Shown one piece after another: positions 1-64,000 of a stretch of DNA of 64,000 bases. Source of the stretch: Chondrilla cf. caribensis (taxonomy: Eukaryota > Porifera > Demospongiae > Chondrillida > Chondrillidae); contig OZ026567.1 in the NCBI GenBank assembly GCA_964020155.1, forward strand, positions 2,635,430-2,699,429, in the 5' to 3' direction. A program made the position numbers and the translations under genes. Position 1 is the first letter of the stretch; each line of letters begins with the position of its first letter. The notes beneath the pieces were generated by a model. The model was given only the letters and a program-made list of their open reading frames with translations. It was not told the DNA's origin and searched no databases.

Positions 1-881
1 AATATTACCCCATCCTCTACAGCTATATAATATAGGTTATAATACAGCCTTAATTTGGTATATATGTAGTCCACATGTACGTATATACAATGTGACATAG
101 TGTATATATATATATATATGTGAGCTTTCCTTTATAATATTATAGCTATAATACTATAATTATTATATCTACAGTATTCACATAGTTTAAATTTGAATTG
201 CGTCTATATCATGTATAACTGTATGCAAATCTGTTACAGAATATACATGTACATGTACATTATTATTATTATTATTATTAATATACATTGTATTCCACAC
301 ATATAATACGCTGAAGGATCTTTATACAGAGTATTGAACGACTGTATACACATCCACATGAAATTGCATAGGATGTCTACTTTGTAAATTGAGAATTGGA
401 CTGCGATTCACACTTATTTTACAAAAGACAGATACTACCATACAGCTGATTAGTTTTAGAAAGCATTTGCAAATTTCATTGCTCACAAATTCAAGCCATT
501 AATTTGATCTTGCATGAAATTGGGAAAAAAAATTTAGGTCACATCAGTACACATACATATACGTAGTATTGAAGCAGTATTGGACCATGGACTTTGCCAA
601 AAATTACTACAACCATCTATATCTCGTGGATTCTATGGCTGTCAGTACGGCATTGTTAATAACAGCATATCGATACACACACTTTCTTTTGTCACATTCC
701 AGTTTTAAAGCAATTATTACAGATACTATCGCATACTACAAATACAGTAATAAATGTACAATGTACAGTAAATTAACATTTAGAAACAGCAATTCAGTAA
801 CCAATTCAGTAACATTAATTATTACTGATTACGAAACATATGTTGCTATGCATTGTATTACATGTACTGCATGTACATTTG
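1..881. other. AT-rich intergenic stretch
   Basis: No gene is visible here. The stretch is AT-rich and holds a short TA run near 106-119 and an ATT run near 260-282. It lies just downstream of the SLC19A stop codon, so part of it is probably that gene's 3' UTR. The longest open frame (569-889) has no recognisable domain. Confidence 0.5.
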
Positions 882-2949
882 TTATTTAGTACCCTGAATG
901 TCCACTGACATGTCAAGCAGCGGTTTTTGATCAGTTGCAATTTCATCAGAATCACCATCACCATCATCATCTTCACAACTTGTTTCCACATTACTGGAGC
1001 TCTTCTTATTGATCCAACAGTGCTTGAAACTAAAAAGCCATCCAGAACTGGTGAGGTTGTATGTCCCACTTGCCATGAAAATCAATGCCAAAACATAATA
1101 GTATCCACTGTAAACCTTGAACTAAGAGGAAAAAAACAAATTCCAAATTATAATAATACAACCAAGTAAAAATTAACAAACATATCACTTCCTATTTTGC
1201 ACACATGTCTAAATAATACATGGATATCATAATTCAATCTTACACACAACACTAAATGTTATTCACTGATGAAGGTATGTAAATGGAAACCAAAAAATCA
1301 TTTGAACTGTGAATTTCAACTTTGCATGGTGTGCAACAATGCCAAACACCTCTCATCCCTAAACATCTCATTCTAACACATCCCATCTCACTGATTCTCA
1401 TATTATATGCAAAAGTATGCATGTATCCACATTAACTTAGAAACACTACACACTTACCTGATCCCTGGAGGACAAGGCAAGGCCGACCTTATCAGTGACC
1501 ACAAGAGTCAGTATAGTTTGAAGAAACAGAGCAGCTGTCATGTTGATGCCCAATATGAGACTGTAACTTTGGTGAAGAACTCGTTGAGATATTTCAACTC
1601 TGTTTAAAAACAAAAGGAAGACAGTATACACAATACATAGCTTGATATGACAGTTAGTACACACAATGTGGGCATATACAGTGGAACATCCATAATCAGA
1701 TACCTTCATAATCCAACAACCTCTATAATCTGAACATGCTCAGAGACACATCTATCATCATAGACTACACTATGAAACCCTCTATAATCTGCATGTACAT
1801 ATAATATATTTGTGGCTCGAATAAGAGCCAGATTATCGGATTCTACTGTACTTACGTTGCAATGGTTATCAGAAAAGCGTAACTGCCACGAAAACAAATC
1901 TGGCAGACGTAGGCAACCCATAAATCGTAAGTGGCAGAGGCTATGAAGAGTAGTGCACAATCAATTGCACTTATAATCCCTAGAATCCCTTCTCCCCACA
2001 AACTCCAGTTAATCTTCAAAAGAGACACCAACAGAGCAGCTCCTGCAGCAACCAAGGTGTCAGAAGCAATTACAAGCCCATTGTACAACTTCTGCCGGCC
2101 GTGTTGCAATGGGAACAGTTCATTTGCATCCGCCTGGATGTCTGTCCACAGTGCTTCAACGTAGTTTCCAACTTGTAACATGCCACAAGTGGCCACTGCC
2201 CACCATACAGACCACTTCAGAAGGTGTAAATCCAAATAAAATTGCTTCAGGTCCATCAACGATTGCTTAAAGTGTTTTAGCAAATTTTTGACACAATTTG
2301 TACGACATGAATCCGGCCCCGAACAAGGGAAGAGTGATTTCGAAGGATTGGGAAGTAAGATGGCAAATACGCAGGCAATAGCAACAGGTCCAAGAGAAAA
2401 ATAATGTAAACCCAGTAATTTCAGTGCTCCAGTAGAGTACAACAATTGCCCCAAATATCCTGAAACTGATCGCCCAAACAGAACCGTAGCCCGAATAATA
2501 CTCGTGGTTTTCTTGTAATGCTCTTTGTCTATCATTACATAGATGTAGGAATAGTATGCAACTTCAGTAGCTGATGCAATACCGTAAGCAATTTGCATCA
2601 TTGTCATGGAAACAATCGAAGTGCCCCAGATCAATAAAATTCGAGTTGTAAGATATGCCCAGCTTTCCAGAATTATTACTGGCTTATAAACCACAATGTC
2701 ACTCAAAAGTAGAGTAAATATCCCAGCCACCAAATAAGAATACGTCCAATAGGGATACACCTGTGACTCAACCGCAGCATTGGTAAAACCTTTACCTGGA
2801 TCACTATTATTGGTAGCATTAGCAGGGTGTGTGAGAAACGGGTTCAAAAATGGCTCGGACGGTTTGAACTCTTTAAAGAACCCGTAAAGACACAAAAAAA
2901 CAGTGGGATATATCCATCTGTTGCCTCTGAAGCGTCCTCCGTAACACAT
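882..2949 (-). CDS. SLC19A-family thiamine/reduced-folate transporter
   Basis: Three exons join in frame on the minus strand: 2949-1856, 1599-1458 and 1121-882 (491 residues), with GT-AG introns and matching phases. The N-terminus reads YPTVFLCLYGFFKE then PSEPF, the hallmark opening of SLC19A transporters (thiamine SLC19A2/3, folate SLC19A1) in the first membrane helix. Hydrophobic segments follow across the protein, and the family-like stretch GYYYVLALIFMASGTYNL sits near the C-terminus. The cytoplasmic tail is acidic. The ATG at 2949 is chosen because it lies just before the conserved WIYPTVF block. These proteins are plasma-membrane vitamin carriers with 12 helices. Which vitamin this one carries cannot be decided here. 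Most of the first intron is a short transposon (1679-1848). Confidence 0.9.
1679..1848. mobile_element. pogo/Tigger-like MITE inside SLC19A intron
   Basis: A 170-bp element starting CAGTGGAACATCC and ending in GGATTCTACTG, flanked by TA on both sides (1677-1678 and 1849-1850). The ends resemble those of other TA-flanked elements in this window (22584, 37411, 52322). TA duplication and CAGTGGAACC-type ends suggest a non-autonomous Tc1/mariner/pogo element. It fills about two thirds of a 256-bp intron and begins directly after the five donor bases. Confidence 0.65.
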
Positions 2950-3756
2950 GGTGTTTCTTTGTCAAGCCGTAACGTACAAGACGAGAATTCAGACCACAGC
3001 CTCAGTGCGCCGGATGGTTGGGAGTTCACAGTCCCAAGGTGGTGACTTCGACACCAGTAAGCGCCCATAATAAACGCCTGCCCAAAGTTGGTTCGGGACT
3101 TGCACAAACGATATTATATTGCAGACATGACAACTCTAACGCATTCAGTACTGATCTCACGCTCTCCTCACTGCCCTGTGATATTATTCATTGTTAATGA
3201 GCATAACACTTTCAAAATGAGACACAGATCATGATATCATGTGGCTTCAATTTGTTGGTAAGTTATTCCTGATTGAGTGTATATATAGTGTTGACACAGC
3301 AAAGAAATAGCACTATGAGTTATAACAGGGCACACTGTACTAAGAATTATTGGTAATACTTTTGCATTTTTTGCAAACTAAGTTAAACTAAATATCCTAC
3401 ATATTGTACTTTCATAATCAATTTATTATCCTGAGTATTATAATCTATCAGTGCGCACGCTGGTATGCCACTTCAAGGGGTGGGCACTGACATGCATGTC
3501 TCACTCCTACACCATGCAATCTCACTCATTTTGGAGACATGTCTCACTCATACATGAAAACTGGTTGGCATCTCTGTATATTGTGACATTTGAGAATAAG
3601 TAAAATGACTTGCGTGTTTTGTGGACACAGAACATGTGCAAGAACAAAACCGATGGTACTACTGTAGTAAAGAAAGCGAGTGTGTTCGTTACAAGAAGTA
3701 TCTCTATTCAGCAATCCAACCTGAGGAAAAAATATAAGTGTTAACAGTAGTCACAC
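2950..3756. other. SLC19A 5' flank and intergenic DNA
   Basis: This region lies upstream of the SLC19A start and should contain its promoter and 5' UTR. No TATA box can be placed with confidence. No other coding segment is supported. Confidence 0.4.
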
Positions 3757-4066
3757 TATTTACAGTATTCATAACATTCACAACGTTCACACTATTCACA
3801 CTGTTCACAACGTTCACAACATTCACACTGTCCACAATGTTCACAACGTTCACAACATTTGCACTGTCCACAATGTTCACAATGTTCAGGGTTCACAATG
3901 TTCACAGTGTTAACAACGTTCACGGTATTCACAACATTCACAGTGTTCACAGTATTCACAACATTCACAGTGTTCACAATGTTCACAATGTCCACAACAT
4001 TCACAACATTCACAGTGTTCACAATGTTCACAATGTCCACAACATTCACAAACGTTCACATACATA
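3757..4066. repeat. TTCACAA/ACGTTCACA minisatellite
   Basis: About 300 bp of degenerate tandem units built on TTCACAATG, TTCACAACG and TTCACAGTG. Reading frames through it on both strands are open only because the unit length is a multiple of three and has no stop codon. They are not genes. Confidence 0.9.
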
Positions 4067-5040
4067 GTTAAAGTTACAGGTAATTACCAATTGTATATAC
4101 ACCCTGCTAAAAATGCCAACATGACTGTGATATCCTCATTAGAACCCAGCTAAACTAAAGTTAAATCTTCAATCACATTTCTGTGGAAATATCCTAACAA
4201 TCACCAGTACGTAAAAAAGAGGAAAAGCCAGCAAATAGCAGTGAACATAGTCTAATGTCTCACGCAACATTCACACTGTGTCTACAACTGTTACAACAGG
4301 AGTACTATAATCATACACTTGGGTGTTTCCAATGCTGATATATAATGATATTCATGACAATTTTAATATTGGTAATAACAAACCCTAATAGTCCTCATTC
4401 TGTTCACCGGTGGGATGGTAGTATCATAGAGAATCAAAATATTATGATTAGTCAGGCAAAGAAAAAGAAATTTAATCCTGTTATTCAAATTGAGACAGAG
4501 AGAGAGAGATTCAACAGGAATTAGACATAGTAATGGAGAAGATAAAGTCCAAAGATTTGGAATACCTCCGAGAAACAAAATTAGAGACTTTACACAGCAT
4601 GTTGATATAATAGAAAATTATTTTGACAACTACTGTACAATTATGTATACTGAGTCTCTATCCATTATATAACAGAAACTACAATGTATATCTGGTTAGT
4701 GGCAAAGTACGGTATTCAAAAAGTAATGGGTGTGGGTAAGTGCCTAAATCAATGTCCCTCCTCTTTGACAAAACTGCAAAGACTGCAAATAGTACAAAAT
4801 GTTTGTGATCTGCCTAGCAAGGAGTGCAGCAAGTTGGTGTCCTTGGTTCAAAGTGGCGCAAGTGGGAAACTTCCTAAAATGTTGTCCATTGACAATAAAA
4901 ACATCTCCTTGTGCTAGCTCCTCCGACAGGAGAAAGTTATGAATGTCAATCATCCCTGGTTTCATACCACAACACCAACATTCGAATATACAGTATGCCC
5001 TGTTACCAAGAAGCAACAAAGTATACACTGAGCTAGGTGC
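4067..5040. other. intergenic, nothing recognised
   Basis: Short open frames at 4684-4917 (+) and 4744-5154 (-) show no domain or splice support. The minus-strand frame is antisense to the start of the next gene. Confidence 0.4.
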
Positions 5041-6235
<1,195 letters not shown>

Positions 6236-7170
6236 GTGTGTTAACATTACTTTTCAGTGTACATTACAACTAGAGGACAATTGAACATTATTAATTTGGC
6301 AAGTTGTTTACATATTCACATTACGTACATATAAGATACTGCATACTGTAGGTTCCATAGAAACACACAAACTACTTCCAATCATTCATAATATAAGCAA
6401 TAATTTCATATTGAAGTGTCAAAGTATGTACATGTATGTCACAATTATATAGGACTAACAGAGTTACTTACAAAGTACAGAAATAGCGCAGAGAACTCAA
6501 CAAAACAGGGTTTGAACACAAGTGGGCTTCTTCAACAGACGATGAGAAGAGAATGAGCTGTTGCATACACATGACAAGGCATAGCAGATCATAACAAAAC
6601 TGCACTGAGCAAAGCATCACTCCAAAGTCACCTTTGACCGTACAAGTCTCCCCCTATAACCACCACAACCCCACCTCAACAATCTACCCCTTCCACAGCT
6701 GCTGGTACAGTGGCAGCATATCACCAAGTAACAAGCATCAAAGGAGAGACCTGACCACAGGAGCAAAACACACCTACCAAAACAGGAAACAACCACCCAC
6801 AATGGATTAACAATACTACTGCTGACCACAGTGAGCTGGACAACATGGAAGGCTGAACTGGATATATTCAACTAGTACTCAAGTGTTCTAGGGACTGGTC
6901 CAGTATTTAGGTGGTGTCCTCCCCAGACCACAAGTGTCACCTGTGGAAAGTGGATCTGGTGACAGTAGGGCAGTTTGCTTGGCCCTATGAACCAATATCA
7001 TCTGATGATGACATTGCACTTATTGCACGGGAGAAGAAAGTACATGGCAGTGGAACAAGACTACCTATTTGGTTCATTTCTGTACTTTCGGTAAATGGCT
7101 CTATCTACGTATTTCAACCTTTAAAAAGACTCCTTCACTCTTGGTACATATCTGAGATAAGGGCCAAGTA
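6236..7170. other. low-information stretch after the 5-kb gene
   Basis: Probably the 3' part or introns of the unrecognised plus-strand gene. A frame at 6911-7171 looks exon-like but has no clear acceptor partner or family. Confidence 0.3.
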
Positions 7171-8031
7171 AACTGTCCTATTGTCACCAGACCCACTTCT
7201 CTAGGGGTATTGGTGAGTCTGGGGACTAGACTAGTATTGAGGGCACTTGGCATGAACAAGTGTGCTAATCTGATATCTATGGCTGAACAGGAGACACAAC
7301 CTCAGCAGAGACAACTCTGCTACAAAAGAAAACTAGAACCACCACCTGACTGGTGTGAATGAGCACCACGGCAGTCCTATTGAACCCCTACAACCTATAA
7401 TAACCAACACTGCCACACCAGCAACCACACCCATCCTCCGGGGTGGACCACACAAAGCACCCGCTGTATAGTCTGAATTGATCTCCTCCATCACAATAGG
7501 TGCAATAACCAACACAGCCACGGGAGGAGGAATACTGCTGGTCAAGTAGAACTACAGGAAACCTCAATGAGGAGACCGACAATATACCGAGGTGCTCAAA
7601 ATGAATTACAGTACTGTGCCTCAAACCACCTCCATAACAGGTGGGATGAACAATTAATACAGTCAAGACAGCTACACCACTGCTAGCAACACACAACCAT
7701 CCTCAAGGATGACAGGAACATGTCCCAGGTCACCAACTGACTGACCAACCAACCAACCAGACAAACAAAGTAAACCACAACCACCCTATAAGTGGAATCA
7801 ACCATGAACTGTACATCACAGACAGACTATACAACCAACCACTGCTGGGACAATCTAAGACACCTTTAATATCATATACAACCACAACTAGCTACACCAA
7901 ACCTAGAGGACAAATTCTATGCACTTGATAAAGAACCTCTAAAGCTACACCAATACACAAACACTATCACACTACAAACCTCCACCCACCTGGAAACCAC
8001 CCTAGGGAAGGTAACTATTGTGCAACTATTG
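7171..8031. repeat. dispersed repeat, copy A
   Basis: About 860 bp nearly identical to 12607-13456 in the same orientation. It begins AACTGTCCTATT and contains CACCCATCCTCCGGGGTGG. It codes for nothing recognisable. Long open frames on the minus strand have counterparts in both copies, but no protein family is evident. It is probably an interspersed repeat or part of a segmental duplication. Confidence 0.85.
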
Positions 8032-8181
8032 AGTAAACCCTATGGAAAGTTGTCACTGGGAATTTGGAATTGGTTGATAATGACTCTCAAATCTCCCTTA
8101 CACCCTGCTGGGATGTGCTCTACACCACACTACGGCTCCTCTACCAAAATCTACACTCCATATGGAACAGAAACTACTGAC
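8032..8181 (+). repeat. segment found inverted at 13770-13921
   Basis: Directly follows copy A. It matches the reverse complement of 13770-13921 with few differences, starting at AGTAAACCC. Together with the two direct copies this marks an inversion in one copy. Confidence 0.8.
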
Positions 8182-8885
<704 letters not shown>

Positions 8886-8924
8886 GGTAGCATAATGTTT
8901 TTGCAAGTGCGTGTGTATGTGTTC

Positions 8925-9500
8925 AAGACCATACCCACTGTTCCCTTCCAGACCACACCTAGTGAGTTTTGCTGGACTACACTCAACGATCCCCTCCAGA
9001 ACACACCCACTGGGCCCAAACCCACTGATAGCCTCCAGACCATGAGTAGTAATTCCCACTGGACCACACTGATCCCATCTAGCCATATCTGAGGATTCCA
9101 ACTAGACCACACCCACCAATCACCTCAACACACCCTATATGACTTCATTGTACCATACCCAATGTTTCCATTCAGATGGCATTGGTGAGTCTTACATTAT
9201 TCCCACTGATCACCTTCAGACCACACCTAGTTATTCTGTTCAGACCACACCCAATCATTACCTCTGGAACACACCCACTGATCCACCTGGGTCACACCTG
9301 TTGATGCCTACTGATCTCAAGACTGCACCCAATGATGCCATCAAGACCACACCCCATTATCCCTTCCAGACCACACCCAATGATGTCATCAGGACCTCAC
9401 CCAATGATGCGATCAAAACTGCACCTTGGACTGCACCCAATGATACCATCAAGACCCGACTCAATGATACCATCAAGACCACACTCAAGACCAAACTCAT
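8925..9500. repeat. degenerate CCACACCCANTGAT minisatellite
   Basis: Many diverged copies of a roughly 24-bp unit containing GACCACACCCA and ATGATNCCATCA. The open frame at 9139-9564, rich in TTPN, is produced by the repeat. Confidence 0.8.
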
Positions 9501-9916
9501 TGATATTAATGTGCTACTATGTATTTTATATTGTGTTCTTTTAATTTTTGCAATTGCTTATTGAGTCATTAAATGAATTATCAGTTGAAGTAATTAAAAT
9601 CATTACAAAGCTCAAGTGGGTATACCTTAACTACGGACTAAATACAACAAGCGCTTGCATCACATTGAAATGAATACACTAACATACATATCAGCAAAAT
9701 GGAATACACATGCACAAACTACAATTCAAACAGAAAATATATACTAAAACGAAGCACAGCTGTTTGTGGATTCCTGTTCTTGTAGCAGTCTACTTTGACT
9801 TTAGACTCAGTTTGGATAGTCCACCTCTGAACTGTCCCATGATGCATCGAACTACAGCAGACAAGAGAGTCACAGTACCAGGGCTGTCACACTAGGATCC
9901 TCCCACACCATATGTA

Positions 9917-9962
9917 CACACACACACACACACAGACACACACATAATTATAAGCATACACA

Positions 9963-10012
<50 letters not shown>

Positions 10013-10090
10013 CGTATGTACACAAACACACACACACACATAGATACGTATGTACACACACATACACATAGATACATAATATGTACGTAT

Positions 10091-10188
<98 letters not shown>

Positions 10189-10200
10189 ACACACACACAC
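9917..10200. repeat. (CA)n microsatellite cluster
   Basis: Several CA blocks separated by ATAGATACGTATGTA-type spacers, the longest at about 10093-10200. Confidence 0.97.
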
Positions 10201-10387
10201 AAACTGTATAAACATACCTGCATCAATAGTGACCTCATATTCCTCATCTTGTAACATGGCCACTCCTTCAGAATCCTAGAACCAAACAAAGAACCAATTG
10301 CATAGCATGTATAACCCAATCCAATATTACCATCCTCCATACCAACACATAATACACCACAGTGTAGCAAGTTGAACCTATCAACTG

Positions 10388-11036
10388 TTAACAGTCTATA
10401 ATGTTATTACACAGGTGTGTAGTGTTGAGTATGCTGCTGTGTTTAGGACAATATAGTCTTTGGATGTAGTAGATTAGAGTGTGTAACAGTGTTGGTATGG
10501 CAGTTGTGCTGGGATTGGGTGTACCAAACACCAGTAAAGTCCCTCTGTTACAAGATCTACCACTGATAGCAGTTACAACTGGAATACATACAACATAAAA
10601 CTTTGACAAGGTAGTGAAAGAACACCCGTACTGCTACCATTAGCTGTACCACACCCGTTTTTGTTCAACCATAACTACTCCCATACTTGAGGTGTAATAC
10701 ATTCAGGTTGTGACAAGAAGTACCATACGTAAGTACTGCAAGTATATACAGTATACAGAGCCTATATACCAGTATAAGACTGTACATGTGACAACTAAAA
10801 CATAGAATGCTATGAAACTGGAAGCATAACACAACTGGACACACATGTACGGCTGTACAAAGTATGAAAGTACACTCACCAGGAGGGTTAAGAGGTTGCC
10901 AGACAGCTGGAGTAGATGAGGTGGAGGAGTTTGTCTGAGGAACAACCAAAATGTCTATAGAAACATTCTCTTGCTGGAGGACACTGAACTGCCGTATATA
11001 GAATAGACCATTGCACTGTTTGCTGCTGTTCACGTT
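10388..11036 (-). CDS. putative exons of an unrecognised gene
   Basis: Two minus-strand segments join in phase: one ending at a GTGAGT donor (exon end 10880) and the next starting after a TTCCAG acceptor (10578) and running to a TAA at 10388. The joined frame reads ...PAVWQPLNPP then VVTAISGRSC. The 5' border near 11036 is uncertain. A further possible short exon (10217-10276, DSEGVAMLQDEEYE) does not share the phase. No domain is recognised, and this could be repeat-derived sequence. Confidence 0.3.
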
Positions 11037-12606
11037 GAGCCTTCACAGTGGTGGAAGGGGATATGGACACAGGCAAACAGTAAGTGCAAACAATCACTGA
11101 ACAAATCCAAAGAATCCATGCAATCTACAGTCTATAAAACAACACTTAGCAAACAATAAACGAACAGTCCTTGAAGACTGGGGCCCAATGCCCACAACAG
11201 CCAAGATAAATATCTCTAACCAACCACCAAGCTTAAGGATGGAGTAATCCAGAACAAGGAACAACCTGAGGCAATCAACCTCAATAACTGGCCAACTGGA
11301 AAACAACTGCAATGACTCAGACCACCCAACATTGAATAAGTACACCACACACTACTTAAGGGTGAAACAACTGTATGTAGAAATGAACACTGCTGCAAGC
11401 ACAAAGCAACCATTCCAGAATCGAAGGAGCACATACACCACACCCAACCACAGGGGGAGTGATCACTGCAAACAGTACCTGTATTAACAAGGAGAGCAAT
11501 AGAGGGAACAAGTGCACCAACATGACAGCCAGATTTGACAGATAATATGAAAGTATAAATACATTAGTACACACATTAACACATTCATACGTACATGTAC
11601 ACACTACCTATACGTATGGGACACCATCACAGCCAAATCAATCAAACAGTGTGAATACGTATTTCATCCCCAAACACTTAAACCAGTAACAACAACTGCT
11701 GGCAAAATAAAGCATGGCCAACCTCAAAGAGGAGACCAGTAATGCACTGAGGTGTCAACAACTACTGGCAGGACCAACCAACGCCAACCTCAAACATCAG
11801 ACTAACAAATGCACTAAGGTGGCCGAAATGAACAACCCCTAACCCTCACCAACAGGGAGGCATGCACAGATAGAGTGGCTTCTGGAATAACTGAGAGTTA
11901 TAATTATAACCATGTAGAGCATATTTGAAGAATGACAGAGGTAAAACCGAACATTGACTTTGCATGGAGGGAATATGCATAATATTATGTATATCTACCA
12001 ATAATAAGGACAACCTAACATTGAACAGCATGCAGTAGGACATCTTCTGAAAAGCCAAATGGTACCTCTAAAACTGGTAATGAAATTGTTGAAACGGCGC
12101 GACTCTGATCCATATGTTACTTGTTTGCTATCATGACGAGACCCACTGACTACCACAACAGTTGAATACAATTGAGATATTGAAATATATTAACTATTAA
12201 ATTTAGTAGATGTTTGAGTATAATAATATCATTAACTACTTCTCTAACCACCGAACAAGGTGGAATAGACAACACAGTTGAGAACGTTGAGAAACAACAA
12301 ATAATAATATATAGCATTCAAATAAGCTGTCTTAAATCATCCCAAGTAATGTTCACTAAAGAACAATACTAAGTAATACTGACAGCACAACCAGAGCAAC
12401 CATGTCAACTATCCTATCACATGTATGTATTACTTGGAAAGAAAAATACTTAAGAACAAAGAACTTATAATTATTGGCAAACTCTTTGGGTTTGAAAAAG
12501 CAGGTGGAAGAGAAGAAAAGAAGCAGCAAGACAAGGCTGAGTAAACATCTCAGTCGACATAACAAAGGATTTTAAATGCGAAGAGCTGCATTTCAATCAA
12601 CGAACA
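11037..12606. other. repeat-like non-coding DNA
   Basis: No gene is supported. Short copies of a motif with CCTCAA...GAGACC...CTGAGGTG occur near 11720 and 11785 and again inside both long repeat copies (near 7555 and 12980). This suggests an old interspersed repeat family. Confidence 0.35.
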
Positions 12607-13456
12607 AACTGTCCTATTCTCAAAAGACCCACTTCTCTAGGGGCATTTGTGGGTCTGGGGACTAGACTAGCATTGAAGGCACTTTGCATGAACAAGTGTG
12701 CTAATCTGATATCTATGGCTGAACAGGAGACACAACCTCAGCAGCAAAGCAAACTAGAACCACCACCTGACTGGTTTGAATGAGCACCACGGCAGTCCTA
12801 TTGAACCCCAACAACCTATAATAACCAACACTGCCACACCAGTAACCACACCCATCCTCCGGGGTGGACCACACAAAGCACCCGCTGTATAGCCTGAATT
12901 GACCTCCTCCATCACAATAGGTGCAATAACCAACACAGCCACGGGAGGAAGAATACTGCTGGTCAAGTAGAACTACAGGAAACCTCAATGAGGAGACCGA
13001 CAATATACCGAGGTGCTCAAAATGAATTACAGTACTGTGCCTCAAACCACCTCCATAACAGGTGGGATGAACAATTAACACATGCAGTCAAAACAGCTAC
13101 ACCACTGCTAGCAACACACAACCATCCTCAAGGATGACAGGAACATGTCCCAGGTCACCAACTGACTGACCAACCAACCAACCAGACAAACAAAGTAAAC
13201 CACAACCACCCTAAAAGTGGAATCAACCATGAACTGTACATCACAGACAGACTATACAACCAACCACTGCTGGGACAATCTCAGACACCTTTAATACCAT
13301 ATACAACCACAACTAGCTACACCAAACCTAGAGGACAAATTCTATGCACTTGATAAAGAACCTCTAAAGCTACACCAATACACAAACACTATCACACTAC
13401 AAACCTCCACCCACCTGGAAACCACCCTAGGGAAGGTTACTATTGTGCAACTATTG
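12607..13456. repeat. dispersed repeat, copy B
   Basis: Direct repeat of 7171-8031 with scattered substitutions. Homology stops exactly after CAACTATTG, where copy A continues but copy B enters an inverted block. Confidence 0.85.
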
Positions 13457-13589
13457 AAGGAGCACACATACAAAAGTACCCACATAACAACACGGTATAC
13501 ACACATGCATACGTACACCATCACCACAACATGATGAAAACAAGACAATGCATACATGTAGTATACACAAGGATCAATACAAAACTTAC

Positions 13590-13793
13590 TGGAAGAGGTT
13601 GGAGGTACCTCGTTAGCTGGTGGATGCACACTAGAGGTGTGCGTGTCAACCACTCCCCAGTACATACTGGCATATTCTGCTGATGGAGAACACCCAATAG
13701 CTGAGTTCTGAGCGGTTGGTTGCTGGCTGAGTTGTGACTTCACAGTGGAGACCGAAGAAGACAACTCCAACATCAGTAGTTTCTGTTCCATCT
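13590..13793 (-). CDS. putative exon, glutamine/serine-rich
   Basis: Minus-strand segment between a TTCTAG acceptor and a GTAAGT donor. Its frame starts MEQKLLMLELSSSVSTVK. The stretch SVSTVKSQLSQQPTAQ resembles SPSTTVKAQREQQQTVQ encoded near 11030-11070 on the same strand, so these may be related exons. No known family is recognised, and it lies inside the inverted block of copy B. Confidence 0.3.
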
Positions 13794-13921
13794 AGAATGT
13801 AGATTTTGGTAGAGGAGCCGTAGTGTGGTGTAGAACACATCCCAGCAGGGTGTAGGGGAGATTTGAGAGTCATGATCAACCAATTTCAAATTCCAAGTGA
13901 CAACTTTCCACAGGGTTTACT
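13770..13921 (-). repeat. inverted counterpart of 8032-8181
   Basis: Reverse-complement match to the segment that follows copy A. It marks the far end of a roughly 465-bp inverted block (13457-13921). Confidence 0.8.
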
Positions 13922-14112
13922 GGTAGTCAAGACCTTTCTATGTACCATTATTAGGACAGGTCTTTGTGTTCCTCGTTGTTCTGGTCTCGTCTGACTAAGA
14001 CATCTCCTCAATCTTGTCCACTTGTTGGTCCAGCCGATGATTAGCTAAGTTCTACTGGGCTTTAGAGAACACAAAAAGAGTGGGAAACACCAAGAGCAGT
14101 TGTGGAGAGATT

Positions 14113-15558
14113 TTAAGGCGGAGGAGGGTAGCGCAATGCCATGTGAATGCAAAGGTTGTACAGTGCATCAGTTGGCGTCCAAGCGAAGTGTTCTCTCCAC
14201 ATAAACTCGTCCAGGTGACTGGCTAATGTTGTCCTACTCACACCCTTCATGCTTTTAAACTCGGTTCCAATAACTTTCAATATTGTTGGTGTGTACACCA
14301 GTCTGTGGGTCTTTGAAGTGGAGTCAATGATTCACTCTCTGATGACCAGATACACTTGAAAGGCTGGAAACTTGACTATATGCTCACCGCTGATCACTCC
14401 AGATCTCAGTTCCTGAATGGATGTGTGTTTCGATGATAGGAAGCAAGGTTGCAGCAGAGCGATCAGGAACTAATTCCATATAGCCAAGAGATGGAAGATG
14501 TATCTACCATCCCAAAGACACAATTCTCGGTAGTAGAAGAATGTTCACGTTGATTTTGTGATATTCAGTGGAGAAGTAGCAAAAGGTACGTAAAGCTGTG
14601 TGGTGTTTGACTAGTTTTGTTTTAGTTAGCAAAAACCCTAATTTAGTGATAGTTATAGTTATTTAAAATGATGACAGAAATTAGAATTTTAGTTTTAGTT
14701 ATAGTATGCAGCCAAATTCTAGATTTTAGTTATAGTTACAGTTTTTGCCTTAAAATACAACTACAGTGTAATCTAGTTAATTACAGTAATGATGTGTGCT
14801 TTACATGTACACTCTACCATCATTATTATGCTCATGCATACCCAATTCCCAATGCTCCTAGTCTTCACCAATCTGTATATGAATACACCATTTCCACTCA
14901 TTGATATGGTCTTCTAAATATAGTCTTGTACAGTAACTATAAGACTTGTGGCAGATATTTGATTATAATTTTAGTTACTAATAGGGACATCATTAATTTT
15001 ACACTTTTAGTTACAGTTATAGTTTTTTGAAGGTGACTCCTGTACTTTTAGTTAGTTATATACAGTTATGATTAATTAAATGTCCAGAGCATTACTAAAA
15101 CATATTGTAGTTATAGGTATGATTAATCAAAACAACACTATTATTGACAACTAAAATGTACGTAGATTACCTTCTGTTGATGTGTCATTAATGACTTATT
15201 GATCTGAACAATTGTGCCAGGACCACCTAGCTTATAATGGTCATGTTCATCAATTTCCAAGAACTTATATCCCGAAAAACTGATAGAAATCTATAGCATT
15301 GCTCTCATTGACTTCACACTCTTTTGCTGCTTTGGTTACAGGCCACTGTTTTGACCACATCCACATCAGCATCAACCATATCTGAAGGGATATCTTGGAA
15401 TTGTGGAAGAAACTTTGCTGACCACTTTGGCTCCTTCCGCCTCTTATGGACTTGAAAGTTTTACATTGCGGACATCGCCACTTATAGCCATCAGCAACTT
15501 GTGGAGCGAGCTTCACAACCTCGACCCCTATCACTATGATCGTTGTGTAATCTAACAC
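14113..15558 (-). pseudogene. broken Merlin/ISXO2-like transposase
   Basis: The minus strand at 15558-15265 encodes a zinc-ribbon-like WRCPQCKTFKSIRGG followed by SKISLQIWLMLMWMW, the layout of ISXO2-like (Merlin superfamily) transposases. After a frameshift comes KLGGPGTIVQINKSL. Family members carry VEID(E)S here, so the first catalytic Asp is replaced by Asn. The C-terminal part (14300-14113) has the family-like GVSRTTLASHLDEFMWRE. Between the parts lies about 600 bp of AT-rich TTAGTTATAG repeats (about 14590-15130) plus stop codons. The element is dead. Merlin elements move by cut and paste. Confidence 0.75.
14590..15130. repeat. TTAGTTATAGTT-type low-complexity insertion
   Basis: Degenerate tandem TTTTAGTTATAG units that interrupt the Merlin-like transposase remnant. 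Confidence 0.6.
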
Positions 15559-15665
15559 CTTTTTCTAATGAGTGCCGAGAATCTCGGCACTCGTATCTGA
15601 TTCGTCAATAGTTGCGCAATTAATCTCTCGTGCCGCTAGACCGTCTTTCGCGCCGGAGGCGTTTA
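15553..15665. mobile_element. transposon end with perfect 10-bp palindrome arms
   Basis: Contains TCTAACACC then GAGTGCCGAG and its exact inverse separated by AAT (15570-15592). Further on is GCTAGACCGTCTTTCGC. The same two motifs occur in the same order at 60199-60226 and near 60697, so they probably mark ends of one mobile family. Confidence 0.5.
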
Positions 15666-15764
15666 GAAAGAAGGATGGTCGTAGCAGGCCAGACTGTAGT
15701 AGCAGCACGAGTGGTCTACCTAACCAGATTATTACGCGGGTACGTCAAAAGTCACGTGATCAAG

Positions 15765-18700
15765 ATGGAGTCTTCTGATTTGGATGTCAATCATGTAAGT
15801 TTTCACTTTTCTTTATCTTCATGTTGAGTTTATGATCTACTTGTGTTAGGATTTTTGTATTTAAATACATTCTACTATGTTTGTGAGGTAATTGTGTTAC
15901 TTTATTATTACCTGTTGACTATTGGTGGATTAAGGTGGTTATAGTGATTTTACACATCTTGTAATTAAATCCAGCTCCAGTAACAAACATGTTTGTTAAT
16001 TCTTCCCGTGAAACTAAAGTTTTAATATTTGATCCGAACCTCATACATATGTATACGTCCATACATATCCAACCCCAAAATGTAAACACAAGCTTAATAT
16101 CCTTGATGAGCCAAGATTTCCAATAGCCAATCCAATAATTAAAATTCAAAAGTCCACTTTGGATTCTTTGAAAGCACTCAGTAGCATTCTCTATGAAGGC
16201 AAATATCATGATACCAAATTTGGATTTCCTCATCCCAATTAAGGTACTCATTCTATTCTGAAAAAACACTTCTGTGTATCTATTTTATTTCAACGAGGTG
16301 GATTTGGAACCTAGGTTTTTATTTCATTGAGTAGTTAGTTCAACACCCTTTTAACTATTTCGTACAATAAGAGAAACTAACCAGGTGGTTGCATGGTAAG
16401 TGTGTTGTATGCCTGAATGCAAGCATTCAAAGCTTCATGATTCTTCGTTTATGTTGTAGATTGAACAGACAGCTATTCCTGGACCCGATGAACACAAACT
16501 GCAGTATTCATACGTATTTTGGTTCTCACAGCGACCTCAAGGTGGAGCAAGACAGACTGCTGAGAAATATGAACAAAATGTTAAGCTTGTGGGGTGTTTT
16601 GCATCCGTTGAGCAATTTTGGTCTTACTATTGTCATATGAAAAGGCCTAATGACCTTGCCAGTCCTTGTGACATTCATCTCTTCAAAGGTGGTATAAAAC
16701 CAATCTGGGAAGTAAGTGATAATATTTGGATATTCTAAATTGACATTTGGCTAATAGTTAGCATAGGCAGAGGAATGGCTTGACAAGTGGGGCAGCCTAA
16801 AGGCCATGGTGCTGAACTCATGAATAATATCATTTGCAATTGCATCCATGCTCTACATAGACATTCTTGGCCCCACCTTTGTGATGAGTGGGGGGGTGGG
16901 TGGGCATGGTCCCCCTGGCCCCTCCCCCCCCGTTCCACCACCTATGGTTAAAGGTGCACCAAAACAGGATTGAACTGATATATTGTGATAACCCATAGAA
17001 TACTGCCCACATATGCCAATATCAATAGCCAATCCAATATTTTGTGCAGTATAGGAGTTAGTGCGTTTACTCCCATAAGAAACAAAAATCACTTGAATTA
17101 TGAATAGTGAACTTAGTCTTCTGTAACTTGAGAATAATCCCCAATGGGTAAGCTTTTTGACTTCCTTGTACCACAATGGAAAATGATTAAAAATGACATT
17201 GGATTCTATATGTGAATGAGCAGTTCACTATCGGTTACGTCAGAAACAATGCGACTGATGCTGGCATGAAAGAATGATGTCCAGTAAACCAATAACCAGT
17301 CAGTGTCTAACATATCAGTGCAACCCTAATTTCAGTGTATTATGCTGCAGATTCAAATGTGAAAGTGGTGTGTTATCAATAAATTAGAGCAGCAATTTAC
17401 ATTGGCTCCTGCTTATCTACCATGTATCTGTGTGTACTGCACATATGTGCACACAAGGCCTTTGTTTGGTACCTGTTGTCTCTGCTGTAATGGTTGCATG
17501 CTTCTCCTGATTTAATATCATACAAGTCAGTTTGAGTACCAGTATAGAGATGTGTCCAATAATTTCCCGGCATACTCATTTATCTATCCTAACTGTATAG
17601 GATGAAGCTAATAAAAGTGGCGGTAAATGGATGGTTCGGTTAAAGAAAGGCATTGTTTCAAGATGTTGGGAAAATTTGGCAAGTCTTAACTGCTATTTAT
17701 TTACATAGCATGCATTTTATGGTCATCTTTTGCGTTCAGTGGAAGAACTCCCACCATTGTAGAATGTTAGTGAATACCTTTGACAGAACTATGATAAGTA
17801 TATACATACCATGTAACTTGCTTATTATTGTCCCTTTCCATCATTAAAGGCATACACTCTTAACCTGGGCAAACCACTACTGATAATAAGTACATATCTC
17901 TGATAACATTTAAGGTATTTTTTGAATCGTACATTGAAACTATGATCGGCAATTTACTAGTAATGTAACTATGTCCCACTCTGGAATCATCTATTGTTCT
18001 ATGTATACTGCAAAAAAAGACCTTTGCCGTACATTGAAAACCCATTACTATTGTAATCAATGCTTTTTATAATATTTGTTATGGTGATATATACATATGT
18101 AGCTGTTGGCTATCCTGGGTGAACAGTTCATGGTTGGTGATGAGATTTGCGGTGCTGTTGTATCTCTGAGACAGCAGGAGGACATAATATCAGTTTGGAA
18201 CAAGACAGCAGGAGACCAATTTGTTACATCGAAGATAAGGTAATGCTGTGTCTTTACAATGCATTCTGTACACTCTATTGTACTTGTGATAGTATTTGTA
18301 AAGTATGTACGTTATGACAAATCTGAAGTGTATTCTACAGTTTATATTGTTACATTTGTATGGATTGATGTGAGTGGATGTACGTGCATATGTATGTGTG
18401 AGTGCATGTTTGTATGTACGGATGCATGTATATATAGTTAACTATGAGAATATCATGCAATGCAATGCTTCTGTATTATTATGATACATCTTCCATGCAT
18501 ATCTATCCCCATCTAGCCACACATACGTATCTAGGTATCAATAATCCTATATCTCAAATCTTGAATATGTACATCTTAAGCTATCCTTGGCCCCTTTGTT
18601 GAAATTTTGCTGCCCTGCGTAAGGAGTAAGTAAGGAAGGTACATGGTCTTATCCCACCATTGGCACAAAAATCACTAGTTTTCAAAATGTAGCAACCCCA

Positions 18701-19120
18701 TAATAGTTCCAAATTATCAAAGACTTCAAAAACCTGTTTCCTCCAACTTGCAGAGGAAGGCCTAGGACTTAAAATCCAGCATTTTGAGTGTACTGAAAAA
18801 ATGTTCCTATTCAAACCATAACTTTTGTGCAGTCATTCACACATTTTGAATCAAAAGCCGTGTTCTTGGCACTGATGCAGTGTTTACAGTACACGTTTGT
18901 TTTTCCTGATAGGGACACCCTGCAAAGGATTTTATCGCTTCCAATCAATACTATAATGGAATATAAAGCACATAACGTCAGCATGAAGTATGTTTATTTC
19001 TTGTCTTGTTGACATGCAAAGTGACTGTGACTATTACATCTTCATAACATTGTATGTTACATATGTATCATGTCCAGAGATAAGACAAGCTTCAAGAATA
19101 CCGATGTCTTTGTCAGATGA
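15765..19120 (+). CDS. EIF4E2: eIF4E homologous protein (4EHP/eIF4E2 type)
   Basis: Six exons join in frame (204 residues): 15765-15794, 16460-16711, 17601-17678, 18103-18239, 18913-18987 and 19078-19120. Conserved 4EHP blocks include LQYSYVFWFSQRP, ASVEQFWSYYCHM, DIHLFKGGIKPIWE, NKSGGKWMVRLKKG, SRCWENL, GEQFMVGDEICGAVVS and IISVWNKTA. The C-terminus (YKAHNVSMKDKTSFKNT) matches the class II ending better than read-through to the stop at 19012. This places the last junction at the 18988 donor. 4EHP binds the mRNA cap without recruiting eIF4G and represses translation. Intron 3 starts with GC instead of GT (17679). The gene converges on the UIF-like gene, with stop codons 75 bp apart. Confidence 0.93.
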
Positions 19121-19194
19121 AAACTTACAATGATTTATAGACTCTACATCAAAATTTTAATTTCTCTGTGTGTGTTCAATTATTATCCTCTGTG

Positions 19195-20921
19195 TTACCC
19201 TAAATTGCCACCTCTATTAACGCGAAGCCTTCTGGTGAATGGAGGTTGTGCAACAACTGGGGGAGGAGGTGGTGAGGTCATCTCACGAGTAGCTTCTATG
19301 CTGGAAAATCGCACATTAGTAGTCATTGATGTCTGAAATAGAAAGTAAGGGTTAGAAATAATATAATATAAGCACACACAAGAATATAAAATGTGTACAC
19401 ATACACGCACATTCATGCATACATGTATGTATTCACACAATACACATGCATGTACAAAATAATTACTGTAATTTGCAGAGTATATGAGCACATGCAAACA
19501 AGTATAAGATACATGTACATTGTGTGTAATACACTCATGTTCAATTTAATGCATGTGCAAATTATACATGGGGACCTACTGTATGAATGGGGACTTCAGC
19601 CATATCAATCCCCAGGGGATCAGTGTCCACCTGTCTTGAGTAAGGGCCCTTAACAGATATTTGAAGGCTCTGGGCTGGAGATGTGGTGGGATGAGGTTGC
19701 TGTTGAAGTTGCTGCACTACTGGTGTGAGTGACAGGGTCTTGGACATATTCACATTTGCACCTCTCCTATAACACATAACACATTAAAATCCATATTGAA
19801 TATAATACCACTTTTTATAAGTATACATACATACTTTGGTTGGTTCGACAAGACAAATCCCTTCTTTGATTGAAGGTTTTTCCCTTTATTTGCAACACCA
19901 CCAGATCTTACACCCAGAATGTTCTTTCTTGCTTTAGATTTAGCATTGCCGCCCTGTGACACATTCTGCAGCCTGGTTGACATTCCAGGTGGTGCAGTTG
20001 GTACTCTCTTCTGTGGTACTCCTCTACGCTTCTTCCCTCCACCCAATTGTGTACCAGATCCTCCTCTAGTGGCAGTGTGACGTAGACTTCGTGTTTTTAA
20101 ATTGGTCTGTCAAAACATAAGGAAAAAATGATAAACACTTTTAATCCCAACTGGATGGTACAGGAGCCACTATATGTCTGCTATACTAATTTATGCGAAA
20201 CAGTAATGTATACATGATAAAAGGCCGCCATTTTTTCACATCCCTTCATATAGAGTGCTATCACACTCTGTGATAGAGTAAATACATATACACTACAATT
20301 TGATTACTAAGCACCCTTGTTAGTACATACGTCTGGTAAATACACTCACTTCACTCCATCTCTATCTCACATGCATGTACTGTACTATGTCAAAGGTAAT
20401 AATAGGTAACATGGCTAATATTTGTACTGATATTAGTAGCACAGATGTGGTGTACCATTTGAGGTACTCACAAACCAAGTTGGGCTGTGCTACATGAATG
20501 TCTTGCATGTGCTTGATGAAATATTAGTGATACAAGCAGGATGATATTAATACTGCATGAATGTAACTATAACCTTCTTGGATGTGGTCTGCAACTGTTG
20601 GTTACTTCTTATTTTCTTTTGTATCTTTTTGTTAGCTGGTTTCTTTGTATTGCGTTGCCTCTTTTGTTTTATGATGTCATCTACACAGGAAATAGATGAT
20701 ATTTGCAGGGAAATATCTATATAAGCAATATATATAACGCATACATATGATTTCTCCATGTAATACAGAACATTTGTCTGAAATACAGAATGCTAAAGTT
20801 AGAAACACTACAATATATGGGATGACAAATACAACTATTGCTTCACAAACACAGTGTTAACAGATACAAGGCTTACAAAAGGCGCACAATTACCTAATGA
20901 TTGATCTATATCAGTAGGCAT
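19195..20921 (-). CDS. FYTTD1: UIF/FYTTD1-like mRNA export adaptor
   Basis: Five exons join exactly in phase (243 residues): 20921-20894, 20680-20574, 20106-19835, 19766-19580 and 19332-19195. Residues about 7-19 read QSLDDIIKQKRQR, matching the UAP56-binding motif of UIF (SLDDIIKLNR in vertebrates). This motif is assembled across the first intron. The middle is strongly basic with RGG/KRR stretches. The C-terminal MTTNVRFSSI resembles the second UIF motif, MTLNERF. In other animals UIF bridges the helicase UAP56/DDX39B and the export receptor NXF1 in the nucleus. Overall similarity is low outside the motifs, so other UAP56-motif proteins remain possible. The start is 119 bp from the divergent SLC47A start. 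Confidence 0.7.
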
Positions 20922-21040
20922 AGTGAGTGAGGTTGTAGATCAGAAATTACTCGCCGCGGCGATCGAGTTCCGTTCCAAACTGAAAGTTACGTTTCCGCCC
21001 ACTTGAACCAAGATGGGAATTCCCCTCCTCCCTTGACACA
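20922..21040. promoter_or_regulatory. shared divergent promoter, UIF-like and SLC47A genes
   Basis: Only 119 bp separate two divergent start codons, so both core promoters and 5' UTRs must lie here or overlap the coding exons. The sequence is CpG-bearing with CTCGCCGCGGCGATCGAG and no TATA box. A TCTCGCGATA motif lies just inside SLC47A exon 1 (21051-21060). Confidence 0.6.
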
Positions 21041-24000
21041 ATGGACCTGTTCTCGCGATACTTTCTCCCCAAAGGAGGCCAAGTAGATGAACTTTCTGGT
21101 TTTGTTCAGTTTGCGTGGCCTACGGTGAGTTCATTCAACGTCTTTGAAACTTTGTGGAAGATAAAAGAAAGTTTCGTTTAAGAGAAAAATAGTTAAATAT
21201 GAGGCTATGTATGGTCGAATACATCGTAGTACTACGACCCGCGCGTGGGTGCACGCATGGGTGCTTCGTGATCGTTGTACCTTCTAATAACGAAATAATT
21301 CACTTATACGTGTCAAGGAAGATTAATAGTAAAGAAGTATAAGTTGGAGCTGATTAAGTCTGAAAACTAAGCTGTTGATTCGAGTTCATGTCAGTGATAT
21401 CTCCTTACATGGGGTGATTGACCAGTGACCAAATCCGAGCGTGAAGGCTTTGCTGAACATGGCATTTTCAGAGAAGGCTATTTTAATCCTGAAAGAGACT
21501 CCCAAGTAATTTGAGTGCAGGGTGGATGTGTGTGGCAGCAACCCCACCCCGCACTCAAATTACTTGTTTGCCATTTCTATCATTCACACTTAGATATAAT
21601 ATTACATATGAGTCATGTTTCTACAATTCCCAATGTAGGCTACTCGTTGCTATGTAACCTCAGGAAGGATACGCAATAGATCGTGTGTTCTGAGATAGAT
21701 TTATTGACTACTGTATATCAAACAATATACCCCGTCATAGCATAGCTAGGTGGCTCAACCTAAATCTAATGCTGATTCAGAAGATGCAGTCTTGATTGCT
21801 CTTTGTGTACTGTTTTTATTGTTCTTTTGCTTATTTTGACATTCAGATTCTTGTACTGTTGTTGGAACAGTCAACTGTTGCAATTAGTATGGCTTTCTGT
21901 GGACACCTGGGAGAACATGAAATGGCCGCAGTTGGTATGTTGAAGGAATATCATGCTGGTTTTACGATCCTTAGCATTAATGCTGTTAATTTTCATTCTT
22001 TATTATCTTTATTATGATTGCAACGGAACATAGCTCTGGCTATAGCAGTAAGTTATCACTAAATTCTATTTTATAGGTAAATAATACTCAACTTCATTAA
22101 TTATTGTAGTTTTGTAATATTACTGGTATCCATCCTTCCTATGGATTGACAACGGTGATTGATACATATGGAACACAGGCCGTGGGAACAGGTAACAGCC
22201 AGAGATTGTGGATAGTTACCATTAGAGGTATGTAACAATGATATGGGAACACACTGCATATACACACTAACGTATTTGACTGTGTAAAATTATTTCATCT
22301 TCATCCTCTGTAGCTTATTTGCTACAAATATTAGCCATGTTACCTATTGGCTTCCTGTGGTATAATGCGGAAGCAATACTATTGGCTCTAAGACAATCAC
22401 CTGATGCTGCCAAGTGTGTGTATATTTTATGTGTACATGTATGCTTTTGTACTTAGTAAGAAAATGTCTTCTGTGTATGTAGGTCAGCTGCACAGTTTGC
22501 AAAAATATATTTCTTTTCTTTACCAGTGAGTTAACCCTGTCTATGTACATGAGATCTTGTGGATTTCAGAAAGGAAAGAACTACAGTGGAACCTCTCTAT
22601 TACAAACCTCTGAACTGCAGGGACCTCTATAATAAGAACACCATTCTGTGTCCCAGCATAGTTCTGTAGTATATTAAGTGACCTCTGAATTGAGCAAACC
22701 TCTGTTATAAGTACTGAAATTAAGGTCCCATAGTGTCCGGATTGGAGAGGTTTCACTGTATGTGTCATACTTGTCATTGTAAATTTCTCACACTTTTAGG
22801 GGCTTGCAATGCACAATTTGGCCACCAAATACATTCAATCTCTTGGACTTGCTACTCCTGTTATATTTCTTGGCATCACCTGCAATGTTACCATTGTCAT
22901 TTGTTGTTACATGTTAGTACACATCTTCTCCTTGGGCCTGAGGTATGTAGTTGGCTACCGCTATCTAATGTTGATTAGTGTTGTGATGGTGTTCGCCTTA
23001 TTTGATCTAGCGGAGTAGCATGGGCGCACGTAATAGCTTGGTCCATTCAACCTCTCTTTGCTTATATGCTGTTTGCTGCTTTGGATTTAACCTCCAAATT
23101 AAAAGGTACTGTACCTTGACTATAAAATTAATTTTCATTGATAAAAATTTTAATTTTATGTGAACAATATCATATTATAGCTTCAGTAGCTGAAGTATTT
23201 CAAGAATGGCGTCAATTCCTGGCAGTAGCACTGTCTGGGATGTTTATGATTTGTCTGGAATCATGGACTTTTGAAATTGGAGCAGTAATTATAGGCAAGT
23301 ATTGGCAGTTGTATTAGTATATGTTTCCAGTTGAAATTTGTTCATTATTTTATTAATTCACTTCAATACAGGTGTCACTGGAGAAACTCAACTAGCAGCA
23401 CAGGCTGTTATTTCCCAATTATCAGAGATAATTTTTATGGTGTGTCTTTGGGAAAATGCTTTTAACAAGTTTACTGTTTATTTGCATGTGCTATGTCTAT
23501 GTCTCATTACCCTGCCTATGTAGGCCTACTTCTGTATATCCCATAGTTAATCTGTTTGTGTTAACTATGGCAATGTATTGTCAACTAACGGATGTTTATG
23601 TACTGCATAGGTTTCACAGGGTATATCGACTACAGTAGCTGTCAGAGTCGGTACTGCATTAGGTGCTGGTCACCCTGGAGCTGCACAGAGAGCACTCAGA
23701 ATTGGTCTCTCTATAATTGTTATGTGTAGTTTTATCAGTGGAACAGCTATGCTTCTGTTTAGATACCGGATAGGTTATATCTTTGTATCAGAAATGTGAG
23801 TGCATTGTGTGTTGGGGATGAGTGTACCAAACATGTGAATGCTGTTAAATTGTTACATTTATTAGATCAGTTGCAGATTTGGTAGGAATAACCATCCCTA
23901 TATTATCTTTATGTCAGATTTTTGATGGAATACAGGTATGTCAGAACATCACACAATCCAATGGCAATCATGGCAAACATTGTTATTGTACTGCTTGGCA

Positions 24001-24438
24001 TATTGTTTTCAGGGTGTCTGTTCTGGTGTGCTAGTAGGATGTGGCAAGCAACATCTAGGGGCCATTGTAAACCTGGTTGGCTATTATTTTCTAGCTTTGC
24101 CATTAGCCATTCTGTTGTCTGTCAGTGGCTGGGACCTTTCTGGTATGTGGAATATATTTGTGTGAATGTGTTCATTTCATTGGAAGTTTTTATTACTTAC
24201 AGGGTATTGGACAGGAATCCTAGCAGGGTTAATTACTCAGGTAACTTTATAGAAGTTATTGACAGCACATTGCATCATATGGTAGATTGTGGCCGGATTG
24301 TATTATTGATTTGTCTTCATGCAGAGCTCTTGTTTCTTGTACATTCTATGGAGGATCAATTGGCGGAGGGAATCTCATAAAGCACAACTAAGTGCTGGGA
24401 TAGTGAACCCTTTTATAGCTGATGATGTATATTTATAA
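21041..24438 (+). CDS. MATE/SLC47A-family multidrug and toxin extrusion transporter
   Basis: Fifteen exons chain with every phase consistent (467 residues): 21041-21124, 21847-21934, 22034-22047, 22110-22227, 22314-22413, 22483-22525, 22800-22942, 23011-23105, 23181-23294, 23372-23439, 23611-23795, 23866-23935, 24013-24142, 24203-24240 and 24325-24438. The product has about 12 hydrophobic segments. MATE signatures include LLEQSTVAISMAFCGHLG, GLTTVIDTYGTQAVG, the ETQLAAQAVISQ block and VAVRVGTALGAGHPGAAQRA. Animal SLC47A proteins exchange protons for organic cations at the plasma membrane. Exon 3 is only 14 nt, and intron 9 begins with GC (23295). Intron 6 carries a MITE. The last exon is the least certain. 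Confidence 0.92.
22584..22758. mobile_element. pogo/Tigger-like MITE
   Basis: 175 bp starting CAGTGGAACCTCTC and ending GAGAGGTTTCACTG, flanked by TA on each side. It lies in intron 6 of the SLC47A gene. Confidence 0.8.
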
Positions 24439-24706
24439 TAATATGATACAAACAATGCTATTAATCATTAATACGCTGATGCAAGGCCATATACCCTCCG
24501 CGCGCGCACTATAATATATATTATTGTATTATTATGTGAGACACGCAAATACGGATCTCCGTATACGATTATTATTACACCTTAAGTGCAGCCAATCAGC
24601 GACGGAGGCGCCTATTTCAAACAATCGTTCACAAGACCTGGAACAAAGCGTTCTTTCTTATTTTAAGTTTGATTTGTATGAATTTCATATCTAAGAGTGT
24701 ACAATA

Positions 24707-26509
24707 ATGGCCGAGACGTCTGTTAAAAGAGCCACTGATGAAGATATTAATCAATATTTCCAAATTGATGCTCTAACAAAATCAGGCAAGAAGGCACAAA
24801 CTCCAAGATGGGGATTGAAACCTATTTCTTCTCAGCGACCCCTCAGCAGTAGCCGAATGGTGTTGGCTGTCAGCAAAGGATCGTCAATTCAAGTGAGAAA
24901 CGCTGACGATTCCAAAGTTGGCAAAGTTGACCTGGCAAATAAACACACAAGAAATCAAGCACCCTTACGCGATTTGGAGAACAAGCTATCTGCCGTGAGT
25001 ATAAGTGGGACGCCTAAAGAACCTTCAGGTACTAGTAAGAAGACTCCCGGAAAAGTACTGAATAGTTCCAGTGTCGTGGACAGATTTATTCCCAGCCGAA
25101 GTAGCCAAAATATAGAACAGAGTACCTTTTTACTTTCTGGAAAAAAAGAGAAGCTCAGTCCGGGGACACAAGAGTATCAGGACTTTCTTTACTCTCACAT
25201 GACAGCCGAAAATCCACAGAGAAGAATTTTACCAATTGCTTCTTGTGATGCCAAGAGTACATCTATTCGAACTCCCCATGAGTTAGTCAGAAGTGCAAAC
25301 AGGACAACATTCAAGCCGAGTGCTCGAGACAGAAGAGTCATCCCTAGTGAAGAAGAGCAAATATTGGATGCTCCTAGGGTATTAGATGACTACTGTAAGT
25401 ACATATGTGTATGTATGTATTGTGTGGTTATTCACTGTTGTTACCCACTCTATAGACCTCAACTTGGTAGATTGGAGTCGGTCGAATGTTCTTGCAATAG
25501 CCCTTTTCGATGTTGTCTACTTATGGAATGCTGACACTGGTTCAGTTGACGAATTGTGTCAAGTTCATGGAGAAGATGCATATGTATCATCTGTTGCATG
25601 GGGTAAGGGTGGCTCTTACCTTGCTGTGGGTACCAGTGGAAATGAAGTCCACATATGGGATGTCAACAAAATGAAGCGATTGAGAGTAATGAAAGGTCAT
25701 ACATCTCGGATTGGAGCTTTGTCATGGAGGCAACATATAGTAACCAGGTTTGTTTATACTATTACATGAAAGTTATATTTGTGCCGTTAGTCAATGTCGA
25801 CTTGTTTCCTGTCTCCAGTGGCTCCAGAGATGGTTGTATCTATCATCATGACGTTCGTGCTAAGCACCACATTATTCACAATTCTGTCCATCATAAAATG
25901 GAGGTTTGTGGTCTCAAGTGGTCCAGAGATGGTGGTTATCTGGCCAGTGGAAGCAACGACAATAGTGTGTGCATATGGAGCTTTGGTTGTTTAGAAAAGC
26001 CAGTTCAGGTGCTGGAGCATGCTGCAGCTGTTAAAGGCCTTGCTTGGTGTCCTTGGCAGAACTGTGTATTGGCAACAGGAGGAGGAAGTGCAGATCAGCA
26101 TTTGCGTCTTTGGGACATACAAACAGGCAAAGAAATGAAATCTGTTAATACCGGATCACAGGTAATGAAAATCATATGAACACTTGGTTTGTGTTTTCAA
26201 GGATTTATTACTATCCATTCATCTTTATTTCAGGTAACTTCAATTATATGGTCCAAGTCTAATAGAGAAATTCTTACAAGTCATGGCCCACCATTTCATC
26301 AGTTAAGTTTGTGGAATGAAGACTTGGAAAAGTGTGCTGACATTAAAGGACACAATGGCCGAATTCTAAAAATAGTCAGAAGCCCCTGTGGTTCCCTTGT
26401 GGCGTCGCTGTCCGCTGACGAGACTCTGAGAGTGTGGAAGTGCTTCGACGTGTTGCCTGATACGAGCCAAAGTGGCATCGAATCGTTTCATGGCAGCATG
26501 ATCCGTTGA
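24707..26509 (+). CDS. CDC20: CDC20, activator of the anaphase-promoting complex
   Basis: Four exons join in phase (532 residues): 24707-25394, 25456-25747, 25819-26161 and 26234-26509. The N-terminal region carries a C-box, DRFIPSR, at residues 125-131. A seven-bladed WD40 domain follows, starting after ILDAPRVLDDYYLNLVDWS, with CDC20 signatures such as SSVAWGKGGSYLAVGTS, ATGGGSADQHLRLWDIQTG and LSADETLRVWKCF. The chain ends in Ile-Arg, the IR tail that docks on APC3/CDC27. CDC20 brings securin and cyclin B to the APC/C for ubiquitylation and is the target of the spindle checkpoint. I see no KEN box in the N-terminal region, unlike in vertebrates. The stop lies 22 bp before the selenoprotein T start codon. 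Confidence 0.97.
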
Positions 26510-26531
26510 TTAATATTCTGATGTCATCAAA

Positions 26532-28475
26532 ATGGCTCCTAAAGTGACTTGTATCGTTTTATTGTCATTTGTGTTTCCTTTATCATCTTTTGCTGGAAAA
26601 GACAATGTAATTCTGAACCACCCTTCTTTGAAAACTGATGTTCGAACAGTTAATATACGTTACTGGTTAGTTGCATGGTTTAAATAGTAATTCAAGCAAG
26701 GTATAATATGTTTTAATCTTATACGTAAGTATACCATAATGTTGCTATCATTTTAGCCTCAGTTGTATCCTCTTAGCGCAGAACTCCCTATCTATATATA
26801 TAAAATGTACATGATAGCCGCATTTCGTCTGGACAGAATCATAATCATTTAGAGCACCTACAGTGATTAACCATTGTAAAATTCAGATTCTCAAATTCAT
26901 GTCAATATCTCCACACATAGGGGACCGATCATTTGTAGACCCTGAACCACACATATGGAATAAATATCATTGTTCATATTCATGGCAGTCAAATATATGT
27001 ATACCCTCACTCAGTCTGGATCCATTTCAATGAGACTTTACCCCGATGATGCATGGTCTGATACAACACCTATACACAAACTTGTCAATGTCCCTGTGAC
27101 TCTGAGAGGAATGTTGATCAATGAACATTGATACTAATATTATTACTGAGGTGGTGGAGTATACAAATCCATGTATGGAGATGGGTGATCTCAGGAGTTT
27201 GTCCTATCAGTTGATTCGTTAATAGCAATAATATTAGAATTGTGGTTGTGTGTGTGGGTGGTATATTTTGTGTGTAGAAAATGTAGCAGAATCTTTATCT
27301 CTGGGACACAGTACATTCAGTGTATTTTTAAAAACTGCACAAATGTAGTGATTATGAACACTGCACTGTGCTGAGGTCATAATAACTGTGCAAGTATGAA
27401 TGACTAGACAAAGGTTATGCTGTAAGTATATTTCTACATACTGATTTGTGGTGAACAACTTAAAACACTGGATTTTAAGTGCTTCCACTGTGTATCAGGC
27501 AAGCTTTTTTTAGTTTTCTCAAACTATTGCTGGGACACAATTATGTCTCTGCTCAAAATGTGGTGATTTTGTCCTGACAGACAGACACAACCGATCACTT
27601 TACCCCTCACATAAATGTGTGTGGTAAAATGGAGTCAAGAATGGGTATAGGCTATGCAAGACTAACAAAGTTTTCTGAATGTAAACTTCATTTCTAATGC
27701 AGAATGCAACTTCAAAAGGGATCTTACAAGTCTATTGTATGAATTTACATTGTGCTAATACTAGGTGCTAGATGTGTTAGGAAAAAAGTTTTTCTCTCGT
27801 AATCAGCTGTAGTCAATTGGTATAAAGTGCAGTCTATAATAAGAAAGAGTGAAGCTATACCATATGAGCCTTAGTAGTTACTGTTATTAAATAGATTGTT
27901 TTCTTACTGTAGCTACTCCTGAGGGTACCGGAGGGTTTTTGAGGAGTATTCTCAATTTCTTAAACAGAATGTACCAGATGTGGAAGTTTCTGGCGAGAAT
28001 TACCCTCCAAAGCCAATATTTTTGTACCTGAGCTACGTTGCACTAGTAGCTCGTCTGGTTTTGATTCTTTTGGTCATAGCTGGTCCAGATGCATTCCTCA
28101 AGTTTGGAATGCAGCCTCCATCTTACTTTGAGAGAGCATATGATAATAAGGTACTTTATGAAGTTTTTGTACCTTTTAGTATTTGTGTATATTGTTCCTT
28201 ATCATATTTAGATTTTAGCAGTTTTACTGATATCATTTATTGGTGGACAAGTAGAATCCATGTTGGTATCAACTGGAGCATTTGAGGTATTTGTAGATGG
28301 TGAGCAACTTGTATTTGAAATTTACTGAAACATTCTGTCAACATGATTATACATCTTCCTCAATCCAATAGGCCAGCTCGTATGGTCAAAGTTAAAGATC
28401 GGACGTCTTCCCACAGCTGAAGAAGTACTGAAGTTTACTTCTGACAATGTGTTACGCTCCACATCTGAGATATAG
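26532..28475 (+). CDS. SELENOT: selenoprotein T (in-frame UGA = selenocysteine)
   Basis: Four exons join in phase (187 residues): 26532-26665, 27913-28150, 28212-28299 and 28372-28475. An N-terminal signal-like segment (CIVLLSFVFPLSSFA) is followed by the redox motif Cys-Tyr-Ser-Sec at residues 45-48, then GYRRVFEEY. Sec is encoded by TGA at 27920-27922. The Cys codon is split by intron 1. Family blocks follow: SGENYPPKPIFLYLS, LILLVIAGPDAFLKFGMQPPS and VSTGAFEV. SELENOT is an ER-membrane thioredoxin-fold protein. A SECIS-like hairpin lies in the 3' UTR, which supports Sec rather than a broken gene. A plain ORF caller would miss the start because it stops at the TGA. Confidence 0.95.
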
Positions 28476-28569
28476 CAATAATATATGTGAGTACCATTCT
28501 TTTTATTGTACATCCTTAGGACATTTTTTCATTCCTTTAACTTGATTTTTTTCAGATTCTAATGTTATG

Positions 28570-28628
28570 TGGTGTGATGATGGAGTCAAGAGAAACCCCC
28601 TGTGGTTCTTGAAACCTGATGCAAACTC
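28570..28628 (+). promoter_or_regulatory. SECIS element of the SELENOT 3' UTR
   Basis: ATGA (28577-28580) and TGAT (28617-28620) form the expected non-canonical quartet. The stem TCAAGAG pairs with TTCTTGA, with an extra GG/CC pairing nearer the quartet, and AAA sits at the start of the apical loop. This is the type I SECIS layout that directs Sec insertion at UGA. A likely 3'-UTR intron (donor near 28489, acceptor TTTTTTTCAG near 28555) would bring it closer to the stop. Confidence 0.85.
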
Positions 28629-29120
28629 ACTACATAATATGTGGAGTTGTTATTGCTTTGAATCAACATTGTGGTTACAGTATTTAATATGTAATGTATT
28701 GTAAATTCTTATATGTAACAAAACTGGAGTACAACAGTTGTACAATTCTGTAAAGCCTACAGGTGTATATTTTCCTTTATATCCTATCAACGCACCCTCA
28801 GCTGGATGGCCGGGTAGACCTAGCTACAGCACACTGATAAATATGGCTGTTTCAACAAATATTATAGCAGTTTCGGGGCTTTCAGTGTAGTTGTTTGTTC
28901 TGGATGTTTTTGAAGGAGCCATAGCTGATGAAATGTTTTAGAAGCTACCTCTCCAGAACCCTTCCTGTCTCATTCTTATGATGCACTATGATGATGCATG
29001 ATGCACACCTAAGCAATAATAATTGTAAAAAACATCATAGTCACTGTACATATCTATATCAATGAACAAGCTAAGCTGCAGAGCCTTTGGTTATTTCAAA
29101 AAGGATATATTTGTTTGTAC
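28629..29120. other. SELENOT 3' flank
   Basis: No gene is seen. The region probably includes the transcript end. Confidence 0.4.
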
Positions 29121-29129
29121 ATGCACATG

Positions 29130-29133
29130 CACG

Positions 29134-29164
<31 letters not shown>

Positions 29165-29440
29165 AAACACACACCACACACGCATGCGTGCACACAGGTG
29201 CACAGCACACACACACAACACACGCACACACACACACACGCAAGCATGCTCACAAGCACACGTGCACACACACAACACACACACACCACACATGCACACA
29301 TATGTACACACATACGCATGCTCACAGGCACGCATGCACACACATGTACATACATGTACACATGCACGCATGCTCACAGGCACACATGCACACACCACAC
29401 ACATATACACACATGTACACAGGCATGCACACATTCCTAT
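29130..29440. repeat. (CA)n-rich compound microsatellite
   Basis: CA runs mixed with CACGCATGC and ACATGTACA spacers. Open frames of His-Thr or Val-Cys on both strands are repeat artefacts. Confidence 0.95.
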
Positions 29441-29449
29441 TACGCATAG

Positions 29450-30135
29450 ACTTATGACATTTGGCCTTGATCTTAAACCGTAAGGGTGACACAAGTTCAT
29501 TGTCAGATTGTAGGTAAGTGGAACGATAGACTCGAGTGTCCAAAACACTAGAGCAAAACCTAGCTTGGCAAGCACTCCGGTACCACGTACACTGGTGGAG
29601 CAGTTTATGTTGAAACCAGGTGTTGGTGACAAGAAGATTGTTACTGACACAGAAGTCTCGAAGCAGATCACCATTCTCATTGCAGTCATCTGACCCATGC
29701 GGATCAACAGCAGGGCAACCAGCAGGGGTACCACCAACATGGCCGTTGAAATCATCCAGCACTATAATCATACCATTCTGAGGAACAGAAGCAATGGATG
29801 ATTGAAGTTGGTCATAGAAAGCAACAGAGGGTGCTCTTGCTTCCTGGGTAGTGTTGATGGGGTTGGTTGGGGCCGGCATATACAGCAAGGATGGTAGCAA
29901 AGGTGCAGAGTGTCTTTATGCGAACACTGATGATACAATCTGAAATAATAAGGAAGGTAGACCAAGCTGCCTTCCAGGAGGTGTGGGTATTGGGGCTGAG
30001 GGCCAGATGAATGCCATGCACATGTGAGGAGGGAGTACCAGAGTGGAGAATGGTGTAAGATTGGATTCTGGTGATACCCTGACCAGGCCATCGAGATTCT
30101 GACATGACCAGGATCTCAATCCTCTTCTCCTTCAT
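29450..30135 (-). pseudogene. LINE endonuclease-domain remnant
   Basis: Minus-strand frames together encode an apurinic-type endonuclease region of a non-LTR retrotransposon: [17 protein letters not shown], then VLDDFNGHVGG (the GDFN-type motif), then LLRDFCVSNNLLVTNTWF, then SDNELVSPLRFKIKAK. The last block normally contains SDH, so the catalytic His is replaced by Asn. Coding is spread over several frames, with CA microsatellites directly at both sides. The element is dead, and no reverse transcriptase part is present. Confidence 0.75.
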
Positions 30136-30145
30136 AGTCCTGCAT

Positions 30146-30146
30146 G

Positions 30147-30217
<71 letters not shown>

Positions 30218-30369
30218 ACACACACGTACACCCACATGCATACACACACGCATACACGTGCACGCATGCACACACGCAGGCACACACACATACACACACA
30301 CGTACACCCACATGCATACACACATACAAATACACACACGCATACACGTGCACGCATGCACACACGCAG

Positions 30370-30435
<66 letters not shown>

Positions 30436-30460
30436 ATACACACACACACACACGTACACC
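30146..30460. repeat. (CA)n compound microsatellite
   Basis: CA runs with ATGCATACACAC and CACGTGCACGCATGCAC spacers. The same spacer text reappears at 31310-31380, on the other side of the inserted transposon. Confidence 0.97.
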
Positions 30461-30465
30461 CACAT

Positions 30466-31308
30466 TAGTCTCGTTAACCAGACCCAGTTCCGCCTAACTT
30501 CCGATTATTCATCGGACGGCGAAACTGGGTCTGGGAAATACCTACCCCTAAACCGTTGCACGGGGGGCGGAGTCGAGCTAAGTGACAGACGTGACCGCAG
30601 TGTTATTCGTAATTTAAAAAATGGCGAGCACGGACGAAATTGAAGCGGCCCCTTTCCAAATCCTTTGATGGCCTTAATACTAGCTTTCCAGACATGAAAG
30701 ATAAGCAAGTAGATGCTGTTATAGGCGCGTTGAGTGTTAATGATGTTTTTATTAGCCTACCCACGGGCTACGGAAAAAACAATAACTGCCGTACTTCCGC
30801 AAGCTTTTGACATTCTACGCTTTGACGGTAAGAAACGTTCCATCGTCCTTAAAACAGATCTGTCACATATTCGAGCAGCAATCGGACGCCGACTCAAGCG
30901 AAGTTTCTGCTTTGTATTCTCGAGCTAATGTTGAAACGGATCTTGCCATTGCCACCAGTTCACTGTACGCTGGAGATCTCTTTACCCGTCATGGGCGGAG
31001 AGTTTGCTCGTACCGAAAGAAGAAACTTCGCTTAACTTTATTTAGAAACGTTAATACCGGAGATCACAAAGATTTCGCCACGTGGCTGTCAAGAACAACC
31101 AATTTCCCTATTAAAACGCAGTAAAGCGTAAATTTACCGTTGTGTTTATTGCTTGTCACTTTCGGCAATTAGATCACAAAGACGCTAATTGGTCCGTGTC
31201 AGACGAGGACCCGTGCAACGGTTTAGGGGTAGGTATTTCCCAGACCCAGTTTCGCCGTCCGATGAATAATCGGAAGTTAGGCGGAACTGGGTCTGGTTAA
31301 CGAGACTA
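30466..31308. mobile_element. Mutator-like transposon with 99-bp inverted ends
   Basis: The two ends (30466-30571 and 31210-31308) are inverted repeats about 99 bp long, with terminal TAGTCTCGTTAACC. A 9-bp direct repeat, CACCCACAT, flanks the element on both sides, inside a CA microsatellite that resumes afterwards. Long inverted ends with a 9-bp target duplication fit the Mutator-like superfamily. No transposase is present, only a RecQ-like helicase remnant, so it is non-autonomous. Confidence 0.8.
30620..31124 (+). pseudogene. RecQ-like helicase N-terminal fragment inside transposon
   Basis: Just inside the left inverted repeat, an ATG begins MASTDEIEAAPFQIL. Further on, DKQVDAVIGALSVNDVFIS runs into the Walker A motif LPTGYGK. 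In a shifted frame comes TITAVLPQAFDILRFDGKKRSIVL, as expected after motif I of RecQ-family DNA helicases. Stops and at least one frameshift break it. The downstream part to 31124 is open but not recognised. It may be a captured host gene piece or the decayed gene of the element itself. Confidence 0.65.
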
Positions 31309-31412
31309 CACCCACATGCATACACACATACAAATACACACACGCATACACGTGCACGCATGTACACACGCAGGCACACACACACACACGCGCGCGCGCG
31401 CGCGCGTACACA
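31309..31412. repeat. (CA)n/(CG)n microsatellite
   Basis: Continuation of the CA array interrupted by the transposon, ending in a CGCGCG run. Confidence 0.9.
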
Positions 31413-31513
31413 CACGCCCATCGGCGCTTCTTAGAGACTGTCTGGCTAGCTAGGCTAAGTTTCAGTTGCGAGTTAACGAATATGGTTACGAGTGTGTTCA
31501 CAGATGATACGCG

Positions 31514-31536
31514 ACTCTAGTCTAGCTAGCTAGACT
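31514..31536. mobile_element. minimal TAGTCT palindrome
   Basis: The perfect palindrome TAGTCTAGCTAGCTAGACTA is flanked by CGACTC on both sides. It may be the smallest relic of the TAGTCT-ended family, lying about 60 bp upstream of the Rubicon-like start codon. Confidence 0.35.
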
Positions 31537-31592
31537 AATTCGACTCAGCGACAATCGAGTGAGGTCTTCTACCTGGCCTAACACGTATCAAA

Positions 31593-34500
31593 ATGTCTGA
31601 TGTACTACAAGAAGCCTCCGAGTCTCCGTTGAGTGATGATTTACTGTACCCTGTGGAGTTTAATACCCCTGATTTCGAGAACCAGGATGAGAATAAGAAG
31701 TTACCGTGTAGGCTTCCCGACAGTAGTGTTTTCAACCAAGAAGATGGTATGGGGCGTTTTGATCCCAGAATCACCGCGGATGCTGTAGCGAATGGGGTGT
31801 CAGATATACGGAAAGTGTCAGTAGCTGATATTTTGGAGCAAGGTAACTATTCTCCCTCTCACTACAACTACAAAATCTTCAACATTGACGGAGTTCACGA
31901 CCGAGACCAAGCTACGATGCAACAAAGACCGCGTTCCCATTCTCATGACAGACTACTGAGCGAAAATAAGGCGACCGACGTAAGAGGAGACGGATACTAC
32001 GGAACCCTGCCTAAAACCGTCCCTGTTGGTGGCAGACCACAGCCTCACAGGTCATACACACAGGCTGTTCTCCCTGATGTATACAAAACAAAACCAAAGG
32101 CTAAACCTCGGAGTAGATCGAGCTTTATAGCCATGACGCACACCACTATATCAGACGAGTTACAAGAAGTAAGTTTCCCGTGTTTCTCGTTATTTTTCAC
32201 TGTTCATGTGAGGCATTTTTCTTAGGAGAATGCGTTCTTCTCAATGTCACATGCACTCATGACAGTGCTTGAAGAGTACAAAGTCTTTGTTGATGAACAG
32301 CAACTAGGGTCAGATTTATATCACCCGGTTTCACCTGGTGAAGATGACATGCCGATCCAGTCACACAATGTTGAAGAAAGTGCAGAGACAAATGCTGAAT
32401 TTGGTGTAAAAGGTAAGGTAAAATGGGGTGATTCCAATCACGGAATACTTCGATTACCAGTGAATAACTAGCACACTTAAAACGAGTGGCTGACTTTTAT
32501 GTCAGCTGTGTTGTAGACAAAGGTTACCATCACCAGTGGAACACCGCACTTGTCCTCTAAATTGTTTGGCATTTTGAAGTGGAAACCATTTTATTCACTA
32601 GTGACTGTAATTATACCATGATCGGAATTACTCCCAAATTTCTTTGTGTATGTAACATTATTGTGCTACTAAGTCTGACAGATGTGTCGGGTTTATACAG
32701 TATATTTTCATACACTTTTCTCTGCAGAATCTGCTCCAATGAGTCCCCCCTTGTACTCAGAGAACTCTTGTCTCCTCCAATTTGATCCACAGATTTATCA
32801 AGCTGGTGCACACCGATGTGCACATAAGCTTTTATCTGCTCTTTCTCGGAGCCTGAACAAAGATCTCCTTTTAACAACAGATTCCGACAATCATAACCTA
32901 TGTCTTCCAGGTACCCTGCAGTCTTTACTGCTGAAAAGCAAAGAAATCAGTGATTCTTTGGAAGAAGTGAGCAAAGCATATTTTGCAAGAGTAAACTGCA
33001 GCTATGTGTGTGTATTATGCATGCGTCCTCTGTTAGATCCGGATGAGACACGCACAGCGTGGTACTTGTGACTGGGCTCCACCAAGACAGCAAGTCCTCT
33101 TTCAAATTGAGCCCTTCAAGGAGTAAGTCAGTGGGCATAATAGTGTGATTATAGTAACTTTGTGGCTATGAGGCGTAATCGGTGGATTCCAATACAACTG
33201 TCCCACACTTACAACCACCCCTTTTTGGCAGGATGTATTGATTCTGTGATGAAGAGTATAGCAATGTAGTTATGTGTATGTCACAGTGTATCTACTTTGT
33301 GAGTATGTGCTTGTCATCACACTGCATTGTGGCTTAAATACACTGTTATTTTACATCATATGTCCTAAGGGAAGTGGTATAGTCATTTTAGTGGTAGCTG
33401 CATTAGAATGGTTTGCCACTTGGGAAGTGAGAGATGACAGTCATAATTATGTTTGTGTGTGCCAGACTCCCTGTATGGCTTCTATTTCTAATTTTCTCAT
33501 AATGAATTATATATATATATATATATATACTGTAATCAATGTGTCTACTTGAGGTGAGTGGATTTACAGCTTCTTGTCCAAAATACACACAGTACTTTGA
33601 CACATGGGACCAATACAGTATGTGAGATACTTCTATTAACATAACATAGTACATATGTATGGTTTGTATATACATTAAGATAGAAACAAGTGATTTGTTG
33701 TGATGTGCAATTGAGACAAGAAACATGAAGTAGCTCTATCAGTCCTACTGGTACAGCTACACAAGTCTGGCTGCATGGATTTGGAGTAGGAAATAATACA
33801 CCATCTGTAGGCAGTGTGTATGTTCCGTTTATTCGTAGGATATTATATGTACTAATTTGTACGCGTCTCCAATCTGTCTGGTAGATTGAAGAAGCAGATG
33901 CTGGTCCAGGAATACAGGTGTGCTGGGTGTCGTATGGAAGTGGAGCAGTCACTAGCAAAGCATTACCGTTACTGCTACTACCATGGCAAGTACTTTTGTC
34001 AGAACTGCCACTCCAACAAGAAGACTATCCTCCCTGCTCTTGTGATCCACGAATGGAGTTTCAAGCAGAAGCCTGTTTCCAATATCGCCCATGATCTGCT
34101 CATGAAGATTGAAGACATACCACACTACAACATTTCAGAACTGAACAAAGATTTATACAAGAAAGTAACGTCTCTTTCAACCATGAAGGTGCTCAGACAG
34201 CAGCTTGTTTCTGCTCGGCAATACGTTAAAACTTGTAGGCTGGCCACTGACCTCGCAGCCCGCTATGAGGAACTAGGTCACCTTGCAACTGATTGTCATG
34301 TGTATTCCCTCAATGACCTAGTCCGTCTTGAAAAAGGAGAGCTTCTACTTCAAGCACGTATAATTCTTGAGGCTTCCTTCAAGCATGTTAAGGAGTGTGA
34401 AATATGCAAGTACAAAGGCCATTACTGTGAGATATGCCAGAGAGATGGAGACATTATTTATCCCTTTGAAGCTAAACGAGTTGTACAGTGTCAGCAGTGC

Positions 34501-34599
34501 TTTGCTTGCTACCACAAGGAATGTTTCATGCAGGGCTCTGTATCTTGTCCCAAGTGTGTCAGATTAAGAGCTTGGAAATCTAGATCAGATTTGAGTTGA
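31593..34599 (+). CDS. Rubicon/Pacer-family autophagy regulator
   Basis: Five exons join in phase (600 residues): 31593-32168, 32226-32412, 32728-32966, 33037-33122 and 33885-34599. The C-terminal ~240 residues form the Rubicon homology domain, rich in Cys and His: YRCAGCRMEVE, YCYYHGKYFCQNCH, PVSNIAHDLLMKI, CEICKYKGHYCEICQ, VVQCQQCFACYHKECF and a final SCPKCVRLRAW. The conserved WAPPRQQVLFQIEP block precedes it. In animals this domain binds Rab7. Rubicon and Pacer act oppositely on the PI3K complex during autophagosome-lysosome fusion. No RUN domain is visible in the long, disordered N-terminal half, so the gene looks more like Pacer (RUBCNL) than Rubicon. Intron 2 begins with sequence resembling a MITE end. 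Confidence 0.88.
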
Positions 34600-34987
34600 T
34601 TACTCTTATAATTTATTATTGTCTATTGATTTTTAATTTCAATTTTATGTTGATGTACGTACGTACTTATTCTCACTTATTATGTACATATTTGCAGTGT
34701 ATAAAATTTGATAATGACAAATTATGCATTAATTGTTGTGTCACTGAAAATTCCTGTAATTTATAATCGTGATACAGTTAGTGTTAAACGAGACATACCA
34801 CTACAAAAATTAATATAGTTAATGTTTAAAGTTGTTTACGTATATTATAAACAGTATACACACTCTGCAGTCAGTGTACAGTGGTGTAAGTTATTTACTG
34901 TATAGTATAATGTGGTATCCTATGATATACGTATGTACGGCTTCATTGAAGTTGATAATACTGGATGCCAGAACCAGGGGTAAGAGA
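34600..34987. other. Rubicon-like gene 3' flank
   Basis: AT-rich, with no gene seen. It probably includes the 3' UTR. Confidence 0.4.
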
Positions 34988-35384
34988 CATCCAGTCTCAA
35001 AATGCAAGTTACACAAACTTTTGTCACGGTATTTAACATGATATCAATACAAGACTGCTGATTATTTTTTAAACTGCTCTCTACATACATCCAGTCTCAA
35101 AATGCAAGTTACACAAACTTTTGTCATGGTATTTAACATGATATCGATACAAGACTGCTGATTATTTTTTAAACTGCTCTCTACATACATCCAGTCTCAA
35201 AATGCAAGTTACACAAACTTTTGTCATGGTATTTAACATGATATCGATACAAGACTGCTGATTATTTTTTAAACTACTCTCTACATACATCCAGTCTCAA
35301 AATGCAAGTTACACAAACTTTTGTCATGGTATTTAACATGATATCGATACAAGACTGCTGATTATTTTTTAAACTGCTCTCTAA
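34988..35384. repeat. four tandem copies of a 100-bp unit
   Basis: Units start at 34988, 35088, 35188 and 35288, exactly 100 bp apart. Each starts CATCCAGTCTCAAAATGCAA and ends in AAACTGCTCTCTACATA. Copies differ at only a few positions, so the array is young. Confidence 0.97.
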
Positions 35385-35817
35385 ATATTATAAGTATGCA
35401 TGCATGTACCACCACAGATGTACGTACATAAAATTATAATACAGTATTATCATTATAATCATGATAATATGAATTTAATCCATCCAATTGTTCTAGAAAC
35501 TGTTATGAATATTGTACCGTTCAATAAATTACATTCAAGAACTTAATACAATTCATCATTAGGAGCATCACAATATGGGTACAACATGAGGCTATATAAT
35601 ATAATAATTATTATTATACAATTCATTTTATTGAGACTACACATTACTAATGCCACTGCAATTTTAAATACATGAAATGATGATGTGATGAAATTTCAAT
35701 AAAGACTTAACATCAGGGATATTTGCGTATAATGAGTAATTGTACATGTTGAATGGTGCACATAACTATACTTGGACAAGTACAAGACTAAATGGTACCC
35801 TAGCTCAATAATGAGCA
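35385..35817. other. AT-rich gap between convergent genes
   Basis: Nothing coding is seen. This is the downstream flank of the Na+/K+-ATPase beta gene. Confidence 0.4.
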
Positions 35818-38800
35818 CTATATCTTCAGTGTGAACGACACCTCCTTGGGGTAGTCGTGGGTTTGCTTGACACTGCTAGACACAAGTGACTCGTTGAGAT
35901 TCAACTGACAATACACTGTGATGTCGGCATGGGTTGACTCTTGCACATCGGACACGTGTGTGCCATTGACAATCATCACATACACTGGCATACTGCAGGA
36001 TTGGTAAGGGAGCAGAAGGAGTACATATGAACAGATATCCGAGAAACACAGCGAATACAGTACAACTGATTACTGTCCCATGATGTCATACATCAAAAGT
36101 ACTGCCAGGACAATAAACTATTTAAAGTCTGATTCATAGGTGAATCAGAAACTCATGAGATTTCAAATACAAACCACTGATAAATATCAGCAATAATTTT
36201 TCTCTTATCCTAGAACACAAACTGTGTGTGAGTGTTTTCAAATTGAGAGCATAAGTTGAGATGGCTTCTTTGAAACTGAGGGTCAGAACAATAAAACAAA
36301 TTATAGAACAAAGATTTGTATGATGAAACATAAGATGCCTTCCTTTGAGGGACAAAAATTAGAGTAAATGACAAAAATCTGAGCGTCAGGAAATTCACCA
36401 AGGTTATAAATATAAAACGGAGGAGATGGCTACCATGACGAAAAGTTGAATGACTAATTTTTAGAGTAAATACAGTAATTATACATAAATTACTCACTTG
36501 AAATTGTCCTTGTGTTGAAATGGGAAACTTCTACCATTTGCGTTGTCCAAATCGAGCTGTAAGCCCTCCATAGGCCAGAAATTTATTGCTTGTTGAGTGT
36601 CATTACTGAGTATCTACACATTGAACAATACTTACAACTGAGGTAATGAATACAAATCTTACAATACACTTTACGCACTGAAAATAGACATAATACATAT
36701 AGTCAAGTAAACATGTTCTATGAATACCAAGTGTGTACAGAGCTGTTATGATCCTATTACATATAACAATCTGCTCTACAGATGTTGAATTATCATGTAT
36801 GGAGTGCACACATTCACAGCCGGCTGCAGCACAGGCATCCTGTGTATGTCACATTGTAATACATTACTATTACTGTAACACACACTGTAACATGCAGTGT
36901 AGCTGGCTCACAAGGTTGGTAAAGTAGGGGGATTTTCTTACCTGGAAGGCAGTGTCACTGCTATTGCACATAACAGGCAAAAAGGTACCATTCAGAGACG
37001 AATCGATGAATTCCGGTATCCAATGAAAAGCCCTCTGTACGTTGATGAAAACACACCCCACTGGTGAGCCTTGTTGCAGGCCTCCGCGCAAGGACTGATG
37101 ACATTCTTGAGGGAGCATGCTATTATCTGCAGATTCATAAAGTACAATCTTCACAACGATCACTCAAAAGTCTTCGAAAGATTTGCCATGACAACTTCCA
37201 CAACACAAAGAGGGCCAGTATACAATGGGAACTGATGCTGTTGATAAACCAAATCATTATCTAAACCTTGTTTCCTTTTGGTGGAGCCGATTGGGGTTAT
37301 AAGCGATACAAGACATTACAAACACTACATTACAAACACCACATTATTATTATTATTACCTAAATACCTGTTCTGTAGAGTATTTATTTAAATCATAGAT
37401 ATTAGTAGTACAGTGGAACCTGTCTAATCCGGCACCCGATGGGGAATGAGAAATAGCGCTGGATTAGCAGGTTGCTGGATTATAGAGGTTTTTGATATCG
37501 GCATTCTGAATTCACGAAGTTATGATAAATGATTATGTACCATTTTCAAACATAAACAGCCATTATATATGCATACAATATTAAGTATGTGATAAAATAT
37601 TTGTCCAATCATTTCCATACCATGGGATCTACGACGAATCACATGTGTACGGAGCACTTGCGTCCAAATATTACGTCATTGTTTAACTCTAGCTTCTCTT
37701 CGTATTCCGTATGACATCACTGAAAAAATGGCGGATCGACAGGGACGAAAACGACCGAACGAAATATCGTTCTTTTTAATACTTTTTGCTAGCCAATGGA
37801 AAAGCGCTTCGAAGGGATTGCCGGTTTATGGAGGTTTTCTGGCCTTTTGGGACAGAAAAATCTATGCCGGATTGCGGGTTAGCAGAATTTCGGATTAAGC
37901 AGGTACTTTTCTACGGCAAAGTAGTCCGTGCCTGAAAATCTCGGCCGATTTAAGCGAATGCCGGTTTATAGAGGTGCCGGATTAGGCAGGTTCCACTGTA
38001 TATACATTTACAGTCACAGAAACGACACTATTGCACAGCATTTTTTACAATGTATAAACCTCAAATGATGTATAAAGTTGCTAGTGTGATATATAACTAA
38101 TCAACGTTATCCACAGCTGCCACCCTGCTCAAGACCTGGACAGTACAGTTGGATGGTCTGGCCACAGACAATACAAGCATATGTTTGTATTACCCACAGT
38201 GTGACATACAAAATGCACCATCGGGGGGGGGCTCGGTATTTGAGATCCCATGCTGCCCTCCCACCTATGTCTTAATTAAACAGTACACAATATTTAGGGT
38301 TACATCCCCCATCATTCGTACATCCATCACTGGATTAATTCCGTGATCAACAGAAGTAAACACATTTACATGAACAAACTACTGCAACAAGTTTCACTAA
38401 CTTTGCACATATTTGTAGAGATTATCGACCCGGGCACCATCTCGTGTATTGTCACAAACCTTGACCAAACCGTCTTGTACTGTAACACAACTTGGAGTTG
38501 AAATGAGTCCTAAACCAGAGCATTAAAATCACACAGTAATATACGTACATATAGTAAATTCTCATTAATCTGCTGCAATTCATAAAAATGTGGCAGATCA
38601 CTCTAATCACCCACACCCAGTAATACCTTGGAGTGTCTACTGTAAATACACACTGTACTCAATTATTGGGAGTAGACATAGTATAAAATTACAGTAGAAC
38701 CTCAGAAATGAGACCACCTGTGGGAACAGTCAAAGCGGTCTCTTTATTGCAATGTGGACCTAATCCTGATGTTCAGTGGAGAGTGTTTATAGTAAAGTAC

Positions 38801-39326
38801 ATGAATTCCTTGGACTGGAAAGATTGTGGTCCTATTACTGAGGCGGTATTTAACCGTACACACAAGGAAAGACTAAGTCAATGACATTGGCTGTCTCCGA
38901 ATACTAGTGGTACACATTTTGCGGATGAGCGGCCCTTACTTATTTTGCTGTTAGGATAACCGAAGTATCCAAACTGTGCAAATGCCAAAGGAACGGTGGA
39001 GACGCTCCTGGCGATGACTTCGTATGTGACCAGATGAACGGCGAAGATGGAACCCAGAACCACATAGAAGATGAACAAGAATACAGATATACGCGCTACG
39101 TGTATGGATTAAGGGAGAAGGAACGGAGAGAAGAAAAAGTGTTAATAAAAGGCAGGCTACAGTTACAACTTTAGATTGTGTATGATATATACTTACCCCA
39201 ACCTAAACAAGAACGCCCTAGAACTTCTTTTGTTTCCGGATTGTATACAAACTTCGCAAATGCTAAACACTTTTCTTTGAAGAACGCTTTCGGATCTTTG
39301 AAGACTTTCTTCACTCCTTCGAACAT
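35818..39326 (-). CDS. Na+/K+-ATPase beta subunit
   Basis: Minus-strand exons are 39326-39197, 39095-38940, 38509-38402, 37126-36942, 36613-36498 and 35992-35818. Another exon near 38165-38106 (YCPGLEQGGSC) is likely but not fixed. Family features appear in order: a cytoplasmic FVYNPETKEVLGRSCLGW, one membrane helix SVFLFIFYVVLGSIFAVHLV, then an extracellular part with Cys pairs and N-glycosylation sites. The blocks GSPVGCVFINVQRAFHWIP, LPVMCN and ITVYCQLN match positions of the conserved KLNR and C-terminal disulfide regions. The beta subunit escorts the alpha pump subunit to the plasma membrane. A 588-bp MITE sits in the largest intron. The gap in the middle means the full protein cannot be stated. 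Confidence 0.8.
37411..37998. mobile_element. TA-flanked MITE with 28-bp inverted ends
   Basis: Begins CAGTGGAACCTGTCTAATCC and ends with its near-perfect inverse, GGATTAGGCAGGTTCCACTG, with TA on both sides. It is 588 bp with no transposase. The ends are of pogo/Tigger type and shared with smaller elements in the window. Confidence 0.85.
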
Positions 39327-39769
39327 GGTCTCTGCCACTGACAGCTGCTATTTAGGTTGCTACCAGGTTGCGCAATAAGCGATGTTATCGCGAGTCGCTC
39401 AACGCGTGTACGTCTATCGGTGTTGCACTAGAGGGGTCATTGTAGCGTTTTTAATGACTACAATACCTCCACTAGACCGTCCCTAAGAAACGCCAGGGGC
39501 GGAAAAGGGAAGGGACGGTCTAGCGCAAGTAGAGATTAGTTCACACCTGCCAATTAACAAATAACACGTATAGAGTTTCTACGGCTCACCATACCCCGTA
39601 CGTTAGGAGGACCATAGATACTCTAACCATAGTCTATGCTCTAACTCAGGTTAGAGTATCTGTAGGAGGACAGGGAGAAGTAAGGAAAGAATAATAAGAA
39701 GAAGAAAGAATAAGAATACAGATTCTTACAACTACAAACAGCACCCATATTGATCAAGAAACAATCAGT
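39327..39769. other. beta-subunit promoter side with small fold-backs
   Basis: Contains a hairpin with CTAGACCGTCCC and its inverse (39473-39524). A second hairpin, AGATACTCTAACC with GGTTAGAGTATCT, lies at about 39615-39662. Both resemble motifs elsewhere in the window. No gene is seen. Confidence 0.5.
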
Positions 39770-40024
39770 GAAGGCCTCCGGTCAAAAAGGGTACTTTAAC
39801 GTATTCCGTAATTTCTGAGAAAACGGAGTTTAATCGTTTACGGAGTAGTACAGGAAAGTATCGTAACGAATACGTAATGAAAATGGGCTCCTACCACCCG
39901 AATGCTCACTTCTTTCGCATTTACATTTCATTTACTACTTCTTGAGAAGGTAGATGTCGTTTTCAGAACGAAAGTAGATTTTTTCTTCCAAACGTTAAAG
40001 TACCCTTTTTGACCGGAGGCCTTC
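39770..40024. mobile_element. 255-bp MITE with 33-bp inverted ends
   Basis: Left end GAAGGCCTCCGGTCAAAAAG; right end is the exact inverse (to 40024). The inner sequence carries CGTATTCCGTAA-type words and is not coding. It abuts the LINE remnant to its right. Confidence 0.85.
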
Positions 40025-40545
40025 AATTATATTTAACACTCGTCCGATCCAAACTTACATACTGCTCCCAATTATGGAGGCCTTATCAAATCAAAGACAT
40101 CATCACACTTGAGAATGTACAACGCAGGGCCACTAAATTTATCACAAATGATTACATTTCCGATTACAAATCAAGACTTCTGCAACTGCACCTTCTCCCG
40201 CTTATGTATCAATATGAATTACAAGATGTACTATGTTTAATTAAATGCCTACAAAATCAACCAGACAATATTAACATTCACGACCACATCAATTTTGTCA
40301 CCTCGTCAACAAGAAGGAACAACCAAATGCTCAGATATAACTATGCACGTACATCAATTACCTGGCACTCCTTCAATCGCGTAGTGAGACTATGGAACAC
40401 ACTCCAACCAAACAATATTGAGCAACCTTTCACCACAATCAAATGCCAAATCATTGAAACATTTTGGTCGAATTCACCCAAAACTTCAAATCAAACAATG
40501 CTTGCACCTACCACTATATTTGTCCATGTCCACAGTGCCGTTTAA
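40025..40545 (+). pseudogene. LINE reverse-transcriptase C-terminal fragment
   Basis: The open frame encodes the post-RT region of a non-LTR element: LYLTLVRSKLTYCSQLWRPY, then LENVQRRATKFI, then LQLHLLPLMYQYELQDV. The order and spacing are typical of CR1/Jockey-like elements after the catalytic domain. The catalytic YADD part is absent, so it is 5' truncated. The 3' UTR seems to end in a TTGAATTTGAATTG repeat tail near 40955-40981. Confidence 0.8.
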
Positions 40546-40954
40546 TCCCACCTTAATTTGAGTAATTTTGTCACCTGTTCAACTGTAATTCATCAAATCT
40601 TTGTACAATATTATTGGGCCCACAACATACACTTTTGATTTCAGACTGATTTTCCATTGTAAGCTTAAGGCTAATCCACAATTTAATCGTATACATTATA
40701 TAATTCCATTTGTTCTGCATACACTTTTTTATTTCCATGCTGTCTGTATTTGTTTTGAGTCTTGATCTATGCAGTTTAAATCTTTTACTGTATCACAAAT
40801 CAATCTCATTCTTTCTCATTCATTCCCCTCCTGTCTGTTGTAACATATAGGCTGACTCACAAGTTGAGTTCAGTCCTTCAGTCACGATTTGCTAGAGTAC
40901 CCCATTTTTCATGCCCTAAATTTCTGTATAAAATTAATGACTGTGAAGCATTTT

Positions 40955-40981
40955 TGAATTGAATTTGAATTTGAATTGAAT
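40955..40981 (+). repeat. (GAATTT)n LINE 3' tail
   Basis: Short GAATT-based repeats at the expected 3' end of the adjacent LINE fragment. Confidence 0.6.
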
Positions 40982-41306
40982 ACATCTAGTATGTCGATTA
41001 TGCAACGATTCTTCGTCAGACTATAGGTACTCGCAATTTGTATCCTTCATCGCGAACATCGACGTCTCTAACCACTCTGTGAACACACAGCGGACAAACT
41101 ACGTTAGCAAAAGTACGTATTTCATCTGTTCGTTCATCAGAAATAAAAGTGATGATACAACTAGGACTGAATATGTTGGTTTTCATTTCTTCGTTTGTAA
41201 TTCTTGATTTGCGAATTGCCGTGAACGGTCGGGAAACATGCGGTCGTATCATTTTCTTGCAAAATACTTAGTCTGGTAATCGCGTTCATCTGACTGTCAG
41301 ATTCAC

Positions 41307-44300
41307 GGGGCCGTAGGAGTATATCCGGCAGGCTTAGCTCGGTCGCACGTGGGTACCCTACTGATCAGTTTCAGCCTTCAAAAGGTTATAAATTTCCTAA
41401 AAGATCGTTCTGTTCCAGTGGAGAGGAAAGAAGTTTCCGTGCTGAGTGGTGTGAAAAGTTCAGCTGGCTGCACTACGATGTCGAGAAAGATTCGGCTTTC
41501 TGCCATCTGTGTATGCGTTGTGAAGCCGAAAAAAGATTCCTAAGTAGCACCAAGCGAGATCCAGCGTTCATTTCAAAAGGTTTCACGTACTGGAAAGATG
41601 GAACTACAGCTTTCAAGAAGCAAGAAAATAGTGATTGCCACCGCGCAACTGTAGACGCCCTTATTTAGGGGTCGCAACGTAAAAATCGATGTCATTAGAT
41701 CTTGCTGAAAATTGCAAGACATATGCAACTCAAGTCAGAGAAACTAATGGTGACCTTCGTTTTTTGATAGATCAATGTTTGAGAAAGTTAAACGCAATTA
41801 AACCCGTATTTCGTACAGCGGCGCGATCAAATTTATACTCATGAATTTGAAATAACTGGAATTCGCCAACACTTCACAATATACTGGATACATTTACTAA
41901 GAAAATGTGCAGACAAGTGGAAGGAAAATAAGAAATTGACGGAGCTACGCTGGCATATGTTCGACGGTGTAATCAAATTCGGTTACATTTTGCGCCATTA
42001 CCAGATGGAAATGAAAGCAAAACAGACCCTCACGCTATCAAAGGTTGGCCGACATCTGAGCTACCCATGACCGAAAAACGGTGAGGCTTACACTTCGCAA
42101 ACCATCTGGACGATGAGGGTCAATTTTGACAATAATATGGTAAAATTGAAACTAATCAACGATATGAGGTAAAATTTGACGCCAATGGAAGAAAATCTCA
42201 CCCTGTTTCACATTTCAAACGCTTTAAACGGTAATTTGATCCCTAAAGTCGACTACATTAATTACACCTTTCCACATTCTACACATAAAATTTGAATGTT
42301 ATGCAATATACTTGGACATGTGACAATCACGTGCCTCACGAAACTGGAGACTAGCTACTGTAATAGTAGTATGATACCTGACAGCTCTACGTAGATATGT
42401 TTGCATGTACTGTCAGTGCATCTGGTGTATTTTTATGCTTTGTTTCATAATCAATAAACCATTTGCCAGTAGAATTGCTTTATCAGTGAATGCAATCACA
42501 TAGCTGTCAATCAGTCCATTATTAATGCAAAGTGACATGATTTATCTTCATTGTCATACTGAACTTTGGATATTTCATTTATCAAATTCGGTTACATTTT
42601 GCGCCATTACCAGATGTACTGCGTCAAGCAAACAAAGGCTCTTGATGAAACAGTCACAAATAAATAATTTGCTGTAGATTGTCTGTAGAGCACATCACCA
42701 ACGTATTGACCTGTTTTCTCGGATTGTCTTCCACATTTTTACAGCAATTGTATTGCATCCTTGTACGTAGGTGAATCTTCATACTTCAAATAGGGAACAG
42801 TTCACAATCAATATTCGTTCCGTAGATACAGTTCTGAAGGTATCTGAATACTTCATCAGACTAAACCACGTGGACAACATCAGTTCTGAAAGCTTAGCTA
42901 TAGTATTGGCCATCAGAGATACTTTAGTACAGTTGAATACTACCATGGCTGATTGTCGAGGGCAATGCTACGATGGGGCATCAAATATGAGCGGGGCAAG
43001 AAATGTTGTTGTTTCCATACTCTTGAAAGAGGAAAGTCGGGCCTTACATACCCACTGCTATGCCCATGCTCTGAATCTTGTTGTATCTGATACAGTGAAG
43101 CAATCAAATATATATGCAGGGATGCTTTAGATGTGGCATATGAAGTTTCCAAATTGATTAAGTTTTCTCCAAAACGAAAGGCAGTGTTTAATCGTATAAA
43201 GGCCAGCAGTGATGATCAAGATGGTTCGCCAACGTCCATGGGAATTCGCTCCTTTTGTCCTACTCAGTGGACAGTTCGAGGTGTTGCAATTGAGAGCATT
43301 TGCAAACTACAGTACCCTTATTGAACTCTGGGAAGAGTGTTTGCAACCCCCTTGCCGGCTGGATCCTGATGTCAAGGCTAGAATCATTGGAGTGCAATCT
43401 CAGATGCTAAAGTTCAATCTAGATCTGTATTTTGGCTTGAAGCTATGTGAAAGGATTTTCAAAATCACAGACAATTTGAGCTCAACACTTCAGACATCAT
43501 CACTGTGAGCTGCAGATGCACAGCAGATTGCCTCATTGACAGTTTCCACCTTGTCAAGCATCAGAACAGATGAGAGCTTAAAGGCATTCTATGATCTTGT
43601 TGAGCACCTACGTGTGTCAGATGGTGTTGATGCTCCTAGTCTTCCCCGAAAGAGAAAGGTTTCCAAGCGCATTGACAAAAATGGGGACACAGGATATTTC
43701 AGTCAGTCAGTGGAAGAGTTTTATCACTTGCAATATTTTGAAGCAATTGATCTGGCAGTGACATCTATCAAGGATCGATTTGATCAACCGAGTTATTCTA
43801 TGTATCGCAATTTAGAAGAGGTTTTGGTCAAGGGAGTAGCAAGAGATGACATATCTAAACAGCTTCATGATATATCCAAACTCTACACAGAGATTGACAT
43901 CAGCAAACTGGAAGTTCAACTTCGTAACATGTCATCCCACTTTGAAACAAATACGATTACAGTTTCCCTTGATCAGTGCCTACAGTACCTAACAAGCCTC
44001 TCTCCAGCCATGCAAGTATTCTATAGTGAAGTCTGTACATTGGCCAGAATAATCATGGTGATGCCAGCGACTAATGCTGCAAGTGAAAGATCCTTCTCAG
44101 TAAAAGTTATCTCAGGAGCACAATGGGTCAGAGTTGTTTAAATCGTGTGATGCTGCTCAACATTTATAAAGAGAAACTGGACGCTTTGGATTTGAAAGCT
44201 GTGGCTAATGAATTTGTCAGAGGAAGTGAACATCAACTGAGATTTTTTGGAAACTTTTAAGCACATAATGATTTGTGTATTCATCCATTTTGTACACACA

Positions 44301-44497
44301 CTCAATCTTTGTATAACCCTGTGCATACATAATATGTGTTTATTAACATTCAAACAAGACTTAGTATAACATATACCATTATTTCTACCATTTACTTGCA
44401 GTTTGTCAATGTCATATTCTATCGTATTATATATATAATACATATATTCAAATAGTTTTGCCTGAGCTAACAAAAATTGCTTCCTACGGGCCTGCGT
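41307..44497 (+). pseudogene. dead hAT transposon (zf-TTF/ZMYM1-like transposase)
   Basis: Plus-strand frames spell the layout of TTF-zinc-finger hAT transposases. A Cys-bearing N-terminal part (near 41440-41640, FLKDRS then WCEKFSWLHYDVEKDSAFCHLC) is followed by the DUF4371-like core (42771-43130, GQCYDGASNMSGARN then HTHCYAHALNLVVSD). The rest reaches the C-terminal dimerisation region (VMPATNAASERSFS, near 44060-44100). Frame changes and stops occur at about 43126, 43508 and 44100. Candidate ends are CACGGGGCCGTAGGA (41307) and the inverse of CAGGCCCGTAGGAAG (44497). An approximately 610-bp stretch (41975-42585) interrupts the coding region. Confidence 0.8.
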
Positions 44498-44792
44498 AAG
44501 GAAGATCATCAGAGGTGTTTAGTCGTTTGCTCCAAATCCTAGCTTCGAGTTTTGTCTCTCTAAGCTCCTTTGATCTTTTCTTATTAAACGGCAGGGGTTT
44601 TACTGTACGTGCATAGAAAAACACGGGTGAACATCAATTTAGATATATTATAAGATTTTACACTAGCTAAATGAATAAATTATACAGAACCAAAGTACAT
44701 TAGCATTAGTTATTACCTGATTATGGGGACAACAGCCAAAATGGAATACAAGACATTCCAGTAAGTAACAATTTATATATATGTGTGCATGT

Positions 44793-44796
<4 letters not shown>

Positions 44797-44832
<36 letters not shown>
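44797..44832. repeat. (GT)n microsatellite
   Basis: Short GT run. Confidence 0.95.
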
Positions 44833-44834
<2 letters not shown>

Positions 44835-44882
44835 CATTTGCACAATGTGTAAGCACAAAACGAAAGAGTTAACTTTCAGAAC

Positions 44883-45483
44883 TACAGTGGAACCTGTCTA
44901 TAAAGACCACCCAGGGAACATAGTCTGGTAATTGTACAGTAGAACCTGTCCATAAAGACCACTCAGGTAATATAGTCTGGTAATAGTACAGTGGAACCTG
45001 TCCATAAAGACCACTCAGTGAACATAGTCTGGTAATAGTACAGTGGAACCTGTCCATAAAGACCACTCAGGGAACATAGTCTGGTAATTGTACAGTAGAA
45101 CCTGTCCATAAAGACCACTCAGTGAACATACGTACGTAGTCTGGTAATTGTACAGTAGAACCTGCCCATAAAGACCACTCAGTGAACATAGTCTGGTAAT
45201 TGTACAGTAGAACCTGTCCATAAAGACCACTCAGTGAACAGAGTCTGGTAATACCATATAGCGGGAAATTTTCACAGGACAAAATTTTTGTGGATGTTGC
45301 GGTTGGCCTAAGATCCGTGAAAATTTTATCTGCGAATTAGGCATTCTCACTGTTCTGTTGCATGACTCGGGCCAGCATCCGCAAAAATTTTATCTGCGAA
45401 TTTTCATTTTTGGAGCCATCCTGTCCCGCAAAAATTTCCCACTATATGGTAGTACAGTAGAACCTGTCCATAAAGACCACTCA
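44883..45483. repeat. tandem array of a pogo-like element end
   Basis: About eight units of 57-65 bp, each with ACAGTAGAACCTGTCCATAA then GACCACTCAG and GTCTGGTAAT. The start of each unit matches the CAGTGGAACC ends of the MITEs in this window. The array is interrupted by another MITE (45254-45449). Confidence 0.9.
45254..45449. mobile_element. 196-bp TA-flanked MITE nested in the array
   Basis: Starts CCATATAGCGGGAAATTTT and ends AAATTTCCCACTATATGG, with TA on both sides. Neighbouring array units show the uninterrupted target, GGTAATAGTACAG, so insertion after array formation is directly visible. Confidence 0.9.
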
Positions 45484-46600
45484 GGGAACATATCTGAATG
45501 ATTTATAAAGCACTTCACAGTATCGCTAGATTCACCATCTTGAGTTTGTGAGGATGGTGGAGGTACACTTCCAATATCTGAGGTAAACCAAGATGCACAA
45601 CACACCACTAGTATAAATGTGCCACACACAGTCAACCTAGTAAGAAGGTGTACCTCTAGGTGCTCTTTTTGTTTGACGTGTGCTCTCTTGCTTTACAGTA
45701 GCTTGATCCCAACCAGATTCTAGGGTAGGCAAATACATCTGTCATCAGATTTTTAATGCACTTCACAGTATCGCTAGATTCACCACCTTGAGTTTGTGAG
45801 GGTGGTGGAGGTACACTTCCAATATCTGAGGTAAACCAAGATGCACAACACACCACTAGTATAAATGTGCCACACACAGTCAACCTACGTAGCAAGAAGG
45901 TGTACCTCTAGGTGCTCTTTTTGTTTGACGTGTGCTCTCTTGCTTTACAGTAGCTTGATCCCAACCAGAATCTAGGATAGGCAAATACATCTGTCATCAG
46001 ATTTTTAAAGGACTTCACAGTATCGCTAGATTCACCACCTTGAGTTTGTGAGGGTGGTGGAGGTACACTTCCAATATCTGAGGTAAACCAAGATGCACAA
46101 CACACCACTACTATAAATGTGCCACACACAGTCAACCTAGTAAGAAGGTGTACCTCTAGGTGCTCTTTTTGTTTGACGTGTGCTCTCTTGCTTTACAGTA
46201 GCTTGATCCCAACCAGATTCTAGGGTAGGCAAATACATCTGTCATCAGATTTTTAAAGGACTTCACAGTATCGCTAGATTCACCATCTTGAGTTTGTGAG
46301 GATGGTGGAGGTACACTTCCAATATCTGAGGTAAACCAAGATGCACAACACACCACTAGTATAAATGCGCCACACACAGTCAACCTAGTAAGAAGGTGTA
46401 CCTCTAGGTGCTCTTTTTGTTTGACGTGTGCTCTCTTGCTTTACAGTAGCTTGATCCCAACCAGAATCTAGGGTAGGCAAATACATCTTTCATCAGATTT
46501 TTAAAGGACTTCACAGTATCGCTAGATTCACCATCTTGAGTTTGTGAGGGTGGTGGAGGTACACTTCCAATATCTGAGGTAAACCAAGATGCACAACACA
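45484..46600. repeat. tandem array of a 248-bp exon-bearing unit
   Basis: Four complete units plus partial ones, with a period of 248 bp (252 bp in one case caused by a 4-bp ACGT insertion). Each unit contains, on the minus strand, an acceptor, a 129-nt exon and a donor. Copies are about 95% or more identical by eye. Confidence 0.95.
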
Positions 46601-49075
46601 AAACTAATCAAATTTCAATAAATATTCAATTCACAAATTATAAGGTTAAAATGGTCCCAAATTTGCAATCAGAGATATGATTCAAGGTAAATTCATGCAG
46701 GTTCACAGCGATATTCCACAATCACATGCACTTCTTACCTTCACTCTCTTGAAAGGGGTGAGATTATAAGGAGAATGGCCTACAATATCTATGGTGAACA
46801 AGGCCATACACCACACCATTAGTGTATAGGTAAATGCTTATAATGATGATCTTTGAAATCGGCCATCTTTATTATTTTTTATAAATAATTATAATCTATA
46901 TTAGATTAGTAGATATCAGATATTGGGTGAAAGTTCATAGATTAAGGGAAAATAGAGTATTCTTCCAGATGTTGGGTTGGGATGAATTTGGAAGATGATG
47001 TGGGGAATTCTTTAGGGGGTTGTCAGATAGGCAGACTAAGGAGATGTTAAATCATTATTATATGGAGAAAGTTGAGATTATAATAGACAGAAGAGTGCAA
47101 TAGGTCATCTAAATTGCAGTATTGCGTAGGGGTGTATGATGATTTAGTTAATAAGAAATGGCAGGATGGAGAAGTTGTTAATGTTATAAATAAAAACGTA
47201 ACCAAAGGCGATTGATGGCAGAATTTAGAAGTGGTTGCCCCTGGCCAGGAAGATGGCAAAAGAAGGAGAGAGGTGAAAGGTTGCATTTGTTATGCCACAG
47301 GCAGTAGAAGACGTTAGCCACTTCCTCAGTGAGTGTGAGGCATTGGATGGGGAGAGAAAGGCTCTAAGAACTACCCTAAGGGATGATGCAAATGAAAACT
47401 ATGCAATTGAAGTGTTAATTGAATTCAATCAAGGATAATGAAGTGGTCAAGCAAGTGGTTGCTATGTGGAGATTGTGAGAAGATTTGTTAGTTTAGCCAA
47501 CATTTAAGTTACTGTAGATTTCGATGTAACTGTTACTTTCCTTGGAGTTTGTCTCTGTTATTTAATTTTATTTTTGTCTGAGAGGTTGTCTGTGTATGTA
47601 CATTTCCTTTTGTGTAGGGTTATTTTGGGGAAACCCTAAAAAGCACTGTAATATCTAATAATAAATGATAATATAATATAAATTCATTGCTGTGGTTACG
47701 TGTAGGAACACTATCGGACAAGCGTTACATACCGGAAGTCGAAATGGGAACAATATAGGGGCTGCCTGTGGCAGCCCTTAAAAAAACAAAAAGGTGATCT
47801 ATTATACATCTTGTGATCATATGAGACATACTGACTCGCAACCATAACCATCCCATAACTCATAACCCATAACCATATTATACCACAGATACTCGACCTT
47901 ATACTATGATTATACCAAAACGGTCATCCAGAGTATACAACTGGACTGACATAAACAGTGAAACAAATGTACAGTATAAGGTAAAATGGGGTAACTTCGG
48001 GAATTTCGAACATGGAGGATTAATGACGATATCTTCGAGGAAGAAGCGAAAACTTCGGTACACATGGAGGAATTACACCGATTGCAGGCAAAAACAATCG
48101 ATTTCACGATCATTCATCAAAATGCTTGAAGTTTAGTGGGTGTGTTGGCGATTATAGCGATATATGTTTTACGTGCTACTAGGCTATTTGTATAGTTTAA
48201 AATGGCAAGAATGGCGTTCTCGAACATATTTGTAACTGTAAGCTGAATTTTATCGTTAGCGAAAGCGTAATTAAGTGATTTAGAGCCTAGAATAAAGTTT
48301 TGTTGGAGAAATTTTTGATAACGGTGAACCGCGTTTGCTCTCTACTGCCGTAAGGGAGACGTCAGACGGATCAACTTTACGTGCGGGATTCGCCACACTA
48401 TCAGTATTGTTGGTGCCTGAGTTTATGTGAATAACTTATTGTAACCTAAAGTTATAGTCGTTAAAAGTCAAATTTCCGAAGTTACCCCGTTCCCGAAGTT
48501 ACCCCATTTTACCTTACAGATTATATTCAGTGACAGCATTGAGTAGCATACACAACTGCATACCTTCTAGTTCTTTGAGATAAGATTGCTTCTGTGTAGT
48601 TTCTGCCTCCCTGGTATCATTGTCCTGATTATCATCTGGAAAGCACAAAAACACAGGATACACACTGACTTGGTTGACATCAACAACTGCTCAATTAATG
48701 GGTGGAACTGAGCATGGAGTTTTCATTTCGTGTGTGTGCGTGCGTGCGAGCATAGATACTCAAACACCGTGTTTGAGTATCTATGGTGCGAGTGTGTGTG
48801 GAGGGGCATACTTATTCCGAATTCTTATCCCCCCACTTAACCCAATGTCGCACAAGACAACCGATTGTCCGCGTAGAACGCTCTAACCTCAACGTGCTGC
48901 TGTGGGCGGGATAGGCCTTTACATTCACACCGTCGAAAGTTCAAACAACGCATTTTCTGTTACGATACAGCCGACTAAGACCAAACCGTTAATTATCATT
49001 GATCGCCGTTAACCTACCTCTACGCGCTTGTGTATTCTGCCTCGGACGTTGGTTCTTCAGCCAGTCGGTATCCAT
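45485..49075 (-). CDS. unrecognised gene with tandemly duplicated exon
   Basis: Exon 1 (49075-49018) starts MDTDWLKNQRPRQNTQARR. Exon 2 (48635-48564) is acidic and polar (DDNQDNDTREAETTQKQ). Next come four near-identical 129-nt exons: 46573-46445, 46325-46197, 46077-45949 and 45825-45697. A fifth starts at 45577 and runs into the neighbouring transposon array. Every junction is phase 1, so all copies can be spliced in frame. Each repeat encodes DIGSVPPPPSQTQ, then ESSDTVKSFKNLM, then DVFAYPRFWLGSSY. No domain or signal peptide is recognised in the spliced frame. The 3' end is not resolved. A 536-bp MITE lies in intron 2. Confidence 0.6.
46620..47480 (+). pseudogene. highly degraded LINE C-terminal remnant
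   Basis: Plus-strand frames contain FFQMLGWDEF, KEMLNHYYMEKVEIIIDRR and, near 47290-47350, CICYATG followed by VEDVSHFLSECEALDGER. These recall the C-terminal region and final Cys-His zinc knuckle of the intact LINE at 55455-58130. Stops and shifts are frequent. Confidence 0.4.
47979..48514. mobile_element. 536-bp TA-flanked MITE
   Basis: Starts AGGTAAAATGGGGTAACTTC and ends with the inverse, flanked by TA (47977-47978 and 48515-48516). The left end overlaps a chance open frame (47906-48136). No transposase is present. Confidence 0.85.
48749..48785. repeat. perfect small fold-back
   Basis: CATAGATACTCAAACAC is followed directly by its exact inverse. The same AGATACT/AGTATCT core is seen near 39615 and 58303. 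Confidence 0.8.
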
Positions 49076-49319
49076 CTTGACTAACAAACGCCCTTGGTTT
49101 CAACATACGTAGTTCTATTATCTATGGTTTCAACGGATTAGGCTACAACACTCTCTCCAAATCCACCCAGACCTCCGAGTGGAGCGAGTGAGCGATAACA
49201 ACACACCTAAGTAATCGTGGAATTTTCGCAGGTGACGATGTTCAATACCCCTGGAACCTTGGGGGGCGTGAATTATTGATGTGACGCTTTGATATTCACC
49301 GCTTGTTGTTATAATCAAT

Positions 49320-49740
49320 GTGACGACGAGGGCAGCTGCTCTAGCGGTTGTAACTAGAGATTTAATCGGCGAAGTAGCGAATGATCACGGATACCAGTGC
49401 TTGATAGAAGAACCGTTTTCAGCCATTGAACATTTTGTCTCTGGAAATGTCTTTGTATCATTGCCGACTGGTTTTGGGAAGTTGCTTATTTATGGACTGT
49501 TACTGTGCTCGATCACCTTAGAGGATAGACAAGAGCAAAGTCGATTTCGTCGATTTGTATCGCCATCAGCCTCTCTCATGTTTGACCAGAAGGCACGATT
49601 TCTTCATTTGTTCTTCCACGGGCCGATTTCTAGGCGATATTCAGCTAGTCTGACGTAGCCCAGACCCTTCCGGCCTCCGTAATAAAATGGAGGCCGGAAG
49701 GGTCTGGGCTAGGTCAGACTAATATTCAGCATGATGAAGA
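49320..49740 (+). pseudogene. second RecQ-like helicase fragment
   Basis: The frame starts MTTRAAALAVVTRDLIGEV, and EEPFSAIEHFVSGNVFVSLP leads into Walker A as LPTGFGKLLIYGLL. RecQ-family proteins have GK(S/T) here, so the Ser/Thr is replaced by Leu. A 76-bp hairpin transposon is inserted at 49646, after ISRRYSA, and the TG-rich repeats begin soon after. The rest of the helicase is missing. Confidence 0.65.
49646..49721. mobile_element. 76-bp hairpin MITE with 9-bp target duplication
   Basis: Two nearly perfect inverted arms (TAGTCTGACGTAGCCCAGAC and onward) are separated by about 7 bases. The 9-bp ATATTCAGC is repeated directly on both sides. Its terminus, TAGTCT, and duplication length match the 30466-31308 element. 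Confidence 0.88.
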
Positions 49741-49779
49741 TGTCGAGCAAAAACTGGTATTTGTGTGTGTGCGTGCGTG

Positions 49780-50065
<286 letters not shown>

Positions 50066-50086
50066 ACTACACTACACTAAACTCAC

Positions 50087-51037
50087 AGGCAAATCACTGC
50101 GCAAAAGAGCATTAAGTGTCAGACATAGATTGACCGAATCATCATCATACACTCCCTCTTTGTCAGCATCAAATGTTGTCCCAACAACTACTTCATCACC
50201 AAAGATGGTGCCATCCAGGAACTTCTTCACAACATCCTTTGTTCAAGAAAAAGAATAGCCTAATGAGGTCTCCAATGCATGCATACCTGCCTTTTATGGG
50301 TGTGTATAAATTAGGGAATACACTGTAATCCCATAGTTGCCAACCAGTGCAGCCTGAATTCCTGGACAAAGAATTCAAATTTCCTGGATTTTACAACATT
50401 TTCCTGGACATTGGTATTTCTCATAATAAGATGACTAATTCACAGCAAAATAACTATGTAAATGTTTCCGTAGCTGTGTTGTAAATCTCGATAATGGTCA
50501 ATATTAAGAATAGTAGGCTTACATTTATAAAAAAAACTACAAATGACAACCTCCAAATAAACAGTAAGTAAAATGTTATAAGCTAACTTGCTAACTGAAT
50601 GATGGTTCTTTGCAATATATTAACCACACTACACACACAGAAGCCTCATAAGTATCATGCACTTGGTAAATCTGGACAAAATACCAGCTTTCCTGGATAC
50701 CTGGACAAGGTGGTCATTTCCTGGACAATCCAGGAAAAATCTGGACTGTTGGCAACCATGTAATCCCTACTCAGAAGTTTTGATAACTTTAGAAAAGAAG
50801 TAACTCAGGATTAAAAAACTCAAGGTTCCAGGTTTAGAAGAACCCTGGCTGAAAATATTATGTTGATAATATAGTAATAATACTATGAATTCACTATTGT
50901 AGTTAAGGGTAGGAACACATATTATGTAAAAATAATATGAATGTCACATTGGAATAACCAACCAGTGGACTAACAGGTGGTACCTGGTAGTTTCTAATCA
51001 CATGCAGACTTTCTATACACACACACGCACACCTACA

Positions 51038-51098
<61 letters not shown>

Positions 51099-51311
51099 TA
51101 TTATGCATTAGTCCACACTTACCAGGTGTTGTTCTTTATAAATCCCTGGGCGAGCAGTCAAAAGATCATACAGTGAAAGAGGGGAAGATGGATCTTCAGG
51201 TGTCTCCTTGTAGCAGTTTTGGGGAGCAACACTGTTGTTGTTGACAGTTTGCTTGGTACTCTCGTCAGAAGGCTGAGGGTTATCAGAATTCATCTCTTCC
51301 AATGGTTCCAT
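50087..51311 (-). CDS. unrecognised gene, two exons seen
   Basis: Exon 51311-51123 begins MEPLEEMNSDNPQPSDEST and ends ARPGIYKEQHL at a GTAAGT donor. Exon 50236-50087 continues in phase 0 with DVVKKFLDGTIFGDEVVVG and ends SDLP at a GTGAGT donor. The second exon is acidic near DADKEGVYDDDS. The first methionine may not be the true start. Further exons to the left are hidden by repeats or lost. No domain is recognised. Confidence 0.45.
50336..50757. mobile_element. possible 420-bp MITE
   Basis: GTTGCCAACCAGT at the left and ACTGTTGGCAACC at the right are inverted, with TTCCTGGA/TCCAGGAA words just inside both ends. It lies in an intron of the unrecognised gene. Confidence 0.55.
51036..51096. 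repeat. (CA)n microsatellite
   Basis: Pure CA run beside the exon ending at 51123. Confidence 0.97.
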
Positions 51312-51425
51312 CTCAAGAATGGTATGAATGCTAAGGGTGGGGAAAAGGATTGAATATAAATATATTCTACATGTGAAGTACGTAGAAACATCTTATATAC
51401 ACATATTATGTGTGTATGTGGAGTA

Positions 51426-51735
51426 CACAATATACTAAACTCACATACACACTACTGAACTGAGTACAAACTACTGCATGAACCGAGTACACACTACTGA
51501 GCCAAGTACACACTACTGAGCCAAGTACACACTATTGTACTGAATACACACTACTGAGCCGAGTACACACTACTGAGCCGAGTACACACTACTGAGCCGA
51601 GTACACACTACTGAGCCGAGTACATACTACTGAGCCGAGTACACACTACTGAAAGAAGTACACACTACTGAAAGAAGTACACACTACTGAAAGAAGTACA
51701 CACTACTGAAAGAAGTACACACTACAGAACTGAGT
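51426..51735. repeat. 19-bp minisatellite
   Basis: About 15 units of TACACACTACTGAGCCGAG or the variant with GAAAGAAG in place of GAGCCGAG. The two variants are grouped in blocks, suggesting stepwise expansion. Confidence 0.93.
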
Positions 51736-52321
51736 GCACACAACCCCCATCCCAACACAACCAATTGTTGCATTTTTAGTCAGTCCAATCTCAACTTACA
51801 ACATAATCGCTTTCTTTGAAGTCCCTGTTGGACCACAGATGCCCGAACAGAAAATTGGTGCAGTCTTTCAGAAGAAGGGGTGTGGTTCATTTTCAGAAGT
51901 GGGGGCAAGAAATCACAGTCTGAAATGGGCATGGTTTGTTGTTTCAAGGTGCACTGTTTTACAGTCTGTGGACTGGCTCAGGTCAGTGTTGACACAAGCC
52001 TCACAAAACATGCACCCACTCCCACAAGGGATGTTTAAATTTTACATCTATTCATTTGACACCTGGTATATATTTCCAAAGGGTTCATACCATCACCTTT
52101 GAATTAGAAGACCTGTTTCCTCCATACTCCCAGCTGTGAAAGCCACAAGATAACCACCTGATTATGGATACAGACCATGCCCATTTCCGACTATAATTCG
52201 TTGCCATGCCCAATTCTGACTACAGATGCCCACCCACAGAATGAAGGAAACAATAGATATCACCTCCCCATACAGGACACTCCCTATGGGAACAAAAATT
52301 AATGGACTTCCACTGCTAATA
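51736..52321. other. non-coding stretch
   Basis: An open frame at 51734-52102 has no domain or splice support. Words such as GATTATGGATACAGACCATGCCC are repeated loosely near 52160-52215. Nothing else is seen. Confidence 0.3.
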
Positions 52322-52509
52322 CAGTGGACTCTCCCAATCAAGGACACTACAGAAATTACATCCCTGCAAAGGACACTGTAAGGCACCAAAAATAGCTTTT
52401 CCTAGTATTATAGTGCTAATACATTTCTTTACCTCTGAAGAGTGGACAACCTCTCTACAGTGGACAAATTACCTGGTCCTAATTTGTCCTTTATAGAGAG
52501 GTTCCACTG
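52322..52509. mobile_element. pogo/Tigger-like MITE
   Basis: 188 bp starting CAGTGGACTCTCC and ending GAGAGGTTCCACTG, with TA at both sides. A partial second copy of its right half follows to about 52605. Confidence 0.75.
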
Positions 52510-52984
52510 TACATGGATATTTTTCACCTCTGACGAGTGGATAATCTCTCCACAGTGAACTAAAGGGCAGGTCCAAATATGTCCTTTACAAATGGCTTTT
52601 ACTGTACTGCTTATCTACCACTATACACATCCAAGTACTACAGGAGAGAATGGGGTATTTGATCCACTCCATCTATGGCATACTTCAAGGATACGGTCTA
52701 GGATACCAGATTAGACCAATAGCGAACAACCATCTTAAACACACTGCAGACACTATCTACAACATCTTACCTGGACAGAATCCCATCCTTTATCCTCGAC
52801 AAGTTTTGAGATCCATTCACCGTATGAGAAGGGTGAATGTAGGTGGCATGCACGACGCGGGGGCGTATGTGTTAAACTTGATTGGCAGCCATATTGGGTG
52901 GCAAAAAGCCGTATCCTAAGTACGCGCAAGGCATTACCATCAGCCCTAAGATTTGCTGATTTCGTCGCTTAAGCAGCATTTTTT

Positions 52985-53610
52985 CGTAAAAGATTGGTAG
53001 AGTGAACAAAGAGAGCCTTTCGAAGTATTCTGAGTCCATTTTGGAAGCCGCCCAGAGGCTCTATAAGGAGACAATCGATAGAATCGATCTGGATAAGTAC
53101 GTACCCTGCGACGTTTCTAATGAAACTCTTCTAAATAACCTCGATTGGCCGAATCTTGAATGCCCTGACATTTTCAGCTATTTCATATACACTCCTAGTG
53201 TGTATATTAAGGATACTTTGAAGGTTTATGAAAGTTCAGATGCCTATAGCTAGGTTTCTGGATAGGTTAGCAATATCAAATTAACATGGGCTGTGCCAAG
53301 GATATCTGCCTGTTGATAGTTATAATGTAAAACACTGGCAGAAACCATCACCAAGTCCCTTAAACATTGGGTTGCAGCAGACACTAATGAAACAATATTG
53401 TGTGCCCATTGTACTCACATGGCAGGACTTGGAGAGTGGTACTGTTTGCAGTGGGCTACAGCTACAACACTGGATGAAGAGCAGCATGTCTGCTACATCC
53501 CTACCCTGACTACATCGTTGCTTCTCCACTCTGTAGTGAAGTCCGTCCGAAAGCTCATCTCTTTCAAAATATCGATTATTTTAAGATGCTTTTCTGATCG
53601 TCTCTAACAG
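52985..53610 (+). pseudogene. SWIM zinc-finger mobile-element remnant
   Basis: After an AG near 53000 the frame reads NKESLSKYSESILEAAQRLY to a stop at 53253. A second frame (53330-53607) contains LKHWVAADTNETILCAHCTH then MAGLGEWY. The Cys-x-Cys...MAGLGE...Cys-x-His layout is the SWIM-type finger found in YqaJ/SWIM proteins that are multiplied in invertebrate genomes. Here the final Cys/His are lost (WYCLQW). Frame breaks make it a pseudogene. Confidence 0.55.
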
Positions 53611-53636
53611 AGCGTTGCAATAAGCTATGAGGATCT

Positions 53637-55320
53637 TAGGATAGGATAGGATAGGATATGATAGCTTATTTAAACAGGGGAAGCCTTTAGCCAATGGCTA
53701 CTATTCTAGGCACCCTGTGAACAGCACAGTACAAAAAGAAGGAAAAAATGAAATAAAGTGGAATGTAGATACATAAATACGATAATAAATTAAATTAAGG
53801 AATAAATAAATAAAAAAATCCAAAAAAAATGCGATAGGATTATTAGAATGAAAAATAATTTTAATTTACATGCAGGCAATATTAGACATGCAGTACATGC
53901 AAATAAGAGTTTGATCATGCATTAGGGTTTAAATAATAGAAAGTAGCTCTAGAAAAGTCACTTAGTCTTGGGGAATCTCTGACAGACTGAGGTAACGAGC
54001 GCCATAGTGATGCACCAGTGAACGAGAATGACCGTTGTCCATAGCAGGTTCTAACTGATGGAATGTTAGCGAGGTTTTTTGTTCGCGTGTTGTGATGGTG
54101 GTTAGGACAACAGAAGAGGGATGATAAATAGGCTGGTGCAAGTGAGTGGTGGCATTTGTAAACAAGTTCAGCAAGATGGAGCTTCCTACGAATGCTGAAT
54201 GACGTAAGACCAAGATCATTCCAGAGGGTGGAAGAGGTAGAGAAACGAGGACGGTTTAGGGCAAGTCGACAAGCATAGTTAAAGAGAGATTGAAGACGAG
54301 AAGAATCATGTTGGTTGCAATTGTCCCACACTACATCACAGTAGTCTACTGAGGGCAGAATGTAGGACTTGAGGTAGAGGACTAAGAGAGGCTTTGGAAG
54401 GAACCAAGAGAGACGTCTGAGGAGATTTACAGTACGGGATAGTTTGGCTACAACATGACTGATGTGGTCAGTCCAAGTTAGGGTGTCATTTATAATTACA
54501 CCGAGAAGCTTGAAGGAGGTGACTTGTTCAATTTGAGTGCCAGAAAGGTGTATTTGGAGAGGTGGAGGAGTGACTCTGGCTCTGGAGGAACGAAGATGTC
54601 TGTGTGGATGGAGAGCGCAAACTTTTAAGAGTGTTCCAGAGTGTGGTGGGCGAAGAGTTTTTGGAGATTAATCGATGGAAATACTCAATTTTCGCTTTCC
54701 TTTGTAGGCACACTACTAAGTTTCTTTGACGTTTGTATTCGTCCCAAATTGAAGGTGATTTAGACCTAAGAAAACATTTTAGCAGCTTGTTCCTTCTATC
54801 CATTTCCTTTCTGATAGACCTAGAGATCCAGGGTGCACAGTTCTTTTTTACTCGTACAGTCTTTACTGGAGCATGACTATCAAGAACACCACAGTATAGA
54901 GAGTTAAAAGTAAGGACCTTATCATCAATGTCATCAAACAGATCAATCAGAAACCAAGGGACAGCAGCAAGGTCTTCGTTGAATGAAGTAGGGTCAAAGT
55001 TCTTGAAGGAACGTCTGGTTATGGTTTTGAATGGGGGGTTAGGGATAGACCAGTCAATGAAAAGGACAATTATAGGTAAATGATCAGAAATGGGCCAGTT
55101 TATGACAGAAGAGTGAGATATAGGGACATCAGATGAGGCAAGGAAATGATCAAGCACGGAACAGCGTGACTTTGAGATACGAGTTGGGTGGGAGATTGGA
55201 CAGGAAACATGGCGGGAAAAAATGAAGTTATGAAATACCCTGGTGAAAGGATGGTTTGAGTCAGAGGTGTCTATATTGAAATCACCACATGCAACAACAT
55301 GTTACTGAGTGGGAAACGAA
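53637..55320 (-). pseudogene. old LINE with internal deletion of reverse transcriptase
   Basis: The minus strand first gives endonuclease motifs near 55280 (HVVACGDFNIDT) and 55090 (NWPISDHLPII), then the linker to about 54600. It then jumps to the post-RT region (LLVLYLKSYILPSVDYCDVV, then CRLALNRPRF, then SLWRSLPQSVRDSP), ending at 53915. The catalytic RT core is missing. A GGATA repeat tail lies at 53637-53660. The layout is of a Jockey/CR1-like non-LTR element. Confidence 0.8.
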
Positions 55321-55350
55321 TACATATAGATAGATAGATAGATAGATAGA
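55320..55350. repeat. (GATA)n tail of the intact LINE
   Basis: About six GATA units at the 3' end of the minus-strand LINE, as expected for non-LTR elements that end in a short tandem repeat. Confidence 0.75.
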
Positions 55351-55454
55351 TAATTATTATAGTGCAACATGTCAACAATACAGACACTAGGACAAATTGT
55401 CCAATGAAGCACTTATAGATAGACAAAAATTATACACATGTAAAAACAACATGA

Positions 55455-58130
55455 TCAGGAACAAAATCTGTCAGTCCACATAGTATAGATCTTCTTCATA
55501 ATTGCTGGACTTTGACATGCAGCAGTTAGAATCAATACAACTTTAGCTTCATCATTCAAGGTTGGAAAATCAATATATTGCTCCATCATCTTCTTCATGA
55601 GGGGGAATCTACTGGTTTGCCACGCACTACAGTGCAGTAGCCAGTGATTTAAGTCTTCAATATCTCCCGACGAACACTCCCTGCAAACACGAAGCTCTCT
55701 TGGGATCTGTCTCCATCGCCCAGTCTCAATACGGAAATGAGCTGTTCCCCCCCTCAATTGCATTAGCACACGCCTATAGATCTTTGATTGAACATCGGCA
55801 CACATGGGACTGATGCTGTCGCCAAGAGAATGGATTGCATGTAAAACACTCAACTTCGGCCGCTCTACCATCTCCTTCCTCCAGGACTCCAAAACCTTTC
55901 TCTGCGCAATATCACTTAACATACGCTTTACTTCATGCCAAGACATCCCCTGTAGACTCTGACCACTAACGTCAGACCATCCAAAAAGTGTGAGAACATC
56001 CTTAAGATTGTTCAGCCATGGACCCCTGGACACGGAAATGGCATCTTTAGCTGCTCTACGGATAATACGGTTCTCAAACATGGGAGACAACAGAATCTTA
56101 AACCAGAAAACCACACATCTCAACCGAGCCTCCCACATTAAAGGGAAGCATGACATTTCTGCCAAAAGAGATACCCTAGGATGGTTCCTGCCCACTCCAA
56201 AATATGTTCTTAGAGCCCTCAGTTGTAATTGCTCCAAAGAGTCCATTCTTTTAAGTAAGCCCCAAGCTTCTGCACCATACAAAAGAACTGAGTGAACCAT
56301 CGACTCCATAAGTTTCTTAAATGTGCCACTATATACATCACCAACTGAACGACATTTCTGTAACAAAACATTCAAGGCTAATTTGCCTTTCTCCACCCTC
56401 TGCTCCTGCATCAATTTCATTTCCAAATACTCGTCAACCTCACATCCAAGATACTTATATGAGGACACAAAAGGTAAGTGCTGACCTTGAATTGCAAGAT
56501 CACCAGCACATCTCTTCACTCCTTTACTTCTGAAGTGTACGATTCCTGATTTCATAACATTTATCCGAACGCCCCACTCATTACACCATTTCTCCAAAAC
56601 CACGAGACCACGTTTCAACTGTATTGCATCTTCACCAAACAAGGAGGTATCATCAGCATACAACAAACCTGGTACTAAGGAGCCTCTACAACTGACACCA
56701 CAAGCTTCATTCTTCAATTCAACTACCAAACTATTAATGTACAGAGAGAATAACAGGGGAGAAAGAACACAACCCTGTCTTAAACCCGTACCTACTCCAA
56801 ACTCATCACTGACCACATCAAGCAGCTTCACCTGACACCTACTATCGAAGTACAAAGCCTTTAAAAACCCCAAAAAACGACCTCTAACTCCATTTTGCCA
56901 TAGACACTTCCATAACTTCTGCCTATCCACCCGGTCATAGGCTTTCTCAAAGTCAATGAACGCAGCCAACATGCCCTCAGGTTTTAGGGCCATCTGTGTT
57001 TGAGCCAAAAGAATCAATGATACTATTTGCTCAGGACAACCTCTGCCCTTTCGGAAACCACCCTGCTCATTAGCAAGTAGGCCATTCTCCTCAGCTACCA
57101 CAGCCAGTCTCTCTTTCAATATAAGGCAGAAGACTTTACACACCACTGATGTAAGGGAAATACCCCGGAAGTTATCTGGCACACATGCTCCAGCTTTATG
57201 TGACTTTGGCACAGGAACAATCAAACCTTTCCTCCACATCTTTGGAACCATCCCCGACACCCAGCACTCATTAAACAAAGCTACCCATAAATTCCTCAAG
57301 ACATTGGCACTCATCATGCGGATAGATACACCATCAGCACCAGGGGAAGCTTCACTATTAACTTGATGTAAGGCCCATTCAACCTCCTCAAGTGTAATCA
57401 GACCATTCAGCTGATTGGAGTAATCAAGATTAGATAAGTGACAAGAATCAGGGACATTTGAACATTCTAAGGTCTCATCAGCCTGAGATATTCCCCCATT
57501 TAGTAATGACTCAAAATAGTTCTTCCACACTTGTATAGCATCCTCACCAGTGACAGTACAACCATTGCCGTCCACTGCTTCCTTCACATTAACCTTACTT
57601 CTATTCTTTTCATTCAGACCAACTTTTCCAACCACATTCCAAAAATGTTTTGAATTATCAAGGTTATTCTCCAACTGGCATCTCAATCCCTCTTCAAAAT
57701 CTCTCTTAGCTTTAGAAACAGCCTTGGAATACATCCTTCTCTTCTCCAAGTAACTTCTACGCTTTTCCTTCCTCACCTCTTTACTACCTTCATGCAACCA
57801 ACTAGCCTCAGCTTTCCGCATATCTTTCCGCATCTTAGCAAGAGACTTTGTATACCATTTATTACCCTTAATTGGCTTCGGATTAACCTCTCTTAGGCCA
57901 CTCATCATCACGCTAACAAGCCTCTCATATACCCCATCAAGACGACATTGATTACCATCAACGTTCTGTAAATCCTGCATAATGCCATTTAAAAGAGACT
58001 TGTTATTGAGATAATCATCTGGAACAATGAACCTTTTACTACCACCATTATCCACATTATCCCACTTGTCAGGGGGTTCTGGAATTTGACCAGGGGATAT
58101 CTCCCACAGCAACAATGAATATATATACAT
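55455..58130 (-). CDS. LINE reverse transcriptase, intact 891-codon ORF, 5' truncated
   Basis: One uninterrupted frame carries the full reverse transcriptase order. These are DNFRGISLTSVVCK, NEQGGFRKGRGCPEQI, AAFIDFEKAYDRVDR near residue 393, GLRQGCVLSPLLFSLYIN, and LLYADDTSLF near residue 491 with both catalytic Asp residues. The C-terminus has a zinc knuckle, CRECSSGDIEDLNHWLLHC, near residue 823. There is no endonuclease domain. Upstream of the first codons lies only a TA microsatellite, so the copy is 5' truncated, and the listed Met is not the native start. The lack of stops implies recent insertion. The family is not fixed. Confidence 0.9.
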   Translation of the reverse strand: MYIYSLLLWEISPGQIPEPPDKWDNVDNGGSKRFIVPDDYLNNKSLLNGIMQDLQNVDGNQCRLDGVYERLVSVMMSGLREVNPKPIKGNKWYTKSLAKMRKDMRKAEASWLHEGSKEVRKEKRRSYLEKRRMYSKAVSKAKRDFEEGLRCQLENNLDNSKHFWNVVGKVGLNEKNRSKVNVKEAVDGNGCTVTGEDAIQVWKNYFESLLNGGISQADETLECSNVPDSCHLSNLDYSNQLNGLITLEEVEWALHQVNSEASPGADGVSIRMMSANVLRNLWVALFNECWVSGMVPKMWRKGLIVPVPKSHKAGACVPDNFRGISLTSVVCKVFCLILKERLAVVAEENGLLANEQGGFRKGRGCPEQIVSLILLAQTQMALKPEGMLAAFIDFEKAYDRVDRQKLWKCLWQNGVRGRFLGFLKALYFDSRCQVKLLDVVSDEFGVGTGLRQGCVLSPLLFSLYINSLVVELKNEACGVSCRGSLVPGLLYADDTSLFGEDAIQLKRGLVVLEKWCNEWGVRINVMKSGIVHFRSKGVKRCAGDLAIQGQHLPFVSSYKYLGCEVDEYLEMKLMQEQRVEKGKLALNVLLQKCRSVGDVYSGTFKKLMESMVHSVLLYGAEAWGLLKRMDSLEQLQLRALRTYFGVGRNHPRVSLLAEMSCFPLMWEARLRCVVFWFKILLSPMFENRIIRRAAKDAISVSRGPWLNNLKDVLTLFGWSDVSGQSLQGMSWHEVKRMLSDIAQRKVLESWRKEMVERPKLSVLHAIHSLGDSISPMCADVQSKIYRRVLMQLRGGTAHFRIETGRWRQIPRELRVCRECSSGDIEDLNHWLLHCSAWQTSRFPLMKKMMEQYIDFPTLNDEAKVVLILTAACQSPAIMKKIYTMWTDRFCS

Positions 58131-58149
58131 ATATGTATATTATATATAC

Positions 58150-58183
<34 letters not shown>

Positions 58184-58192
58184 ATATATAAT
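58110..58192. repeat. (TA)n-rich microsatellite at LINE 5' end
   Basis: ATATATACATATA-type repeat at the truncation point of the LINE. Confidence 0.9.
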
Positions 58193-58302
58193 GACATATG
58201 TAACAAAGTTTATTGGAAGTCGATAGATTTTATAGTTTTCGAGTAATTTTAGATGACCGAATATAGGCGGTGTCCGAAAATCAGTTGAGCTGGAAGTTAA
58301 AG

Positions 58303-58325
58303 CATAGATACTGTATCTATGGTAG
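58303..58325. repeat. small AGATACT fold-back
   Basis: CATAGATACTGTATCTATGG, a palindrome without spacer, next to the left arm of the large fold-back. Confidence 0.6.
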
Positions 58326-58795
58326 GGTTACCATTGAAAAAAATCGATGATCATAGAATTAGTTCTAATTTGCATCGTAGGTGCTACATTGCTAGCTGCA
58401 TTCAGTGGTGTACACCGTTTAATGATACGACGTTCCTTCGTCGAATTATTCACAATAAACTACCACTATCGCCTTTTCGACGGCCATATTTTTAAAGCAC
58501 ACTTCAACGAAAGGATGAATAAGTCTGAAACTCTGCACATAAGAAGAGCATCATAGTGGCTACATAACTTGGAGGTAACCGTTCGAAAGGATTGAGATTA
58601 TTTGAAATAGTGGCTTAATATTCCGACCGCAATCGACGGAAGACCACACAATTGTTAACATAGCATCGCAATGGAAGTACACGCGACATTGCTCCTAAGT
58701 GTGCAAGATAGGGCATCGATGGTCTACTTGGAGGCAGAGCATGACAAACCTGCAAGGTCTCTAACCATGTGAACGGACGACATTTATTGAAAAAA
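58324..58795 (+). repeat. left arm of a large fold-back element
   Basis: About 472 bp that match the reverse complement of 59622-60092 with very few differences. Each arm carries the same 69-73-residue open frame (MIIELVLICIVGATLLAAFS...), which is not a known family and is probably fortuitous. Confidence 0.93.
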
Positions 58796-59621
58796 TATGG
58801 GAAATTTCGGTAGATCGCAAGATAGAGGACAACCTGGGTCTTAAATACACTCCACATACCTGTAAAGGTTGGAATAAGACTCGATAAGAACTGAACCTCC
58901 ACAAGTGATGATTAAATGCGAAGGCAAATGAACGATTAACTTGCGGAAGTTAACGCCAGCCATTTTGAATTCGTCATGTTATTTCACAATCCAGTATGCA
59001 CAGATGGGGTTTTAGCCAAGCAATGCGTATGAGGACTAAGTCACTTGTATGAGTCAAGGTAACTACCATAATGATGATAATATAATATAATGATAACATA
59101 TACTACGTAAAACAGGGCCGGGATTACTCTCTATTCCCCCAATCAGCAGCAGACTCAAAATGCAGACAAGCACCAAACTGTATTCCAGAACTGAGCTTTG
59201 ATAGTTGTGAAAACAACTGTGCTTTACTGAATGCACGAAATACCAGGAACCAATGGCTGCTCTCCAGGCAGAGATGTCAATCATGGTATTATCTGTACAT
59301 TTAATTTAATGCTCGCATTGTTAACACTACACACTGGATAATCGTCGGTTTAGATATATTATAGAATAAAGACGAGCGTACCTTTTGTCGGAATTCTATA
59401 GCTATCCAAGTTTACCGGTTTAAATTTAGCGCAAAATCAAATGACGTGTTAACCGACTACGTAATCTAAAATGTCTGCCATTCCACCCCAAAATGATTGG
59501 CGTTGATTGTAGTATCAGTTTAAATTCTTGAATTAATAACTGACAACAACTTTTCCATCTCAAACATTTCGAAGGTATGCGAGGTTTATCCTTCCCGTTC
59601 TTGTTCCCTTAATCTACATGT
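58796..59621. mobile_element. spacer of the fold-back element
   Basis: About 826 bp between the arms. The minus strand at 59284-59063 carries a short frame with a 2A-like motif (listed separately). Nothing else is recognised. Confidence 0.5.
59063..59284 (-). pseudogene. LINE 5' leader fragment with 2A-like motif
   Basis: The 73-codon frame contains ILSLLLIGGIESNPGP. Ribosome-skipping 2A peptides follow the consensus D(V/I)ExNPGP, and such sequences are known at the N-terminus of some non-LTR retrotransposons in invertebrates. Here the first Asp of the consensus is Gly, and the frame ends 12 codons after NPGP. It may be a stranded 5' end of a retrotransposon and is probably inactive. Confidence 0.45.
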
Positions 59622-60092
59622 CTTTTTCAATAAATGTCGTCCGTTCACATGGTTAGAGACCTTGCAGGTTTGTCATGCTCTGCCTCCAAGTAGACCATCG
59701 ATGCCCTATCTTGCACACTTAGGAGCAATGTCGCGTGTACTTCCATTGCGATGCTATGTTAACAATTGTGTGGTCTTCCGTCGATTGCGGTCGGAATATT
59801 AAGCCACTATTTCATATAATCTCAATCCTCTCGAACGATTACCTCCAAGTTATGTAGCCACTATGATGCTCTTCTTATGTGCAGAGTTTCAGACTTATTC
59901 ATCCTTTCGTTGAAGTGTGCTTTAAAAATATGGCCGTCGAAAAGGCGATAGTGGTAGTTTATTGTGAATAATTCGACGAAGGAACGTCGTATCATTAAAC
60001 GGTGTACACCACTGAATGCAGCTAGCAATGTAGCACCTACGATGCAAATTAGAACTAATTCTATGATCATCGATTTTTTCATAGGTAACCCT
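59622..60092 (-). repeat. right arm of a large fold-back element
   Basis: Inverted copy of 58324-58795. Confidence 0.93.
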
Positions 60093-60276
60093 ATCTATGG
60101 TTAAAGGGACTCCTATCGGTATCTCGATTGCCAAGGCAAACGACCGATTCTGTCATTTGTGCTGCTCTACACTTGATGTAAAGAATTATCTATTATGATC
60201 TAACACCTTTTTTAATGAGTGCCGAGTGTAATAATTATATCATTACTTATCATTATTTTTATATCACCACCACACA

Positions 60277-60280
60277 TCAT

Positions 60281-60324
<44 letters not shown>
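60277..60324. repeat. (ATA)n microsatellite
   Basis: About 16 ATA units, producing a poly-isoleucine frame that is not real. Confidence 0.97.
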
Positions 60325-60326
<2 letters not shown>

Positions 60327-60329
60327 TAC

Positions 60330-60683
60330 AGGGAAGGGCTAATTTCTGTTAGAAAGAATAGAGGGAATCATTCGTCGCCCTTTACCGAAGATAGAAAGAT
60401 CAAGCGGGAGGACATAATTTTGTCGAGTGAACAGAAAGCGGGTAGTGTATCTGTCGGGGAGAACAACAAAGTCCGCCTACCAACTGGGTATCGTAAATCT
60501 ATCGAAATATATCGTATCGATTCGAAATCATCCCTTTGGTGTCATTTACTGCGTTCGGAGCGTACGCGTGCCAAAAAGCTCGGAGAAAAAGCTTGCACAA
60601 TCGACAGGATAGCTTCAGCAACTGCAGTTCGCACGCTCGATTTCATCCGCCCGCCATCTTGCACAATTCGTGGTGTGAACTAA
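60330..60683 (+). pseudogene. third RecQ-like helicase fragment
   Basis: The open frame contains SSEQKAGSVSVGENNKVR then LPTGYRKSIEIY. This aligns by eye with the region before and across Walker A of RecQ-type helicases (LPTGYGKS), with the middle Gly changed to Arg. The rest up to a stop at 60683 is not recognised. Confidence 0.4.
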
Positions 60684-60763
60684 TCGTTATTCGGGCTAGA
60701 CCGTCTTCCGCACTTTCCGCCCATGGGGCGTGTGCGGAGACGGGCTAGCTAGCTAGACTAGTA

Positions 60764-61464
60764 TGCATGCTTGTCTTGTTTCATGTCGTACAGTATAGTA
60801 GCTTGACGTATATACAAGATGGCACATGAAGTAATCAAAGGGCATCTGTTCTCAATCACTAATCATATGCATGTATATATATGTACTTATGTCGAATTCG
60901 AAGTTGCAACTCTTTGAGGGTGTGTTCTATCATAGACCCTCTATGGTTCTATATGTATACTATGCGACCTAAATTACATAATGTACCCATCTTATATATT
61001 GGAAGCTGCATCACCTCCACCTGCAGACTTATATAATATAGAATTACAGTCTTCTCTGCTTGGCTTCATTTTAGCTATTATACACTATAGCTAGCCATAG
61101 ATGAAAAAAATAATTACTGCTGATTTTAAATTTGTACTTGATTAATTATTCATACTTCAATATTTTGTATTTTAATTGAAATCAGAATTACAAATACAAG
61201 CAAATTTGATGACACAGTTCAAGATAAAAGCCATGCAATTAACATGAAAAGGAGATTAAAATATACATTGCACATACATACACGGTGTGTCATGTTTAAA
61301 AAATCAAGCCACGGAAAGAGCTTTCTGATCTTCCAGAGGTAGGTCCTCATCAGATCTAACAGAAAAGAACAATAGAATAATCAACTTCATTGATCATAGG
61401 CTAATCACAATGCAATGAACGGCACAGCTGTCTCATATACATAATGGAGTGCACACAGTGTCTC
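60764..61464. other. intergenic, downstream of the PP2A B'' gene
   Basis: No gene is seen. The part next to 61465 is probably 3' UTR. Confidence 0.4.
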
Positions 61465-63919
61465 TTACTCTTCTAGTTCCTCTTCAGATATCAATAGTTC
61501 ATACTGTTCAGCTGCATATTTATCCCAGTCACTGAGGTTCTGGGTCTTACTGCTGGCCACAGGGTCACGCTGCTCAAAGTCCAAATACTTGTCAATGTTT
61601 ACAAAGGTGTTGAAGAATACCGATGACAATTTGGAATGTTTCAATTCCTTGAGCGTAATGAATGCTGAAATTAGGGTACAAAACAGAATGTTGACTACTA
61701 CTTCTTGGAAAACACTTGTTCCCTGGTGCACATGAATGTGTATAATTATGTCTTGTGTTGTCAGTAACTGTGCAATACAGTTTTTTCCTGTGTTATGATA
61801 GATTGGAAATAGCTGTATCGCACAGTTACTGACAACACAAGACATACGTAATTATACACTTGTATGTACGCACATATTTTGAGAACATTCCTGGATTCTT
61901 TATAATACGTACGTCCCATTGAGAATAATCTCACTGCTACACTTGTACCCTGGTTTGCCAATGGATGGAAGCAAAGTGCGCACACATCAGCACTGGAGCA
62001 CAGGTCACTGATGCGTGCATGGGAAACAGGAGTTTGAATTAATTGATTGAAAACCAGGCAGGAAATTAGTACACACTCTACTGCACATGTTATTTTGTAT
62101 TGGACTATGCCTACATACATACTCTGTATAAATCGTCTACACCAGACACAAGTTGTATTTTGTCTCAGTGGGAAACTGTAAATGAATATCTATTACTTGT
62201 AAACCACACATGGACTCACCATTGCCTTGAGGGTTTATCATATCGATTATCTACATGAATGAACAAGAAAGATAAGCATTAATGCCAATACCAGACACTG
62301 TTACTGGAGCATTCATAAAGTATCGGTACTATGTCTAATTATTCAGTTGGGTCACATACTGACCAGAAAAGGGACTCTGTCTATAAATAACTCACATACC
62401 AGGTGCATAGTGACAAGAATGTAACCAGAGTAACCGCTTCTAATCATCTTGGTACAGTGCATACATGTAATGTAATGACATACGTATCATACCTAACTAT
62501 GCCAGGAAGTTATGCTTCGAATCATTCAAGCGGACATAATTTTACTAGTCAATTCTCTGTCAACACAACTCACCAACACAAAGAGAAACTAAGGCTTTTG
62601 TTCACTAAATGTAATAGTAGTTACCAACACATTAGCCATTAGATTGTTGCCTCTTTACTAGTACATACCAGTCTCTTAACACTCATAAACTGACAATCCA
62701 TTGAACAAATCATACAAAGGTATTATTGTTCACTTGATCACACCCAGAAATGGGTACGTACATACCTGACACATACTGTCTAGAACAGGTAGTCCTTCTA
62801 TTCCCAGCTGCTCCATCTTCTCCAACATCTCACTGTAAAAGTATTCCATTTCATAGAGGGACAAATAACCATCTCCATCGACATCCAACACTCGAAACCA
62901 GTACTCAATGCTATAGAAATGTAAAATAGTACTGAAGTGTGATTGGATAGGATGTTTGGAACATGGTCATGTACGTTGTGACATGTTGGGTGTTCATGAA
63001 GTCCAAACATACATACCTTCTCCATGTTGTTTTGTCTTCTTCAGACAGTAGAAACCAGACAAATTCTCTGTAAGACATGGTGCCATTACTGGCACTTTCC
63101 TTACTAAACAAAAAACAACAGGCAAACAGGATTGACATCCATTAAACCCTAGAAGTAAAACAGGCTATAACATCTAACCTTGTAACAATACCAGACAACA
63201 ATCGATCAATAACCTTGGGGCACATGACTGCATGAGGAACAGACGAGCTAGTAACTTCAGGAACTGAATACAATGCACTTGAGGCTCACCATGATCGTCG
63301 TGAGCAGACAAATCTTTAGCATCGATCACCAAGTCGTGGTCAGTATCCAACTCCCAAAATTTACAGTAAAGAACATAAAAATGTTCGTATGAAAAAAAAT
63401 TCAGCTCTTGGTTGATATCTGGTTCATTTTCCAGATCTTTGATGGCCTAAATACAGATAAGATGAGTACATGTGAATGTTTATATAGCTATACTGGTTTC
63501 AGCACAAAAACCTCACCTGAAGCAGTTTACTTTTTCGTATATCATGCATTGACATTTGATAGTGCCAATTGTGGCAAACAGAGTAGAAAATACGCTCAAT
63601 TACCTGGAAAATCAACTAGCAATATTAATAAATCTGCATGAAGAATGTTACGTACACTTCACTTACTGTATCTATGTACCGAGCATGGAATTCAGGCGTT
63701 GAGGAAAGGAATGTTAGTCCGGGATGAGTATCGACAACATCCTAAGGGTGAGAATCAAGCAAAACGAATGTGAATGGCAGATTAATCACCCACTGTGGTC
63801 ATTATTAAACCTGTATCAAGTCCACAAAGTCATCTGGAACTAGGTATTTCGTCTCTGCACCCTGGTCTCCCAATATGCACACAAACTTGGCTGCTTCGTC
63901 ATGATGCTGAATAGACATC
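61465..63919 (-). CDS. PP2A regulatory subunit B'' (PR72/PPP2R3A-B type), 3' part
   Basis: Nine exons chain in phase: 63919-63811, 63741-63667, 63603-63517, 63446-63290, 63227-63179, 63103-63017, 62910-62766, 62250-62220 and 61664-61465. Family blocks occur in order: KYLVPDDFVDLIQDVVDTHP, STPEFHARYIDTVIERIFY, FFSYEHFYVLYCKFWELD, MSYREFVWFLLSEEDKT, SIEYWFRVLDVDGDGYLSLY and EQRDPV. The sequence ends SDWDKYAAEQYELLISEEEL. Two EF-hands are visible: DTDHDLVIDAKD (Asp in place of the final Glu) and DVDGDGYLSLYE (complete). B'' subunits target the PP2A core enzyme in a calcium-sensitive way. The 5' exons lie beyond the window. Intron 8 carries a fold-back. Confidence 0.93.
61738..61861. repeat. fold-back in PP2A B'' intron
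   Basis: Arms containing GTCTTGTGTTGTCAGTAACT and its exact inverse, with a loop of about 35 bases. This is probably a small MITE. Confidence 0.75.
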
Positions 63920-64000
63920 CTATGTACAAAGTATACACCCACCCACAACAATATTACATCAGAACAAACATGAAATATTCACAGAATCAGATATACTCAG

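Follow-up and report, generated by a model that had tools for sequence, protein, structure and literature searches.

Mutator-like elements (MULEs) have long inverted ends and 9-bp target site duplications (TSDs); the TSD is 8 bp long in the P element and hAT and 5 bp long in Transib. A RecQ helicase has been named in Academ elements (in the accessible part of a 2013 paper), and the helicase-encoding Academ lineage, AcademH, has been reported from animals and fungi (Kojima 2020, Mob DNA 11:15, as represented in papers that cite it). According to the parts available of a 2023 paper, AcademH elements generate TSDs of 9 or 10 bp, a trait that the paper connects with their helicase, and those of a 2024 paper describe them as low-copy elements in Basidiomycota, Ascomycota, and Mucoromycota. 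KolobokH, which also carries a RecQ helicase, is reported in the accounts at hand only from fungi; the same accounts give the Kolobok TSD as the 4-bp TTAA and place the RecQ gene either downstream of the transposase gene or on the complementary strand, as in Kolobok-1_CCri from a red alga.

The 843-bp element found at positions 30466 to 31308 of the window (the whole 64,000-nucleotide stretch of Chondrilla cf. caribensis DNA that was analysed) belongs to a group that resembles AcademH, as the latter is portrayed in these partial accounts, both in its element-encoded helicase (a RecQ gene adjoins a DUF6589 gene in all seven loci found) and in its TSDs, which are exactly 9 bp long in 18 of 29 two-ended copies versus 9 or 10 bp in AcademH. 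Since the TSD length and the helicase fit those reported, the group is filed here as most likely AcademH, a lineage that was compared by description only. KolobokH and Kolobok-1_CCri, again as partially described, are similar in that a DDD/E transposon, a probable one in the present group, is combined with RecQ; Kolobok-1_CCri also shares with most of the present loci the location of RecQ on the opposite strand. Assignment to KolobokH was rejected because of the 4-bp TTAA duplications of Kolobok versus 9-bp TSDs without a fixed sequence in this group. The window copy is very probably non-autonomous and derived by internal deletion from a two-gene DDE (cut-and-paste) transposon, most likely one of the Academ superfamily. 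Its features, with the helicase strand set as +, are as follows.

30457..30465, no strand: left copy of the 9-bp target duplication CACCCACAT (sequence comparison of flanks)
30466..31308, + strand: probable non-autonomous element, 843 bp, with an identical second copy at C10:3003746-3004588
30466..30564, + strand: left terminal inverted repeat (TIR), 99 bp, first bases TAGTCTCG
30478..30534, + strand: left-end subterminal hairpin, arms 30478-30494 and 30518-30534
30621..31010, + strand: what remains of the 5' part of a gene for a RecQ-type helicase, interrupted by frameshifts (3' limit approximate, set by eye)
30757..30777, + strand: Walker A stretch LPTGYGK (frame translation)
31165..31209, + strand: right inner end, 87% identical over 45 bp to C9:1888800-1888844
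31210..31308, - strand: right TIR, 99 bp
31240..31296, - strand: right-end subterminal hairpin, arms 31240-31256 and 31280-31296
31309..31317, no strand: right copy of the 9-bp target duplication CACCCACAT (sequence comparison of flanks)

The structure described in the initial annotation, with 99-bp inverted ends, a 9-bp duplication, and a microsatellite that resumes on the other side, was borne out in full: the two arms are 100% complementary over 99 nt, CACCCACAT matches at 9 of 9 positions on both sides, and the joined flanks align across the junction with the neighbouring microsatellite unit 30269-30383 (94.8% over 115 bp). This unit being part of the same array, an empty-site paralogue of the element is present in the window. 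When the window was scanned for TAGTCT ends (12 nt, up to 2 mismatches) flanked by 9- or 10-bp duplications (up to 1 mismatch), the 843-bp element and one other were recovered; two control anchors gave none, so the pattern exceeds chance.

The Walker A-bearing RecQ-like fragment noticed just inside the left end is likewise real. The frame 30613-30810 translates to ...NDVFISLPTGYGKN..., and the remnant shares 53% identity (32 aa, E 2.8e-6) with the helicase modelled for element A, a full-length relative described below; comparison with the reading of another relative, L013, shows that the helicase start of the window copy is out of frame in places. The label "RecQ-like" rests on the full-length relatives, since Pfam finds no families in three short window pieces. 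No DUF6589 remnant was detected in the window copy. The stretch matched by its right inner end, C9:1888800-1888844, is found 100 bp inward from the right end of L040+L074 (C9:1884726-1888944), a relative of the window subfamily that measures 4.2 kb and has an exact TSD, GTCTAAACC. The middle of this relative holds another open reading frame that matches neither protein and is perhaps a later insertion.

A second element of the group is found in the same window, next to another RecQ-like fragment:

49374..49607, + strand: RecQ-like fragment, 36% identity, E 1.6e-5 (C22:2684803-2685036), just before the 76-bp element
49637..49645, no strand: left 9-bp duplication ATATTCAGC of the 76-bp element
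49646..49721, + strand: 76-bp near-perfect palindrome that shares its first 33 bases with the ends of element C
49722..49730, no strand: right 9-bp duplication ATATTCAGC of the 76-bp element

The reading of this RecQ-like fragment seems to continue past the palindrome, i.e., the 76-bp element would be an insertion inside the fragment.

Several other features of the window were recorded. The interval 31563-34596 holds an open frame and, after it, a Rubicon Homology Domain exon (PF13901, 9.6e-62) at 33856-34596; the probable start of the frame at 31595, chosen by reading, is about 290 bp downstream of the 843-bp element, and the insertion could reach into the promoter if frame and exon belong to a single gene. 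Adjoining the element, at 31440-31538, are the palindromic repeats GTCTGGCTAGCTAGGCTAA and GTCTAGCTAGCTAGACTAA, which resemble the tip of element F, TAGTCTAGCTAGCTAGACC; the window scan gave no TSD-flanked pair of ends at this place. A WD40 frame of the CDC20/Fizzy kind is found at 25646-26176 (PF24807, 7.3e-49, 167 bits, under the cut-off of 200). Positions 8511-8885 are 90.6% identical over 385 columns to the left flank of the C10 twin of the element (L010 1608-1990), apparently a separate dispersed repeat.

A genome search and a listing of the target duplications, both called for in the initial annotation, yielded numerous relatives. With the left 135 bp of the window element as the query, 51 matches were obtained in the genome (137 Mb, 37 contigs). 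The C10 copy is identical to the window element across all 843 bp but has no TSD, L013 (C15) is about 79% identical over 822 aligned columns, and the remaining two-ended copies are mostly miniatures, 85-201 bp long. Many of the miniatures, such as L016 and L023 (85-134 bp), look less like two distinct ends than like one hairpin-bearing end flanked by tips. Among 29 two-ended copies from several subfamilies, the TSD is exactly 9 bp in 18, has one mismatch in 9 bp in 3, and is 10 bp in L015 and 11 bp in L013, each with one mismatch; the remaining six (L010, L014, L025, B, F, and L066) show none, the offset similarity present in L014 not being scored. Comparison over 8 bp gave 4 to 8 mismatches in each of the 29 copies, and the 9-bp TSDs vary in sequence from copy to copy. 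This tally leaves out 12 of the 32 fetched loci, in which only one end tip was recognised, as well as L032 (right border unclear, no TSD) and locus G (no right end), and it counts twice the single insertion event represented by L027 and L028, which share flanks. The genome contains 205 occurrences of the pattern TAGTCTCG-N(2-6)-CCAGACCC and none of its reversed control.

The helicase is tied to these ends at a fixed place. Querying the genome with 66 aa read from the helicase start of L013 brought up 48 RecQ-like matches at E<=0.1, a lower bound, as are all RecQ and DUF6589 counts here, which come from protein queries. In 30 of the 48, taken as loci, TAGTCT followed by CG, GA, GG, or AG was sought upstream of the helicase; such an end was present in 22 of the 30, at a distance of 118-348 bp and in the same orientation as the helicase (reversed motifs, 1 of 30; opposite orientation, 0 of 30). 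The independent cases are fewer than 30, since among the loci are L013, the source of the query, the window copy together with its twin, and the like pairs L048/L049 and L058/L059. The eight misses include L050, which belongs to element D and whose helicase is not at the end, and L047, which has an end downstream. In the 1010-bp copies L048 and L049, both with exact 9-bp TSDs, the 5' ends of both genes survive, that of the helicase gene near one terminus and that of the DUF6589 gene near the opposite one, which indicates that short copies arise by internal deletion; we infer the same origin for the window copy.

The search for full-length copies, also proposed at the outset, was successful. 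When the genome was queried with the DUF6589 protein core from element A, 24 matches were obtained, which fall at seven loci (all 20 first-look candidates were scored). At six of these are full-length relatives, 5.5-6.1 kb long, in which a RecQ gene is accompanied by one for DUF6589, the candidate transposase:

Element A, C20:4039724-4045752: 6029 bp, TIR 104 bp, TSD GCAGACCAT
Element B, C20:4619168-4625170: 6003 bp, TIR 106 bp, no TSD
Element C, C22:511760-517697: 5938 bp, TIR 73 bp, TSD GTGAAGGAG
Element D, C10:3251941-3258026: 6086 bp, TIR 97.8% over 89 columns, TSD TGCTGATAC
Element E, C6:331432-337128: 5697 bp, TIR 81% over 95 columns, TSD GACCCATCC
Element F, C6:2413792-2419329: 5538 bp, TIR 90 bp, no TSD
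Element G, C17: 98.9% identical to F over 5381 columns, right end absent from the stretch read

The scan for TAGTCTCG found no pair of ends for locus C, and self-comparison of this locus revealed TAGTCTGA ends. The helicase and DUF6589 are encoded by separate genes, convergent in six of the seven loci; in element D (L077/L050/L078), both are on one strand, DUF6589 first, about 350 bp apart, possibly as a result of an inversion or as an older arrangement. Walker A, DEAH, and the candidate D-D-E acids of the putative transposase are present in all seven loci, and helicase motif VI is altered in element C. Between subfamilies, RecQ genes from full-length copies share 35-47% identity, so the association of RecQ with the element is old; the pairwise identities of the RecQ and DUF6589 proteins correlate over six elements (r 0.67, reached by 5 of 720 permutations). 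Gene models were built for element A only. The best named protein relatives of both genes are from Ephydatia, Dysidea, and Amphimedon, with Mytilus and Branchiostoma further down.

Pfam lists DUF6589 (PF20231) as a family of unknown function, and its name was not found in the literature searched; four papers matched by the accession look unrelated, judging by their titles. In a Pfam scan at E<=0.1, the second protein of element A matches only DUF6589, with no MULE domain and none of the P element, hAT, RAG1, or Transib families. For two AlphaFold models of DUF6589 relatives, the best matches in VIA-align, on which the structural statement rests, are the P-element, hAT (Hermes), and RAG1/Transib transposases; Foldseek alone gave no significant match for either model. 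The P element itself was rejected on its 8-bp TSD, versus the exact 9-bp TSDs of this group. Judged from models and conserved residues, the DUF6589 product is most likely a DDE transposase with an RNase H-like fold and D-D-E acids.

The ends of these elements are predicted to form hairpins. The lowest-energy fold (RNA parameters) pairs the CCAGACCC-type arm with a downstream partner in all 15 sequences folded, which comprise 14 ends and the 76-bp element and include several near-identical ones. A strict hairpin search (arm of 10-20, up to 1-2 mismatches) detected a stem in 15 of 24 upstream ends and none in the other 9. In an alignment of the 14 ends, 5 of 10 predicted pairs have changed on both sides with pairing kept. 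Such covariation is suggestive, not proof, of selection on the hairpins, because template switching can also homogenise palindromes.

The linked ends, the full-length relatives with RecQ and DUF6589, the transposase-like fold, and the candidate D-D-E acids kept in 7 of 7 loci mark the window copy as a very probable internal-deletion derivative. In a full-length element, TAGTCT inverted ends, mostly hairpin-bearing, enclose two genes, one for a RecQ-type helicase and one for a DUF6589 protein. The DUF6589 transposase would attach to the ends, cleave there, and link them to the target with a 9-bp stagger that leaves the observed duplications. During excision or gap repair, the helicase may unwind DNA at the ends, acting plausibly on the terminal hairpins. 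The window copy, having retained both ends and a broken helicase start, would have been moved in trans. Capture of a piece of a host RecQ gene by a Mutator-like element, as in Pack-MULEs, was one reading offered in the initial annotation, and the long inverted ends, the 9-bp TSDs, and the mere fragment of helicase in the window copy do agree with it. However, the helicase has a constant starting position in 22 of 30 loci, is an old and regular part of the element rather than an occasional acquisition, and in full-length copies accompanies DUF6589, whose protein in element A shows no MULE domain at E<=0.1; gene capture is therefore highly improbable. The other reading offered, an undescribed family with its own RecQ helicase, was right about the helicase and probably wrong about "undescribed," AcademH being already in print, to judge from the partial accounts.

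A still unnamed RecQ+DUF6589 superfamily separate from AcademH would accommodate the obscurity of DUF6589 in Pfam and the literature searched, the separate, mostly convergent genes, and the covarying hairpins, but it is quite unlikely given that AcademH, in the sources as available, already combines a helicase, 9- or 10-bp TSDs, and occurrence in animals and fungi, and that the RecQ helicase named in Academ fits as well. It is rather unlikely that the helicase is a passenger, accessory cargo without a role in transposition. In favour of this reading, copies of 85-201 bp devoid of any helicase have moved and made TSDs, so the gene is not needed in cis; against it, all seven loci have the two genes side by side, and each has kept Walker A, DEAH, and D-D-E in its sequence. 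The most far-reaching version, in which the DUF6589+RecQ elements form their own lineage or a clearly new AcademH branch whose TIRs act as hairpins and whose RecQ has co-evolved to open them at excision, is unlikely as a whole; no description of such a division of labour between a transposase and a hairpin-resolving helicase was found in the literature searched. With assignment to AcademH preferred, the points added to that lineage would be DUF6589 as its probable transposase and, also probably, the hairpins in the ends.

This group explains most of the RecQ-like fragments examined in the genome (22 of 30 loci), and the genome offers two-gene copies, with element A modelled in full, beside tiny derivatives made of ends only. 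The analysis suggests a function, that of a DDE transposase, for a Pfam family listed without one, and the covarying hairpins in the ends lead to a concrete proposal, open to testing, of what use a RecQ helicase could be to a transposon.
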